Under the pieces are notes generated by a model. The model saw nothing but the letters and a program-made list of their open reading frames with translations, was not told where the DNA came from and did not search any database. The translations under genes were made by a program, and so were the position numbers. Source: Niallia alba (lineage in GTDB: Bacteria > Bacillota > Bacilli > Bacillales > Cytobacillaceae). From it: 64,000 bases of DNA. Shown piece by piece: positions 1 through 64,000 of this stretch (position 1 is its first letter; every line of letters begins with the position of its first letter). Where the stretch lies: positions 3,636,001-3,700,000 of the forward strand of contig NZ_JABBPK010000001.1 in assembly GCF_012933555.1 (NCBI RefSeq). Direction: 5' to 3'.

Positions 1-681
1 GGCTGGAAAAACATATCGCTTAAGAAACAATTAGAGGCACAATTTCATCTTCCTGTTTTAGTCGAAAATGAAGCAAACGCAGGAGCCTATGGAGAAAAGG
101 AATTCGGCCTAGGGCAACCTTTTCAAAATCTTATTTATGTAAGTGCAGGCATTGGAATTGGTGCTGGCATTATTATTAACGGAGAATTATATAAAGGAAC
201 GCTAGGTTATTCAGGTGAAATCGGTCATATGACCATACAAAAGGATGGACTAGAATGCCGCTGTGGCAATAAAGGCTGCTGGGAACTATATGCTTCTGAA
301 CAATACTTATTAACTAGAGCTACACAATTAAAGCTAGGAGATAAAAAACAAATTCATTTAAATGACTTAATTGAGCTTGCTAACCAAGGAAATAACCAAG
401 CAATCCATTTATTCCATGAGGTGGGGGATCATTTAGGATCTGGAATTATAAATATCATTCATACATTTAATCCAGAACAAATCATCATTGGAAATCGCCT
501 CTCCTTAGCAAAAAGATGGATAGAGCCACGTGTGAAAAAAATGATAAGTAATTATACTTTACCCTTTCATCAATCGAAGCTGACTATCCATTTCTCTGAT
601 ATTGATTTTGCGTCCTCTGCCTTAGGGGCTGCAGCTTTTTCTACAGAGAATTTTTTAAGATGTATGTTGCAGCCGGATTAA
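1..681 (+). CDS. xylR: XylR-type ROK family xylose-responsive repressor, C-terminal part
   Basis: The open frame enters at base 1 and ends at TAA 679-681, giving 226 codons of the sugar-binding half; the N-terminal winged helix lies outside the window. The fragment has the ROK pattern of a glycine-rich phosphate-binding segment (GIGIGAGIIINGELYKG) followed by EIGHM and the zinc-binding cysteine cluster CRCGNKGCWE. XylR repressors of Bacillaceae bind xyl operators and release them with xylose. The close fit to XylR rather than glucokinase is judged from the ENEANAGAYGE segment and from the adjacent xylan genes, so the exact ligand is inference. It converges on the GH8 gene, with only 57 bases between the two stops and no strong terminator. 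Confidence 0.8.
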   Translation, partial: GWKNISLKKQLEAQFHLPVLVENEANAGAYGEKEFGLGQPFQNLIYVSAGIGIGAGIIINGELYKGTLGYSGEIGHMTIQKDGLECRCGNKGCWELYASEQYLLTRATQLKLGDKKQIHLNDLIELANQGNNQAIHLFHEVGDHLGSGIINIIHTFNPEQIIIGNRLSLAKRWIEPRVKKMISNYTLPFHQSKLTIHFSDIDFASSALGAAAFSTENFLRCMLQPD

Positions 682-738
682 TTGCTGTTTAGACTATATT
701 AATTATTAAGTCGTTTAAAACATACGTTCAACATACAT

Positions 739-1866
739 TTATTTTGGCATCCAAATTCGATAATTACCGCTTAAAGCAAGTAAACTAAAAAAGTATAAGC
801 AATTATCATAATACCGCCTTTCGCCTTTTCTAATTGGCGTATTCCAAAATAATTCAACCATTCTTTTAGCATTCGGTCCGTCGGCCGCTAAAGAAGCCAT
901 TGCATTCGTTGCAATTAATCCAATTGGATGAAGTGATTTTTCCGTAAAAGGAACTCCTTCAATCGTGTATCTCCGATAATCTTCAGGATCTTTTTCAGCA
1001 AAAAAATTCTGGATTTTATTAGCCGTTTCTCTTTCTGATTCACTTCCTCCAAACCATTCATAATCAAGACCTATATTTGCAGCAACTCGATAAGAGTCGC
1101 TATAAAAATGACCATAGCCCTTATCATTATTTGGAGTACCATCATAATAAGCATATTCGGGAGCAAGTCCTGTTTCTGAGTGACATGCTGTTTTCAAATA
1201 TTCTCGGCTTGCCTCTGCTGCTTCTTTCCAAAACGCTTGGTCTTCTGGATTTGCCCAGCAAGCAAATAACTCGTAAAAATGTGGCAAATGATAAGAGGGA
1301 TCTGTAAATTCACAGTTTGGAACAAATTTTATTAACTTGTTGTCCAGATTCCACATGGAGTGTCCTTTTCCCTCTTCCTCCTTATGCAAACAGGTTTGCA
1401 ATAAATCTCTTGCTTGTTGACTATAGTTGAAAGGTTGTTCTCCATCTCCCCATCGATGGGCTGCAAAAAATAAGGCTAGTGCAAAAAATTCTTCACCATC
1501 TGGTGCAGGTCCATCTGACTGCTTTGAGCCATCTGGATTACAAGACCAGGCAAAGTAACCAGCATTTTCTCCAGTATTCATATACATATGTTTCTTTGTC
1601 CAATTCCATATGCGATCAAATTCCTCTTTCTTATCTAATTGGACAGCAATCATCATTCCATAGGACATACCTTCTGTTCTAACATCAAGATTCCCTGTAT
1701 CTAATAAATATCCTCCATCCATAGAAGGAAAATAAATTCTCGTATCATCATCGCCATAAAAAATTTGTGCCCATGCATCCTCTATTTTTGATTGAATAGC
1801 TGTATCCGAGTATCCCATCTCTTTAAAAATATTTCGATAATTACCTGTATAAAATGCACCTTTCAC
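739..1866 (-). CDS. GH8 reducing-end xylose-releasing exo-oligoxylanase (Rex-like)
   Basis: A 375-residue protein without signal peptide, hence cytoplasmic. Enzymes of this GH8 group remove xylose from the reducing end of xylo-oligosaccharides. Glu65 in RTEGMSYGM and Asp257 in FYSDSYR fall where the Bacillus halodurans Rex acid (Glu70) and base (Asp263) are known, with a small constant offset. The start is GTG at 1866, preceded by GGAGGAGTG. It is the last gene of the downstream xylan block, 20 bases after the GH39 remnant, so its transcription probably depends on read-through that the IS at 2195-4032 may block. Catalytically it looks intact. Confidence 0.88.
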   Translation of the reverse strand: MKGAFYTGNYRNIFKEMGYSDTAIQSKIEDAWAQIFYGDDDTRIYFPSMDGGYLLDTGNLDVRTEGMSYGMMIAVQLDKKEEFDRIWNWTKKHMYMNTGENAGYFAWSCNPDGSKQSDGPAPDGEEFFALALFFAAHRWGDGEQPFNYSQQARDLLQTCLHKEEEGKGHSMWNLDNKLIKFVPNCEFTDPSYHLPHFYELFACWANPEDQAFWKEAAEASREYLKTACHSETGLAPEYAYYDGTPNNDKGYGHFYSDSYRVAANIGLDYEWFGGSESERETANKIQNFFAEKDPEDYRRYTIEGVPFTEKSLHPIGLIATNAMASLAADGPNAKRMVELFWNTPIRKGERRYYDNCLYFFSLLALSGNYRIWMPK

Positions 1867-1886
1867 CTAAACACTCCTCCTTTCTA

Positions 1887-2194
1887 TTAAGAAGAATAAG
1901 AAGTTATAAGACTATCATCTAATCCTTCATAAGTTTGGGTTTCATATACTATTGCCCTTAATTCTATAAGTGTCACTTCATTTTTTGTTAGGGTAATAGA
2001 AAGCTTTAAATAGCCATCTGCTTCTTTCTTTTGTTTTGCTGTAGATAACTTTGGTATAGCTGCTTCTTTTAATGTTTCCACTGATTCCTTGTCTGGGAAA
2101 CGAGGTCTACCTAATTCTTTCCATACTTTCCAAGGATTCGCATGATTCTCATCTACACTCTGCCTCTTCATAAAGTACTCCCCACTACTAACAG
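1887..2194 (-). pseudogene. xynB: GH39 beta-xylosidase, C-terminal fragment cut off by IS insertion
   Basis: This holds the last 99-odd codons of a GH39 beta-xylosidase. The DENHANPWKVW and GRPRFPDKE segments are typical of the C-terminal part of Bacillus XynB proteins. It has no start of its own with a convincing ribosome site; an internal ATG at 2171 would give 94 residues. Read across one copy of the 8-bp target duplication (2187-2194), the frame joins exactly to the N-terminal part ending at 4033, giving VSSGEYFMKRQ at the junction. It is therefore a severed 3' end rather than a separate gene. Confidence 0.9.
2187..2194. repeat. 8-bp target-site duplication of IS copy A
   Basis: ACTAACAG at 2187-2194 is repeated exactly at 4033-4040, immediately flanking the insertion sequence. 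Its reverse complement lies inside the GH39 frame, where it reads (C)CTGTTAGT. Confidence 0.92.
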
Positions 2195-2336
2195 CGTATT
2201 GTCAAAACTTTTATAGTAAATAGGTTATTAAATCCTATCTGAGAGGGCTTTATAAGCAAAAAAATTGCCACCCCCTGAATTCTAAGGATAATTGAGGTTA
2301 CGACACTCTCAACAACCTAGAAAAGGAAGTGACAAT

Positions 2337-3776
2337 TTGTACCCTCAAATTATAACCTATTTATTAACTTTTATAAACTATCAAGAACAACTAATTCGAA
2401 CATTGCTTACTTTATTGATTGGTAAGAGTATGTTTGATAAGCCTACTGAACAGCCAGTAAATAAACCATATCGAAAACTTCAAGTGGACGACCTTCCGGT
2501 CATTGAAGTTCTGGAACAGCTTGATTATCGAGTTCTTCTTAGTGAATATCTAGAGAAGAACGGGAAACCACTTAAACCTGTTCAAAGGCGTAAGAATGCA
2601 AAAGTTTCCGTACCTAAATCCATGAACTGCCCAAAGTGTGGTGCTCCATCAGATTATCTTTATGCCAACAATGGAGATAAAGGCCAGTATCAATGCAAGG
2701 TGTGTACAGAGCTCTTCAGTGAAAAGAACCGTTATTCTAAGGAAGCCATCCTGAAGTGTCCTCATTGTTCCAAAACTCTCGAGAAAATAAAAGAAAGAAA
2801 AGATTTTCACGTGTTTAAGTGCAAGAACAATGACTGTTCTTATTATCAAAAGAAGCTCAATGGGATGACTTCAAAAGAAAAGAAAAGGTTCAAAAAGGAC
2901 CCTCAAGCATTTAAATTAAGATACATTTTCCGTCAGTTTCATATCGATTTCCAGCCGTTATCCAAGGAATCACCAGAACTGCCGGCCGTTGACTTATCAA
3001 AGATTTATGCATCACCACATACATTAGGATTAATCCTAACCTATCATGTAAACTATGGCCTTTCGGCCCGTAAAACAGCTGCGATTATGCAGGACGTACA
3101 CGGAGTGATGATTTCACATCAGACTGTATTGAACTACGAAAATAGCGTAGCTTTATTACTTAAACCTTATGTGGATCACTATCCCTATGAACTTTCAGAC
3201 CAATTCTGCGGTGATGAAACGTATATCAGAGTAAACGGTCGATGGCATTATTTATTTTTCTTTTTTGACGCCGTGAAAAAGATTATTCTTTCGTATCCGG
3301 TGTCGCCTAATCGAGACACAGCAACAGCCATTCGAGCAATTGATGAGGTCTTAATCAAGATGAAAGAGATTCCAGAAAATCTGACCTTTGTGGTAGACGG
3401 GAATCCAATCTATCTTTTAGCCCAACATTTCTTCGCTCAACATGGGATTTCATTCGATGTGAAGCAGGTCATTGGATTAACCAATGAGGACCCTGTTTCG
3501 ACCGAATATAGACCACTGAAACAAATAATTGAGAGACTTAACCGCACCTTTAAGGGCAATTATCGCTCCACTCATGGATTCGGCTCTGAACATGGTTCCA
3601 TTTCATACGTCACCTTATTTACGGCCTACTTTAACTTTTTGCGTCCGCATGCCGCCTTAGAAGGAAAAGTGCCCGTAGTGAATCCAGAACTCAAGGGGCT
3701 TCCAACAATGCCAGCACGTTGGACAAAGCTCATTGGATTAGCACAACAATGGATAGTAGAACAAAGACAAGCCTAA
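2337..3776 (+). CDS. DDE transposase with N-terminal zinc ribbons (IS copy A)
   Basis: The protein has about 479 residues if translation starts at TTG 2337, which has GGAAG seven bases upstream; the frame is open further upstream to a poorer TTG at 2292. The N-terminal third has a CPKCG...CKVC ribbon and a second CPHC...CKNNDC ribbon. Next come a helix-turn-helix-like stretch (GLSARKTAAIM) and a DDE core: Asp in GDETYIRV, Asp in VVDGNP and Glu in KQIIERLNRT. The core looks like the rve/IS6-type fold; the long zinc-ribbon extension is unusual for classical IS6. The frame is intact, so the element may still be active. Confidence 0.88.
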   Translation: MYPQIITYLLTFINYQEQLIRTLLTLLIGKSMFDKPTEQPVNKPYRKLQVDDLPVIEVLEQLDYRVLLSEYLEKNGKPLKPVQRRKNAKVSVPKSMNCPKCGAPSDYLYANNGDKGQYQCKVCTELFSEKNRYSKEAILKCPHCSKTLEKIKERKDFHVFKCKNNDCSYYQKKLNGMTSKEKKRFKKDPQAFKLRYIFRQFHIDFQPLSKESPELPAVDLSKIYASPHTLGLILTYHVNYGLSARKTAAIMQDVHGVMISHQTVLNYENSVALLLKPYVDHYPYELSDQFCGDETYIRVNGRWHYLFFFFDAVKKIILSYPVSPNRDTATAIRAIDEVLIKMKEIPENLTFVVDGNPIYLLAQHFFAQHGISFDVKQVIGLTNEDPVSTEYRPLKQIIERLNRTFKGNYRSTHGFGSEHGSISYVTLFTAYFNFLRPHAALEGKVPVVNPELKGLPTMPARWTKLIGLAQQWIVEQRQA

Positions 3777-3809
3777 CTTTTTGTTTAGCTGAGCCCTTAA
3801 GCTAATTCA

Positions 3810-3959
3810 GCAATCGGCGGAGCGAACTCTTGACAAACCGAACTTGCCAATGGTTTAAAATGGAAACAACCAAGGGCTTATTTGGTATGCCTTCTTTTGT
3901 TCCCTTCGCCCTTGTTAAACAATCCTCAAACCATTGGCGTGTTTGTCAAGAGCGATTGC
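3810..3959. other. Conserved 150-nt hairpin region in IS copy A
   Basis: Between the transposase stop and the right end, nested inverted repeats occur: GCAATCG with CGATTGC, CTCTTGACAAAC with GTTTGTCAAGAG, GCCAATGGTTT with AAACCATTGGC, and an inner CAAGGGC with GCCCTTG. The same arrangement and the same 150-nt length recur in copy B at 17204-17353. It has no coding capacity. It could be a terminator of read-through, a transposase-binding subterminal structure or a small RNA; the sequence does not decide between these. Confidence 0.75.
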
Positions 3960-3999
3960 GGCGCATCTCCATCCAGTAAATAGGAGAGAAACTAACCCT

Positions 4000-5247
4000 T
4001 TAGGTAGTTTTCATAAATCTTTTGACACTACCACTAACAGGTATTTTAATCACTAATTCCTTCTCAAAGCCTTCTCCTTTAGCCATTACCTCATTCCAAG
4101 CTACAAGTGTAATCGATCCATTTTCTTTTCGCGTAATAATCATTTGTGTATCACGATACAGAACTTCCTCACCAAGTCTATTGAAAAAGGAAAATAAATG
4201 AAAAGTTGGCTTTGGGATGGAATGAAGCGCCATTAAACCAAACCCGCCATGGAATAAAGCCTTTGGCACATCAGCCTCTTCAAAAACATCACTAAAAGTC
4301 CAATACGAAAAAGAATCGACAAAGTCTCCACCCTCACTTAATATCCGTGCAAGATAGGTTGCATTTAACGGTGTATCATGAACGGGATTGATCGGACTAT
4401 AAGAAGTATTATATTCGGTAATATGGAAGGGCAAATCAGAAAAAGGTGATTCCTTAATTAGACCACGAACTACCTCAAACTGTTTAAGCATATCTGTATT
4501 ATCTACTAGATCTTGATAATAATAATCAGGAGTAACTTTTTTAGGGCTTAGCGATGTGTAGGCATGTCGACTGACGAAATCTACAGGCACATTCTCCCTA
4601 TGACAGAAATTCAAGAAATCAACAATCCACTCGTCAGCACCACCACAAATTGCCGGACCACCAACCTGAAGATCTTGGTTTACCGCTTTAATTGCTAGCG
4701 CTGTAACTTTATATAGCCTAAAGTATTCTTCTTTATCGGCATCCTTCCAAAAGTTTACTAAGTTAGGCTCATTCCAAACTTCAAATGGCCATTGTTTAAC
4801 TTCTTCTATTCCATAGCGTTCAATAAAATGGTTTACTACTGCTGTAATTAAATTACTCCATTTTTGATAATCACTTGGTGGAGTTACATTTCCTTTCCAA
4901 TAAAAAATCGTTTGGTCACCAGAAGAAAGTAATTCTGGCATAAAACCAAATTCAATAAAGGGTCGTAAGTTCAGCTCAAGAAAAGAGTCAAAGATGCGGT
5001 CAATGTAAGTAAAGTTATAAAATGGCTTTACTTCCTCTCCTATCTTCATTTCCCGATAAATACCGACGTCATCTGAAAGTAAACCATGTCCTCTAATATA
5101 TTTAAATCCAATTTTCTCTTGAATAATTTTGAGATGATCAAGATATTCTTTCTGTAGTGCCAGACCAAGTCTCCCAGTTCCAATGCAATATTTCCAGTTT
5201 TCCTTCAGCTTCCCCTCTCCTTTTGATGCTATAATAATTGATTCCAT
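4000..5247 (-). pseudogene. xynB: GH39 beta-xylosidase, N-terminal part, truncated by IS copy A
   Basis: There are 405 native codons (5247 to 4033), then ten IS-encoded residues ([10 protein letters not shown]) and a stop at 4000-4002. The TIM-barrel catalytic domain is complete: acid/base Glu160 in VWNEPN and nucleophile Glu278 in HITEYN sit at the same numbers as in Geobacillus stearothermophilus XynB1. The lost C-terminal portion (about 99 residues, at 1887-2186) belongs to the accessory beta-sandwich. A joined frame would be 504 codons, the usual length for this group. The start ATG follows GGAGAGG. The enzyme would cleave xylose from xylo-oligomers in the cytoplasm; whether the truncated form folds is unknown. 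Confidence 0.92.
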
Positions 5248-5312
5248 TACCGACCTCTCCTATTCTCCATTTAAATGTATTTCTGTAATCATCTAGCAAA
5301 ATATTGTTAGTT

Positions 5313-5428
5313 AAAGATTGTTTCGTAAAGTTTGTTGTTAGTAACCCACAGCCTATATAAGCTAAAGAACATTGGGCAGTGGATTCCCTAACTCGTTGAC
5401 GAAATCGAGAATACTGCCCACATGAATT
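5313..5428. repeat. R3-type dispersed repeat, decayed copy
   Basis: It begins with TTTCGTAAAGTTTGTTGTTA and CCACAGCCT, shared with other R3 copies, then diverges into a hairpin GGGCAGT...ACTGCCC. It lies between GH67 and GH39. The right border is uncertain. Confidence 0.5.
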
Positions 5429-5452
5429 GACTAATAGCTATAATAGAAATAT

Positions 5453-7504
5453 TTAATAAATAACACGGTTCAGTTCATCATTTATCCCTGACTTTCGGTA
5501 GAAATAAGTATTAATTATATCTCTCCATTCCTTAGAATGTTCCAATTGGATAGTTAACCTTTGTAGAATGTCGTTATATCTTTTTTCATCTACAAAACCA
5601 TTTAAACTAATCCAACTTTCAAGTAGATTTTCTACGTCTTCTACCCCTTCAAAGTGAGTGTTATAAATATGCTGAATTACTGTGGTTCCCGACTTTAAAA
5701 CATGTGTATATGGAACATGGTGAAAAAATAGGACTAATTCATCTGGACAAGTCTCCACTGATTCATACATGTCGAAATTTTCCGGGAAATATTGTTCCGT
5801 ATATCCAGTTCCGTCTTTCTTTGTTCGATTTACCCCAATCCCTTTCCAATCTGCGAAATGATAAGTACCCCAAGGGGAATATTCATAACCGTCTACATTT
5901 GGACCATAATGGTGATTAGGATTCACCATCCAGCCAACTCCTAAAGGAGCGGTATATTTTTCATAAATACTCCATGAATCTGCAAGCATCTCTTTTACAG
6001 TGTTTAGTATTTTGGGATGTTTTCCAAATGTTTGTGTTACCCATTCATCTGTAATCGTTGCTTCTGGTAAGTCTGGATTCCAAATTAATCTCCCATACCC
6101 ATATAGATTAGCTTGTGCAAGAATGTGACCAGTCCAACTCGACTCATTCCCAATATTTGTAACAGCTGAAATTCCACTATATTTATAATGAAATAGAGTT
6201 CCATCAACCACCTTTTTTACCGTAGAACCTTCCCCTTTTGCATATGTATCAAAATCCAGTACTTTTTTCCATTGGGGAATTAAATAACATAAATGTTTCT
6301 GTTGTCCCGTATATTCTTGTGTGATTTGAAATTCTAGTACTTGATTTGTCTCTGGCATAGCCCCAAATAGTGGTGAAACTGGCTCTCTTACTTGAAAATC
6401 CATTGGTCCATTTTTGATTTGCAGAATAACATTCTCTAAAAATTGACCATCTAGTGGTTTAAAATGATCGTATGCTGCTTTCGCTCGATCTGTCGTTCGA
6501 TCTCTCCAATCTTGAAGACAATCATATACAAAGCAACGCCAAATGACGATTCCATCAAAAGGTAGCAAAGCCTCCCCTAACATATTCGCACCATCTGCAT
6601 GATTTCGATTATAAGTGAACGGTCCAGGTCGATGTTCAGAATCCGCTTTCACAACAAAGCCACCGAAGTCTTCTATATATTGATAAATTTCTGCAGTTTT
6701 CTTTGTCCACCATTCTCTCACCTGTGGATCTAGTGGATCAGCTGTAGAAAGACCGCCAATTTCAATCGTACTAGCATAATTAATAGATAAAAAAAGTCTA
6801 ATACCATATTGTCTGAATATATTTGCCACTTTTGCCACGTCAGGAAGTAATTCCTTTGTAATCAGATTAGTTTCAGCTTTATGAACATTAACATTATTGA
6901 TAGAGATCCCATTAATTCCAATCGAAGCCATCAACCTTGCATAATCTTTGATTCGTCCATAATCCAGTATAAATTGATTATTCTCAAAAAAGATTGAGTG
7001 TCCAGCATAGCCCCGTTCAATAGAACCATCCATATTGTCCCAGTGATTAATCATTCTTAATTGAGTCTTAGGATTTTCTATAATATCTAGCTGTTGATAA
7101 TCTCTATTTGTCTGTAATATTCGTAAAAAATGAAAAGCTGCATACAAGACACCTTTATCGGTCTTTCCTGTTAAATAAATTCGTTCCTTTGGTTTAGTGA
7201 AAGACTGTAACATATATCCATCATTATTCAATGATCTATTCAAAGTAGTCATATTCGAACTATCTACTGTTGCTAAAACAATTGCCGAATTGTTCCCTTC
7301 CCTGTCTGCTATAACTTCAGGTTCTATTCCTGTTATCGATAATATTCCTCTTTTTAATTCTTCTACAGCTGACTTAATTATTTCCGTTTTTTCTAATACA
7401 ACAATTTTTTTTAATGCTTCTATATTTGCTAAATCTTTCTTTCTCTCATATCTTAGCCAGCATTTATATTCATCCGTTTTTTGCAAGGTTTCTACTAATG
7501 TCAT
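5453..7504 (-). CDS. aguA: GH67 alpha-glucuronidase
   Basis: A 683-residue cytoplasmic enzyme that removes (4-O-methyl)glucuronic acid from the non-reducing-end xylose of aldouronic acids. All three catalytic carboxylates known from Geobacillus AguA are present with a constant offset of five: Glu290 (KADSEHRPG), Asp369 ([11 protein letters not shown]) and Glu397 ([10 protein letters not shown]). The typical (alpha/beta)8 core with an N-terminal sandwich and helical C-terminus fits the length (family about 680). No signal peptide is seen. It sits between the fructuronate reductase-type SDR and GH39 genes, as in known glucuronoxylan loci, and its product glucuronate needs uxuA/uxuB downstream. 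No defect is visible. Confidence 0.95.
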
Positions 7505-7576
7505 TGTCTCTTCACTCCTTTTCTCGTAAAATCTTTTATCTTTAAAAGAATTTAACTACTTTACTCTTTTTTCTTA

Positions 7577-7696
7577 AAGCTGTTTTCGTAACGTTTGTTG
7601 CTAATTCTTGAACATCTACATGCATTAAGGCTGCTCCCCTTTTCGAAATAATTAATTTTTTCTATTGAAAAAAACAACAATCTTTTCGAAAAATGC
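7577..7696. repeat. R3-type dispersed repeat
   Basis: Terminal inverted arms AAGCTGTTTTCGTAACGTTTGTTG and AACAACAATCTTTTCGAAAAATGCT enclose a decayed core containing AAGGCTGCTCC. It lies between the SDR and GH67 genes. Confidence 0.6.
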
Positions 7697-7701
7697 TAAT
7701 T

Positions 7702-8547
7702 TTAAACTCCTGAATATGCCATAAATCCTCCGTCAACCGGAACGCTGATTCCCGTAACAAATCCGCTTGCCTCCTCATTAACTAGCCATAATAGAGTTCC
7801 TAATAGATCTTCTGGTTTTCCTAATCTTTTTACTGGCGTATGTGCCAATATTTTCTTCGTCCGGTCTGTATAGGAGCCATCTGAATTTTTAAGCAAAGCT
7901 TCGTTCTGTTTTGTTAAGAAAAATCCTGGAGCAATGGCATTTACTCTTATACCTGTTTCCGCCATATGTACAGCTAACCATTTTGTGAAATTCTCTATAC
8001 CTGCTTTAGCTGCACTGTAGGCAGGTACTTTCGTCATCGGACTTGGCGCACTCATTGAGGATATATTTATGATGGTTCCACTTTTCCCAAGCATTTGCTT
8101 AGAAAATACCTGGGTAGGAATCAATGTTCCAATTATATTTAGATTAAATACAAAGGAGAAGCCCTCAATCGTTAAATCGAAAAAACTAGTAAGCCCTGCT
8201 TTGTCCAAATCCTCTATCCGTAGGATTTCTTCTGATGTAATTCCCTTTGGATGATTTCCTCCTGCCCCATTTATAAGAATGTCACAGCTTCCAAATGTAT
8301 CAGAAACTATTTTTTCCGCTTCCTTAACACTGTTCACATCTACGACATCACACGCAATAGCAATGGCAGTTCCACCTTCCTTATTTATTTCCTCCGCTAC
8401 CTTTTGTGCTTTTTCATATGTACGATTAAGAAGAGCTACTTTTACCCCTTGTCTGCCTAGCTCCTTTGCCATACAACTACAAAGCACTCCTCCACCACCA
8501 GTAATAACCGCTACTTTCCCAGATAGATTTTCAATTAATGGTAACAT
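7702..8547 (-). CDS. uxuB: SDR family D-mannonate oxidoreductase (fructuronate reductase, UxuB/YjmF-like)
   Basis: A 281-residue short-chain dehydrogenase. It shows the cofactor glycine motif TGGGGVL near residue 17, NGAGG near 93, catalytic Ser in [10 protein letters not shown] and the YSAAK Tyr-Lys pair, ending in the VPVDGGF segment of classical SDRs. In Bacillus the mannonate oxidoreductase is of this SDR type, and the tight coupling to uxuA (17-base overlap) supports reduction of D-fructuronate to D-mannonate. Exact substrate is inferred from context; gluconate 5-dehydrogenase is a close structural alternative. Confidence 0.85.
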
Positions 8548-9652
8548 TGTTAATTTCCCCTTTCTTAACCGCTTTATTGTTTTGCTCCAAACTATCCCAA
8601 ATTCCTAAAATATACATAATTCCTAAAGCTCGATCGTAAAGTCCATAACCAGGTCTTGCTTTTTCTCCCCAAATCATTCTGCCGTGATCTGGACGGAAAT
8701 AGCCTTTAAAACCATGATCGTGGAGAACCTTTACTATTTTATATAAATCAAGAGAACCTTCTTCCGTGCTTCTATGAGAGGTTTCCTGAAAATTCCCGTT
8801 ATCCGCTATTTTAATATTTCGTATATGAACAAAGGGTACCCGATTCATTTTTAAAAAATGACATAAGATATCCGGAATATCATGATTCGGATTTGCCCCT
8901 AAAGAACCTGAGCATATCGTTAAACCATTAGATGGACTATTCACAAGCTTTACAATTCGCTCTAAATTCTCCTTCGATCGAACAATTCGTGGTAGACCAA
9001 ATACGGACCATGGTGGATCATCTGGATGGATTGCCATTTTAATATCACATTCTTCTGCTACTGGAATTACTTGCTCTAAGAAATACTGGAGATGATCAAA
9101 TAAATCTTCTTCTGTTACATCTTGATATAATTCAAATAACTGCTTTATCGCTTTTAGCCTTTCTGGTTCCCAGCCAGGAAGAGAATATCCATTCGATAAA
9201 TTCTCCATTTGTTCGATTAACTCTAACGGTTCAATCGACTCTATTTTTGCTTTTTCGTATGCAAGAACAGTCGATCCATCAGGAAGCTCCTTTGCTAGAT
9301 CGGAACGTGTCCAATCAAAAATCGGCATAAAATTATAGCAGATTACCTTGACACCAGCTTTTGCCAGATTTCGAATCGTTTCTTTATAATTTTCAATGTA
9401 TTTTTCTCGAGATGGAAGACCAAGCTTTATATCTTCATGAATATTTACACTTTCAATCACTTCTAGGCTCATGCCGTTTCTATTAATCTCTTCCTTCAGC
9501 TCCATGATCCTACTTTCAGGCCACACTTCTCCTACAGGAATATCAAATAAAGCACCCACAATACCATCGATTCCAGGTATTTGTCTAATATACTCTAAGG
9601 AAACGCTGTCATCCTCCTTGCCAAACCACCTAAATGTTGCCTTCACTAACAA
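8531..9652 (-). CDS. uxuA: Mannonate dehydratase
   Basis: A 373-residue enzyme that dehydrates D-mannonate to 2-keto-3-deoxygluconate. It is of the UxuA TIM-barrel family, with the recognisable [21 protein letters not shown] start, [21 protein letters not shown] and the [12 protein letters not shown] metal-site segment. Length matches Bacillus UxuA (about 360). The gene overlaps the following SDR gene by 17 bases, indicating translational coupling. With GH67 and the SDR it forms the glucuronate branch of glucuronoxylan use; glucuronate isomerase (uxaC) and KDG kinase/aldolase are not in the window. Confidence 0.95.
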
Positions 9653-9858
9653 AACCTCCTATCAATTCATCTCTTTACACTATATGCCTCCATTAATCTT
9701 AAAATAATTTTTTGTATGAAAATAAGTTTAGTTCCGACCAACCGGGGCCTTATAGTATTCATATATCATTTAAAAAAAATTATAATTTATGCTAAAAGGA
9801 ATTATTAAATTCCTCTTATGATCCATGTACATGCGGAGCATCATACCTTTCATCCATA

Positions 9859-10554
9859 CTATTTGATGTAGCTTTTTTTTAGGAAATTACTTTCTATATG
9901 ATTCAACATCGCTCTTGAATTAAATGACATGATCATTGCAATTAAACTGGCAATAAAAATTACTAGGAAATCAGTCGTCATTACCGTTGCAACCCCAACT
10001 AAAAATAAGATTAATATATTGCCTATTGTTTCTTTGAACTTAATAAACAAATAATACGCAGACAACTTTACTAAATCTCTTAATCGAAAAGTGTATTTGG
10101 CATTGATTATTAATATATTTATACTAAGCATTGTCCAGATAAGAGTAAGTATAAGCACAACGATAAAAATGATTTGATTGACTGGAGTTACTGTCATACG
10201 GAGGTATTGTAAGTCGATGAGTAAGACAAAGAATACCGCTAGGATTATAGTCCAGATATAAAACGTACCTTTTAAATTCGATCGATAGCCATAGAAAAAG
10301 TCAGCAGTTGGCGACAATTCCTTCGTTCTCACTAGTTTCTCCATCGAATAAAGCAGTCCTGATATAGCTGGTCCTGACGGTATTAAGGCAAGAGCATATA
10401 GTGCAATATTAGAAAATGATGGTGTTAATGTCATGAAGAAAAAAATGAATACTGCATTGGTCGCGACAAAATAGATATTTGTTAATAAAATCCAATACAC
10501 ATAATTACTAAATGTAAATAATATCCCTTGGCCAAACTCTTTTTTTTGTTCCAT
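9859..10554 (-). CDS. DUF624 / YesL-like membrane protein
   Basis: About 231 residues with five to six hydrophobic segments. It belongs to the DUF624 (YesL) family that accompanies sugar ABC importers of the LplABC/YtcQ type in Firmicutes; its molecular role is not known. ATG 10554 has AAGGTG seven bases upstream and is preferred to the GTG at 10563. It lies directly downstream of the solute-binding lipoprotein gene. A second DUF624 gene is at 17528-18163, one for each importer. Confidence 0.78.
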   Translation of the reverse strand: MEQKKEFGQGILFTFSNYVYWILLTNIYFVATNAVFIFFFMTLTPSFSNIALYALALIPSGPAISGLLYSMEKLVRTKELSPTADFFYGYRSNLKGTFYIWTIILAVFFVLLIDLQYLRMTVTPVNQIIFIVVLILTLIWTMLSINILIINAKYTFRLRDLVKLSAYYLFIKFKETIGNILILFLVGVATVMTTDFLVIFIASLIAMIMSFNSRAMLNHIESNFLKKSYIK

Positions 10555-10610
10555 GCTTTTCACCTTCTTTCAAAATATAAATGGAGGATGAGACATTCTG
10601 CTTTTTAGAA

Positions 10611-10808
10611 AGGTTCTTTTCTTAAAGTTTGTTTCTATTAACCTGCAGCCTGAATACACATCACTTCCCGTGAGGAGAGCGGAGAGTCTTCAGGATTTCA
10701 CTCATACTGCTCGCTAATTCCGTGGCGTCTACGTGTATCCAGGCTGCTCCGTATTACTTTTTAAAATTTTTCTATTTTCAGCACAATAATCTTTTGAAAC
10801 CAGCTTTT
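10611..10808. repeat. R3-type dispersed repeat
   Basis: The core has GCAGCCTGAATACACAT and the inverted counterpart CGTGTATCCAGGCTGC, with outer arms TTCTTTTCTTAAAGTTTGTT and AATAATCTTTTGAAACCAGC. It fills the gap between the lipoprotein and YesL-like genes. Confidence 0.7.
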
Positions 10809-10853
10809 TAGCAAGAGCCGATTGTTAGAAGATATCTCATCCATCATTATTAC

Positions 10854-12479
10854 TTAGTTATTTTTCTTGTATTCTTGATACGTTTTGTTTGCTGTATCTA
10901 CATATTGATCTAAGCCTTGACTTTGTAGCTCTTTTACAAAAGCATCAAATTCACTTAAATCACGAGTACCTAAAATAAACTTTAATGTGTTTTGGTTTGT
11001 ATAATCTTTTAATGGTGTACTTTGTAATGTTGCCTTTTCTCTATCTTCAATAGAATAAGGAATTAATGGGTCTGTTGGAATTGGTGTTTTGACTGCTTTC
11101 ATATCATTTTGGAACTTAATCTCTTCTTCACTCATCATGGAATGAAGCAAGTCTGTTGTTCCACCATAAGCAAAAACCCCGCCAGAGAAACCATAGTCAA
11201 CACGTAAATCCTGTGTTCCATTCGGATTTAAACCATTGTAATTGATATCATCTGTTAATTTTCTTTCTCCATCTTCCTTCGTGAACGTTGTTCCTTCTAC
11301 TCCCCATTTAGTAAATTCTTGCCCTTCATCACTGTAATATAACCAGTCAATAAACTGAAGAATTGCTTCGAAGTTTTCGCTTTCTTTAATTTTCGAAGTA
11401 ATCATCACGCCGTTTTCTAACCTAGATCCTGACATTAATTGGCCAGCAGGACCACCAGGAACAGTAATTTTTGAAATAGCGTAGTTTCCTTTACCTAATG
11501 TTTTATCCATATCCACACGATGTAAGTTAATTGTCTGAGAGTTTCCATTTATAATGAATGATTTACCAGTTACAAATTTCTGTACAGCTTGATCATCGCT
11601 TTGTGTGAAACTTTCTTCGTCTAACAAGCCTTCTTCCACTAACTTGTGAAAGTAAGTAAGCATTTCTTTATAGCCATCTGTTGTTGCTGCATAAACGAAT
11701 TCATCTGCATCTTGATCATAAGACAAGCCGTTTCCGAATCCCCATCCAGCTTTCGTTCCAAAACCTGTTGCTGCAATATTCAGTGTACTATTAAACGTAA
11801 AGCGGTCAGAGAAAGGAAATGAATCTGGATATACTTCTTTCAATTTCTTCATTGATGTATACAGCTCATCCCATGTTGTTGGAATAGCAATGTTATTTTC
11901 TTCAAAGATATCTGTTCTTACAATTAACGTATAATCTGGCCAAACCTCTTCATGTAAACCTGGAAGTACATAGAATTTCCCATCATTTTGACGTAAAGTA
12001 TCTAATTCAGAATCCATATTCCATTTTTCTACTTTTTCTTTGAAATGAGGCATTTTATCAATGTAATCGCTTACCGGAAGTGCCGCACCAGATGCTACAA
12101 AAGCAGATTCTTCTCCTGGGTATGTTTTTGGAATAACAATTGGTGCATCCCCTGAACTAATTAACAAACTTCTTTTTTGTGTGTAATCACTCATTGGAAC
12201 AATAGTTGGCTTTAATGTAACACCTGTGATTTCTTTAATCTTATCCCATAATAGCCAATCTTCTTTATATGGATATGTTGGCTGATCCATATATAAAATA
12301 GATAAATCAAATGGCTCAGTTGCTTTAAATGTGTCCCCTGCATTATAAGATTCCATTGCCCCTTTTGTCGATACTTCTGCCTCTTTACTTGTTGATTCTT
12401 CATTCGAACAAGCTACAGCAATAAGTACTAACATCATCAAACCTAGAAATAGCCCAACCTTTTTACAACTTTCTTTCAT
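10854..12479 (-). CDS. lplA: Sugar ABC transporter substrate-binding lipoprotein (LplA/AguE-like)
   Basis: A 541-residue extracellular solute-binding protein of family 1. It has a lipoprotein signal peptide: a Lys-rich start, the hydrophobic LFLGLMMLVLIA and the lipidation Cys24 in AVACSNEE. The large size (over 500) and the YLDPSYTQ-like layout match the LplA/YtcQ group, whose members bind oligosaccharides of uronic acids or plant glycans. In this cluster the likely ligand is (methyl)glucurono-xylo-oligosaccharide, an inference from GH67 and uxuA downstream. It follows its two permeases in the operon. No ATPase gene accompanies it, as is usual for MsmX-dependent importers. Confidence 0.85.
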   Translation of the reverse strand: MKESCKKVGLFLGLMMLVLIAVACSNEESTSKEAEVSTKGAMESYNAGDTFKATEPFDLSILYMDQPTYPYKEDWLLWDKIKEITGVTLKPTIVPMSDYTQKRSLLISSGDAPIVIPKTYPGEESAFVASGAALPVSDYIDKMPHFKEKVEKWNMDSELDTLRQNDGKFYVLPGLHEEVWPDYTLIVRTDIFEENNIAIPTTWDELYTSMKKLKEVYPDSFPFSDRFTFNSTLNIAATGFGTKAGWGFGNGLSYDQDADEFVYAATTDGYKEMLTYFHKLVEEGLLDEESFTQSDDQAVQKFVTGKSFIINGNSQTINLHRVDMDKTLGKGNYAISKITVPGGPAGQLMSGSRLENGVMITSKIKESENFEAILQFIDWLYYSDEGQEFTKWGVEGTTFTKEDGERKLTDDINYNGLNPNGTQDLRVDYGFSGGVFAYGGTTDLLHSMMSEEEIKFQNDMKAVKTPIPTDPLIPYSIEDREKATLQSTPLKDYTNQNTLKFILGTRDLSEFDAFVKELQSQGLDQYVDTANKTYQEYKKNN

Positions 12480-12606
12480 AGTATTTCCTCCCCTTATATA
12501 TATAGGAAAAGCGTAAAGTCGTTTTTCACTAAAAGCAGGCGTATAGAAGGAATCCTTAGGAAAAACAACTACGCTGAACTCCTGTTACTATTAAGGTCCT
12601 ATTTTA

Positions 12607-13476
12607 TTACTTAATAGAACCTAACATTACGCCAGAAACAAAGTACTTTTGTACAAATGGATACACCGTTAATATTGGCAAAATCGTTAATACCATTGTT
12701 ACCGACTTAATATTTGCAGAGATTTGTGTTAAGTTGTCGGCTGATGTTGCACCAGCTGACATGCCACTAGTTGTTCCCGCAATCATATTTCGTAGATAGA
12801 TAGTAACTGGAAATAATTCTTTTTTATCTAAATAAATGAAAGCACTGAACCAAGAATTCCAATATGCCACTGCATAAAATAACACCATCGTGGCAATTAC
12901 AGCTTTACTTAATGGCAATACAATTTTTAATAGAATGCCATACGTGTTTAAACCATCAATAGCTGCTGCCTCTTCAAGTTCCTCAGGCATATTTTCAAAA
13001 AAAGATTTCATAATCAGCATATTATAAATACTAATAGCACCTGGGATAACAATTGCCCACATAGTATTAGCGAATCCTAATGCGTTGATTAAAACATAGT
13101 TTGGAATTAAGCCTCCGTTAAAGAACATCGTAAATACAGCAAATACTGTTAAAAACCTGCGTCCTACTAATCTTCTTTTTGAAAGTGCATAGGCAAATAT
13201 TGTCGTCAAAAACATGGAAATGATTGTACCTACCACTGTATACACAACTGTGTTTTTATAATTAATCCAAAACATCGTATCAGAAAGAACCTTCTGATAG
13301 GTTTCTACATTAAATCCCTTTGGAAACAAATTTACCTGTCCTGAATTGATATAAGACTCACTACTAAAAGACTGTGCAACTACATTTATAAATGGATATA
13401 ACGTACAAAATATAATAATTAATAGAATACATACATTAAAGACTTTAAAGATTTTGTATTGCTTCGATTCTTTCAT
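12607..13476 (-). CDS. lplC: ABC transporter permease, CUT1 type (LplC/YtcP-like)
   Basis: A 289-residue integral membrane protein with six predicted helices. The EAA loop reads EEAAAIDGLNTYGILLKIVLP and contacts the ATPase. The C-terminal YFVSGVMLGSIK is typical of the LplC/YtcP subgroup. It pairs with the upstream permease (13489-14451), with 12 bases between the two. Import specificity is inferred from the glucuronoxylan genes nearby. Confidence 0.88.
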   Translation of the reverse strand: MKESKQYKIFKVFNVCILLIIIFCTLYPFINVVAQSFSSESYINSGQVNLFPKGFNVETYQKVLSDTMFWINYKNTVVYTVVGTIISMFLTTIFAYALSKRRLVGRRFLTVFAVFTMFFNGGLIPNYVLINALGFANTMWAIVIPGAISIYNMLIMKSFFENMPEELEEAAAIDGLNTYGILLKIVLPLSKAVIATMVLFYAVAYWNSWFSAFIYLDKKELFPVTIYLRNMIAGTTSGMSAGATSADNLTQISANIKSVTMVLTILPILTVYPFVQKYFVSGVMLGSIK

Positions 13477-13488
13477 CTAATCTCCCCC

Positions 13489-14451
13489 CTACCATAAACT
13501 TCTTTCAGTTAGTTTTCTCGATATGCTATTCGCTGTTAACACAAGCACTAAGCCTATTATGGATTCAAATAACCCAATAGCAGCCGCATAACTAAAATTA
13601 TTTGATTCTAAACCAACACGGTATAGATATGTTGAAATAACATCTGAAGTTTCATAGGTTAAAGGATTGTAAATCAATAAGATCTTTTCAAAGCCAATCG
13701 CTAGGAAACTACCAATATTCAAAATTAGGAGTGTAACAATTGTCGGCAATATACCTGGAATGGTAATATGCCAGGTTTGTTTCCAGCGGTTAGCACCATC
13801 TATCTTTGCTGCTTCATATAAAGAATCATCAATAGTCGTTAGGGCAGCCAAGTAAAGAATCGCTCCCCATCCCATTCCTTGCCATACTTCCGATGTAACA
13901 TAAATTGTCCTAAACCAGTCTGGACTTTGAATAAAGCTTATTTTTTCTCCTGTAAAAAACTCTACTATCGCATTAATGGAACCGTTTAATGCAGTCAATT
14001 GTAAAATCATTCCAGCTATGATAACAATAGATAAAAAATGCGGTAAATAGGAAGCTGTTTGTACAAATTTCTTGAATTTTTTCGACTTTATTTCATTTAA
14101 AAGAAGAGCAAAAATAATTGGCATCGGAAAACAAAACAGTAAAGTTATTCCGCCTAGAATGAGGGTGTTTTTAAATACATTCCAAAATACCGGGTCGTTA
14201 ATAAACATCTCAAAATAATATAAGCCTACCCATTGTTCGCCATACATTTTTCCGCCTGGCATATACCTTCTGAAAGCGATAACATTTCCAAGCATTGGAC
14301 CATATTTAAAAATTAATAAATAGATGAGTGGTAAAACCAACAAGGAATATAGCTGCCAATCTTTCCGTATAGCAGTTAACGTTGTTTTAAATCTACTTCT
14401 TTTTGTCTTTATTGTCTTATTTACTTGTGATTGAACGACTTCTGTTTCCAT
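13489..14451 (-). CDS. lplB: ABC transporter permease, CUT1 type (LplB/YteP-like)
   Basis: A 320-residue membrane protein with a cytoplasmic N-terminus of about 30 residues, six helices and an EAA loop YEAAKIDGANRWKQTWHITIP. It is the first transporter gene of the downstream block and is preceded by a 332-base leader with a cre-like site and a palindrome. The start ATG at 14451 follows GGGGGG. It forms the membrane channel with the LplC-like protein. Confidence 0.88.
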   Translation of the reverse strand: METEVVQSQVNKTIKTKRSRFKTTLTAIRKDWQLYSLLVLPLIYLLIFKYGPMLGNVIAFRRYMPGGKMYGEQWVGLYYFEMFINDPVFWNVFKNTLILGGITLLFCFPMPIIFALLLNEIKSKKFKKFVQTASYLPHFLSIVIIAGMILQLTALNGSINAIVEFFTGEKISFIQSPDWFRTIYVTSEVWQGMGWGAILYLAALTTIDDSLYEAAKIDGANRWKQTWHITIPGILPTIVTLLILNIGSFLAIGFEKILLIYNPLTYETSDVISTYLYRVGLESNNFSYAAAIGLFESIIGLVLVLTANSISRKLTERSLW

Positions 14452-14572
14452 GAGAACCCCCCGTTTCTGTTTAATAGTGACACACCAGTCGTTTGCTGAT
14501 TCATTGAATAGCAGCTAGCAGACTGTTATAAAGCAAAGCTTCACTTAAATGAATGAAGCGAAATACACTACT

Positions 14573-14586
14573 TTAAAGCGCTTACC
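14573..14586. promoter_or_regulatory. Candidate catabolite-responsive element (cre) upstream of lplB
   Basis: TTAAAGCGCTTACC fits the CcpA cre consensus (TGWAARCGYTWNCW) except for the second base. It lies 122 bases upstream of the lplB start and would let glucose repress the glucuronoxylan importer. Confidence 0.55.
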
Positions 14587-14742
14587 CAACAAAACTAAGA
14601 AGCTCTATTACAAAATTAAAAAAAGATAATATAAATAAGTTTATGATTGATTGCAAAGTCGATTTAAATTGGAGTGATGGTAATGAAAAGAATAAATGTT
14701 AATCAGGTTGTGAAATGCGGATTTTTTGTTCATTCAGTTTAA

Positions 14743-14756
14743 CCATACTAGTATGG
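14743..14756. promoter_or_regulatory. Perfect 14-bp palindrome, possible operator before lplB
   Basis: CCATACTAGTATGG lies 27 bases beyond the Nif3-like stop. On the minus strand it overlaps a weak promoter (TTGTCG, 17 bases, TATGGT). The shape suits a GntR- or LacI-type uronate regulator, which is not encoded in this window. The function is inference. Confidence 0.4.
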
Positions 14757-14783
14757 TAGATTATCGACAAAAACTTTTCTTGT

Positions 14784-15575
14784 TTAAAGAATCTGAAACA
14801 GTGGATCCTCTTTCAAGTAATGTACAGGAATATGTGGAAATTCAGCTTTCACTATAGATGTTAGATATTCCATGCCTGGTTCTTCACTAACAGCATGACC
14901 AATCAAAATTATTGCCCTCTTTTTCCCTTGGTAAATAGCATCTCTTACATACTCAGGTGACTCCCATTCTGGACCTTCGCCTGCTATAATTAGATCTAAA
15001 TGGTGCTGTTGGAATAAAGGAATTACCAATTCTCCTCCACCACGATAGCCTGCAAGTAATCCTATCTTTTGACATTGCATGGACAAATCGCCTACAATTC
15101 TTACAAAAGGCGCACCAAGCTTCGCTTTTACATACGTTGCTATTTCCCCAACCGTTTTTTGCGGTATCGTTAAAGTTGTTGCTGTTGGTTGATGCTTTTC
15201 GATATATTCTCTCCATTCAAGCTTATGGATTAAACCTAGCATTATTCCGTCTGGGTCATAGCGATGAAAATAATCATGAAAGCGAAAAATAGTGACATTC
15301 GACTCTTCTATTAATCGGAGCTTTGCCATGCATATAGGATCGTTCGCATATTTGTCTTTCCAATTTGCATGACTGTAAAAAGGACCTTCATGGGTAATGA
15401 TCAAATTAGCTTTAAGTGAAATTGCCTTTTCTAATACTTCTTGCGTTAGCATGAATGCGATTACAATTCCTGTCACATCAATATGAGGTGATCCTTTTAT
15501 TAGTACATCTGTTGTTGATTCAAACTTTCTTGCGGGCTCGATTAGTTTTTCTACTACTCTTTGAACACTCGTCAT
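14784..15575 (-). CDS. Nif3-like dinuclear metal centre protein
   Basis: A 263-residue protein of the Nif3/YqfO family, with the metal-ligand segments IITHEGPFY near residue 60 and LIGHAVSEEPG near 230. It lacks the inserted PII-like domain of longer YqfO proteins. Members often sit in sugar operons, but their reaction is not established. The ATG start follows GAGGGGGAG. It is the first gene of the downstream xylan block; its natural promoter appears to be at 17437-17477, now separated from it by IS copy B, whose end lies 23 bases before the start. Confidence 0.8.
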   Translation of the reverse strand: MTSVQRVVEKLIEPARKFESTTDVLIKGSPHIDVTGIVIAFMLTQEVLEKAISLKANLIITHEGPFYSHANWKDKYANDPICMAKLRLIEESNVTIFRFHDYFHRYDPDGIMLGLIHKLEWREYIEKHQPTATTLTIPQKTVGEIATYVKAKLGAPFVRIVGDLSMQCQKIGLLAGYRGGGELVIPLFQQHHLDLIIAGEGPEWESPEYVRDAIYQGKKRAIILIGHAVSEEPGMEYLTSIVKAEFPHIPVHYLKEDPLFQIL

Positions 15576-15590
15576 TTTATCTCCCCCTCA

Positions 15591-15598
15591 AGTTAATC
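15591..15598. repeat. 8-bp target-site duplication of IS copy B
   Basis: AGTTAATC at 15591-15598 is repeated exactly at 17427-17434, flanking the second insertion sequence. Confidence 0.92.
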
Positions 15599-15740
15599 CG
15601 TATTGTCAAAACTTTATATAGAAATAGGCTATTATATCCTATAATAGAGGGCTTTTTGAGCAAAAAAATTGCCACCCCCTGAATTCTAAGGATAATTGAG
15701 GTTACCACACACCCAACAACCTAGAATAGGAAGTGACAAA

Positions 15741-17177
15741 TTGTACCCTCAAATTATAACCTATTTACTTACTTTTATTAAGTACCAAGATCAGGTTATT
15801 CGAACATTATTAACTCTTTTGATTGGGAAAAGTATGTTTGATAAACCTGTAGAAAAACCTGTAAATAAGCCTTATCGAAAACTACAGGTAGACGACCTCC
15901 CAATCATCGAAACCCTACAAAAGTTTGATTATAAACTTCTTTTGAATGAGTATCAGGAGAAAAATGGGAAACCCCTTAAACCTGTTCGAAGACACTCAAA
16001 TTCAAAAACAACTGTTCCTTCCAGCATAAAATGTCCAAAGTGTGGTGCTCCATCTGATTTTCTTTATGCAAATAACGGAGACAAGGGACAGTATCAATGC
16101 AAGGTGTGTACATGTTTGTTTAACCAAAAAAATCATTATTCAAAAGAGGCAATTTTAAAATGTCCTCACTGTGCTAAAACGCTTGAAAAGGTCAAAGAGA
16201 GAAAAGATTTCGATGTATTCAAGTGTAAAAACAACGACTGTTCTTATTACCAAAAGAAACAAAATGGACTATCTTCAAAAGAGAAAAAACAGTTTAAAAA
16301 GGATCCACAGGCATTTAAAATGCGTTATATTTTCCGTCAGTTTCGTATCGATTACCAACCCTTATCGAAGCGTTCACCTCAGAAACCAAAGTTAGATTTA
16401 TCAAGACTATATGTGTCGCCACATACATTGGGACTGATTTTGACCTACCATGTGAACTATGGGTTGTCAGCCCGTAAAACAGCTGCACTCATGAAGGATG
16501 TACATGGTGTATCCATCTCCCACCAAAGCATTTTGAATTACGAAAATAGCGTAGCACTGATGCTTAAACCTTATGTGGACCATTATCCTTATGAGCTTTC
16601 TGATCAATTCTGTGGAGACGAGACCTACATTCGAGTGAAAGGTCGCTGGCATTATTTATTCTTCTTTTTTGATGCCGTAAAAAAGATTATTCTGTCTTAT
16701 CCTGTTTCTCCTAATCGAGATACTCAGTCAGCCATTCTGGCTATCGATGAGGTTCTTCTAAAGATGAAGGAAATCCCTAAAAACCTCACGTTTATTGTAG
16801 ATGGCAATCCGATTTACCTATTAGCCCAACATTTCTTTGCCCAACATGATATTTCGTTTGATGTGAAGCAAGTCATTGGATTAACCAACGAAGATCCAGT
16901 ATCAACAGAATACCGACCACTCAAGCAAATTATTGAACGACTCAATCGAACGTTTAAAGGAAATTATCGCTCGACTCATGGGTTTGGATCTGATCATGGA
17001 TCTGTTTCTTTCGTCACTTTGTTTGTCGCATACTTTAACTTTCTACGGCCTCATTCAGCCTTAGAAGGAAAAGTACCTGTGATTCATCCAGAGTTACTTC
17101 AGCTTCCCAATATGCCAGCAAGATGGACTAAGCTAATTGGATTAGCTCAAGATTGGATTATAGAACAAACAACCTAG
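15741..17177 (+). CDS. DDE transposase with N-terminal zinc ribbons (IS copy B)
   Basis: About 478 residues starting at TTG 15741, which follows GGAAG at the same spacing as in copy A; an upstream in-frame start at 15696 is less likely. It has the same domain order: two Cys4-type ribbons (CPKCG...CKVC and CPHC...CKNNDC), GLSARKTAALM, and the DDE residues in GDETYIRV, IVDGNP and KQIIERLNRT. The frame is complete. Differences from copy A cluster in the N-terminal half, while the catalytic core is almost unchanged, which indicates that both were kept under selection for transposition. Confidence 0.88.
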   Translation: MYPQIITYLLTFIKYQDQVIRTLLTLLIGKSMFDKPVEKPVNKPYRKLQVDDLPIIETLQKFDYKLLLNEYQEKNGKPLKPVRRHSNSKTTVPSSIKCPKCGAPSDFLYANNGDKGQYQCKVCTCLFNQKNHYSKEAILKCPHCAKTLEKVKERKDFDVFKCKNNDCSYYQKKQNGLSSKEKKQFKKDPQAFKMRYIFRQFRIDYQPLSKRSPQKPKLDLSRLYVSPHTLGLILTYHVNYGLSARKTAALMKDVHGVSISHQSILNYENSVALMLKPYVDHYPYELSDQFCGDETYIRVKGRWHYLFFFFDAVKKIILSYPVSPNRDTQSAILAIDEVLLKMKEIPKNLTFIVDGNPIYLLAQHFFAQHDISFDVKQVIGLTNEDPVSTEYRPLKQIIERLNRTFKGNYRSTHGFGSDHGSVSFVTLFVAYFNFLRPHSALEGKVPVIHPELLQLPNMPARWTKLIGLAQDWIIEQTT

Positions 17178-17203
17178 CTTTTGTTTAGCTGAGCCCTGAA
17201 CCA

Positions 17204-17353
17204 GCAATCGGCGGAGCGAACTCTTGACAAACCGAACTTGCCAATGGTTTAAAATGGAAAAAATCAAGGGCTTATTTGGCATGCCTTCTTTTGTCCCCTT
17301 CGCCCTTGATAACCTGAATTCAAACCATTGGTGTGTTTGTCAAGAGCGATTGC
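17204..17353. other. Conserved 150-nt hairpin region in IS copy B
   Basis: Stems match copy A: GCAATCG/CGATTGC, CTCTTGACAAAC/GTTTGTCAAGAG, and GCCAATGGTTT with AAACCATTGGT, where a C-to-T change leaves a G-U pair. The inner stem ATCAAGGGC/GCCCTTGAT is longer than in copy A. An ATG here opens a short frame that is not conserved in copy A. Confidence 0.75.
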
Positions 17354-17436
17354 GAGCCTCTCCACTTCAAAAAGGAAAGAAGAAAAAGACTTCAGGTTAC
17401 TTTTTCATAGAAGTTTTGACACTACCAGTTAATCAA

Positions 17437-17477
17437 ATTATACCATGCCAAAGTTTGTTTATTCAATATACAAACTA
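17437..17477 (-). promoter_or_regulatory. Promoter with palindromic XylR-like operator, separated from its operon by IS copy B
   Basis: On the minus strand TTGAAT, 18 bases and TATAAT (-10 at 17437-17442) form a good sigma-A promoter. Its -35 lies inside a 25-bp palindrome at 17452-17476 with half sites AGTTTGT/ACAAACT and TATT/AATA. The predicted start falls near 17430, within the IS target duplication. Bacillus XylR operators have similar AGTTTGT half sites but shorter spacing, so the assignment to XylR is inference. A near copy is at 26572-26596. Confidence 0.7.
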
Positions 17478-17527
17478 TTTTTTTTTACAACTTTTACTAT
17501 TATTTTTTCTAATTATCGATTCTACTC

Positions 17528-18163
17528 TTATTCTGTGATCACTTTATTTGTTTTTAGTTTCTGCACACGCTGAAAAATGAGAATACTACTTGACATTAGT
17601 ATGAAAGCTATAGAAACGCCACTAAAAAATGGAAGAAGACCAGGTATATAGAATAATAGAAACATATCTGCTGCTAATCCAAGGATCGCTAGCATTAATA
17701 TGTGGATATTTAAAACTCCTAGAAAAAAGGAGTATTTAAAGTAGTCAAAAAACTTTAGCTCGTAATGTACGTAAACAGGAAAGAAGAATAAAACGGTAAT
17801 AAGGTATAAACAAGAAATCAATAGCAATATACTTGTTGCAACAATACGGATTATCCCATCTAAATTTAAAATAAGATAGTAATCTACATACAACATTATT
17901 CCAGCCATTACAAATACTAAACCAAAACTATTGCTCTTGATAAATTCACTTTTATAGACGGAGAAGAATGTTTTCCAGATGGGAACTTCCGTTTCTTTCA
18001 TAAACCATTTTCGGACAACAGTAAATAGTGCTGCTGTTGCTGGCATAAAGCCCAATAGGATAAGACCACTGACTGTGAACATTATCCACAGTAAATTAAT
18101 ATAAGCTAGCTTCATAATCCATTCACAAATGGTATATAACTTCCCCATTGGTTTTGTTGACAT
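17528..18163 (-). CDS. DUF624 / YesL-like membrane protein
   Basis: A 211-residue protein with about five hydrophobic segments and the N-terminal WIMKLAYINLLWIMFTVSG typical of YesL (DUF624). It is the last gene of the upstream xylan block, after GH52, from which an R2 repeat separates it. Function unknown; the family tracks with CUT1-type importers and YesM/YesN regulators. The start ATG is followed by STKPMGKLY, and AGAGGGGAT lies upstream. Confidence 0.78.
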   Translation of the reverse strand: MSTKPMGKLYTICEWIMKLAYINLLWIMFTVSGLILLGFMPATAALFTVVRKWFMKETEVPIWKTFFSVYKSEFIKSNSFGLVFVMAGIMLYVDYYLILNLDGIIRIVATSILLLISCLYLITVLFFFPVYVHYELKFFDYFKYSFFLGVLNIHILMLAILGLAADMFLLFYIPGLLPFFSGVSIAFILMSSSILIFQRVQKLKTNKVITE

Positions 18164-18225
18164 GCTTATCCCCTCTACTTTCTTCTTTCCTTCTAGCCTA
18201 TTTTCTGACTTATTTTTAAATTACT

Positions 18226-18381
18226 ATAAAGAAAACTTCCATCAGTAGGGATCTTTTCTCATCCCCCACTGATGGTTAGTTGTACTTATCAGACTTTTAA
18301 GAGAGAGTTTCATCACAAAGGCTTCCTCCATTTTCCGCAGCTTAATCTGAAGGTTTTCACTACCCGTTAAGAGCGGAAATA
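18226..18381 (+). repeat. R2 structured repeat
   Basis: It starts ATAAAGAAAACTTCCATCAG, contains CCCCCACTGATGGTTAGTTG and ends CCCGTTAAGAGCGGAAA. It fills the gap between GH52 and the YesL-like gene and is oriented opposite to them. Confidence 0.8.
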
Positions 18382-18401
18382 CACTATCTGAAAAGGGGCT
18401 T

Positions 18402-20522
18402 CTACTGCTTTTCTTCTAACCACAAGATGCTTGTTACTCCGCGTGGGTAGTATTTGCTTCCCGCAATTTCTCCTGCTATTATTTGATCACTCCAACTCCA
18501 AATGGACAGTTCGGGATGTGTTAGCCATTCTACATGTGTAGCATCAGCCTTTGCTCCTTTTTCATCCCAGTTCCAGCCCAGAATTTCTCGAGCGATAAAT
18601 TGGCATAAATAAATTTTACTTAGCCAAGAATTATTACTTGTCGATGAAATTTTCCAGCCACCATCTTCAAATAAACAATTTCCTTCTGTTAAAACTGTTT
18701 CAAAATGTGTTTTTAATGCTTGAATGTATGCCCCGAAACAACCATTCACATCTAATGCATCCTTACAGTTTGTAAAGTATGGGAATATTAATCCTTCAAT
18801 TGCTGGAATAATTTTCGAGTCATTGCCTTCACCGATGACAGCTGGAATATAACCAGCTTCCGTTACATGCTCCACAATCGTTGCCGCACATTTTTCTGCT
18901 TGTTCTCCAGCAATTTTGGCTAACTCTGTTCGCTCATTCTCTGCAAATATTCTTTCAAGCGCAATATAGGAAGCCCATATTTTTCCTGCGAGATAAATAT
19001 TGTTTCTTGCCTGCCCTAAAGACACATCAAGGCTGTCATAGGTGGTAATTTCTGCACCGCCCATTACTCTCGAAGAATCTAATCCCATTAAGCCGTTACG
19101 TTTATCTGGTTCTGGATGATCTCGATTTAACATACTATCAAAACATCGTTCCACTATTTCTAAATTCGCATCCAGCCACTCTTTATCCTCTGTATGGCTA
19201 ACATAAAGAGCAGCACATAATACCCAGTTTACTAGCTGTTCATGTGTCATGTGTGAGAAGCATCCGTCTAAGCCATATAATTCATAGGATGAATAATGAG
19301 GACGAGATATAGTATTCGCTACGCCCATATCATGGGTAAAACTTATGCCGCCTGGATATTCTGTATCATCATTTGGAAACCGAACGGTATCTTCATAACT
19401 AAATCGTTGTACAAACATATCTAATTCATTTTTCACTGTCCATGGATTCATCCTTAGTTCATAGAAAATCTGATCCACTGTTAAATCGAAGGTATTCATC
19501 ATTCGATATTCCCCTTCGTTTACCACCCAAAAAGGCTCACCATAATTATCTAAGAGTTGCGTAGAACCGTAATAGCTGCGAATAGAGTGAATTAACATAA
19601 ACTTTTGATCTTCTGATAAATGATTTGTACTATCTATTTTTTTATTCGCATTTTTCGCTCTGTCTGCAAGTGGATCAAAGTTTTTAAGCGCATATTCAGC
19701 AACAGACTCGATATTATTAAAGAAGTTTGTATAGTAATAAGAAGTATCCATTCCTGCAGTTACAATCCCACCTCTATAAAAACAGATGGCAAATTGGTAT
19801 GTTCTTTTTTCTCCTGCTGGAACATCCATAACAAGTGCTCCTAAAGGTCCTAATCCAAATGTCCAATTCTCTTCTTCAGGAGTTGTTAGAATATTTTCCA
19901 AACTAAAGTGCATTGCTGATTTTACATCAGGATTATTGGATACAATAGCAGTCAATCTGCCTTGACCAATACCTGCAAAGCCATCCATTGTATCATCGAC
20001 TCTTCGCATCGATGAATAAGGATCACTCCCCTGATAGCCGAAAAAAGCCCGTCTATTTCTTGTTCCATTTGTATTATCTACTGTCAATTCAGCAAGTACA
20101 GCTGGCAAAATAGTACTTTTCAATTCTTCTTCATTTGCAGCTTTTGGATCTGGAACACCTTCCACTTGGGAGTAAATAGTAAAAGATAGATCCTCAGATT
20201 CCCATGTATCTGTTCCAAGTTGAAAATTACGTTTTATTTTATCTTTAGAGATAGGAAAAATTATATTAGGCTTATCAGGATCTGGATCCATATTTTCAAT
20301 ATCATACCTTTTACTTTCATCATCCTCTTGATACGCAAAGAATGGAAATGCTTGATATGTCCCTTTTTTGTCTAAAACTTCAGCCCCAATATAAATATTT
20401 TGTTTAGGAGAACGACCTAGCTCTAAATCTAATCCGCCACCTGCACCTGGAAAACCTAGTGTGAAGCTGGAAAACGCTCCTATTGGAGAATGATGAGCAT
20501 TAAAAAATGAATTTTTTGGCAT
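18402..20522 (-). CDS. GH52 beta-xylosidase
   Basis: A 706-residue cytoplasmic enzyme of the small GH52 family. The N-terminus (FFNAHHSPIGAFSSFTLGFP) is diagnostic. Glu336 in VVNEGEYRMMNTFD and Asp496 in EITTYDSLDV correspond to nucleophile Glu335 and acid Asp495 of Geobacillus XynB2, with an offset of one. Length agrees with the family (about 705). It releases xylose from the non-reducing end of imported xylo-oligomers. It follows the XynEFG-like importer, 22 bases after the permease, and could replace the broken GH39 enzyme. Confidence 0.95.
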   Translation of the reverse strand: MPKNSFFNAHHSPIGAFSSFTLGFPGAGGGLDLELGRSPKQNIYIGAEVLDKKGTYQAFPFFAYQEDDESKRYDIENMDPDPDKPNIIFPISKDKIKRNFQLGTDTWESEDLSFTIYSQVEGVPDPKAANEEELKSTILPAVLAELTVDNTNGTRNRRAFFGYQGSDPYSSMRRVDDTMDGFAGIGQGRLTAIVSNNPDVKSAMHFSLENILTTPEEENWTFGLGPLGALVMDVPAGEKRTYQFAICFYRGGIVTAGMDTSYYYTNFFNNIESVAEYALKNFDPLADRAKNANKKIDSTNHLSEDQKFMLIHSIRSYYGSTQLLDNYGEPFWVVNEGEYRMMNTFDLTVDQIFYELRMNPWTVKNELDMFVQRFSYEDTVRFPNDDTEYPGGISFTHDMGVANTISRPHYSSYELYGLDGCFSHMTHEQLVNWVLCAALYVSHTEDKEWLDANLEIVERCFDSMLNRDHPEPDKRNGLMGLDSSRVMGGAEITTYDSLDVSLGQARNNIYLAGKIWASYIALERIFAENERTELAKIAGEQAEKCAATIVEHVTEAGYIPAVIGEGNDSKIIPAIEGLIFPYFTNCKDALDVNGCFGAYIQALKTHFETVLTEGNCLFEDGGWKISSTSNNSWLSKIYLCQFIAREILGWNWDEKGAKADATHVEWLTHPELSIWSWSDQIIAGEIAGSKYYPRGVTSILWLEEKQ

Positions 20523-20544
20523 TGTTATTAATTCCTCCCTTTCC

Positions 20545-21441
20545 TTATCCTTTTACAGATCCAGCAGCTAATCCTTCTACAATTTTATTACTTAATACGA
20601 TGAAGGCAATTAAAATTGGAATAATACTAATCATTAAAGTTGCGCCAATAGCTCCCCAATCTGTTAAATATTGACCGACAAAGTTATTCACACCAACGGT
20701 TAATGTTTTCCATTTATCTGAGCTAATGAATGTATTAACGAACACAAATTCATTCCAGTTATAAATCATATTGATAATAACAACGGTTGCCATAACGGGA
20801 GTTGTCATTGGTAGCGTGATTTGAAAGAATATGCGATGAATCGAACAACCATCCATTACAGCTGCTTCTTCTAATTCACGCGGTAATGCTTGATAGAATC
20901 CTAATAAAATCATTATAGTTAATGGCAGATTAAACGCTGTATACGATAAGATAATCGATAGCGGATTATCGATTAGTTGTAATTGATTAAAGAAACTAAA
21001 TAAAGGAATCAATGTGGAATGCAAGGGAATCATGATTCCTACCATAAATAAACCAAGAACCATTTTACTTAGTTTCCAATGCATTCTTGTAATTGCAAAG
21101 GTAACAAAACTTGCCAAAATGACTGTTAAAACTACTGCAATAACGGTAATCCAAACACTGTTAAAGAAATATTGGCTAATATTCCCTTGTGTCCATACTT
21201 TTACATAGTTCCCCCATTGCGGATCCTTAGGAAGAGCAAATGGAGATAAGCCAAACACTTCTTGATTTGTTTTTAAAGAAAAGAAGAACAACCAAATGAG
21301 TGGATATATTTGAAAAATGGCAATTATTCCAAGCACTAAATACAAAAAGCCGTATCCTATTTTACTTCCAATAGATCCTTTTATTTTAGGAGATGTGGAT
21401 AAATCAGTTTTATTATTTTTTTGAACCACTACTTCACTCAT
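20545..21441 (-). CDS. ABC transporter permease, CUT1 type (XynG-like)
   Basis: A 298-residue membrane protein of the MalG/AraQ type with six helices and EAA loop EEAAVMDGCSIHRIFFQITLP. It ends IVEGLAAGSVKG, as in this family. It forms the importer with the permease immediately upstream (15 bases apart) and the lipoprotein at 22555-23874. Specificity for xylo-oligosaccharides is inferred from GH52 and from similarity in gene order to the Geobacillus xynDCEFG locus. Confidence 0.88.
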   Translation of the reverse strand: MSEVVVQKNNKTDLSTSPKIKGSIGSKIGYGFLYLVLGIIAIFQIYPLIWLFFFSLKTNQEVFGLSPFALPKDPQWGNYVKVWTQGNISQYFFNSVWITVIAVVLTVILASFVTFAITRMHWKLSKMVLGLFMVGIMIPLHSTLIPLFSFFNQLQLIDNPLSIILSYTAFNLPLTIMILLGFYQALPRELEEAAVMDGCSIHRIFFQITLPMTTPVMATVVIINMIYNWNEFVFVNTFISSDKWKTLTVGVNNFVGQYLTDWGAIGATLMISIIPILIAFIVLSNKIVEGLAAGSVKG

Positions 21442-21456
21442 GATTATCTCTCTCCT

Positions 21457-22335
21457 TTAGTACTGAGCATCTTCTTTTGATGCTGTTAATTTTTGTATTA
21501 CCCATGTCATGACAAGACAGATCACTAGTAACGCAAACCCAATTGCACTACCGTAGCCGAAATTATATGTTTTGAATGCTTCCTTATACATATAAGATGC
21601 CATTACTTCACTAGCTCCGTTTGGTCCTCCACCAGTCATTACATAGATTAAATCAAAGTATTTTAATGACCCTACAATTGCTAATACGATTGTTACTTTT
21701 ATTACGGGAGCAATCAATGGAAGCTTAATCTTATAAGCTATTTGAAATGGTGTTGCTCCATCAATTTTTGCTGCCTCAATAATTTCGTCTGGCACTCCTT
21801 TTAATGCTGCATAATAAATAATGATATAAAATCCAGCATATTGCCATACAATTGGAATGAAAATGGAGTATAGTACTAAATTAGGATCAGCCAGCCATAT
21901 CGGTGTATTTACGACCCCAAACATTTCTAATAGTTTGTTTAGCATTCCATTTGTTGGATCAAAAATTTTCAACCATAACTGGGCAATCGCTACAGAAGAC
22001 AATAACATAGGAATTAAGTAAATTTTACGAAGTAATCCTGCCCCTTTTATCTTACTTGCTAAAATTAATGAAATTACTAAATAGGCAATTAAACTAATTG
22101 CAGAAAAAACAGCTAATAAAACCGAATGATAAGTACTCGTCCAAAACATTTTATCTTTCATAAGCTGTATATAATTATCTAGCCCTATAAAGGTCTTAGC
22201 TCCTATACCGTCCCAATCCATTAAGCCATAATATCCTGTTAATATAATAGGAATATAGATTAAAATTAAAATGAGTAACAGTGCAGGGAGCACATAAAGG
22301 GTAATAATCCATTTATTCGACATCACGTTTTTCAT
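21457..22335 (-). CDS. ABC transporter permease, CUT1 type (XynF-like)
   Basis: A 292-residue MalF/UgpA-type permease with EAA loop IEAAKIDGATPFQIAYKIKLP and about six helices; the N-terminal tail is short. It is preceded by a 219-base gap containing a long hairpin (22363-22449), which may adjust permease expression relative to the abundant binding protein upstream. Confidence 0.88.
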   Translation of the reverse strand: MKNVMSNKWIITLYVLPALLLILILIYIPIILTGYYGLMDWDGIGAKTFIGLDNYIQLMKDKMFWTSTYHSVLLAVFSAISLIAYLVISLILASKIKGAGLLRKIYLIPMLLSSVAIAQLWLKIFDPTNGMLNKLLEMFGVVNTPIWLADPNLVLYSIFIPIVWQYAGFYIIIYYAALKGVPDEIIEAAKIDGATPFQIAYKIKLPLIAPVIKVTIVLAIVGSLKYFDLIYVMTGGGPNGASEVMASYMYKEAFKTYNFGYGSAIGFALLVICLVMTWVIQKLTASKEDAQY

Positions 22336-22362
22336 TTTCTGCTCTCCCTCCTTATTGATTAG

Positions 22363-22449
22363 GAAGGCTTTGTTAAAGGATAAGTTTGGATATTCTAATG
22401 AAGTAATGTTACATACATTAGACCAATATTATCGTTTAACAGAGCCTTC
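22363..22449. repeat. Long imperfect hairpin between binding protein and permease genes
   Basis: Outer arms GAAGGCTTTGTTAAAGGATAA and TTATCGTTTAACAGAGCCTTC pair with two mismatches, and an inner stem TCTAATG/CATTAGA is present. No T-run follows on the minus strand, so it is not a simple terminator. It may be an mRNA-stabilising hairpin or a small MITE. Confidence 0.55.
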
Positions 22450-22554
22450 TCTTAAAATCAATAATGTGATTATCATAACTATTTATTCAAAGTGATAATC
22501 TTTTATATAGTGGAATCCACCTGCTTTTTCTGATAGATTCCACCTGTTCTTTTG

Positions 22555-23874
22555 TTATTCTTCTTCAGCTAATGCTTGTTCTTGTTTTGCTGTGAATTCT
22601 TTTGGTGTTGCCTGACCGCCAAATAGTGATTGAATCATATCTAAATGTACTTGTGCTACACTAGAGCTCATTTGAACATCTGCATATAATGTTAAGTTTG
22701 ATGCCTCACCAAGATCATTTAAAATATCGATATACATTTGATCTAGCTCAATGTTTGAAGTGTCAACAACAGTTGCTGGAATTACCCCCGCATCTTTAAC
22801 AGAGTTTTTGCCCCATTCTTGTACTAAATAAGCAACAAAATCTTTTGCTTCTTCTTTTACTTTAGATTTCTCAGAAACAAACAATCCAACTCCAGGTCCA
22901 CCTACATAACTGTTAATATCACCTTTACCGCCTTCGTAAGTTGGAAACTTAAAGTATCCTACTTTATCTTTAAATTCTTGTGTAACATCTGGGCTAGTTG
23001 TATAGTTTGGCAATTCCCAAGTAGCCATTAAATACATAGCTGCTTGCTCATTCATAAAGTATCCTTTTGCCTCATCATTGGATAAACCGTTAAAACCTTT
23101 TACGAACCCGCCCATGTCCACTAATTTTTTGATTTCTTCAGCTGCTTGAACAAGTGCTGGATCTTCGAAACTACCGCTTCGATTAATTGCATTTGTTAGT
23201 ACTTCTGGTCCTCCAATTCTATCTGCAAGGTACATATACCACATAGAACCAGTCCAGCGATCTTTATTACCTAATGTGATTGGTGTAACACCATTATCAG
23301 TTAGTGTTTTAACAACAGTTAAAAATTCATCATATGTTTCAGGAACTTCTAGATTATATTTTTCAAAGATTTCTTTATTGTAATACACAGGTGTTATATT
23401 TAATTCGAGTGGAAGACCGTATGTTTTACCGTCTATGGCAAATGCTTCTGTCGTACCTGCAACAAATTGATCTTTAAAGTTGCTATCTATTACATCATCC
23501 AATGGAGCAAACATTTCACCTTTAACAAATGGCTGCATATATCCTGCTGCCCATGTTACCCCAACATCTGGAAGTTCATTAGACGCTGATAGTACTTTAA
23601 TTTTATCTTTATATTGCTCGTTTCCAAGAATCTCTGTTTGAACTTTTACATCTGGGTGGTCTTTTTCATATTGCTTAATGATATCGTTTACAATTGTGAA
23701 CTGTGCTTTCGAGCTCCCCTCTGGCCATAGATGCATAAATTTAATTACTGTTTTATCCCCATCTTTTGAAGCGCTTTCATCGTTCGAAGAAGTGGATGAA
23801 GAACATCCTGCTAAAACTAAAACCATTAATAAAGCAATAGATAATAGTGCTGACATTGCTTTTCTATGAAACAT
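22555..23874 (-). CDS. Sugar ABC transporter substrate-binding lipoprotein (XynE-like)
   Basis: A 439-residue family 1 solute-binding protein. The signal peptide has lipobox LAGC with the lipidated Cys24, followed by a Ser-rich linker. The FMHLWPEGSS and TWAAGYMQPF regions are typical of oligosaccharide-binding proteins. It is encoded directly after the response regulator (112 bases), the arrangement in which the two-component system senses sugar and activates the binding-protein gene. The likely ligand, xylo-oligosaccharide, is inferred. Confidence 0.87.
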   Translation of the reverse strand: MFHRKAMSALLSIALLMVLVLAGCSSSTSSNDESASKDGDKTVIKFMHLWPEGSSKAQFTIVNDIIKQYEKDHPDVKVQTEILGNEQYKDKIKVLSASNELPDVGVTWAAGYMQPFVKGEMFAPLDDVIDSNFKDQFVAGTTEAFAIDGKTYGLPLELNITPVYYNKEIFEKYNLEVPETYDEFLTVVKTLTDNGVTPITLGNKDRWTGSMWYMYLADRIGGPEVLTNAINRSGSFEDPALVQAAEEIKKLVDMGGFVKGFNGLSNDEAKGYFMNEQAAMYLMATWELPNYTTSPDVTQEFKDKVGYFKFPTYEGGKGDINSYVGGPGVGLFVSEKSKVKEEAKDFVAYLVQEWGKNSVKDAGVIPATVVDTSNIELDQMYIDILNDLGEASNLTLYADVQMSSSVAQVHLDMIQSLFGGQATPKEFTAKQEQALAEEE

Positions 23875-23986
23875 TAAAACTACCCCCTATACCATCCTAT
23901 TTATTTACTTTTTTCTTACAAATAAAGTCTATCATTATTAGATTTTCTAAAAAAGGTAACAATGATTAGAAAAAGTTCAACTATTT

Positions 23987-24772
23987 TTAGAAAGCCCTTT
24001 CATTATTTGTTTTTCGGTAAGCGCTCGGTGTCTTTCCTTCTAGCTCTTTAAAGATTTTAATAAAGTATTTAGCTGTTTTATATCCTGATTCTTCTGCAAT
24101 ATCAGTAATGGAGAGCTTTGTAGAGATAAGCAGATTTTTGGCATGCTGAATTCTTCTTCTCATGATATATTCACTAAACGTTAAACGAATCTCCTCTTTA
24201 AATAGCACACTAAAATAGCTCGGATTTAAATAAACATGATCGGCTACATCACGTTGAGTTAATTCTTCTTTTAAATGCTTGTCAATATAAAGCAAAGCTT
24301 TCTGAATCGGCTCTCTTACCGATTCATTTGTTACTGTTGCATCTATTAACTTATTATCGACAACCCTTGAAATAATATCGGCTCTTTCTTTATCTTTATC
24401 AATTTTAATGGCATCTTCAACAGCTTCAATTAATTTCTTTTTACTAATTGGCTTTAATAAATAATTAATAACGCCTAATCGAAGAGCCTCTTGAGCATAT
24501 TCAAATTCCGAATAGGCGGAGATTACAATAACCACAGGCAGATATTTTTGATCTTTCATTGTTTTAAGCATGGTTATACCCGTAATTTTTGGCATGCGTA
24601 TATCTGTTATGAGGATGTTTACTTTTTGATTTTGCATGATGTCAATGGCAGTTTCTGCATTTTCTGCCGTCAAAATTTGAAATTGCCCGTTAGACCAGCT
24701 CTCCAACGTTTTTTTGATGCCTTCCCTTGATCTTGGCTCATCATCAACAATCAAAATGGTTTTCGCATACAT
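23987..24772 (-). CDS. AraC-type response regulator (YesN/XynC-like)
   Basis: A 261-residue protein. Residues 1-120 are a receiver domain with acidic pocket DD (10-11), phosphoacceptor Asp57 (LITDIRMP) and the Lys in YLLKPIS. The last 100 residues are an AraC-family double helix-turn-helix (LTQRDVADHVYLNPSYFS and KTAKYFIKIFKELEG). ATG 24772 follows GGAGGGA and comes one base after the kinase stop; an earlier in-frame ATG lies inside the kinase gene. By analogy with Geobacillus XynC it would activate the xylo-oligosaccharide importer genes. Confidence 0.88.
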   Translation of the reverse strand: MYAKTILIVDDEPRSREGIKKTLESWSNGQFQILTAENAETAIDIMQNQKVNILITDIRMPKITGITMLKTMKDQKYLPVVIVISAYSEFEYAQEALRLGVINYLLKPISKKKLIEAVEDAIKIDKDKERADIISRVVDNKLIDATVTNESVREPIQKALLYIDKHLKEELTQRDVADHVYLNPSYFSVLFKEEIRLTFSEYIMRRRIQHAKNLLISTKLSITDIAEESGYKTAKYFIKIFKELEGKTPSAYRKTNNERAF

Positions 24773-24773
24773 C

Positions 24774-26516
24774 TTACATCCCTCCATCTTTTGGAATTTC
24801 AAAAGAAATTAATGTTCCTTTATTTTCAGTACTTTCAATTATTAGTCCCTTTTGCTGCCTTTCCTGATAATAGAGTGTAAGCCTTTTATATACATTGGAA
24901 ATAGCCATTCCTTTGCCTGTAGCAGAAGTAATGCCTCCTCTTTCCATCGATTCCTTAATTCTTGATAATTTAGTCTCACTTATACCAATTCCATCATCTC
25001 TAACAATCACCTTTATGTGGTTATCTATTTCTGCTTGTTTCACCACTACATCAACAGTACATTGTCCTACCTTATTCTCTGCACCGTGTAATACAGCATT
25101 TTCTACTAATGGCTGTATTAAAAATTTTGGAATTTTAACCTCTTCAAATGCTTTTGGGAGATGTATATGCCATTTCAACTCTTCTCCAAATCGCATTTTC
25201 ATTATTTCCATATAATCTTCTATATGTGCTATCTCGTCTTTTATACGAACCCACTCATCTTCTGTAGATCGAGAAATAGTGTATCGAAATAAATTAGACA
25301 TAGTAACTACAAGCTCTGCTAACTCTTCCTCGTCTTTTTCTTCTAGCGACCAATGAAGGGCATCTAGTGTATTAAATAAAAAGTGAGGATTGATTTGTGC
25401 CTGCAAAGCTCTTAATTCACTTCTACTTCGAAAAATTTCCTTTTGATAAACCATCGTTATCAAATGGTTTGTTTCTTTTACGAGTTGATTATATGTACTA
25501 TTTAGTTCATTTATTTCATTGACTGAGGAGATGCTGGGTGTCAGCGGTAATGAACCTTCACTAGCGAATCTCATCGTATTTGTTAAGCGGATAATGGGCC
25601 GAGTGATAATATTCGAAAGAAAAAAAGAACAGACAAAGAAAATTAGCAGTCCAATTATACCAGCAAGAAGGATACTCGTTCGTAACACCGTAATGCCTTC
25701 TGTTAATGTATTGTACGGTGTCAAAATCAGGACAGTCCAACCTGTCATATAGGAAAAGTTTTTCGTGATCATGTAATCCTTTTCATTTATTTGAATTGTT
25801 TTTTTATTACTCTGTACGATTGGCTCACTTGACTGTTCAAAATTAGTGATTATTGGTTGATTTAATTGATCTAAAAGGATAAAATATTGATTTGTTTCAT
25901 CGGTAAGCGCTTGATTAGCAAACTGAAAATAATTATCATAAATACTAAAAAGCAGATATCCACCATTAGTAAAACTGCGATTAATTAGATTGACTCTCCT
26001 GATTGCGAGAAAATAATTGCTGTCATTAGGATCCTCTCCAATCCATACAAGACTTCCCTTTGCTTGATCAGCCTTTTCTACCCAACTCGCATCCAAACCA
26101 GTCATTATATTCGCATCATCAAGTGGCAAAATTCGTTTTTGATTACTTGTAAATAACTGAAAAGAAAAGATGCCATCAGAATTGGCCGTGATTGTATTAA
26201 CAGTTCCCATCAATTCTTGTTTTTCATAAAAAGTTACATTCTTTTGTTCATATTCCTTCGTTAAAAGCTTTTGTAACTTATCATTAGTTGCTGCTAATTT
26301 AGACGCCATATTTAACTGCTCATACAAAGTCTCGATTCTTCCGTTTGCTTCCACTGCGACTTGTTGAATTTGTTTTTCTGCATTATTTTTTAATAATGAC
26401 GATACTTGATTAAAAATCAATGTACTTACAAATAAAAGAACGACTACCATAACTGATAAAAATACAAATAAGATCTGATTCCGTAATGTATTCCATTTCC
26501 TTAATAAATTAAACAT
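24774..26516 (-). CDS. Sensor histidine kinase, YesM type (XynD-like)
   Basis: A 580-residue membrane kinase. It has one helix near residues 15-37, an extracellular sensor of about 230 residues, a second helix near 285-305, a HAMP segment, the His_kinase motif AQINPHFLFNTLDALHW with the phosphoacceptor His, and a HATPase with VENAVLHG and DDGIGI. ATG 26516 has AAAGG at good spacing; an upstream in-frame start at 26573 would overlap the promoter region. It is the first gene of the upstream block, one base from its regulator. Confidence 0.88.
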   Translation of the reverse strand: MFNLLRKWNTLRNQILFVFLSVMVVVLLFVSTLIFNQVSSLLKNNAEKQIQQVAVEANGRIETLYEQLNMASKLAATNDKLQKLLTKEYEQKNVTFYEKQELMGTVNTITANSDGIFSFQLFTSNQKRILPLDDANIMTGLDASWVEKADQAKGSLVWIGEDPNDSNYFLAIRRVNLINRSFTNGGYLLFSIYDNYFQFANQALTDETNQYFILLDQLNQPIITNFEQSSEPIVQSNKKTIQINEKDYMITKNFSYMTGWTVLILTPYNTLTEGITVLRTSILLAGIIGLLIFFVCSFFLSNIITRPIIRLTNTMRFASEGSLPLTPSISSVNEINELNSTYNQLVKETNHLITMVYQKEIFRSRSELRALQAQINPHFLFNTLDALHWSLEEKDEEELAELVVTMSNLFRYTISRSTEDEWVRIKDEIAHIEDYMEIMKMRFGEELKWHIHLPKAFEEVKIPKFLIQPLVENAVLHGAENKVGQCTVDVVVKQAEIDNHIKVIVRDDGIGISETKLSRIKESMERGGITSATGKGMAISNVYKRLTLYYQERQQKGLIIESTENKGTLISFEIPKDGGM

Positions 26517-26550
26517 CGATTTTATCGCCTTTCTCTTTATTTGCAACATT

Positions 26551-26596
26551 ATTATACCAAAAATTCCGCACACTTTGTTTATTCATTATACAAATA
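26551..26596 (-). promoter_or_regulatory. Promoter region with second copy of the palindromic operator
   Basis: TATAAT (minus; 26551-26556) lies 35 bases before the kinase start. The stretch TTTGTTTATTCATTATACAAA (26574-26594) matches the operator at 17453-17473 at all but one position. The shared site suggests that one repressor, plausibly XylR, controls both xylan blocks. Confidence 0.65.
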
Positions 26597-26648
26597 AACA
26601 TAATATTTAATTTGAATTCAAAGAAAATTTCAGATATATATGTAATAC

Positions 26649-26697
26649 AAAAAAGAGCCTGACCAATTACTTTTGTAATAAATTCAGACTCCCTTTT
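26649..26697 (-). terminator. Terminator downstream of fxsA
   Basis: The stem GAGTCTGAATTTATTAC / GTAATTGGTCAGGCTC with a short loop is followed by TTTTTT on the minus strand. A run of T on the plus side makes it possibly bidirectional. Confidence 0.6.
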
Positions 26698-26701
26698 TAT
26701 T

Positions 26702-26864
26702 TAGCTGTTTTCATAAAGTTTATTGCTTTAGCTCAGAGCCTGAATACACTTCAGCTCGGCAAGCCTTACGATATCTCATCTCTCCCGCTATACTAGGGTC
26801 TACGTGTATTCAGTCTGCTCAGTACCTCCTTTTCATATTAAAGACAACAATCTTTAAAAAACAG
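26702..26864. repeat. R3-type dispersed repeat
   Basis: It has outer arms AGCTGTTTTCATAAAGTTTATTG and GACAACAATCTTTAAAAAACAGG, and a core GAGCCTGAATACACTTC / ACGTGTATTCAGTCTGC. It lies after fxsA. Confidence 0.7.
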
Positions 26865-26873
26865 GTTTATCTA

Positions 26874-27263
26874 CTAATGAATAATGGTTACTCGATTTTT
26901 CTTTTGCAGCTTTCTTTGTATGCTTCTCATTAATAAGTTCTTTCCTATTCTCCTTGTAGGAGGGAATAGAATAATAACACCTACAATATCCGTTAGAAAT
27001 CCTGGAAACAGCAATAACAGTCCGCCTACAAGCACACAAAAGCTATCTAAAATAGCATCTCCTGGCATTATACCTTGATTTAACTGAACTTGGACATTGC
27101 GAATTGCCTTTAATCCTTGTTTCTTTAGTAAAACCCCACCTAAAATTCCTGTTCCAATTACTATAATTAAGGTTTCTGTTATTCCAATTATATTTCCAGC
27201 TAGAAGAAAGATTATAAGCTCGATTAGTGGCAATAGCAGCAAGCTGATAATAAAATTTCTCAA
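26874..27263 (-). CDS. fxsA: FxsA family membrane protein
   Basis: A 129-residue integral membrane protein with three to four hydrophobic segments and the FxsA signature LLLFPGFLTDIVGVIILFPPTRR in its second half. The E. coli homologue relieves F exclusion of phage T7; the cellular role in Bacillus is unknown. It stands alone after the pyk terminator. The start follows GAGGATG. Confidence 0.9.
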   Translation of the reverse strand: MRNFIISLLLLPLIELIIFLLAGNIIGITETLIIVIGTGILGGVLLKKQGLKAIRNVQVQLNQGIMPGDAILDSFCVLVGGLLLLFPGFLTDIVGVIILFPPTRRIGKNLLMRSIQRKLQKKNRVTIIH

Positions 27264-27436
27264 GTTGTCACCATCCTCATTTAATTTCCCTTTCTTTTTA
27301 TTATACCTTTTTTTGTTCCTTGCTGATAGTAGACAGCATCCGTTTCTCTTTTTATGTCATTGTAAAATTCTGTTATTCTGATTAGATAGCTACAATTGCT
27401 AGTATGGATTCCAATCCCAGTGTAGTAGCCGCCTAC

Positions 27437-27485
27437 AAAAAAAGAAGAATAGCCTTACCTATTAATTTAGGTAAGGCTATTCTTC
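27437..27485 (-). terminator. Terminator of the pfkA-pyk operon
   Basis: A 16-bp stem AAGAATAGCCTTACCT / AGGTAAGGCTATTCTT is followed on the minus strand by TTTTTTT, 27 bases after the pyk stop. Confidence 0.9.
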
Positions 27486-27511
27486 CTTTGGATTATTTAA
27501 TGATTCACAGA

Positions 27512-29272
27512 TTAAAGTACGCTAGCATGTCCGCTATAAACATAGCCGCTACGAGAATCAACTGTAATATCTAATCCATCTTTTAAGATGTTTGTTGCAT
27601 TTTCTACTCCTACGATAACAGGAATTCCAATATTTAAACCTACAACAGCCGCATGGCTTGTTAAGCCACCCTCTTCAACAATTAATGCACTACATTTTTC
27701 TAATGCAGGCACCATATCACGATCCGTTGCATTTGTTACAAGAATTGAACCAGAATTAACTTTATCTAAAGCTTCTTTTGCACTTGTCGCAATTACAGCT
27801 TTACCGAATGCAGTTTTACGGCCAATTCCTTGTCCTTTAGCAAGAACATCTCCAATTACATGAATTTTCATGATGTTTGTTGTACCAGTTTCACCAACAG
27901 GAAGGCCAGCTGTAATCACTACTAAATCTCCATGAGTTACGATAGAGCTGTTAACACCTTCTTGAACAGCTACATCAAGCATTTCATCTGTTGATTCTGA
28001 TTTTTGGCTTAGACGTGGGTATACTCCCCAAACTAGTGCTAATTGTCTTTGAATTCTTGCATCATAAGTTACAGCAACAATTGGAGCTTCTGGACGATAT
28101 TTAGAAATCATTCTTGCAGTATGGCCACTACCAGTTGGTGTAATTACCGCTTTTACTTCTAAATTCAATGCTGTATGAGCAACAGATTGTCCGATTGAAT
28201 CAGTAATAGAATGCTCAGAATCTCTGCTGCGTTTAGATAAAATTTCTTTGTAATTTAAAGCTTCTTCTGCTCTTGAAGCAATATTGTTCATTGTTTGTAC
28301 AGCTTCTACTGGATAAGATCCTGCTGCTGTTTCTCCTGAAAGCATAATTGCATCCGTTCCATCAAAGATCGCATTTGCTACGTCACTTGCCTCTGCACGA
28401 GTAGGACGTGGGTTACGTTGCATAGAATCTAGCATTTGTGTTGCAGTAATAACTGGTTTACCTAAAGTATTACATTTTTTAATTAATAATTTTTGTACTA
28501 ATGGTACTTCTTCAGCAGGAATTTCAACCCCTAAATCACCACGGGCAACCATTAATCCATCAGAAACTTCAAGAATTTCATCAATATTATCCACACCTTC
28601 TTGGTTTTCAATCTTAGGAATAATATGGATATGAGATGCATTATTATCTTCTAATAATTGCTTAATTTCTAAAACATCAGATGCACGTCGTACGAAAGAT
28701 GCAGCAATAAAATCAATTCCTTGTTCAATACCAAAACGGATATCATTTGCATCTTTTTCTGTCATACCAGGAAGCTTTACAGCTACTCCAGGAACGTTTA
28801 CCCCTTTTTTATTTTTTAATGTTCCTGAATTTAAAATTTTTGTATGTATTTCCCCAGCTGCTTTATCTACTTTTGTTACTTCAAGACCAATTAAGCCATC
28901 ATCAAGTAGAATTTTACTACCAGCTTCCACATCATCAATTAAGCCTTCATAAGTAACAGAGAATTTTTCTGTTGTACCTTCTACTTCTGTCATAGAAACG
29001 ATGATATCATTACCAGAAACTAGTTCGATAGCACCATCTTTCATATTGTTTGTTCTGATTTCAGGACCTTTTGTATCTAAAAGAATCGCAATATTGTTAC
29101 CAGTAATTTCTGCTGCTTCACGAATATTTTTTATTCTAGCACCATGCTCTTCGAAATCGCCATGAGAAAAGTTAAGGCGAGCAACATTCATTCCAGCTTC
29201 CATTAATTGCGTTAATTTTTCTACACTTTCACTTGCAGGTCCAATAGTACATACAATCTTCGTTTTACGCAT
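27512..29272 (-). CDS. pyk: Pyruvate kinase
   Basis: A 586-residue glycolytic enzyme (PEP + ADP to pyruvate + ATP). It has the N-terminal barrel with [17 protein letters not shown] and [12 protein letters not shown], an allosteric C domain ([13 protein letters not shown]), and the extra C-terminal PEP-utiliser-like domain of Bacillus enzymes with LTSHAAVVG. Length equals B. subtilis Pyk (585). It is cotranscribed with pfkA upstream, the standard order. Confidence 0.97.
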
Positions 29273-29324
29273 TCAAAATAACCTCCGATAATATTAGTAA
29301 AAAAATAATTACTTAACAGCATTT

Positions 29325-29380
29325 TAGGAATTTATGCGTTATCTCTGTCATAACATGTATTAGATAATCATAAATTCCTA
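29325..29380. promoter_or_regulatory. Intercistronic stem-loop between pfkA and pyk
   Basis: TAGGAATTTATG and CATAAATTCCTA form a perfect 12-bp stem, with an inner TTATCT/AGATAA pairing. No T-run follows directly, so mRNA processing or stability is more likely than termination. Confidence 0.5.
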
Positions 29381-29388
29381 CTGTTTTA

Positions 29389-30372
<984 letters not shown>

Positions 30373-30412
30373 TCATTAACAAATAAATTATGTAGCACAA
30401 CATACATATACT

Positions 30413-30440
30413 ATTATATAACAAAATAGCTGTCTGCAAC
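30413..30440 (-). promoter_or_regulatory. Candidate pfkA promoter; rest of the 570-base gap is featureless AT-rich DNA
   Basis: On the minus strand TTGCAG and TATAAT (30413-30418) are 15 bases apart, shorter than ideal. Apart from this and the accA terminator, I see no further structure in 30355-30924. Confidence 0.35.
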
Positions 30441-30864
30441 ATATTTCACAAAATTTACATATATATAATCTATGTAATGCTAACTTTTGTAAATTAATCA
30501 AGAAATTGCTTTTTCTCTATTAATTCGAATTCTATTTATCCAATTATCCATTAAACAATTCTACCATATCATGAAGAATCGCGTATCTCAACTTAATATG
30601 ACAAAAAAATAAAAGACGGAATAATCAGCAAATTGCAAACGTTTTATAATCTCTCGTTTTGTAGCTATTTCCCGATATTTAAAACTTTAAACATTAAATT
30701 GAAATACTTAACAGAAGAAAGTTAAGCTTTTTATAATATGTTCCATACACTATTTTTTATGTAAATTTCCATAAATCCTCTGCAAAAATACATTTTTACC
30801 TTCTTAGAGCTTTTTATACTCGTCTATATACAAAGATAAAAAATATTTTTTCCTATTTCACTCA

Positions 30865-30898
30865 AAAAACTGTAGACAAGTGAGATTGTCTACAGTTT
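30865..30898 (-). terminator. Terminator of accD-accA
   Basis: A perfect 13-bp stem AAACTGTAGACAA / TTGTCTACAGTTT with a 6-base loop is followed by TTT on the minus strand, 27 bases after the accA stop. Confidence 0.88.
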
Positions 30899-30924
30899 AA
30901 AATCTTTTATTAAGCTAGATATTA

Positions 30925-31878
30925 TTAATGATTTAAATAAGATCCCATATTTTTAAACTTAGCATAGCGATGATTCACAAGTTCTTCCTTAGTCATCCCT
31001 GTCAATTCTTTTAAGGATGAATATAAAACTTCGTCAATTTGCTCCGCTTGTTCTTTTATATCATGGTGGGCTCCACCTTTCACTTCTCTAATAATCGAAT
31101 CAATAATACCCAATTTCCTTAAGTCTGGAGCCGTAATCTTCATTTTTTCAGCAGCCTGTTTCGCCTGACCAGCATCTTTCCATAAGATAGATGCCGCTCC
31201 TTCTGGAGTGATTACTGAATAGGTGGAATTCTCAAGCATATGGATATGGTTACCTACACCAAGAGCTAAAGCTCCGCCACTACCACCTTCCCCAATTACG
31301 ATACAGACAATTGGGACTTGCATAGATGCCATTTCAAATAAATTTTTGGCAATAGCTTCACTTTGTCCTCTTTCTTCTGCAGCTTTACCAGGGTATGCAC
31401 CTTTTGTATCAATGAAGCATATGATTGGACGGTTAAACTTGTCTGCTTGCTTCATTAAGCGAAGGGCTTTGCGATATCCTTCTGGATGTGGCATTCCAAA
31501 ATTCCTGCGAATATTCTCCTTTGTATCTTTCCCTCTTTGGTGACCAACAATTGTTACTGGCAAACCTTTATATTTTGCAATACCACCTACGATTGCCTCA
31601 TCATCTCCAAAACCTCTATCTCCATGCAATTCGATAAAATCGGTGAATAAATGAGAAATGTAATCAAGTGTCGTTGGTCTATTTGGGTGTCTAGCAATTT
31701 GAACCCTATCCCAAGGTTTCATATTATCATAGACATCTTTTTCAAGCTTTTTTAAGCGAATTTCCAATTTTTCAATCTCTGTACTCAAATCAACATTTGC
31801 ATTTTCAGAGAAGTTTTTTAATTCTTGGATTTTATCTTTTAATTCATTAATCGGCTTATCAAAATCTAATCCTACCAC
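30925..31878 (-). CDS. accA: Acetyl-CoA carboxylase carboxyltransferase subunit alpha
   Basis: A 317-residue subunit that transfers carboxyl from biotin to acetyl-CoA for fatty acid synthesis. Family blocks: [52 protein letters not shown] and [15 protein letters not shown] with the oxyanion glycines. The GTG start at 31878 overlaps the accD stop by seven bases, so translation is coupled and the 1:1 stoichiometry is kept. Confidence 0.97.
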
Positions 31879-32741
31879 TCTAATTCACCACCAGTTTGAT
31901 GCATTTCAAGGACTAAGCTAAGTTTATCTTTTAATTCTAACCTAGGTATTACTGCATCTAGTTGACCATGTTTTAGCAAAAACTCTGCCGTTTGGAAGTC
32001 TTTAGGAAGCTCTTCACCAATTGTTTGTTCAATAATCCGACGTCCAGCAAAACCAATTAATGCGCCTGGTTCAGCAAAATTGTAATCCCCAAGTGAAGCG
32101 AAGCTTGCAGAGACTCCCCCTGTTGTAGGATGGGTCATAATCGTAATATATAATCCGCCATTATCACTAAATCGTTTTAATGCAGTACTTGTTTTAGCCA
32201 TTTGCATAAGACTTAGAACGCCTTCCTGCATTCTTGCTCCACCAGAAGCCGTAAAAATAATAAATGGTACGGAAAGCTCATCTGCTTTTTCTATAGCAAG
32301 GGTTATTTTTTCCCCAACCACTGATCCCATACTTCCCATTCGGAAAGAAGAATCCATTACAGCTATTACTACTTTCATTCCATTTATTTCGCCCGTACCA
32401 GTAACTACTGCTTCGTTCATATTTGTTTTCTGAATATCTCCTGCGATTTTATCTTCATAACCAGGAAATTGTAAAGGATTACCTGTTTTCATATCCGCAT
32501 TTAACTCAACAAAGGTTGCTTCGTCTAGGATACTATTCATTCTTTCATAAGCTTTCATTGGCAGATGATAACCACAGTTTAGACAAACCTTATGATTCTT
32601 CTGTAATTCACGTGTATACATTATTTTCTTACAATTAGAACACTTTGTCATAATACCTTCTGGCACTTCATTTTTTGATAATTCTGAAGGCAGTGTTGCA
32701 TATTTAAGCTTTTTTGATTTCGAAAATATTCCCTTAATCAA
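31872..32741 (-). CDS. accD: Acetyl-CoA carboxylase carboxyltransferase subunit beta
   Basis: A 289-residue partner of AccA. It has the N-terminal Cys4 zinc ribbon (CSNCKK...CLNCGYH, residues about 34-56) that binds RNA and DNA in this family, and the crotonase-fold core with [12 protein letters not shown] and [12 protein letters not shown]. The GAGGTTT ribosome site precedes the start. In B. subtilis malic enzyme (ytsJ) lies upstream; here only the FadR-type regulator does. Confidence 0.97.
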
Positions 32742-32810
32742 TATGGAAACCTCCCCATAAGTAACAATTTAAATTTGAATCGGATTCCTGTCATTTCCAT
32801 GCACCAATAT

Positions 32811-33443
32811 TCATTTAAAGTTATTGTAATGACTAAACACACTCCATAATTGCATTTGATCCTTCCGATCTAATGAATCTAAAAGAAGGAGGTAATCCTC
32901 TCGCTTCCATTCTTTCGCAGGAATTGTTAACGAGTGATAATAGTCATTCAAAATCGTCCATAAACGATGAACCAAGAAATTATCAGCGATTTTAATTAGT
33001 TGAAAAAAAAATTCGCTCTCTGATATTGCTTGTTCTTTCACCCAATGTTTTAAATGTTCGATTTCATCTTGTGTTATTTTTTCCATTGCAATATAAAGAG
33101 CATTTAATTGAATATAATTCTTCGTCTCCAAAACGTCTTGCTTTGCTTTATCATTCTGCAATATAAACGTACTGATCAATTCTACTAATTTATGACCTTG
33201 AAAATCGCGAAGAAAGGTACCTTCTCCTTTTCTCGTTTCAATAAGCCCTAAAAGCTCTAATGCCCTTAAAGCTTCTCTAATTGAAGATCTTCCTGCTCGA
33301 AGGGTTTCGCTTAATACCCGTTCAGATGGAAGCTTGTCCCCTGGCTTTAGGCCATTTTGATCAATCATTTCTCGTAAATGATTCACGATATCCACATATA
33401 ACTTGGATTCCTTTGAAGATGATTCATTCACCTTATGTCTCAC
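32811..33443 (-). CDS. GntR family transcriptional regulator, FadR subfamily
   Basis: A 210-residue protein with a winged helix (residues about 15-80; LPSERVLSETLRAGRSSIREALRALELLG) and a short helical FCD-like ligand domain. Its place before accD-accA suggests a link to fatty acid or organic acid metabolism, but the ligand is not known. The start is GTG 33443 after AGAAAGAAG. The FCD half lacks obvious conserved metal-binding histidines, so the sensor may be divergent. Confidence 0.82.
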   Translation of the reverse strand: MRHKVNESSSKESKLYVDIVNHLREMIDQNGLKPGDKLPSERVLSETLRAGRSSIREALRALELLGLIETRKGEGTFLRDFQGHKLVELISTFILQNDKAKQDVLETKNYIQLNALYIAMEKITQDEIEHLKHWVKEQAISESEFFFQLIKIADNFLVHRLWTILNDYYHSLTIPAKEWKREDYLLLLDSLDRKDQMQLWSVFSHYNNFK

Positions 33444-33485
33444 TCACTTCTTTCTTGCCTTTTTTAGACAACGTTTTTTAAAAAT

Positions 33486-33599
33486 GGTTGTCTTCTTAAA
33501 GTTTGTTGTTAGTAACCCGCAGCCTGAATTCAGGCTGCTAAGTGTTTCAATACATTAAGTTTCCCTATTCAAAAAACAACATTCTTTTAGAAAACAGCC
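33486..33599. repeat. R3-type dispersed repeat
   Basis: Arms TGTCTTCTTAAAGTTTGTTGTT and AACAACATTCTTTTAGAAAACAGCC enclose CAGCCTGAATTCAGGCTG, a 17-base near-palindrome formed by a core deletion. Confidence 0.68.
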
Positions 33600-33710
33600 G
33601 ATAAAATAAATAAAGTATAAGTACAAAATAATCCAATCCAATCATTCTGCTAAGTGGTCTGACCAGTTAGCTTATTAAACAATATAACAACTTTTTAAAG
33701 TTGTAAAGTT

Positions 33711-36700
33711 TTATCCAGTAAGGATAACTTGATCAGCACCTAGTAAAGCCGATAATTCAGCCATACATTCCTTACTTGGAGAAATTTTATATTCTTCGTT
33801 TAAAACGATGCTTTTTCCTGTTTCTTCATAATGAATAATAACCGGAGTAGTTCCCGGGAATTTTCTCATAACCGAGAGGAGTTCCATTTTCTGATTAACC
33901 ATATGTTTCTCATTCATAACTTTAATAAACAACTTATGCTCTTTATTAGGAAGTGATTGGACAATTGTCTCCATCGATTCAGCTATTTGAATAACAAATT
34001 GTTTATTTGCATTTCTTTCTTCACATTTTCCTTCCAAATAAATCATTTCTCCTGAGATAAGCAAGCTTTGATATTTCTTAAAAACCGTTGGAAAAATAAC
34101 CCCTTGAATGTCTCCGCTTTGGTCACTTAACTGGATAAAAGCCATAGGCTCCCCTTTTTTTGTCCGAATAACATTTAATTCTGTTATATACACAATACTT
34201 TTATGTTTCTTCCCTAGCTCCATTTCAATGATTGGAGTTGTTTGTAAAGTAGTCTGATACTGCTTATAGATAGACACTGGGTGATCTGACAAATAAAATC
34301 CCAATGCTTCTTTTTCTAAAGCTAACTTATCTTCTATTTTGAGTGGTTCTACTTCCACATATTTTGGTTTAAAAAAGAAATCATCCTCACTAAATAAATC
34401 ATTTTGCTCCTCATCCTCTGGATGGACTAATTGTGCATGTTGTATTGCTACATCAATGGACGCCAGCAAAGTAGCACGATCCACACCAAATTCATCAAAA
34501 CTTCCTGAATAAACAAGCATTTCCATTACTCTTCTGTTAATTGTTCTTGGAGAAACACGAATACAAAAATCAAATAAATCGTCAAATTTTTTCTGACTTC
34601 TTACCTTTAGAATTTCTCTCATTACATTTCCGCCAATACCTTTAATACCCGCTAAGCTATAACGAATTTTATTTTTTTCCACGCGGAAAAAGTAATTACT
34701 CTGATTAATAGAAGGCGGAGACAATTCAATATTCATCTGTTTTAATTCTTGAATATACTGAAGTATTTTTCCTGTGTTTCCAAGGGACGATGTCAATAAT
34801 GCAGCCATAAAATACAATGGATAGTTTGCCTTTAAATAAGCAAGCTGATAAGCAATCATGCTATATGCCACTGCATGGCTTCTATTAAAACCATAGTTGG
34901 CAAATCGCACAATTAACTCATATATTTCATTCGCTGTTTTTTCGTGATATCCTTTTCTTTTGGCACCTTTTACGAAATGAACTTTTTCTTTTTCTAGAAT
35001 ATCTTTTTGTTTCTTGCTCACAGCTCTTCTCAAAAGATCTGCCTCTCCTAGTGAAAAACCAGCCATTTTCGAAGCAATTTGCATAATTTGCTCTTGATAA
35101 ACGATAACTCCATATGTGTTGCTTAATATTTCTTCTAAATCAGGATGATAATAGTTAATCAACTCTTTACCATGTTTTCTATTAATGTAATGAGGAATAT
35201 TCTCCATAGGTCCTGGACGGTAAAGCGCATTAACGGCTACAATATCTTCAAAATCAGTAGGCTGTAACCTTTTTAATACATTGCGCATCCCTTCCGACTC
35301 TAATTGAAAAATCCCTGTTGTCTCTCCCCTACTCAAAAGCTTGAATACAGCTGGATCATCGATCGGTATTTTTCTTATATCTATCCTTTTCTTTGTCGCT
35401 TTGTATAGCATATCAAGAATTGATTCAATGAAAGAAAGATTTCTTAAACCAAGAAAATCCATTTTTAATAAACCAAGTTCCTCTAAGTATTCCATACTAT
35501 ATTGTGTTAAGTAAATGTCGTCATGACCACCTTGAATCGGAATAATGTCAACAAGTGGCTGTTGACTTAGAACTACGCCAGCAGCATGTGTTGATGTATG
35601 CCTTGGAAGGCCTTCAATTTTACAAGCGGTATCAAATAGTTTTTTATTACGAGGAGATGATGTAACAAATTGTTGCAAACGTATTGATTCTTGATAGCTT
35701 TGTTTAAGATTGATTCCTAGTTTGGATGGAATCATCCTTGAAAGTTCATCTAGCTCTTTTACAGATAAGCCAAACGCTCGGCCGACATCTCGCAAGGCAG
35801 CTTTAGCAGCCAGCGTACCAAATGTAATAATTTGTGCAACGTGAAGCTCCCCATATTTATTTTTCACATATGAAATAACTTTGTCTCTCTTATTATCCGG
35901 AAAATCAATATCGATATCTGGCATTGAAATTCTCTCTGGATTTAAAAATCTTTCAAAAAGCAATTGATACTTAATAGGGTCTACGTCTGTAATATGTAAA
36001 ACATAGGCAACAATTGACCCAGCAGCAGATCCTCTTCCAGGACCAGTTAAAACACCATTTTCCCGTGCGAACTTCATAAAATCCCAAACAATTAAGAAAT
36101 AGTCACTGTAATTCATTTTCCCAATGATTTCAAGCTCGTATTCTAAACGCGCTTTATGTTCATTAGAAGGGACAGGATATCTCTCATATAACCCAGCAAT
36201 ACATAATTCTTTCAAATAACTTTGTGCATTTTTGTCCGCAGGAACAGTATATTTAGGCAATGTTGCAAGCATGCCCTCCATTTCGATTTGACATACTTCT
36301 CCCACTTGCCACGTATTCTCCAAAATATCTGGCAGATCATTAAATAACGCGAGCATTTCTTCTCTATTTTTTAAATAATGCTGATCAGAATGCCATTCAT
36401 TTTGCTCAATATCTGATAGCTTCTCACCGTTTTTTATTGCGATTAAGCATTCATATGCAAAATGATCCTCTTGCTCAAGGTACATAACATTATTGGTTGC
36501 TACCATCTTGACTTCTTCTTGGATAGCCAATTGTCTTAATTGTTCATTTAAACTATCTTCCAAAGAAAGGCCGTGTCTTTGCATAGATAAGAAGAAGTGT
36601 CCTTGTTCAAATATGGACTTCCATAATAATAAAGTATCTTGGGCTGATTCCTTGTTACCATTCAAAAGATATTGTTCTATCTCACCTTCCCATCCAGGTG

Positions 36701-37073
36701 AGATAGCTATCAAGCCTTTTGCATAGTGCTTTAACCATTTTACGGGAATTCCTTGTGGATTTTTCGTTTGAATAGCACTTGTTATTTTCAATAAATTTTT
36801 AAATCCAAGGGTATTTCTAGCTAATAGAACTAATGGATAGGCTTTTTCCCCTTCCCATTCACTTATTACATCTACTGTTAGTCCAATAATCGGTTTTATT
36901 CCTTGCCGCAACGATTCTTTATAAAAAGAGGCTGCCCCATACATTACATTACGATCCGTTAAAGCAATAGAACGATAGCCCTGCTTTTTGGCATTGCTGA
37001 CTAGCTCTTTAATGGAAAGAGTACTAGATAAAAGGCTATATGCACTAGAAACCTGAAGATGTACAAAAGACAT
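33711..37073 (-). CDS. dnaE: DNA polymerase III subunit alpha, DnaE type
   Basis: A 1120-residue replicative polymerase used with PolC in Bacillus, mainly for lagging-strand primer extension. Domain order: PHP (1-270), palm/finger Pol3 region with PDIDIDFPD and the GPGRGSAAGS loop, a helix-hairpin-helix (about 830-880) and a C-terminal OB fold (IVYITELNVIRTKKGEPMAFIQL). The PHP metal site is degenerate: VHLQVSSAYSLL lacks the histidines of proofreading forms, as expected for DnaE3-type enzymes. ATG 37073 follows GTGGTGA; the upstream ATG at 37091 is less well placed. Confidence 0.96.
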   Translation of the reverse strand: MSFVHLQVSSAYSLLSSTLSIKELVSNAKKQGYRSIALTDRNVMYGAASFYKESLRQGIKPIIGLTVDVISEWEGEKAYPLVLLARNTLGFKNLLKITSAIQTKNPQGIPVKWLKHYAKGLIAISPGWEGEIEQYLLNGNKESAQDTLLLWKSIFEQGHFFLSMQRHGLSLEDSLNEQLRQLAIQEEVKMVATNNVMYLEQEDHFAYECLIAIKNGEKLSDIEQNEWHSDQHYLKNREEMLALFNDLPDILENTWQVGEVCQIEMEGMLATLPKYTVPADKNAQSYLKELCIAGLYERYPVPSNEHKARLEYELEIIGKMNYSDYFLIVWDFMKFARENGVLTGPGRGSAAGSIVAYVLHITDVDPIKYQLLFERFLNPERISMPDIDIDFPDNKRDKVISYVKNKYGELHVAQIITFGTLAAKAALRDVGRAFGLSVKELDELSRMIPSKLGINLKQSYQESIRLQQFVTSSPRNKKLFDTACKIEGLPRHTSTHAAGVVLSQQPLVDIIPIQGGHDDIYLTQYSMEYLEELGLLKMDFLGLRNLSFIESILDMLYKATKKRIDIRKIPIDDPAVFKLLSRGETTGIFQLESEGMRNVLKRLQPTDFEDIVAVNALYRPGPMENIPHYINRKHGKELINYYHPDLEEILSNTYGVIVYQEQIMQIASKMAGFSLGEADLLRRAVSKKQKDILEKEKVHFVKGAKRKGYHEKTANEIYELIVRFANYGFNRSHAVAYSMIAYQLAYLKANYPLYFMAALLTSSLGNTGKILQYIQELKQMNIELSPPSINQSNYFFRVEKNKIRYSLAGIKGIGGNVMREILKVRSQKKFDDLFDFCIRVSPRTINRRVMEMLVYSGSFDEFGVDRATLLASIDVAIQHAQLVHPEDEEQNDLFSEDDFFFKPKYVEVEPLKIEDKLALEKEALGFYLSDHPVSIYKQYQTTLQTTPIIEMELGKKHKSIVYITELNVIRTKKGEPMAFIQLSDQSGDIQGVIFPTVFKKYQSLLISGEMIYLEGKCEERNANKQFVIQIAESMETIVQSLPNKEHKLFIKVMNEKHMVNQKMELLSVMRKFPGTTPVIIHYEETGKSIVLNEEYKISPSKECMAELSALLGADQVILTG

Positions 37074-37134
37074 AAATTCACCACTTTTCATGAAAATTTT
37101 TTAATTTTCTCCTATGTACAGGAGAGTATGTAAA

Positions 37135-37638
37135 AAGAGGCTGGACATAAGTATTCCAACTAAATATAAATCCGAACCATTATACGTAGATGCTGATAAA
37201 GTAAAACTTCCATCAGTGGGGTTTTCCTTCATCCCCCACTGATGGTTAGTTGAACCAATCGGACCTTTACGGACAGTTGATCTCCCACCTCTCTTCCTCG
37301 TATTCTCATAAGCTTACGGTTGAGTCTTACTGTCCGTTAAGAGTGGGATAAAACTTCCGTATAATGGTTTGGGTTTTTTTATTAATTTTAAGAAAGAAGA
37401 TTTGTGGTTATTACCCGAAGACTGAATACACTTCGCTTTCCACGGGGCGAGCGTCAAGCCTCATTCCTGCGGGGTCTCGGACTTTCTCGCAACTCCCATC
37501 TACGTGTATTCAGTCTGCTCCGTCTTTCATCCTAATTATAGTTTCTTTTGAAAAGAGTTAGGAAACTTATTGTTATCGCTACTAAATGAGAAATTGTTCG
37601 TCTTTACCTATTATATATTTTGCTTCGTCCCATCCTCA
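37135..37638 (+). repeat. R1 long dispersed repeat, interrupted by an R2 copy
   Basis: It has ends AGAGGCTGGACATAA and CGTCCCATCCTC, a first hairpin CCATTATACG / CGTATAATGG split by the R2 copy, and the core CTGAATACACTTCG / ACGTGTATTCAGTCTGC. It fills the gap before ytrH. Confidence 0.85.
37195..37352 (+). repeat. R2 structured repeat nested in R1
   Basis: It runs from GATAAAGTAAAACTTCCATCAG to CCGTTAAGAGTGGGATAAA. The stem CCATCAGTGGGG / CCCCCACTGATGG and the pair ACGGACAGT / ACTGTCCGT are perfect. GATAAA is present at both ends. Confidence 0.85.
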
Positions 37639-37913
37639 TCAATCTTTCTTACATAAAGCTTAGTTACCACTATAAAGGTAACTTACTTTTTAGAAAGCAA
37701 TAATTCTTTCCGTTCTCCTTGACCTTTCTAAAAAAAACCTTTTTCCTTTCATTATAGATGTTCAGCGCAAAAAAAGAAAATATGTTCTCTTTATTAGTCG
37801 TTAGTTACGAAAGAAGATATTATCTTTTTTCAAAACTTATGAAGAATCGTCTTTAAAATCATTCATAAAAGCTATAGATTGTCCATAGTAATAAGAATAG
37901 AAAGTTTACTAGA

Positions 37914-37934
37914 GTCCGTTAAGAGTGGGATAAA
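37914..37934 (+). repeat. R2 remnant (right end only)
   Basis: TCCGTTAAGAGTGGGATAAA is identical to the right end of complete R2 copies; no left part is present. Confidence 0.6.
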
Positions 37935-37966
37935 AACCAAACCAAAAAAGTTAGAGAGGTTAACGT

Positions 37967-38299
37967 ATGAATCAACAACCATTCTTCCCTACCTTCATCG
38001 AAAGCTACTTTATCGCATTAGGGGTTATATTAGGAGGTGCACTTTTAGGAGGGCTCGCTGCTTTCCTAACAGGAAAACCCCTCCTCACAGAAATCATTCG
38101 TATTTCCGGTATCATAAAAATTTGGGCAATTGTCACTGCAATTGGTGGTACTTTTGATGCGATTGATACGATTGAAAAAGGAATCTATGATGCTGGAACT
38201 AAAGACTTATTCAAACAGATTTTATTAATTGTATCAGCTTTTGGGGGAGCACATACTGGAATAACCATTATTAAATGGATCACACAGGAGTACATTTAA
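37967..38299 (+). CDS. ytrH: Sporulation membrane protein YtrH
   Basis: A 110-residue hydrophobic protein with three likely membrane segments (GVILGGALLGGLAAF, IWAIVTAIGG, LIVSAFGGAHTGITII). In B. subtilis ytrH and ytrI are sigma-E genes needed for full spore resistance. It starts after GAGAGG and abuts ytrI without a gap, opposite in strand to dnaE and nrnA as in B. subtilis. Confidence 0.88.
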   Translation: MNQQPFFPTFIESYFIALGVILGGALLGGLAAFLTGKPLLTEIIRISGIIKIWAIVTAIGGTFDAIDTIEKGIYDAGTKDLFKQILLIVSAFGGAHTGITIIKWITQEYI

Positions 38300-38809
38300 A
38301 TGAGAATTCCACCATATTATAAAAATCGGGCAGTACAACGCTTTTTTGCCGGGATGGTCATCGGCGGGGTAATCAGTTGGTGTATTTTTGTCTTTATTTT
38401 TGGCGTATGGCAGGAAAGATATAGTTCAGAAATTAAAACACAGAAAGCTACCATTGAAGATTTAGAAAGAGAGAAGAAGATTTGGCAGGAAGAATTTGCT
38501 GCTCAAAATAAAACAACAGAAGAAAAGCTGACAGTTGAAAATATCGTTGTAAAAATAAACAATACAGATAAAGAAAAATACGATATCAAACCCTTTAATG
38601 CACTCGAAATGGAAGATGCAATTAAAGAAGACTTATCCACCATTATTGCTAAAGACCTTGATATGGTATATAAAAGTCGTGCACTACTAAAAAAATCAAT
38701 CGAAAACAAGGTTGTTGTCTCCGATAAAAAACGTTACAAATTTAAGGTGACAGAGTTAATTATCTATACAACTGTTCATGTCGAATTAAGTGTAACCTTT
38801 GGGGATTAG
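38300..38809 (+). CDS. ytrI: Sporulation membrane protein YtrI
   Basis: A 169-residue protein with one N-terminal membrane helix (about 18-38), then a coiled coil (TQKATIEDLEREKKIWQEEF) and an extracytoplasmic alpha/beta domain. Its start follows the ytrH stop immediately, indicating coupling. Its TAG stop touches the left border of an R2 repeat. Confidence 0.86.
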   Translation: MRIPPYYKNRAVQRFFAGMVIGGVISWCIFVFIFGVWQERYSSEIKTQKATIEDLEREKKIWQEEFAAQNKTTEEKLTVENIVVKINNTDKEKYDIKPFNALEMEDAIKEDLSTIIAKDLDMVYKSRALLKKSIENKVVVSDKKRYKFKVTELIIYTTVHVELSVTFGD

Positions 38810-38934
38810 ATAAAGAAAACTAACGATCAGCTGGTGTTTTCCTCATGCTCCACTAATCGTTAGTTGAACTTATCAAATTATCCCCACCTAGCCTTGATTT
38901 TCTACAGCTTAATGTGAGAAGAGAGTGGGATAAA
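38809..38934 (+). repeat. R2 structured repeat, shortened
   Basis: From GATAAAGAAAACTAACGATCAG to GAGAGTGGGATAAA, with internal CTAATCGTTAGTTGAACTTATC. The first stem here is AACGATCAG/CTAATCGTT, a changed but still pairing version. GATAAA is at both ends. Confidence 0.8.
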
Positions 38935-38954
38935 TGAGTAACACCTTTTCTCCT

Positions 38955-39887
38955 CTATCTACAAACCGCTTCTAAATCCCTAATTACTTTACTTGCATCC
39001 TCCCATTGATAAATCGTTGCACCAGAAGCAAATGGATGTCCTCCACCATTATAACTTTTCGCAATTCCATTAATAACTGGACCTTTAGAACGTAAACGCA
39101 CACGAATTTGATCCGCTTCCTCTATAAAAAAGACCCATGCTTTTAAACCTTTCACAGTCCCTAAACTGCTAACAAGTAAAGATGCCTGTGCAGGAGTTGC
39201 CTGAAATTGATCAAGAATTTCCTTATCTAGTTTCATGCTTGCAACACCATTTGCATGAACTTCAAAGTTCTGAAGGACATAGCCACTTAGCTTTACAATA
39301 TGAGGATCTAACTCATACATTTGGTCATACATTTCTGTTCGGGAAAATGAATATTTGATTAATTCTCCTGCATAATGAAATGTTTTTTCTGAGGTACTTG
39401 GATAAAGAAATCTCCCTGTATCTCCAACAATCCCAGCATATAACAGCCTTGCTGCTTCATCACTCATCTTCAATCCTTGATCTCTTCCAAACAAATAAAA
39501 TTCATAAATTAATTCACTAGTTGAACTAGCAGTAGTTTCCACCCAAACTATATCTCCATATGCATCATCATTTGGATGATGATCAATCTTAATTAGCCTT
39601 TTACCTGTTTGATAACGTTGATCACAAACCCTCTCTTGATTAGCTGTATCACATACGATAACCAAAGCATCCTTATAGATACCGTCATCAATGGTATCTA
39701 GTTTGCGTAAAAAGTTTAAGGATATTTCTTCTTCGCCTACTGTAAACACTTTTTTATCTGGAAAAGAAGCCTTAATAATTTCTGCTAGTCCTCCTTGCGA
39801 TCCATATGCATCAGGATCTGGGCGAACATGTCTATGAATGATGATAGTATTAAACGCTTTAATTGCATCTAGTATTTGCTGTTTCAT
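38955..39887 (-). CDS. nrnA: Bifunctional oligoribonuclease / pAp phosphatase NrnA
   Basis: A 310-residue DHH-family phosphoesterase that degrades nanoRNA and dephosphorylates 3'-phosphoadenosine 5'-phosphate. Motifs: RHVRPDPDAYGSQGG, VCDTAN, the DHH core KIDHHPND, and GGGHPFASGA of the DHHA1 domain. Length matches B. subtilis NrnA (313). It follows ytoI by 15 bases and shares its operon. Confidence 0.95.
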   Translation of the reverse strand: MKQQILDAIKAFNTIIIHRHVRPDPDAYGSQGGLAEIIKASFPDKKVFTVGEEEISLNFLRKLDTIDDGIYKDALVIVCDTANQERVCDQRYQTGKRLIKIDHHPNDDAYGDIVWVETTASSTSELIYEFYLFGRDQGLKMSDEAARLLYAGIVGDTGRFLYPSTSEKTFHYAGELIKYSFSRTEMYDQMYELDPHIVKLSGYVLQNFEVHANGVASMKLDKEILDQFQATPAQASLLVSSLGTVKGLKAWVFFIEEADQIRVRLRSKGPVINGIAKSYNGGGHPFASGATIYQWEDASKVIRDLEAVCR

Positions 39888-39902
39888 TTATTTCTCCCTT
39901 CT

Positions 39903-41222
39903 TTAATGACGATCAATTAATTGACACATCATCATTGCTTTTCCTACGAGTACACCTTGATTAAATACTTCAACGTCTACCTTCCCAAATTTCCGTCCTA
40001 CCTCTAAAATTTTAGGTGCAATTTCAATGACACTATCCATTTGCACTGGCTTTATAAAATATATGGTCATATTTTCTACAACTAAATCACCTTTTTTAAA
40101 GCCTCTTAATACTCTGTTGGCAGCTTCTGATACTATCGTAGTAAACACACCATAAGATATGGTACCTATATGATTGGTCATTTGCGGCGTTACTTCACAG
40201 GAAAAAGTAGTTTCTCCTTTGTTTTTCCCTTTTGTCAACAATAGATGTTTAGTTACAATATCATCAATAGTTTCGCCAATTTGAGGTTGCCTTTGGTTCA
40301 TTTGGAGCGCTTTTAATACATCTTGTCTACTAATAATTCCTTCTAATTTATTTGCCTCATCTACTACTGGCAAAACTTCAATTCCTTCCCATACCATCAT
40401 ATGAGAACAAGAAGCAACACTTGTTTTTCCACTTACAGTCATCGGTTGTTTCGTCATAACTTTTTCAATAGTCATATCCATCGATTTTCCGATAACATCC
40501 TTGGATGTAATCATACCTTGTACTTTTAAACTTTGATCTACTACGGGAAAGCGACCATGCAATGTTTCTTTATTATATTTATGCCATAAAGCGACATTAT
40601 CTGTTGTTTTTAAATAAATTGTGTCTTTAAGTGGAGTTAATATATCTTCTACTAAGACAATTTCTTTTTTTATCAGTTGATCATAGATCGCCCGGTTTAT
40701 CATCGTTGCAACGGTAAATGTATCATAACTTGTTGAAATGATAGGAAGCTGCAATTCGTCTGCTAAACGTTTCACATGCTCTTCTGTATCAAATCCTCCT
40801 GTTATTAAAACGGCTGCTCCAGCTTTTAAGACATGTTCATGGGCTCGTACTCGATTTCCAATTATCAAAAGATTACCAGCACCTGTATAACGCATCATTG
40901 CATCTAATTTCATCGCACCAATCACAAAACGATTTAATGTTTTATGTAACCCGGCTCTTCCTCCTAAAACTTGTCCATCCACAATATTAACTACTTCAGC
41001 ATATGTTAATTTCTCAATATTCTCTTTCTTTTTTCGTTCGATTCTAATCGTACCGACTCTTTCAATCGTACTTACATATCCTTTATTTTCTGCTTCTTTA
41101 ATTGCTCTATAGGCTGTTCCTTCACTCACATTTAACGCTTTTGCAATTTGTCGAACAGAAATTTTTTCTCCTACTTGTAATTCATCAATATAATTTAATA
41201 TTTGCTCATGTTTTGTAGCCAA
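39903..41222 (-). CDS. ytoI: YtoI-like regulator: HTH, DRTGG, paired CBS and hotdog domains
   Basis: About 439 residues. Order: winged helix (1-60; SVRQIAKALNVSEGTAYRAIKEAE), DRTGG domain (about 75-180), two CBS domains (about 195-310; HGRFPVVDQSLKVQGMITSKDVIG and GIEVLPVVDE) and a C-terminal thioesterase-like hotdog. This fits B. subtilis YtoI. The CBS pair suggests nucleotide sensing; its targets are not known. TTG 41222 after GAGGGTGG is preferred; an upstream ATG at 41264 has no ribosome site. Confidence 0.9.
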   Translation of the reverse strand: MATKHEQILNYIDELQVGEKISVRQIAKALNVSEGTAYRAIKEAENKGYVSTIERVGTIRIERKKKENIEKLTYAEVVNIVDGQVLGGRAGLHKTLNRFVIGAMKLDAMMRYTGAGNLLIIGNRVRAHEHVLKAGAAVLITGGFDTEEHVKRLADELQLPIISTSYDTFTVATMINRAIYDQLIKKEIVLVEDILTPLKDTIYLKTTDNVALWHKYNKETLHGRFPVVDQSLKVQGMITSKDVIGKSMDMTIEKVMTKQPMTVSGKTSVASCSHMMVWEGIEVLPVVDEANKLEGIISRQDVLKALQMNQRQPQIGETIDDIVTKHLLLTKGKNKGETTFSCEVTPQMTNHIGTISYGVFTTIVSEAANRVLRGFKKGDLVVENMTIYFIKPVQMDSVIEIAPKILEVGRKFGKVDVEVFNQGVLVGKAMMMCQLIDRH

Positions 41223-41438
41223 ATTACCACCCTCTTTTAAGAAAAGCACATTGCTAAATCGCAAACAAACTTAGAAAAACATGTTGTTTTGATTCCTTAA
41301 GCTTGCTTAAAGCGAAAACTGCCTGCACTAAACATTTAAATACGTATTTTCTCTCTATTTATCTAAAATTCATCATTTATCTACTCATAGCTTACCGAGA
41401 AATATTTTTTCTTATTTCAAATAAGCTGACATATCTTT

Positions 41439-41467
41439 ATTATAGAGTGAACTACTAGGGTATTCAA
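41439..41467 (-). promoter_or_regulatory. Sigma-A promoter of ytoI-nrnA with long leader
   Basis: TTGAAT (minus; 41462-41467), 17 bases, TATAAT (41439-41444). The predicted 5' leader is about 210 bases and contains only a small hairpin (CTTATTT/AAATAAG); I see no known riboswitch in 41223-41430. Confidence 0.6.
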
Positions 41468-41590
41468 TGAATTCTCTGTTAATCGTCATAAAACATTCGA
41501 CTATAAACAAATGGAAGAACCATCATTTTCTCTCTTTCCCTAAATACATAAATTCCATTCGCCTATCTCTTCTCATTCTTTTCTACAAAC

Positions 41591-41625
41591 GAAAGCTAGT
41601 ATGGACTCATCCAAACTAGCTATTT
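41591..41625. terminator. Possible weak terminator after the small membrane protein
   Basis: GCTAGT...ACTAGC stem with inner TGG/CCA, followed by short T-rich stretches on either strand. Confidence 0.4.
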
Positions 41626-41630
41626 TAATC

Positions 41631-41882
41631 TTATTGGTAATAATATATTTTTTTCTTTTTCTGTACTTTACTATAGGATCTTTTGACTGCTCTTGGTTTC
41701 TTAGGAGTATATAGTAACGCCGTTAAATTCCCTGCTACCACTATTAAAGCAAAGGCAAGCCAAGTAATCGAAAAGATTCCTTCAGCCCCTTCACTAAATG
41801 GAGAAAGTCTTGGCACTCCATAATATAAAAGCACTCCACATAATAAGATGCATAATAAATATCTATTCTTATTCATAATCAT
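41631..41882 (-). CDS. Small two-helix membrane protein, unknown function
   Basis: 83 residues with two hydrophobic segments (LLCILLCGVLLYYG and ITWLAFALIVVAGNLTALLY) and a strongly basic tail (KKPRAVKRSYSKVQKKKK), so the tail is probably cytoplasmic. The ATG follows GGAGG with 5 bases. B. subtilis has a small membrane gene (ytpI) next to nrnA and ytoI, but I cannot confirm that this is its equivalent. Confidence 0.65.
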   Translation of the reverse strand: MIMNKNRYLLCILLCGVLLYYGVPRLSPFSEGAEGIFSITWLAFALIVVAGNLTALLYTPKKPRAVKRSYSKVQKKKKIYYYQ

Positions 41883-42120
41883 TAAAACCTCCCTGTTTCC
41901 ATACTATGCGGACAAGACTGAAAAAAGTATGGAAAATTTGCTAAATTAAGATGTTAGCCATTATATCCACAATGACAAAAAATTTAGGAAAGCTAAATAT
42001 TTACATGCACGACTTATGTTGTTAATCTTATAGGATAAGAAATATATTCAACTAGTCCTACGAAACAGCGTAAGAGTAAAGAAGTATTACTTGGTAAGAA
42101 AGACTTGGAGGTTGGTTAAC

Positions 42121-43221
42121 ATGGAAAAAAAATTAGATTCTCTAGCAAACTGGATGAAACAAGAAGAAATTGATTTCACATTTTTAACATCAACAGATAA
42201 TATCTTCTATTTCAGTGGATTTTACAGTGATCCACACGAAAGACTATTAGCATTGATTGTATTTCCAGAAAATGATCCAATATTAGTTTGTCCTGCCATG
42301 GAAAAAAATGATGCGAAAAACGCTGGCTGGAGCTATGAAATTATCGGCTATAGCGATACAGACAACCCATGGGACACTATTCAAAGCATGGTTCAAAGTC
42401 GTACAAGCCGTACGGTAAAAGTTGCCCTTGAAATGGATCACATGAACGTTACAAGATATCAGGCATTGCAGAATTCTTTCCCTAACATCAAAGGATATGT
42501 TTCTGCTGAAGAAAAAATTAATACTTTGCGTATGGTTAAAACTTCGGATGAATTAGCTAAAATAAAAGAGGCTTGTAAATGGGCAGACTTTGCTATAGAA
42601 GTTGGCTGCAATGAAATTGCAGAAGGTAAGTCAGAAATGGAAATCCTAGCAAGCATCGAATATGAATTAAAGAAAAAAGGCATCGGTAAAATGTCCTTTT
42701 CTACTATGGTACTAACGGGCGTTAATGGCGCTTCTCCTCATGGTAACCCTGGCGAAACAAAAGTAAGAAAAGGAGACTTAGTATTATTTGATTTAGGGGT
42801 AGTGGTTGATGGGTACTGCTCTGATATTACTAGAACAGTTGCTTTTGGAGACATTAACGAAAAACAAAAGGACATTTATGACACTGTTTTAAAAGCGCAG
42901 CTTACTGCAATCGAAGCCTCTAAGCCAGGCGTTTCATGTGCTACCGTTGACCTTGCTGCTCGTAACACGATAAAAGATGCGGGATATGGAGATTTCTTTC
43001 CACATCGTTTAGGTCATGGATTAGGTATTAGTGTTCATGAATTCCCTTCCTTAACGGAAACAAATTCGCTTGTTTTACAAGAAGGCATGGTATATACGAT
43101 CGAACCTGGAATTTACGTACCGAATGTGGCAGGAGTTCGAATCGAAGATGATATCTATGTTACAAAAGAAGGGGTAGAGATTTTAACAAAATTCCCAAAA
43201 GAACTTCAAATCATCCAATAA
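42121..43221 (+). CDS. M24 family Xaa-Pro peptidase
   Basis: A 366-residue metallopeptidase. The creatinase-like N-domain (1-130) is followed by the pita-bread domain. Metal ligands are visible: the Asp residues of LFDLGVVVDGYCSDITRT, His in HRLGHGLGISVHEFP, Glu in IEPGIY and Glu in VRIEDDIYV. It cleaves N-terminal X-Pro bonds or X-Pro dipeptides; which of the two is not decided by the sequence. ATG 42121 has GGAGG at 8-9 bases; the frame opens 30 bases earlier at a poorer ATG. Confidence 0.9.
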   Translation: MEKKLDSLANWMKQEEIDFTFLTSTDNIFYFSGFYSDPHERLLALIVFPENDPILVCPAMEKNDAKNAGWSYEIIGYSDTDNPWDTIQSMVQSRTSRTVKVALEMDHMNVTRYQALQNSFPNIKGYVSAEEKINTLRMVKTSDELAKIKEACKWADFAIEVGCNEIAEGKSEMEILASIEYELKKKGIGKMSFSTMVLTGVNGASPHGNPGETKVRKGDLVLFDLGVVVDGYCSDITRTVAFGDINEKQKDIYDTVLKAQLTAIEASKPGVSCATVDLAARNTIKDAGYGDFFPHRLGHGLGISVHEFPSLTETNSLVLQEGMVYTIEPGIYVPNVAGVRIEDDIYVTKEGVEILTKFPKELQIIQ

Positions 43222-43234
43222 GTAAAAATAATTA

Positions 43235-43273
43235 AGAGAGTATCGGTAAATGACCATCGATACTTTCTTTTTT
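43235..43273 (+). terminator. Terminator of the M24 peptidase gene
   Basis: GAGAGTATCG and CGATACTTTC pair around a short loop and are followed by TTTTTTG, 14 bases after the stop. Confidence 0.8.
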
Positions 43274-43401
43274 GTTTTGTTTATAATTAACTTCGAATTA
43301 ATATAAACTCCTAATCTATTTCTTCCTTTATGTACTTGCACCTAATTAAAAATCCTACATAAAATACCTAGACTTTTAAGGGGAAGAAGGAGAAGAAAAG
43401 A

Positions 43402-44019
43402 ATGGTTAAATATGTGGATTATACAGATCCAAAAATAAAATATAGTTTCGATGTAAATAAAAGCAATTTTTTTAAAAGGGATAATCAAAATTACATTAAT
43501 GTTTTAGGCGAACAACAGTTAAATTCGTTGGAAAACGTGTCATTGCTGGATATCTATTTAAGCAAAGATATTGTAGTGGAGCCACATGTTCACCAAAACG
43601 CAGCTGAACTCGTTTATTGTATATCCGGATCTGCCACTGTTTCGCTATTAAATCCGTTTACGAAAAAAATTCAAAACTATACAATCACACCTGCCCAAGT
43701 AGCGAATGTTCCCCAAGGATGGTGGCATTATGAAATTGCTAATACAAATAATACTCATTTATTAGCTATATTTAATGCACCAACACCTGAAGCAATCTTT
43801 GGATCTGATTTACTTCGCCTCACTCCTCCTGATTTAATGGCACATACTTATTCAATGGACGTAAATAAGTGGAAATCTACCATATCGCCAATTAATAAAA
43901 CCACGATTCTTGGACCATCTATCAATAGAAACGATCCACGACAACAGCATTATCCAACTAACAATTATCCGCAACAACCAGGTTATCAACACCCTTACTA
44001 CGTTCCAGGTCATTATTAA
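43402..44019 (+). CDS. Cupin domain protein with Pro/Gln/Tyr-rich tail
   Basis: 205 residues. Residues about 50-140 form one cupin barrel with metal ligands in HVHQNAAELVY (His-x-His...Glu) and a later WWHYEI His. The last 30 residues are low-complexity (NNYPQQPGYQHPYYVPGHY), like the tails of spore coat or surface proteins. It could be a single-cupin oxalate decarboxylase-like protein, but no catalytic loop was identified. The ATG follows GGGGAAGAAGGAG. Substrate unknown. Confidence 0.72.
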   Translation: MVKYVDYTDPKIKYSFDVNKSNFFKRDNQNYINVLGEQQLNSLENVSLLDIYLSKDIVVEPHVHQNAAELVYCISGSATVSLLNPFTKKIQNYTITPAQVANVPQGWWHYEIANTNNTHLLAIFNAPTPEAIFGSDLLRLTPPDLMAHTYSMDVNKWKSTISPINKTTILGPSINRNDPRQQHYPTNNYPQQPGYQHPYYVPGHY

Positions 44020-44043
44020 TCTATATACTCATTACTAAATTGC

Positions 44044-44344
44044 CGAACCAATCTATTGAAAGATTCGTATAATTGTTTGGGATTTTTTATTCGTTTTTAA
44101 AAAGGATGTTCTATGAAGTTTGTTGTTATTACTCGTAGTCTGAATACACTTCACTTTCCGTGGGGCTTGCGCTGAGCCGCGGAAAGCGAGTGTCTGTAGC
44201 GCAATGGAACGAGCTGGTTCTTACATATGACTACATGTAAAAACACAAATAACCAAGTATGCGAAAGTAGCCATTATTCAATAGCTAAATTAGGGATTAT
44301 TCGTCTGTAAAGAATATCTATTTAGTTATGCCCCAGCCTCTTGG
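44044..44344 (+). repeat. R1 long dispersed repeat, left end missing
   Basis: It starts at the hairpin CGTATAATTGTTTGGG, contains GTCTGAATACACTTCACTTTCC and GCGCTGAGCCGCGG, and ends TATGCCCCAGCCTCTT. The inverted half of the core is lost. Confidence 0.8.
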
Positions 44345-44356
44345 AACTATATATAT

Positions 44357-44503
44357 TTACTGTTTCGGCTGTTTCTTTTCTTCACTTAAAATAGTATCAA
44401 TCGCACCAGCATTATATGAATCCATTACTTGTGCTGTTACCTCTTCGCTTCCTTTTTCATCAAATTGAAACTCATTCTGTTTACTTCCATTTTGTTTGTC
44501 CAT
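44357..44503 (-). CDS. Hypothetical 48-residue protein
   Basis: ATG 44503 has GGGAGGAATTAAG just upstream, a very good ribosome site, and the frame runs to TAA at 44357. The product is hydrophilic and acidic to neutral (MDKQNGSKQNEFQFDEKGSE...SEEKKQPKQ), with a VTAQVMDSYNAGAIDTIL helix in the middle. No signal peptide or membrane segment. Family not recognised; size and composition resemble small sporulation-associated proteins, which is only an impression. Confidence 0.6.
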   Translation of the reverse strand: MDKQNGSKQNEFQFDEKGSEEVTAQVMDSYNAGAIDTILSEEKKQPKQ

Positions 44504-44550
44504 CTTAATTCCTCCCTTTCTTAAATTCTTACCTATTATCTGAATGAAAA

Positions 44551-44581
44551 GTTAAACTTATGCATGAATTGGGTATATAAT
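44551..44581 (+). promoter_or_regulatory. Possible sigma-B promoter of the universal stress gene, overlapping a sigma-A -10
   Basis: GTTAAA, 14 bases, GGGTAT resembles the sigma-B consensus GTTTAA-N12-14-GGGTAT with one changed base. TATAAT overlaps it at 44576-44581. Confidence 0.5.
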
Positions 44582-44612
44582 ATAAGTAGATAAACTAAAG
44601 GAGTGAACACGG

Positions 44613-45053
44613 ATGAACGTAAACTATCAAAACATTATTGTTGCAGTAGATGGTTCAGAAGAAGCAGACAATGCAATAAAGAAAGCGATTTCAATAGCGA
44701 AAGAAAACAGTTCCAAGCTTGTTATTGCTCACGTTATTGATACAAGGTCTTTTGCAACAGTAGCTGCATATGATCAGTCCATAGCCGCTAAATCGGATGA
44801 GTTCGCAAATGAGTTATTAGATAAATATGTAGCGGAAGCAACTACTGCAGGTATTCAAAATGTAGTAAAAGCAATTGAATTTGGTTCTCCACGCTCAGTA
44901 GTTCCTCGAGAAATCGCAACTAAATATAAAGCAGATTTAATTGTTTGTGGAGCTACAGGATTAAATGCAGTTGAGCGATTTATTATTGGAAGTGTATCTG
45001 AAGGAATAACAAGAAACGCACCTTGTGATGTTTTAGTTGTTAGAAATAGTTAA
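44613..45053 (+). CDS. Universal stress protein, UspA family
   Basis: 146 residues in the single-domain ATP-binding Usp fold: IIVAVDGSEEADNAI at the start and the nucleotide motif GATGLNAVERFIIGSVS near the end. Related to B. subtilis NhaX/YxiE. The ATG follows AAAGGAG. It is a monocistronic gene converging with argH at a shared terminator. Confidence 0.92.
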   Translation: MNVNYQNIIVAVDGSEEADNAIKKAISIAKENSSKLVIAHVIDTRSFATVAAYDQSIAAKSDEFANELLDKYVAEATTAGIQNVVKAIEFGSPRSVVPREIATKYKADLIVCGATGLNAVERFIIGSVSEGITRNAPCDVLVVRNS

Positions 45054-45057
45054 GCAA

Positions 45058-45094
45058 TATAAAGAAAACTTTTATCATTTACTGTCCGTTAAGT
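45058..45094 (+). repeat. R2 remnant with internal deletion
   Basis: Left end ATAAAGAAAACTTTTATCA is joined directly to ACTGTCCGTTAAGTG of the right end. Confidence 0.6.
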
Positions 45095-45108
45095 GTCAAC
45101 TAAAGTGT

Positions 45109-45170
45109 AAAGAAGAATATTCTATTATTTGATTGCAACTTTGCACTCAAAAATAGAATATTCTTCTTTT
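45109..45170. terminator. Bidirectional terminator between the stress protein gene and argH
   Basis: A 17-bp stem AAGAAGAATATTCTATT / AATAGAATATTCTTCTT with T-rich stretches on both sides. Confidence 0.85.
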
Positions 45171-46560
45171 ATTTGACTTCTTCTTTTTCAAACACACAAA
45201 GCTTAGCTTTTTCAATTGCTAGTTCTATTTGTTTAAATCCTGTTCCACCTGCACTATTTCGTCTTTCCACTGCGGTTCTTGGATTTAATACATGATAAAT
45301 ATCTTCTTCAAATAAGCTATTTGCCGCTTTTAGTTCTTCTATACTTAAATCCTGTAAATAACATTTTTTATTTACACAATATAGAACCAATTTCCCGACT
45401 ACTTCATGAGCTTCTCTAAACGGCATGCCTTTATCTGATAAATAATCAGCTAATTCTGTCGCATTAGAAAAATCATTTTTTGTGGCATTTTCCATTCCTT
45501 GTTCATTAACCTTCATTGTTTGAATCATCCCTGCGAAGATGCGTAAAGATCCAACAACTGTTTTCACTGTATCAAACATCCCCTCTTTGTCTTCCTGCAT
45601 GTCTTTATTGTAGGAAAGTGGCAAACCTTTCAACACAGTTAATAACCCCATTAAATTACCATATACCCGCCCCGTTTTTCCTCTGATTAATTCAGCCATA
45701 TCCGGGTTTTTCTTTTGAGGCATGATACTACTTCCTGTTGAAAAACTATCGTCTAATTCGATAAATTTAAATTCTTGAGAAGACCAAAGAATAATTTCTT
45801 CGCTAAAGCGGGAAAGGTGCATCATTAAAATGGAACTAGTCGATAAAAATTCCAGAATAAAATCACGATCACTAACTGCATCCATACTATTTTCATATAT
45901 GGAATCAAACCCAAGTAAGTTAGCACTATATGCACGATCAATTGGGAAGGTTGTTCCTGCTAAAGCACCGGAACCAAGAGGTGATACATTAATTCTCGTT
46001 AGATTTTCTTGATATCTTTGTTTGTCTCTTTCAAACATCCAAAAATAGGCCATTAAATGATGTGCAAACGAAATAGGTTGTGCCCGTTGAAGATGAGTGT
46101 AGCCAGGCATTACTGTTTCAATATGAATTTCAGCCTTTTCCAACAGAGCGATTTGTAAATCATTCAACAATTGAATAATCAACTTCACTTGTCTTCTTAG
46201 ATAAAGATGCATATCTGTTGCAACCTGATCATTTCTACTTCTCCCAGTATGAAGCTTCCCACCTAGAGGACCTATTAAATCGGTTAATTGACTTTCTAAA
46301 TTAAGATGAATATCTTCTAACTTTACAGAAAACGTTAATTCGTCATTTTCTGCTTGATTTTGGAGAGCTAGTAAACCACTTTTGATTTTCTCCGCCTCTT
46401 CAACTGACAATATTCCTGTTTTAGAGAGCATAGCCACATGGGCAATGCTCCCTTCGATATCTTCTAACACTAGCTCTTGATCAAAAGAAATGGACGCACC
46501 GAATTCGTCGACCCATTCCTCGGCAGATTTTGTAAATCTGCCTCCCCATAATTTCTTCAC
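45169..46560 (-). CDS. argH: Argininosuccinate lyase
   Basis: A 463-residue enzyme that splits argininosuccinate into arginine and fumarate. Fumarase-superfamily signature [12 protein letters not shown] is present with the catalytic Ser loop, plus [18 protein letters not shown] and the C-terminal [12 protein letters not shown] 46560 follows AAGAAGGTG, and its first bases overlap the argG stop (GTGTGA), so the two are coupled; a longer frame exists but lies inside argG. Confidence 0.96.
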
Positions 46561-47765
46561 ACAGTCACCTTCTTGCCGTTTTCCACAATGCTTTGTACTT
46601 TTGTTGGTAGTCCCCATAACTTGATGAAACCAACCGCTGCAGCGTGATCAAACTCGTCATCCGAAGTATACGTAGCAAGTTTCTCATCATATAGAGAATT
46701 TGGCGATTTTCTCCCTTCTACAATCGCATGCCCTTTAAATAATTTCACACGAACAGTACCTGTTACATTTTTTTGTGTTTCTTGTAAAAATGCTTGTAAT
46801 GCTTTTGTTATTGGTGAGAACCAAAGCCCTTCATAAATAACCTCTGTGATTTTCTTTTCAATCACTGGCTTGAAATGGGCTACTTCTTTGACAAGTGTTA
46901 TATCCTCTAATTCTTTATGTGCTTTAATAAGTGTTAATGCCCCTGGACATTCATACACTTCTCTAGACTTTATTCCTACTAATCTATTTTCTACATGATC
47001 TATTCTGCCAACTCCATGTTTTCCAGCGATTTTATTTAACTCAAGGATTAACCCCGATAATGAGTAAGAAATGCCGTCAATGCTAACTGGAACCCCTTCT
47101 TTAAATTCAATTTCAATAATATCTGCTTGATCAGGTGCATTTTCAAGACTTACCGTTAAGTCATATGCTTCTTCTGGAGGAGCAGCCCAAGGATCTTCTA
47201 AAATACCACATTCATTGCTTCTTCCCCATAGATTTTGGTCAATAGAAAATGGGCTATCTAAGTTAACAGGTATCGGAATATTTTTTTCTTTTGCATAAGC
47301 AATTTCTTCCTCACGCGACCATCCCCATTCGCGAACAGGTGCTAGTACTTTTAAATTTGGATTCAATGCTTGTATAGAAACTTCAAAACGCACTTGGTCA
47401 TTTCCTTTTCCCGTACATCCATGTGCGACTGCAATTGCATTTTCCTTTTCTGCCACTTCAACTAATTTTTTTGAGATTAAAGGTCTTGATAAGGCAGAAA
47501 CAAGCGGGTATTTCCCTTCATAAAGCGTATGTGCCTGCATAGCAGTAAGTGCAAAATCCTGTGCGAATTCTTCTTTTGCGTCAATTACGTAAGATTGAAC
47601 AGCTCCAACAGATAATGCCTTTTGCTGAATGAAATTCAAGTCTTTTCCTTCACCAACATCTAAGCAGCATGCGACTACATCATAATTTTGATCCTGTAAC
47701 CATTTTATTGCTACAGATGTATCTAATCCACCTGAATATGCTAATACTACCTTTGGATTTGCCAT
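46557..47765 (-). CDS. argG: Argininosuccinate synthase
   Basis: A 402-residue ATP-dependent ligase joining citrulline and aspartate. The N-type PP-loop [15 protein letters not shown], the [14 protein letters not shown] segment and [17 protein letters not shown] are diagnostic. It starts at ATG 47765 after AGGAGGAAT. An ARG box 21-34 bases upstream suggests arginine repression by AhrC/ArgR. First gene of argG-argH. Confidence 0.97.
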
Positions 47766-47785
47766 TACCTAATTCCTCCTATATT

Positions 47786-47820
47786 CGAATAAATATTCAT
47801 TTATTTATATTTTTATTCAA
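47786..47820. promoter_or_regulatory. ARG box(es) of the argGH operon
   Basis: Minus-strand TGAATATTTATTCG (47786-47799) fits TGAATWWWWATTCA with one mismatch; a second half box TTGAATAAAAATA lies at 47808-47820. Tandem spacing suits hexameric AhrC binding. Confidence 0.7.
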
Positions 47821-48047
47821 AAACTATATTTATCACTTTAACAACTTTTTCTAATAATTTCAATAGATTTATTATAAAAATATAAAGAATTTAATTTTTA
47901 TACAAGTATAATTACCTCACTTTTCAATAATAGCCTATTAATTAGCCATTTATATTAATAAACCTTGTATTACACTTTCTAATTTATGCATATTTTTATG
48001 CATCACACTTCTAAAAAAGATGTATTCTATATTTCACTCCATTAAAA

Positions 48048-48386
48048 AAAGGCTGGGACAGAACAAAATATATAATAGATAAAGACGAACAGTCTCTCAT
48101 TTAGTAGCGAAACCAACTCGTTCCATTTTTAAAGGTTATTTCATTCCATCATTTTTTTAAAGAAAATATAATGAGTAGGAAATACGAAGCAGACGGAATA
48201 CACTTAGACTCCTATGGGAATTGCGAGAAAGTCCAAGACCCCGCATTCCAGCTGCGGGTAATCGCAACAAACTTTACGAAAACAGCCTAAAATGAAGAAA
48301 ACCCCAAACAATTATACGAACTTTTCTTAGCATGTACGTATAATTGTTTGGGGTTATTAGGTTAAAAATACTTATGTCCCATCTTC
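48048..48386 (-). repeat. R1 long dispersed repeat
   Basis: It begins AAAGGCTGGGACAGAACAAAA and ends CTTATGTCCCATCTT, opposite in orientation to the copy at 37135. The hairpin CAATTATACG / CGTATAATTG lies near its right end and could act as terminator for neighbouring genes. Confidence 0.83.
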
Positions 48387-48397
48387 ATCATTATCTT

Positions 48398-48904
48398 CTA
48401 TTTATGTAATTCACTGACTACATGGCTTAATTCTGGGAGAATTAGTTTGTTCATCGCAAGACGTACCGCTCCCGTTGATCCTGGAGTAGAGAAAACAACC
48501 GTATTTTGAATGGTTCCAGCAATCGCTCTTGATAAAATTGCACTTGAGCCTATGTCTTCTGTATAGCTTAGCATGCGGAACAATTCTCCAAACCCATACA
48601 ATTCTTTTGTGAGAATTGGTTTGATTGCTTCAATTGTCACATCTCTTGGTGAGATACCTGTTCCTCCATTAAGGAGAATACAATCAATTCCATCTGATTG
48701 AACTCCCGCTATTATTTCTCGCTTAATTTGTTGTGCATCATCCTTTATGATGACATATTCTAGTACAGAATGTTTTTCTTGCTTTAATAGTTCTATCATT
48801 AATTGGCCACTTTTATCATTTTCCTTTGTTCTTGTATCACTGACTGTTATAACTTTACAGCCTACTTGCAAATATTGATGCTTCGTATGGATTTGTTTAT
48901 TCAT
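48398..48904 (-). CDS. moaB: Molybdenum cofactor biosynthesis protein MoaB
   Basis: 168 residues of the MogA/MoaB fold (molybdopterin binding domain), with LLNGGTGISPRDVTIEAI and GFGELFRML. It is thought to adenylylate molybdopterin or to be a structural paralogue. ATG 48904 follows GAGGAAAG; a start four codons earlier has no better site. It lies 19 bases after helD. Confidence 0.92.
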   Translation of the reverse strand: MNKQIHTKHQYLQVGCKVITVSDTRTKENDKSGQLMIELLKQEKHSVLEYVIIKDDAQQIKREIIAGVQSDGIDCILLNGGTGISPRDVTIEAIKPILTKELYGFGELFRMLSYTEDIGSSAILSRAIAGTIQNTVVFSTPGSTGAVRLAMNKLILPELSHVVSELHK

Positions 48905-48923
48905 GCTTTCCTCCACTCTTTTT

Positions 48924-51221
48924 CTATTTTGCTATCTCCACTGTAAAATGTGACTCATTTGCCTTATCTAATAATAGCGCTGTTTTTTCGCGGGTAAATA
49001 AATGAAGACGATGCATCGGTCTTGTCATCGCTACATATAATAGCTTTAAATCGATTTCTTCTTGTGTAAAAACCTCGTTTAACGTAAAAAGGAACACTGC
49101 ATCAAATTCTAGTCCCTTGGAAAGATAGCTCGGTACAATAATTAAATAATTCTTTTCAAGCTCTTCATTTTCTTGTAGAAATTGAACATTAGGTACTTTT
49201 CTTTTTTGCATTTCTTTGAATATAGCTTTACATTCTTCTTCTGTTTTACCAATAATGGCAATAGAATGAAAACCTTCTCCGTGCAATCCATCTGCTAGCT
49301 CGATCATTTTGTCTACTAAAGCTTGTTTTTGGTCATACAAATGAACTGTCGGTTTTTCTCCATGACGTACAACTGGTTTCACTTTAGGCAGATCTTCATC
49401 TAGTAGATGCAAAATCTCATTTGCTAAAAACATAATTTCTATTGTAGTCCGATAGCTTTTTTGTAAGGTCATATAATTTGCTCGTGGAAAAATAATCTGC
49501 TGCAACGTCTGCCAGTTTTGTAATCCGCGATAGGAGTGAATACCTTGTGCCAAGTCACCGACAAGAGTAAACATATCTGTTTCCAGTCCTGCTTTTAAGG
49601 CATAAAGCTGAAATTCACTATAATCTTGAACTTCATCAATAACAATATTTTTCGCTCGATACTCTTTGTCGATACCAAAAATTTTATACTGCAAATAAAA
49701 TAATGCCCCTAAATCTTCCATTTCTACTTTCTTTTGCTTTAATATCTTTCGTTGAAAGGCAATCATATAATTTAATTGCTTTTCCGTTAGAGAATCTTCC
49801 GTATATTTTCTAAGAAGCTTCTTATCCTCAAATAGTCGTGCATAATACCCGTATAAATCAGTCGTCTGCATTGTTTTCATATATTTTCTAACAGCAGTTG
49901 AAGCTTCTTTTTTGACATTTGCTAAACGTTCTTCCTTTGTATCTAAAAAGTAGACTACTTTTTCTTTCCGCTTGTCATCTTCTTTAATCCGCAGAGCACG
50001 ATCTAATGCTTCCTCGTACTTTTCCTCTAATTTGATTAAAATTATTTTCTTTTTCCGCTTTAAATCTGCTTGTAAAATCCCCTTTATTTTCTCTTTCCGT
50101 TTGATTAAAGGAAGGTAGTCATATTCCTTCTTAAATAATCGCTCCAACTTCTTCGCTCCATATAAGGGGAATTTTTCTACTCGAAAATCTTCTTTCGGAC
50201 TCATTTCATTACATATATCCATTAAATATTTATCCATTACCTTTTTATAAGCTAAAGATCCTTTATAGCGAGAAAGCCACTTTACCAGTTCTTCCTGTTT
50301 ATTCTCATGGTTTATGAATGTTAGCAGCTTTTTATTTGATTGGATTACTTTCATTTTCTTCCCAATGCATAATAGGACATAGTCCAGAAACGTTGTTTGC
50401 CGGATTTTTTCAACACCTAAGTCTGGCAATGCCTCCGCAATGTATCCTATGAACATATTATTTGGTGCAATAATCATTAATTGCTCCGGTTGGAAATATC
50501 TTGCATAGTTATATATAAAGTATGATATACGGTGTAAAGCAATAGTGGTTTTCCCACTGCCTGCCGCTCCTTGCACAATAATCGGTCGATTTAAGTCAGC
50601 TCGAATAATTTCATTTTGTTCTGCTTGAATGGTTGAAATAATCTCCGATAATCGTTGATCTGCTTTACCAGCAAGCGATTGCTGTAATAACTCATCTGTT
50701 GTTGTTAAATCAATATCCTGATAATGATTTAGCTTTCCTTTTTCGATTTTAAATTGTCTTTTTAACGATAAATACCCTTCAATCGTTTCTTCATTGACTT
50801 CGTAAGCAACTTCTCCTAACCTTCCGTCATAATAGACATTCGCAATCGGTGAGCGCCAGTCTACTATAATTGGTTTTTGTGTATCTTTTTCATAAAGTGA
50901 AGTTTTCCCAAGATAATAAACATCTTTATGGGATTTCCCTTTCATCTGATAATCAATTCGTGCAAAATAAGGGGCATCTAAAATTCGCTTTAAAATATTT
51001 AGCTCTGTTGTTGCCAACTGTAAAAACTTACTGTTAGTTAAATAGTTGATATAGCTCAAACTACTATCAAGAGCTTCTTCATTACTTATAGACTCTCGTA
51101 CGTTTTCTTGTAATGTCCCTTGATTTATTTGTGCCTCTTGTAAAACAACATTCATGTAATTTTTAGTATATTCAAGTCTTCTTTCTTCCTGTTCCCATTC
51201 ATCTTTTGAAAAGTCTTCCAT
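48924..51221 (-). CDS. helD: RNA polymerase recycling motor HelD (UvrD/Rep-like helicase)
   Basis: 765 residues. The N-terminal coiled-coil arm (1-80, EEQERRLEYTKNYMNVV region) precedes an SF1 core with Walker A VQGAAGSGKTTIALHR, DEVQDYSEFQ and the late SYLSKGLEFDAVFLF and LLYVAMTRPMHRL motifs. HelD dislodges stalled RNA polymerase in Bacillus. ATG 51221 has AAAGGAG six bases upstream. A long basic/acidic coiled segment in the middle (about 330-470) fits the secondary-channel arm. Confidence 0.92.
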   Translation of the reverse strand: MEDFSKDEWEQEERRLEYTKNYMNVVLQEAQINQGTLQENVRESISNEEALDSSLSYINYLTNSKFLQLATTELNILKRILDAPYFARIDYQMKGKSHKDVYYLGKTSLYEKDTQKPIIVDWRSPIANVYYDGRLGEVAYEVNEETIEGYLSLKRQFKIEKGKLNHYQDIDLTTTDELLQQSLAGKADQRLSEIISTIQAEQNEIIRADLNRPIIVQGAAGSGKTTIALHRISYFIYNYARYFQPEQLMIIAPNNMFIGYIAEALPDLGVEKIRQTTFLDYVLLCIGKKMKVIQSNKKLLTFINHENKQEELVKWLSRYKGSLAYKKVMDKYLMDICNEMSPKEDFRVEKFPLYGAKKLERLFKKEYDYLPLIKRKEKIKGILQADLKRKKKIILIKLEEKYEEALDRALRIKEDDKRKEKVVYFLDTKEERLANVKKEASTAVRKYMKTMQTTDLYGYYARLFEDKKLLRKYTEDSLTEKQLNYMIAFQRKILKQKKVEMEDLGALFYLQYKIFGIDKEYRAKNIVIDEVQDYSEFQLYALKAGLETDMFTLVGDLAQGIHSYRGLQNWQTLQQIIFPRANYMTLQKSYRTTIEIMFLANEILHLLDEDLPKVKPVVRHGEKPTVHLYDQKQALVDKMIELADGLHGEGFHSIAIIGKTEEECKAIFKEMQKRKVPNVQFLQENEELEKNYLIIVPSYLSKGLEFDAVFLFTLNEVFTQEEIDLKLLYVAMTRPMHRLHLFTREKTALLLDKANESHFTVEIAK

Positions 51222-51240
51222 CGTTTCTCCTTTCTCCATT

Positions 51241-51397
51241 TATAAGAAACCTTCCATCAGGGAGGTTTTTCCTCCTCCCTCGCTGATGGTTAGTTGCACC
51301 TATCGGACCGACCTTAACGGGAAAGTTTTCTCACCTAGTTTTCTCGGTTTCCCACAGCCTTAAGGTGGGGGATGACTACCCGTTAGATTAGGATAAA
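51241..51397 (+). repeat. R2 structured repeat
   Basis: From TATAAGAAACCTTCCATCAG to CCCGTTAGATTAGGATAAA. It keeps CGCTGATGGTTAGTTG and AACGGGAAAG...CTACCCGTT pairings. It lies between ecsC-like and helD genes. Confidence 0.82.
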
Positions 51398-52215
51398 TTT
51401 TCATCTCGTTTACTTAGTAAATAGCATTTCTGATAATAATGATGTGCCATTTCGGTTATCTTTTTTGTGAAATGATAATTTACTGCTGCTCCAATGATTG
51501 TACCTTTATAGGATGATTTTCCTCTAAAAAATACGAGCAAAGAAAGCTTTATTAGCTCTGTTAAAATCGTGTACAGCATTTTTTCCTGGACAATTTCTTC
51601 CTTTCCATTATAAAAAAAACCTTGTTGTTCCTGCACCTGTTCAAGCATTAGCTCATTCCAAGCTTCTAATCGCTGCTCCTTCGGCAAACAACCTGCACAG
51701 AAAACTTTTAGTGCAGTCATGATCTCATTAGGGCTTTCAGCTGGTCTCCCATATATCGAAGCAAGAACCTGAACGGCACGAAGATTAATAATAAGTATAG
51801 AGAGAAAATCTCCTATTAAAAAGCCTGTATGCTTTGACGCCAAGGCCCCTTGGGCAGAAGCAAGCATCCTGTAATGAGCCATTTGTTTATCTGCAATTGA
51901 TTGTAATTGGTCAATATTTAATTTTGTCATGTCTTTTAATGTGAAGATGGATTCATTATGTACTCTTGCTTGTTGCATTAATTTTTGTGCGGTATTTCGT
52001 TGAAATGTGGAATTAAATAAGATGGCATGAAGATGAAATAAGATGTTATCGAGTGATCGCAATATTTTTTGTTTTTGCATTTCAGGTAAATAGGTTAAAC
52101 CAGTATTTATATAATCTGAGCAAAGTTGGAGAATTTTATTTGGTCGCTCACTTCTTAATTCATTTTCCCACTGCTTCAATTTTTCCAAATAATAGGTTTC
52201 TGCTTTCGTAAGCAT
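51388..52215 (-). CDS. EcsC family protein
   Basis: A 275-residue mainly helical protein of the EcsC group; the region from about residue 110 to 235 (QGALASKHTGFLIGDFLSILIINLRAVQVLASIYG) is the family core. EcsC is linked to the EcsAB ABC transporter in Bacillus, but stand-alone members have no assigned role. The ATG follows GGGGGG. The C-terminus overlaps the R2 repeat border by about ten bases. Confidence 0.8.
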   Translation of the reverse strand: MLTKAETYYLEKLKQWENELRSERPNKILQLCSDYINTGLTYLPEMQKQKILRSLDNILFHLHAILFNSTFQRNTAQKLMQQARVHNESIFTLKDMTKLNIDQLQSIADKQMAHYRMLASAQGALASKHTGFLIGDFLSILIINLRAVQVLASIYGRPAESPNEIMTALKVFCAGCLPKEQRLEAWNELMLEQVQEQQGFFYNGKEEIVQEKMLYTILTELIKLSLLVFFRGKSSYKGTIIGAAVNYHFTKKITEMAHHYYQKCYLLSKRDENLS

Positions 52216-52321
52216 TTAATCCCCCCTCTGTAAAATAAGAATCATTCCTTATTTTACTAAAAGAATATAATGAAAGACAATATATTTATCAGTTTACATT
52301 GGATTCCTTTTTATAGTGGGA

Positions 52322-52368
52322 AAAAGACAATCCTAATCGTAAATTGTTCTACGAAAAAAGATTGTCTT
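52322..52368 (-). terminator. Terminator of ackA
   Basis: AAAGACAATC and GATTGTCTTT pair across a 27-base loop 43 bases after the ackA stop; the stem is short and partly AT. Confidence 0.6.
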
Positions 52369-52410
52369 TATATTTAATAATTATTATATACCTACGTTTA
52401 TATAGTTAAC

Positions 52411-53601
52411 TTAGATTCCAGCTAATCTACAAACGTCTCTTGCAATCATTACTTCTTCATTTGTTGGAATTACCATTACTTTTACTGGAGAGTGTGGGTA
52501 GTTAATGAATGACTCTTCACCAGAAATTTTATTTAATGTTGGATCCCAGTATACGCCCATAAATTCAAGACCTTGAAGTACTCTAGCACGAACGATTTCA
52601 CTGTTTTCACCGATACCGGCTGTGAAGATAATTGCATCTACACCGTTCATTCCAGATGCATATGATCCAATATATTTATGAATGTTATCGGCAAATATTT
52701 GTAAGGCAAGCTCTGCACGATCATTTCCTTCTTTTGCTTGCTCTGTAATATCACGTAAATCACTGGAGAAACCAGAGATTCCTAAAAGACCACTCTTTTT
52801 ATTTAATACTTGTAGCACTTCATCAGCAGATTGATCTGTTTTTTCCATGATGAACGGGATAAGAGCTGGATCGATATTACCAGAACGAGTTCCCATTGTT
52901 ACCCCAGCAAGAGGAGTGAATCCCATAGAAGTGTCCATGGACTTTCCACCTTCAATAGCAGCAATACTAGCACCATTTCCTAAGTGACATGAAATTAAAC
53001 GTAATTGTTCAATTGGACGACCTAATAATTCAGCTGCACGTTGAGACACGTACTTATGGCTAGTACCATGGAAACCATATTTACGAATTCCATATTGCTC
53101 ATAATATTCATATGGAAGACTGTATAAATAAGATTTCTCAGGCATAGTTTGATGGAACGCTGTGTCATATACTGCTACTGCTGGAACATTCGGTAATACA
53201 TGTTGGAATGCACGGATACCAGTTAAGTTTGCTGGGTTGTGTAGAGGCGCCAATTCTGATAAAGTATCAATTTTATCAATTACTTCATCTGTAATTACTG
53301 CAGAATCAGCAAATTCTTCTCCACCATGTACTACACGATGTCCAATTCCATCGATTTCATCTAATGATGCAATAATGCCTAACTCTGTTAATTTTCCTAA
53401 AAGAATTTTAACTGCTACATCATGATCTGGAATTTCTGTAACCTCTTTGATTTTTTCACCGTTAACGGAAATATTGAAAACAGCATCAGTTAATCCAATG
53501 CGTTCTATTAAACCTTTTGTAATTACTTCTTCACTTGGCATTTCAAATAACTGAAACTTTAATGAAGAACTACCCGCATTAATCGCAATAATTTTTGCCA
53601 T
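52411..53601 (-). CDS. ackA: Acetate kinase
   Basis: A 396-residue ASKHA-fold enzyme interconverting acetyl phosphate + ADP and acetate + ATP. Motifs: [37 protein letters not shown] and [12 protein letters not shown] 53601 has AAGGGGAG at suitable spacing; an upstream in-frame start (53655) is not supported. It follows ytxK, the usual Bacillus order. Confidence 0.97.
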
Positions 53602-53866
53602 AAAATGATTTACTCCCCTTTTATATAACAACTTATTATTTACTTTGTCTGACATTGAACAGATCCAAACATATTACAGACAAGATTTACTTCTTTCAGT
53701 TTTTCATTAAAACATTCTACTAGAAACATTTCAAGCACATTATACCCTGTTATTGATATTTTTTTCATTTTTCGTGTATTTTTCGAAAAAAAGACATATT
53801 TATGTCGATTATCTTCTATATAATAGAAAAAATCTGTCTTATAACAATTTTAGTAAAGAGTACATT

Positions 53867-54856
53867 TTATTCCTGTTTATTCTGTTTGATCCATGTATCC
53901 ATTTCACTTAAAACTTTTTCCATGGCTGGCATATTGGATAGCCTTGGCACTTTTGCAAGTAATACTTGTTTTGGCGCTACTATATTATTCCCCTTTTTCT
54001 GCAGAATCAATATACTTTTTGCCGACTGTTTATTTTTGAAAAGCGTTTCCGGTAATTGCAATATCCCCTGTATGTGAACTTCTTCTTTTATATATTCATG
54101 GAGTTTATCCGCTTGCTCAGACTCAAATAAATTATTGGGAATAACAAAAAATGCATAGCCACCTGGTTTTAAATAATTCATGCTTTGTTCAATAAATAAA
54201 TGATGAGCATAAGTATGTCCATTTTCAGCTTTCACTTTAAATTCATTTGCACGAACATCATTTGGATAATAGCCAACTGGTAAATCACTCACGACTACAT
54301 CTACTGGATCGATGAATAAATGTTCTAGGCTATCTTGGTTATAAAATTCAACTTGTTGTTCCTGCAAATTAGCATTTACTAGAGCTAGCTGTAATAGTAA
54401 ATCATCAATATCTACACCATATGCAGCTAAATTTTTGCCTTGCTGATAGTTCATTACGGTTGTTAATAAATTCCCTGTACCAACCGCTAAATCTAACAGA
54501 CGAAGATCCTCTTTTACATAAAACTTCTGCACTAAATAGCCGAAAAGAATGCCGATTGAATCTGGTGTCATTTGGTGATTTGGTTGTGTACTTTCTTTCA
54601 TCCCTTTTAAAATGACAAGTTGAAAAGCTTTGCGTATTTCTTCTTTTGTGTACTTAGCTAATTTAATTGCTTCATACGATTTTCTTAATCTCTTTTTGCT
54701 TAGTTCGCTCAATTCTTCCTGTAAAATAGCTTCTTGGAAAATATTTTCCCCTGATAAAGCTAATGATTCTAAATACGTATACTCTAATTCTTCTTGTATA
54801 ATCAATGCTGTTTCATTGAATACTGTAAATAATTCTTCTACTGGAGAAATGTTCAT
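53867..54856 (-). CDS. ytxK: YtxK-like class I SAM-dependent methyltransferase
   Basis: A 329-residue protein. A helical N-terminal domain precedes a Rossmann methyltransferase with LLDLAVGTGNLLTTVM (motif I) and VVSDLPVGYYP in the place of the NPPY catalytic motif of N6-adenine methyltransferases. The altered motif means nucleic acid methylation is uncertain. Found next to ackA and tpx in Bacillus. Confidence 0.9.
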   Translation of the reverse strand: MNISPVEELFTVFNETALIIQEELEYTYLESLALSGENIFQEAILQEELSELSKKRLRKSYEAIKLAKYTKEEIRKAFQLVILKGMKESTQPNHQMTPDSIGILFGYLVQKFYVKEDLRLLDLAVGTGNLLTTVMNYQQGKNLAAYGVDIDDLLLQLALVNANLQEQQVEFYNQDSLEHLFIDPVDVVVSDLPVGYYPNDVRANEFKVKAENGHTYAHHLFIEQSMNYLKPGGYAFFVIPNNLFESEQADKLHEYIKEEVHIQGILQLPETLFKNKQSAKSILILQKKGNNIVAPKQVLLAKVPRLSNMPAMEKVLSEMDTWIKQNKQE

Positions 54857-54963
54857 ATATTATCACCTATTTATTGTAGATTGTTGTTATTACCTTTGAG
54901 AAACCTTTAAATGGCTTTTCATGTCTTATCTTCAAGCTTCACACAAAGTATGCCTTGTAACCA

Positions 54964-55115
54964 CATAAAGAAGCTTCCATCAGTGTTTTTTCCTCATCTC
55001 CCACTCGTGGTTAGTTGCACTTATCGAACTTTTCGGGAGAGTTTCTACGCCTAGTTCTTCGATTTCCCACAGCTTTGAGGCGGGGGGGCTTACTGCCCGC
55101 GTTAAGAGTTGACCA
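54964..55115 (+). repeat. R2 structured repeat
   Basis: From ATAAAGAAGCTTCCATCAG to GCCCGCGTTAAGAGTTGAC, with GGTTAGTTGCACTTATCG inside. It occupies most of the gap between ytxK and tpx; the rest of that gap shows nothing clear. Confidence 0.78.
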
Positions 55116-55233
55116 GAAAAAGAAAACAGACAAATAAAAAGAGCCTGTCCTTTTAATAGAAGGCCAAACTCTAGCTTATCACACGGTTAATCATTTAACC
55201 AGATAATCGATGTATTACCTGCAATTAAGTTCA

Positions 55234-55734
55234 TCAGTTTGCTGCTTTTGCTGCTGAAATAGCTGCCTCATAGTTTGGATGGTTACTGCCTTCACTTACA
55301 TATTCTACATATGTAACAGTATCATTTGTGTCAACAACAAAGATTGCTCGTGCTAATAAACGCAATTCTTTCATAACAACGCCGTACGCTTCCCCAAAAG
55401 ATAAATCTCTGTGGTCTGATACAGTAATAACATTATCTAAACCACTTGCTGCACACCATCTTCTTTGAGCGAAAGGTAAATCAACACTTACTGTTATTAT
55501 CTCTATATTCGCAAGATTAGCAGCTTCTTCATTAAATCTTCTTGTTTGCGTATCACAAACACCTGTATCAATTGAAGGAACAACACTAAAAAGACGAATT
55601 TTCCCCTTTGAGCTTGCTAGTGATACTTCTGACATATCATTAGCTAATGCGATAAAATCGGGTGCCTTATCTCCAACCTTCACTTCATTACCAATCAATG
55701 TTACTGGGGTATGTTTAAATGTTACTGTTGCCAT
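55234..55734 (-). CDS. tpx: Thiol peroxidase
   Basis: A 166-residue peroxiredoxin that reduces hydroperoxides with thioredoxin. Peroxidatic Cys60 in [12 protein letters not shown] and resolving Cys94 in RRWCAASGL are present at the usual positions for an atypical 2-Cys enzyme. ATG 55734 has GGAGG eight bases upstream; the ATG 15 bases earlier is less likely. Confidence 0.95.
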
Positions 55735-55850
55735 TGTATTCTCCTCCATTTTTTATGTAATCTTATGTAATTACTTTCATCATAGCGATTGTTCCTTGTA
55801 TTTGCAAAAATTACGAACTGTATAAAGAATGATTTTCATTTACAAGTAAA

Positions 55851-55884
55851 ATGAAACGAGTTCACCGTTTATTGTGAACTCGTA
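55851..55884 (-). terminator. Terminator of ytfJ
   Basis: A 10-bp stem ACGAGTTCAC / GTGAACTCGT followed by TTCATTTT on the minus strand, 35 bases after the stop. Confidence 0.78.
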
Positions 55885-55918
55885 CTTCCAACCATTATAT
55901 TCGTAGCAATTCTAACTA

Positions 55919-56371
55919 TTAAAATTCAATATTTTCTTTTTGTTGATGTGTATGACCTTCACTACTATTTGACTCAGAGGAAGAATCTTTTTTTGCAAAC
56001 ATTTGCTGAATTTTATCAACTGCTTGTGGCGCAATGTCCAAGATTTTTTCGTATAGGTGTGTACTTTCGTCCAAGTGTACCATTTTTACACCTTGAGCAT
56101 TTACAATCAAGAAAGCAATTGGCGTAATACTTACTCCGCCACCGCTACCTCCACCGAAAGGATGCTTTGTTAGTGAATCGTTTAATGAATGATTTTCTAG
56201 CGTAAACTCGCTTCCTCCAGCTGCAAACCCAAAGCCTACTTTGGAAACCGTTAATATAACGCTGCCATCAGGTGTCTCGACTGGATCGCCAATAATCGTA
56301 TTGACATCAATCATTTCTTTTAAATTTTCCATTGCGGTTGTCATTAAGCCTTGAATTGGATGATCTGACAT
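55919..56371 (-). CDS. ytfJ: GerW family sporulation protein YtfJ
   Basis: A 150-residue protein with IIGDPVETPDGSVILTVSKVGFGFAAGGSEF and the glycine-rich GGGSGGGVSITPIAFL typical of the family, and a hydrophilic tail. B. subtilis YtfJ is forespore-expressed and needed for normal germination. It lies 21 bases after ytfI, in one operon. Confidence 0.92.
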   Translation of the reverse strand: MSDHPIQGLMTTAMENLKEMIDVNTIIGDPVETPDGSVILTVSKVGFGFAAGGSEFTLENHSLNDSLTKHPFGGGSGGGVSITPIAFLIVNAQGVKMVHLDESTHLYEKILDIAPQAVDKIQQMFAKKDSSSESNSSEGHTHQQKENIEF

Positions 56372-56392
56372 TTTCCCATTCCTCCATTTGTA

Positions 56393-57079
56393 CTATTGTT
56401 TACTTGGAATAGACGTTTCATTAGTTTTAAACTTAGGAAAACCATCTTTCCAATATTTCACCAGTTTAATTCCTGCCATCATAGCATGCCCTATCCGAAA
56501 TTGAATCATACAAGAAAATAATGTTTCAGATGCAACTCCTTGAAAGTGTGGATAAATATTGATTTTTGGCATATCTCGAAGTTTCATATAATTACTAATA
56601 ATCCCGATAATGCTTCCTTTCACTGCCCATATAGCTCCAGAAACCATGCCAGTATGAGCTGCATCACCGAGTCCAACAATAGAACTCCATTCTATATTCC
56701 TTATTGTAAGTTTCGCTAAAAATGACCTTACTATGCGGTGAAATTGAACAACATGATTCAATAATTCTTTGAAATTTGATAAAAAATTCAATAAATCAGA
56801 AGGAGAATATTGTTTTGTTTCCTCCGTTGTATCTTTTTTACCCTTTATTTCCGTTTCCTCTTCCATCACCAACGTTGGGGAGTCATTATCTATTTTTATC
56901 AGAGGGATTGTTTTTTTATATTTTATAAGTCCAAATAATGCGCGAACCTCTATTTTTAAATCATCATTATCCTTTTTATGATAATAGCGTATATGTATGG
57001 TTAATTTTAAAAAGCATAAGAGAACGAGCAGTAATAAAAAAGCACCAATAATAATAGCGATTATGAAAAGAACTTTCAC
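56393..57079 (-). CDS. ytfI: DUF2953 protein YtfI
   Basis: A 228-residue protein with one N-terminal membrane helix (VLFIIAIIIGAFLLLLVLLC), an extracytoplasmic beta-rich part, and an amphipathic region near GMVSGAIWAVKGSIIGIIS. It is paired with ytfJ as in B. subtilis, so a sporulation role is likely though not shown for this protein. The start follows AAGGGAAGTG. Confidence 0.88.
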   Translation of the reverse strand: MKVLFIIAIIIGAFLLLLVLLCFLKLTIHIRYYHKKDNDDLKIEVRALFGLIKYKKTIPLIKIDNDSPTLVMEEETEIKGKKDTTEETKQYSPSDLLNFLSNFKELLNHVVQFHRIVRSFLAKLTIRNIEWSSIVGLGDAAHTGMVSGAIWAVKGSIIGIISNYMKLRDMPKINIYPHFQGVASETLFSCMIQFRIGHAMMAGIKLVKYWKDGFPKFKTNETSIPSKQ

Positions 57080-57173
57080 TTTGGTAACACTTCCCTTCAG
57101 CTTATTATTATTGGATAAAGTAGGTAAAAATAAACATGCTTTACAAGGAATCTTGACTCAATGTTTAAGCAAA

Positions 57174-57328
57174 AATAAAGAAAACTGCCAACAGAGGAGA
57201 GTTTTCCCCCTCCTTCACTGTTGATTATTGCACTTATTGGACCTTTTATGAGAGAGTTTCCACCCCTAGCTCTCTCAATTTTCCGCAGTTTATGGTTAAG
57301 TCTTACTGCCTGTGAAGAGTGGGAGAAA
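57174..57328 (+). repeat. R2 structured repeat
   Basis: From ATAAAGAAAACTGCCAACAG to CTGTGAAGAGTGGGAGAAA. The first stem has changed to CCAACAGAGGAG / CTCCTTCACTGTTG and still pairs. Confidence 0.78.
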
Positions 57329-57340
57329 TTCCACCCATTA

Positions 57341-57729
57341 AGAGGCTGGGATAAAACAAAATATATACTGCGTAAAGGCGAACAATCTCTCATTTAGTAG
57401 TGAAGCCAATTCGTTCCATTGCGTTTTTAAAGGTTATTTAGTTCCACCAATTTTTTTAAAGAAAATTTAATTATTAGGAAAAGCGGAGCAGATTGAATAC
57501 ACGTAGACTCCTATGGGAGCTGCGAGAAAGTCCGAGACCCTGCAGGCGAAGCCGAAGCGGCTCGGCGCTCGCCCCATGGAAAGCAAAGTGGATTCAGTCT
57601 GCGGGTAACTACCTCAAACCCTATTTAAAATGAATAAAAAACCCAAACAATTATACGAAAATTTGATTAACAATCTCCATATAATGGTTCGAGTTTATAT
57701 TTGGTTGTAATACTTTTGTTCCAGCCTCA
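57341..57729 (-). repeat. R1 long dispersed repeat
   Basis: It begins AGAGGCTGGGATAAAACAAAA and ends TTTTGTTCCAGCCTC. It contains the core GATTGAATACACGTAGACTCC and GGATTCAGTCTGCGGGTAA and, near its right end, the hairpin CAATTATACG / CCATATAATGG. Confidence 0.83.
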
Positions 57730-57730
57730 A

Positions 57731-57773
57731 AAAAAACAGTCCATAACATCGACGTTGTTATGGACTGTTTTTT
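57731..57773. terminator. Terminator of the RDD gene, bidirectional
   Basis: A 17-bp stem AAAAAACAGTCCATAAC / GTTATGGACTGTTTTTT directly after the RDD stop; the A/T runs suit both directions. Confidence 0.9.
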
Positions 57774-58321
57774 TATCGATCATGAATCACTGCCGTATCA
57801 GCAAATAAGTCATGAATTCCTTGTTTTTTTGGCAAGAAGGCCACTAATGCATATAAAATGAAAAAACTGCCAGAGATAAATCGACCGATCCACTCCCGGA
57901 ACAGAACCGTATCCCAAGTTAACTTTTCTTTGTTTATAGGCACTACCTTTAAGCCAAAGATCATTTTTCCTAACGTTTGTTTTAAAAACTTAGTCATTAA
58001 AACAAAATACAAATAAAAAGTAATCGCTGTACAAATGTTTACCGTAGAAAAAATACCTGATTCATGCAACGGCACATCTAATATTCGTAGAATTGGGTAG
58101 ATTAAGATACGGTTAACGCTCGAGACAATAATTAAGTCGGCTAAATAAGCCCAAAAACGCATCCAAAAGCCTGCATAGACATAAGAAATTTCCTTATTTT
58201 GTTCTTCTGCCAGTACTGTTTTTTCAATATCCACTTGCTTCTCTGATGATACTGATTGCTCTTGTAGTCCTTCTTCCTTCTGTAATACTTCTTGTTCAAA
58301 ATCATCACGTTCATTACTCAT
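57773..58321 (-). CDS. yteJ: RDD family membrane protein (YteJ-like)
   Basis: A 182-residue protein: 45 acidic N-terminal residues, then the RDD domain (GFWMRFWAYLADLIIVSSVNR) with three membrane helices ending in the conserved GMKVVP-like block GLKVVPINKEKLTW. In B. subtilis YteJ follows SppA and both confer resistance to lantibiotic-type peptides. It starts 12 bases after sppA. Confidence 0.88.
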   Translation of the reverse strand: MSNERDDFEQEVLQKEEGLQEQSVSSEKQVDIEKTVLAEEQNKEISYVYAGFWMRFWAYLADLIIVSSVNRILIYPILRILDVPLHESGIFSTVNICTAITFYLYFVLMTKFLKQTLGKMIFGLKVVPINKEKLTWDTVLFREWIGRFISGSFFILYALVAFLPKKQGIHDLFADTAVIHDR

Positions 58322-58332
58322 TATGTCCCCTC

Positions 58333-59346
58333 CTATTCTGCATATAAATACATTAGCCGAGGTGAGTTAGCATTTGTGACGATTTTTAATATATTTGCTA
58401 ATTCTTTATCCTCACTTGTTATTAATTTTTTTGCAGTCATGCCGAACAGGGAACCAAAACCAGTATTGTCGGTATACTTAACAACCGCTGCGTCCTTTAA
58501 TTTATAATCTGTTTTCATCTGTTCTACTACATCATCAAAATAGCCAAAATCATCAATTAAATTTAATTCCTTCGCCTGTCTACCATCATAGATACGACCA
58601 TCTGCGATTTTTTTCACTTCTGCTTCTGTCATACCTCGTCCGTCCGCAATAACTTTAACAAAGCCAGCGTAAGAATTGTCGATTAATTGTTGGAGTATAT
58701 CTCTTTCTTCCTCTGTCATTTCTCTCGTTGAACTCATGATATCCTTATACTTACCACTCTTAATTGTGACAAACTCTACTCCATATTTTTCAGCAAGCCC
58801 TTCAAAATTATATCCACTCATAATAACTCCAAGTGAACCAGTCAATGTTTCAGGACTTGCAAAAATTTTATCTGCGGGTGCTGAAATATAATACCCTCCA
58901 GAAGCTGCCATAGAACCCATTGATACGTAAACCGGTATGTCCGATTCCTTTTGTATTTCGACTAATTTATCATGAATTTGGGCACTTTCTACAACTCCTC
59001 CACCTGGAGAATTCACTTTCAAAATAACTCCTTTTACACTCGGATCTTCGTTTATGTAATCAAGTTTTTCCATAAATGAAGTATGGTTATATCCTACTGT
59101 TGAGAAAAGAGATTCAGCATCGCCTGTATCTTGGATGGCTCCAGATACTTCTAAGACCACTATTTTCTTAGAATAATCTCCATCCTCTATGTATTCTTCT
59201 ACATAAGGCGCTTCTCCCTCACTTAGGAATTGTCCAAATAACTCTTCTACATCTGTTGTAAATGCCATTGATACCATGCTGGTAATAATGGAGAAAGCGA
59301 ATATAACACCTGCTATCCCTAAAGCTGCCCAACGTTTTCCACTCAT
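58333..59346 (-). CDS. sppA: Signal peptide peptidase SppA
   Basis: A 337-residue S49 serine protease anchored by one N-terminal helix (residues about 8-28). Catalytic Ser149 (GSMAASGGYY) and Lys199 (KSGKYKDIMSS) match the B. subtilis dyad Ser147/Lys199. It degrades cleaved signal peptides and remnants in the membrane. Cotranscribed with the RDD gene. Confidence 0.95.
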   Translation of the reverse strand: MSGKRWAALGIAGVIFAFSIITSMVSMAFTTDVEELFGQFLSEGEAPYVEEYIEDGDYSKKIVVLEVSGAIQDTGDAESLFSTVGYNHTSFMEKLDYINEDPSVKGVILKVNSPGGGVVESAQIHDKLVEIQKESDIPVYVSMGSMAASGGYYISAPADKIFASPETLTGSLGVIMSGYNFEGLAEKYGVEFVTIKSGKYKDIMSSTREMTEEERDILQQLIDNSYAGFVKVIADGRGMTEAEVKKIADGRIYDGRQAKELNLIDDFGYFDDVVEQMKTDYKLKDAAVVKYTDNTGFGSLFGMTAKKLITSEDKELANILKIVTNANSPRLMYLYAE

Positions 59347-59454
59347 TCACTCATAACCCCCTATTAATCTTTCTATTTCATATACGTACTACCATCGAGA
59401 ATGTTTCAGAAAAATGGTAAAGCACTTAAATATCGTATTAATTTTTCTATTGTA

Positions 59455-60387
59455 TTATGCTATTCCCTTTGCTTGCTGTCGCTTTTTGGAATTAGTAAAT
59501 AACTTTGTTTGCGAAAGAGAATAAATCGATAATGCTGTCCAAATAAATATAAATGCTAATAAATGAGAAGGTGTAAATGGTTCATGATATACAAATACCC
59601 CAAGAATCAGTGTCAATGTAGGTGTTAAATATTGAATGAACCCCAGCATAGATAAAGGAATCTTCTGCGCCCCCTTAGCAAAAAACAATAATGGTACGGC
59701 AGTTAATACACCTGAAATAATTAATAAGAAATCCAAACTTGCTGAAACTGCTAAAAATGCATGATCCCCTTTAATAAATAAATAGCCAATATAAAGTAAA
59801 GCAAATGGTGTAATAAACATTGTTTCCAATGTTAATCCTACATCCGAATTAACTTTGATTAATTTTTTTGTTAAGCCATATAATCCAAATGTTAATGCTA
59901 AAGATATTGCTATCCAAGGAAATGCGCCATGTGCAAATGTAATAATACAGACTCCAATTGCAGCTAATCCGACGGAGACATACTGAATTTTCGACAATTT
60001 TTCTTTCATTACAAAAATACCCAATAATACACTTACTAATGGATTTATATAATATCCGAGACTAGTTTCGATTATTTTATTTGCATTTACAGCCCAAATA
60101 TAGACAAACCAATTACAACTAACTAATACAGAGGCAACAAATAGCATAATTCCCTGTTTTTTTTGATGCTTAAATGATCGCAGTGTTTGATAAAACAATC
60201 CCCATTTACGTGTAAAAGTTAGTAAAATACACATAAATATAAACGACCACAAAATTCTGTTTGCTAGAATTTCATCTGCTCCTACCCCCTGCAGATGTTT
60301 CCAATATATCGGGAAAAGCCCCCATATTAAATAGGAAATCGCCGCAAATATGACCCCATGCCGAACGTCGTTTTTCTCCATCATCAT
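59455..60387 (-). CDS. rarD: EamA/RarD family transporter
   Basis: A 310-residue membrane protein with ten predicted helices, matching the DMT-type RarD group: AAISYLIWGLFPIYWKHLQGVGADEILANRILWS at the start and SMLGFIQYLTPTLTLILGVFVYHEP late. The substrate is unknown; chloramphenicol sensitivity is only associated in E. coli and Pseudomonas. Confidence 0.88.
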   Translation of the reverse strand: MMMEKNDVRHGVIFAAISYLIWGLFPIYWKHLQGVGADEILANRILWSFIFMCILLTFTRKWGLFYQTLRSFKHQKKQGIMLFVASVLVSCNWFVYIWAVNANKIIETSLGYYINPLVSVLLGIFVMKEKLSKIQYVSVGLAAIGVCIITFAHGAFPWIAISLALTFGLYGLTKKLIKVNSDVGLTLETMFITPFALLYIGYLFIKGDHAFLAVSASLDFLLIISGVLTAVPLLFFAKGAQKIPLSMLGFIQYLTPTLTLILGVFVYHEPFTPSHLLAFIFIWTALSIYSLSQTKLFTNSKKRQQAKGIA

Positions 60388-60499
60388 CGCTTCTTTCTAT
60401 ATTCGAAATATTCCATATTATATATATTTTTTTGGAAGCTGGCAATCTTTTTTAGCATTTTGTTTGTAAAGGAATGAACCTTTTTACGGAATATTTTCA

Positions 60500-60547
60500 T
60501 AAACAAGCAAAAAGATTAGGGATTATTCCTAATCTTTTTGCTTGTTT
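60500..60547 (-). terminator. Terminator overlapping the amidohydrolase stop
   Basis: A long perfect stem AAACAAGCAAAAAGATTAGG / CCTAATCTTTTTGCTTGTTT with a small loop, reaching into the stop codon; the T-rich arm follows on either strand. Confidence 0.8.
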
Positions 60548-62150
60548 ATTGCGCCAAACGTTCATACATTATTTCATTTCCAACAATCGTTTTTGTTACT
60601 GTTATTTTCTCAATTTCCTGTGGATTTATTGTAAAAATATCTTTGTTTAATATGGTAAAATCCGCTAGATATCCTTTTTCGATTTTTCCACGGTTATCTT
60701 CATGGCAAATAGCATAGGCACTTCCTTTCGTATACAGGCAAACAGCTTCATAAACTGTCAATGCCTCTTCTGGAAGATATCCTACTCCCCGTTTATCCTC
60801 ATCGTTAGATCTTGTTACAGCCGCTTGAATTCCTGCTAAAGGATTCGCACTTTCAATCGGAGCATCTGAGCCTCCTGCACAATGCAGCCCTTCTTTTAAT
60901 AGTGTTTTCCAGGCATAACAATAAGCAAGATTTTCCTTTCCAAGTCTATCTATTACCCATGGAAAATCAGAAGCTACAAAGCTTGGCTGGATATCTAATA
61001 TTAAAGGTAATCCTCTCATCCGTTCGATTAAATCTTTACGTAGCATCGTTGCATGGATAAGACGATCTCTCCCAAAACCTTGCAATGGGTGTTTTTCAAT
61101 CGCCTCTAACACCATTTCAAAAGCTGCATCTCCGATTGCATGGACTGCTATTGGAACTTCTTTTTCTCTTGCTTTCGCTACCAATCGATTTAACACTTCT
61201 TGGGTAAAAATACTTACTCCATTTGTGGAAGGATCATCATGATATGGTCTACTTAATAGTGCCGTTCTTCCACCAAAAGCACCATCAGCAAATATTTTCA
61301 TACTACCAAGCTCAACCCACTCCGAACCTCCTAAATATTTTCCACCTGCTTGGATTATTTCTTCAAATACTTCATGATGAACAAGCAAATGAGCTCTAAA
61401 AAGATTCCCTTCTTCTTCTACTACTTTTTTAAAGGAACGGTATGTACCTTCATAGCCATGATAATAGTTTAAATCTTCTGTATGCGCTCCAGTAAGCCCT
61501 AAGCGATAAGCATCTTTAATCCCTGCTCGCAATGCTCTTTCTACATAATCATCTGTCACCTTAGGTAATATGCTTGTAATTAATTCTTGGGCTTGATCTT
61601 TAAAAACCCCTGTAAGATTGCCTGCTTCATCCTTTTCAATAACACCGCCAAATGGGACTGCTGTATCATTTGTAATATTGGCAATTTTTAAAGCATAAGC
61701 GTTCACTGCGATTGCATGCTTGCATATTCGATTTAACAGAACTGGATGATTTGGCACATACTCATCGATATCCTTAAAAGTTAGCGCCTGTTGCTCTGGC
61801 CACATGTTTTCATTCCAGCCATCACCAATAATCCATTCTCCTTCTTTTATGTCCTTCGCATAACTAGCCAGCAATTTCAAAGCTTGCTCTTTAGATGTAC
61901 ACGTTGATAAATTTAACCTTAAAAGTTTTTCCCCGTGACCAACTAAATGCATGTGACTATCTACAAACCCTGGCAAAAGGATATCACCTTTTAAATCTAT
62001 TTTTTCTACGATACTTCCTGCAAATTTTTCTTCCAAGTAGTTTTTATCTCCATAATCGACAATATGCTGCTTGTCCGTAAAAACAGCTTCTACTACATGC
62101 CCTTCCTCTTTAAGCGTATATATTTTCCCACCATAAATAAGTTTCCCCAT
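60546..62150 (-). CDS. Amidohydrolase family 3 protein (YtcJ-like)
   Basis: A 534-residue metal-dependent hydrolase: the N-terminal composite domain, then VDSHMHLVGHG with the metal-binding His-x-His, later VAVHAIGDAAF-type IAVHAIGDAAFEM and HCAGGSDAPIESANP with catalytic Asp, and a C-terminal sandwich. Members deacylate formamide or exocyclic amine substrates; this one's substrate is unknown. Starts with ATG 62150 after AGGAGGATC. Confidence 0.9.
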   Translation of the reverse strand: MGKLIYGGKIYTLKEEGHVVEAVFTDKQHIVDYGDKNYLEEKFAGSIVEKIDLKGDILLPGFVDSHMHLVGHGEKLLRLNLSTCTSKEQALKLLASYAKDIKEGEWIIGDGWNENMWPEQQALTFKDIDEYVPNHPVLLNRICKHAIAVNAYALKIANITNDTAVPFGGVIEKDEAGNLTGVFKDQAQELITSILPKVTDDYVERALRAGIKDAYRLGLTGAHTEDLNYYHGYEGTYRSFKKVVEEEGNLFRAHLLVHHEVFEEIIQAGGKYLGGSEWVELGSMKIFADGAFGGRTALLSRPYHDDPSTNGVSIFTQEVLNRLVAKAREKEVPIAVHAIGDAAFEMVLEAIEKHPLQGFGRDRLIHATMLRKDLIERMRGLPLILDIQPSFVASDFPWVIDRLGKENLAYCYAWKTLLKEGLHCAGGSDAPIESANPLAGIQAAVTRSNDEDKRGVGYLPEEALTVYEAVCLYTKGSAYAICHEDNRGKIEKGYLADFTILNKDIFTINPQEIEKITVTKTIVGNEIMYERLAQ

Positions 62151-62180
62151 CAGATCCTCCTGTTATTTACTTTTCATAAA

Positions 62181-62560
62181 AGAGGCTGGGACATAAGTAT
62201 TCCAGCCAAGGATAATTCCGAACAATTATACGAAGATGCTAATGAATGTTCCGTATAATTGTTCGGGCTTTTATTTGTTTTTCAAAGGATGTTTCCATGA
62301 AGTTTGGTGCGATTCCCCGCAGCCGGAATACACTTCGCTTTCCATGGGGCTCGCGCTGAGCCGCTTCGGCCTGTGGCCTGCAGGGTCTCAGACTGTCTCG
62401 CTAATCCCATAGGAGTCTTCGTGTATTCCGGCTGCTCTGTTTTTCCAACTAATTATATTTCCTCTTGTAAAAAGTATGCGAAAGCAGCCGCTATTTACTA
62501 GCTATATTAGAAATTGTTCGTCTTTACAGAGTATCTATTTAGTTATGTCCCATCCTCTTT
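62181..62560 (+). repeat. R1 long dispersed repeat, best complete copy
   Basis: Terminal inverted repeats AGAGGCTGGGACATAA and TTATGTCCCATCCTCTTT. The hairpin GAACAATTATACG / CGTATAATTGTTC is followed by GGGCTTTTATT, so it can act as terminator. The core has CGGAATACACTTCGC and CGTGTATTCCGGCTGC. Confidence 0.88.
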
Positions 62561-62601
62561 TAAATAGACGATCCTATTAGCTGAATGCGTCATTTTCTTC
62601 T

Positions 62602-64000
62602 TTAATACTTATTTTTCTGCTCATTTTCCCGTAATTCAACTCTTCTAATTTTACCTGAAGTTGTTTTCGGCAATTCATCCATAAATTCTATCTTGCGAGG
62701 ATACTTATAAGGGGCTGTTAATTTTTTCACATGAGATTGCAGCTCTTTGATTAATTCTTCGCTTCCTTCCATTCCATCTCGAAGAACAACAAAAGCTTTC
62801 ACAACATTTCCTCTGATCGAATCTGGACTTGCTACTACTGCACATTCTTTAACCGCTCTATGCTTAACTAAAGCATCCTCCACTTCAAATGGTCCAATTG
62901 TATAACCAGAACTGATAATGATATCATCTCTTCGACCTTCGAACCAAAAATAGCCATCTTTATCTTTTCTCGCACGGTCACCAGTGATGTAATAATCACC
63001 GCGAAATTGATTTTTCGTTCTCTCTGGTTCTTTTAAATACTCTTTAAATAATGCAGGTGTATCTTTATGTACAGCGATATCACCAACCTCATCTATAGGA
63101 CATATTTCACCATCTTCATTGATAATTTCTACAATATTTCCTGGTGTTGGTTTCCCCATCGACCCAGGTCGTAATTCAACACCTTTTGTTATCCCAATTA
63201 GCAATGTATTTTCTGTTTGTCCATATCCATCACGTACATCTAGCTGGAAATGTTCTTTAAATACATCAATTACTTCTCTGTTTAATGGTTCTCCAGCGGA
63301 AACAGCACTTCGTAGTTGATTTAATTGATACTTATGAATATCTTCCACTTTCGCCATCAAACGATACTCAGTTGGTGTACAACAAAAAACATTTACTTCG
63401 TATTTCTCCAGAAGCTGCAAATATTTTTCTGGGTTAAATCTACCATGATAAACAAGTCCAATCGCTCCAGATCCTAATACTGATAATAAAGGACTCCAAA
63501 CCCATTTCTGCCATCCAGGTCCTGCAGTTGCCCACACTAAGTCTCCCTCTTCAATACAGAGCCAATTAGGCGCAGCCGTTCTTAGATGAGCATATGCCCA
63601 CCCATGTGTATGTACAACCCCTTTAGGATTACCGGTTGTTCCGGATGTGTATGAAATAAATGCTGTGTCTGTCTTAAGTGTATGAACGAGCTCAAGCTCA
63701 TCGGAAACATCATGTACTCGCTCATCTAAAGTCATCCAGCCTTCTTTTCCTTCTCCTAGCACAAAACGTTTAATCGTATGTATTTCTTCCACTAGTTCTA
63801 ATTCACCTATGAATGGATAATAACTAACAACTGCTTTTACGTCTCCGTGCTTGATGCGATATTGTAAGTCTTTCGCACGAAGCATTTCTGAACTAGGTAG
63901 AACGGTTAACCCTAGTTTTAATGCAGCTAAATATACTTGATAAGCTTCCATTATTCTTGGAACAATGACAAGGACGACATCCCCTTTTTGTAAGCCCTCT
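62602..64000 (-). CDS. Acyl-CoA synthetase (AMP-forming), partial
   Basis: 466 codons visible; the N-terminus lies beyond base 64000. The adenylate-forming motifs are ISYTSGTTGNPKGVVHTHG, GYGQTEN, the hinge YITGDRARKDKDGYFWFEGRRDDII and the catalytic Lys in KTTSGKIRRVELR. The medium-chain/branched-chain group (MbcS/YtcI) fits best, but short- or medium-chain specificity cannot be read from the sequence. Downstream gene of the window's left-reading block. Confidence 0.88.
   Translation of the reverse strand, partial: EGLQKGDVVLVIVPRIMEAYQVYLAALKLGLTVLPSSEMLRAKDLQYRIKHGDVKAVVSYYPFIGELELVEEIHTIKRFVLGEGKEGWMTLDERVHDVSDELELVHTLKTDTAFISYTSGTTGNPKGVVHTHGWAYAHLRTAAPNWLCIEEGDLVWATAGPGWQKWVWSPLLSVLGSGAIGLVYHGRFNPEKYLQLLEKYEVNVFCCTPTEYRLMAKVEDIHKYQLNQLRSAVSAGEPLNREVIDVFKEHFQLDVRDGYGQTENTLLIGITKGVELRPGSMGKPTPGNIVEIINEDGEICPIDEVGDIAVHKDTPALFKEYLKEPERTKNQFRGDYYITGDRARKDKDGYFWFEGRRDDIIISSGYTIGPFEVEDALVKHRAVKECAVVASPDSIRGNVVKAFVVLRDGMEGSEELIKELQSHVKKLTAPYKYPRKIEFMDELPKTTSGKIRRVELRENEQKNKY

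Follow-up and report, generated by a model that had tools for sequence, protein, structure and literature searches.

Many simple insertion sequences are thought to pick their targets loosely. Tn7 is target-selective and inserts at glmS, for which it uses the end of this one gene and a dedicated protein. Short IS6 elements such as IS26 are about 0.8 kb long, share a DDE_Tnp_IS240 transposase domain and 8-bp target duplications, and have no zinc finger. Among the IS6/IS26-related elements, a long clade, termed clade VIII (PMC6807381) or clade i (PMC7986276), comprises ISTet2, ISHahy6 and ISHco2, i.e. elements of 1.7–1.8 kb with a transposase of about 450 amino acids or more that features a zinc finger plus a further N-terminal extension, and with an 8-bp duplication. 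Harmer and Hall (2019) state that they could find no experimental data for the longer insertion sequences of bacteria (PMC6807381), and the term 'start codon' does not appear in either of these two clade accounts. Nor did we find any report of start-codon or Shine–Dalgarno targeting by insertion sequences in the open-access literature (preprints excluded).

The element described here lies in a window of 64,000 nucleotides from Niallia alba, where it separates a conserved operator-promoter from the gene nif3. Our analysis makes it very probable that its transposase reads a Shine–Dalgarno-like G-run together with an ATG as a bipartite target in DNA, that the element has recently been active and that the nif3 start is one of its hits. 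Among described elements, those of the long IS6-like clade (VIII or i) come nearest, and it can be likened to them by description: the published accounts share with our element the length class, the DDE domain, the zinc finger with N-terminal extension and the 8-bp duplication, whereas its 1828 bp, its transposase of 493 amino acids (by the longest open reading frame) and its Bacillales host differ from what is described there. The transposase matches DDE_Tnp_IS240 (PF13610) with 35.5 bits (cut-off 27). Because its score for the NCBIfam IS6 equivalog NF033587 (73.5 bits) stays under the cut-off of 125, we name it IS6-like rather than strictly IS6. Its residues D308, D369 and E405 are invariant in 21 aligned transposases, and so are C113, C116, C156, C159, C177 and C182; with C135 and C138, present in at least 90%, these cysteines form predicted zinc ribbons. 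They are preceded by an N-terminal extension of about 110 residues. The middle part of this N-terminal region is absent from a distant relative, the L. brevis element L236. A sequence search of solved structures gave no match to the transposase, and among viral contigs three pattern matches were obtained, none of which contains a transposase relative.

The genome (5.24 Mb in two contigs) carries 15 copies of the element in total. The copy at nif3, with the terminal sequences CGTATTGTCAAAAC and GTTTTGACACTACC, forms a group of 99.7–100% identity with four others, which differ from it by 0, 1, 3 and 5 bases (one of them also by a gap), so that one copy is identical over all 1828 bp. The remaining 10 are an isoform about 79% identical to it. 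Five near-identical copies beside a 79% isoform set in a single genome indicate that the element is recently mobile. The features of the locus are collected in table 1.

Table 1. Features in and around the insertion upstream of nif3 (coordinates refer to the window).
Feature	Coordinates	Strand	Basis or remark
XylR-like ROK regulator, C-terminal part	229..681	+	gene start outside window (C1:3635506)
IS copy 1 (79% isoform), within GH39	2195..4032	+	left end also 23 nt from ATG (2171)
lplB-type permease, first gene of transport/glucuronate block	13489..14451	-	domain match
cre-like site GTAAGCGCTTTAAA	14572..14585	-	GTAAGCGCTT common to 5/5 genomes
Perfect palindrome ACCATACTAGTATGGT, putative second control region before lplB	14742..14757	-	CCATACTAGTAT common to 5/5 genomes
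nif3 (DUF34/NIF3) gene, split from its promoter	14784..15575	-	reading frame intact
nif3 start codon, proposed target anchor	15573..15575	-	23 nt from IS left edge
G-run in nif3 Shine–Dalgarno, proposed second target part	15583..15587	-	C-run on + strand
Target duplication AGTTAATC, left-end copy	15591..15598		8-bp direct repeat
Intact insertion sequence, 1828 bp	15599..17426	+	edges and duplication
Transposase, 493 aa by longest ORF	15696..17177	+	IS6-like DDE domain, two zinc-ribbon-like cysteine sets
Conserved nested-hairpin non-coding element, IS right end	17204..17353	+	covariation and folding
Target duplication AGTTAATC, right-end copy	17427..17434		8-bp direct repeat
Predicted promoter TTGAAT-N18-TATAAT	17437..17466	-	kept in 4/4 other nif3-bearing genomes of genus
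XylR-like operator AGTTTGTATATTGAATAAACAAACT, overlaps -35	17452..17476	-	25-bp palindrome

At nif3, what a preliminary description of this DNA had observed is borne out: an intact element with its duplication stands between an operator-promoter and nif3, the predicted transcription start (around 17430) falls inside the duplicated bases, and the ribosome site and start codon of nif3 follow just beyond the opposite end of the element. The comparison with relatives free of the element could also be made. In the genus, nif3 is present in 5 of 13 genomes (our own included), and in all four others the site is empty, with promoter, operator region, start point and ribosome site conserved. The promoter reads on the minus strand, with TTGAAT at 17466–17461, a spacer of 18 bp, TATAAT at 17442–17437 and a TG ahead of the -10 hexamer. 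Hexamer matches as such were dropped as promoter evidence, since shuffled sequence contains them equally often (23 promoter-like matches in 12400–18500 versus a shuffle mean of 22.7), and it is the conservation in four of four other genomes that carries more weight.

The palindrome embedded in this promoter is complementary at 11 of 12 arm positions, and its exact form AGTTTGT-N11-ACAAACT has a single match in 5.24 Mb, i.e. the one at 17452–17476. All five nif3 genomes contain a second copy of the operator motif 8.5–18.2 kb away, and both copies are free of mismatches in four of the five (the nif3 copy of G010 has two); among the eight genomes of the genus without nif3, a mismatch-free operator occurs in none and a two-mismatch version in six. 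In our genome, the second copy lies between an open reading frame that reads like an aldo-keto reductase and the ROK repressor gene ending at 681, i.e. the XylR-like gene adjoining this cluster has the same motif upstream, as in XylR-regulated operons. Two ROK proteins (PF00480) are encoded, one beside the nif3/lplB cluster and one elsewhere, next to a xylose-isomerase-like gene. In Anaerocellum bescii, binding of the ROK protein XylR was tested at operators including xynUVW and xylA probes; comparison by eye finds GTTTGT...ATAAAC.AA in common with the xynUVW probe and half-sites in common with the xylA probe (PMC12285236). XylR-type control of nif3 is thus likely, and the strain at hand would have lost this xylose-type control of nif3. 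Overall, the comparisons support the view that the element parted a conserved operator-promoter from nif3 at the predicted start, and that it did so recently.

An important question is what brought the element to precisely this position. The 15 copies of our genome and two of a relative all have an 8-bp target duplication, and each of these 17 left ends faces an ATG that is read in the direction away from the element, 15 of them at 23 nt and two at 24 nt. Copies were then gathered from genomes with a match, of which there were 10 among 193 in the family, 26 among 397 in the order and 7 among 398 in the phylum (a number that includes our own genome and one family member); those fetched are many of the copies listed, and the lists also held fragments and copies that were left out. 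Of 48 sites in a first count, 42 have the ATG at 23 nt and two at 24 nt. A stricter collection drawn from 26 genomes comprises 120 sites: 95 with the ATG at 23 nt, 15 with the ATG at 24 nt, five with another start codon and five with none. The end pattern used at first missed variant left ends (of 22 absent loci in one genome, 20 were variant and two ordinary). For the recount, edges were therefore placed by alignment, and 232 raw edges gave 149 distinct flanks, which were reduced to 141 sites by removing three with N and five internal to arrays; one of the 141 kept has an edge unmatched to the end motif. Among these 141 distinct sites, 112 have the ATG at 23 nt and 19 have it at 24 nt, together 131; five of the others have another start codon (or ATG at 22 nt) at 22–25 nt and five have none. 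For 100 of the 141, the 8-bp duplication was verified at both ends, and here the numbers are 80 at 23 nt, 15 at 24 nt, one other and four without. The right ends of 95 elements lack such a peak: three have an ATG at 23 nt and none has one at 24 nt.

More distant relatives follow the same spacing. Plasmid records with a relative were fetched for 8 of 11, and in five of these, with transposases 47–67% identical, the left end could be placed: the ATG is at 23 nt in L232, L234 and L235 and at 24 nt in L231. The left ends of L236, L237 and L238 were not placed, which keeps these three outside the spacing count. On chromosomes, L252, L254 and L268 have the ATG at 23 nt and L251 with L255, which share one site, at 24 nt; L254 is possibly also counted among the 141. 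Some sites speak against a bipartite reading: 10 of the 141 lack an ATG at 23–24 nt, five of them any start codon, and plasmid relative L233 has no ATG at 22–25 nt.

The ATG is not the only element in common. Across sites, a G-rich run is found 11–15 nt from the left edge, and in the group with the ATG at 24 nt this run mostly stays at 11–15 nt while the ATG shifts. The eight duplicated bases themselves have hardly any sequence signal. Relative to 31 ordinary gene starts with ATG in the window, the G-run at insertion sites is sharper and 1–2 nt closer to the ATG; ordinary starts with their more spread and more distant G-stretch thus suggest that the element picks a particular spacing. We propose that the transposase selects a bipartite motif, consisting of a G-rich Shine–Dalgarno-like run and an ATG about 7 nt later, and that insertion would then proceed with the left end toward the ATG, so that 15 (sometimes 16) bp and the 8-bp duplication come to lie between the two. 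The motif used here would be the translation start of nif3, and the N-terminal zinc-ribbon region of the transposase is perhaps the part that recognizes it.

That the element rather targets promoters or transcription starts, as the coincidence of insertion point and predicted start at nif3 might suggest, can be given next to no credence: upstream of the duplication there is no sequence signal in 95 sites, and insertions also occur inside operons (before infB, see below) and in GH39 coding DNA. The coincidence would follow from an ancestral nif3 leader of only about 20 nt, and the position of the element from the choice of ATG and G-run as target and not of the promoter.

The motif also predicts. 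From the first 48 sites, a weight matrix was derived and used to score those 58 of 72 later sites that have verified duplications, with the empty sites reconstructed. The exact point came first of about 1958 positions in 40 of the 58 and among the top three in 48; six ranked below tenth, five of which have the ATG at 24 nt. In the 64-kb window, 36 positions score at least 10, with nine at listed gene starts and 27 elsewhere, some of which may be true alternative starts. By comparison, 90 of 120 insertions face an open reading frame of at least 60 codons, so the motif alone is insufficient for this excess of genes, and purifying selection against insertions within genes, or a further steering factor, would be needed in addition.

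Could such selection even account for the whole pattern, i.e. could random insertions upstream of genes have been thinned out until only tolerated sites were left? Most sites do face an open reading frame, and selection would purge insertions inside genes. It is not expected, however, to set a distance to one or two nucleotides and an orientation as well, and ATGs that open only very short frames serve as targets too, which makes mere survivorship extremely improbable. ATGs quite unlike gene starts are hit inside GH39 (L007), in a frame of two codons (L198) and in one of six (L173), from which it appears that the motif is read rather than the gene. Insertion, duplication, empty site in relatives, fixed spacing and orientation and the predictive motif are all plain in the sequences; from them we infer that it is the transposase which recognizes the motif, and that it does so in DNA. 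Arrays were encountered as well: in L330, two different isoforms stand in tandem, and an identical 8-bp sequence precedes, separates and follows them, while L211 has six tandem units, one of which is longer and broken. One insertion point is thus seen to be re-used.

A further feature of the element is its structured right end. After the transposase gene, a nested hairpin of about 150 nt has 34 pairs across 22 sequences; 13 of the 34 pairs covary, with 41 cells changed on both sides versus 6.3 and 9.3 in shuffles, and the copy in the window has a folding z of about -3 on both strands. Rfam has no match at this hairpin (the one match found, below gathering, is outside the element). As the target is a translation signal, one might think of RNA or the translation machinery—the element's own right-end RNA, or mRNA and ribosomes—guiding the element to starts, instead of plain reading of DNA, the more so with a hairpin that is conserved and covarying and with another in the distant L236, which folds strongly (z -6.15). 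Yet Pediococcus L234 (z 1.84) and the other L. brevis element, L235 (z -0.07), are unremarkable in their folding over the stretch tested and still keep the 23-nt rule, so the hairpin is seemingly unneeded for target choice; with ATGs of 2- or 6-codon frames also in use, we regard guidance by RNA or ribosomes as highly unlikely. A specific version, in which a CCCC loop would pair with the G-run, was rejected on the grounds that positions -7 and -6 do not fit (by eye) and that two relatives are without unusual folding.

What does the insertion do to the genes behind it? The preliminary description had suggested that the block is silenced or rewired, also in view of a broken GH39 gene. The break is real, with gene parts at 4000–5247 and 1887–2171 on either side of IS copy 1, and nif3 is indeed separated from its promoter. 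As regards lplB and the genes that follow, silencing is not supported, since the region 14572–14757 before lplB is conserved and has stayed in place. The 330-bp gap between nif3 and lplB contains, besides CCATACTAGTAT and GTAAGCGCTT, a leader hairpin (by eye) of variable sequence, and the site with GTAAGCGCTT is one which we take to be a cre (catabolite) site. This looks like a separate control region for the lplB block, and it falls within 14452–14783, where starts that would argue against silencing were to be sought. With such a conserved region of its own before lplB, the block would be cut off by the element only insofar as it depends on read-through; lplB onward is probably still expressed from this region, and nif3 may receive some transcription by read-through or from the element.

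A related insertion elsewhere is instructive in this respect. In G445, a complete genome, a copy immediately precedes infB; its duplication is TTATGATT, and the ribosome site of infB is intact. This infB is the sole match above the IF-2 cut-off, and the gene across the element from it reads like ylxQ. IF-2 is essential in bacteria, and sufficient transcripts should therefore pass through the element or arise inside it, which suggests that related insertions need not silence downstream genes. Among the other genes with a copy in front of them are those that encode OMP decarboxylase, WhiA and a membrane subunit of succinate dehydrogenase.

Silencing or rewiring of the entire glucuronoxylan block, by the element blocking the operator-promoter, is in our view rather unlikely. 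The conserved promoter and operator are now 1828 bp away from nif3, GH39 is broken, and on the minus strand the right end has, by eye, a 9-bp stem with a long loop and then a T-run, which could end transcripts entering from the promoter. This stem is present in the computed fold, yet was not flagged by a terminator scan, and against silencing also stand the separate control region before lplB, the toleration of a related element directly before the only above-cut-off IF-2 gene of G445 and the domain matches retained in nif3, lplB and the ABC, UxuA and UxuB genes.

Promoters provided by the element were considered too. In 15 of 25 isoforms, a possible outward promoter, TTnATA-N16-18-TATAAT, occurs inside the element at a distance of about 155 nt from its left end. 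As this promoter is also part of the longest transposase open reading frame, its conservation was dropped as functional evidence. A hybrid promoter toward nif3 from a left-end TTGACA was ruled out by inspection, as the Shine–Dalgarno sequence occupies the place of the -10. The right end could give rise to TTGACA-N17-TATACC, which however faces away from nif3, antisense to a DUF624 gene, and is absent from the matches of the promoter scan.

Our data thus point to a bipartite start-site motif read by the transposase as DNA. As with Tn7, recognition would lie outside the insertion point, at a fixed distance and in a fixed orientation; unlike Tn7, many sites with Shine–Dalgarno run and ATG serve, and only a transposase gene is seen in the element. 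Landing at a fixed distance and in one orientation leaves a gene with its own ribosome site and coding sequence but with other DNA upstream. If our reading is true, this family of insertion sequences would systematically rewire promoters, offer a natural lesson in protein–DNA target choice, with the question which domain reads G-run and ATG, and possibly serve as a tool to place DNA at gene starts. For insertions of such elements next to operons, it would also mean that their position reflects the element and not selection on the operon.

The DUF34/NIF3 gene (14784-15575), further relatives of which occur in Metabacillus, Cohnella and numerous Bacteroidota (44 loci), heads the glucuronoxylan utilisation block. 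Features in the adjoining region, up to the lplB-type permease gene, are collected in the table. By eye, the leader hairpin is retained in relatives despite altered sequence, and it is possible that this structure serves as an attenuator or RNA stabiliser.

Features between nif3 and lplB
Feature	Position	Location	Basis
Palindrome, conserved core CCATACTAGTAT	14742-14757	between nif3 and lplB	
cre-like site, conserved	14572-14585	between nif3 and lplB	
Leader hairpin	14538-14559	upstream of lplB	by eye

Elsewhere, IS units arranged in tandem, up to six, are found at L211:564-12397 and L330:1001-4664, with identical 8-bp spacers and all units ahead of a single start codon. The record of the Aeromonas plasmid pNe-1 carries a partial transposase (100% identity across 263 aa), which adjoins N stretches.

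At the right end of the IS lies a non-coding element of nested hairpins (17204-17353), which shows strong covariation across Bacillales; no unusual folding was detected at the corresponding stretch in two distant IS relatives. This end also generates a promoter-like motif, TTGACA-N17-TATACC (17416-17444), directed antisense to the DUF624 gene, which may act as a hybrid promoter.
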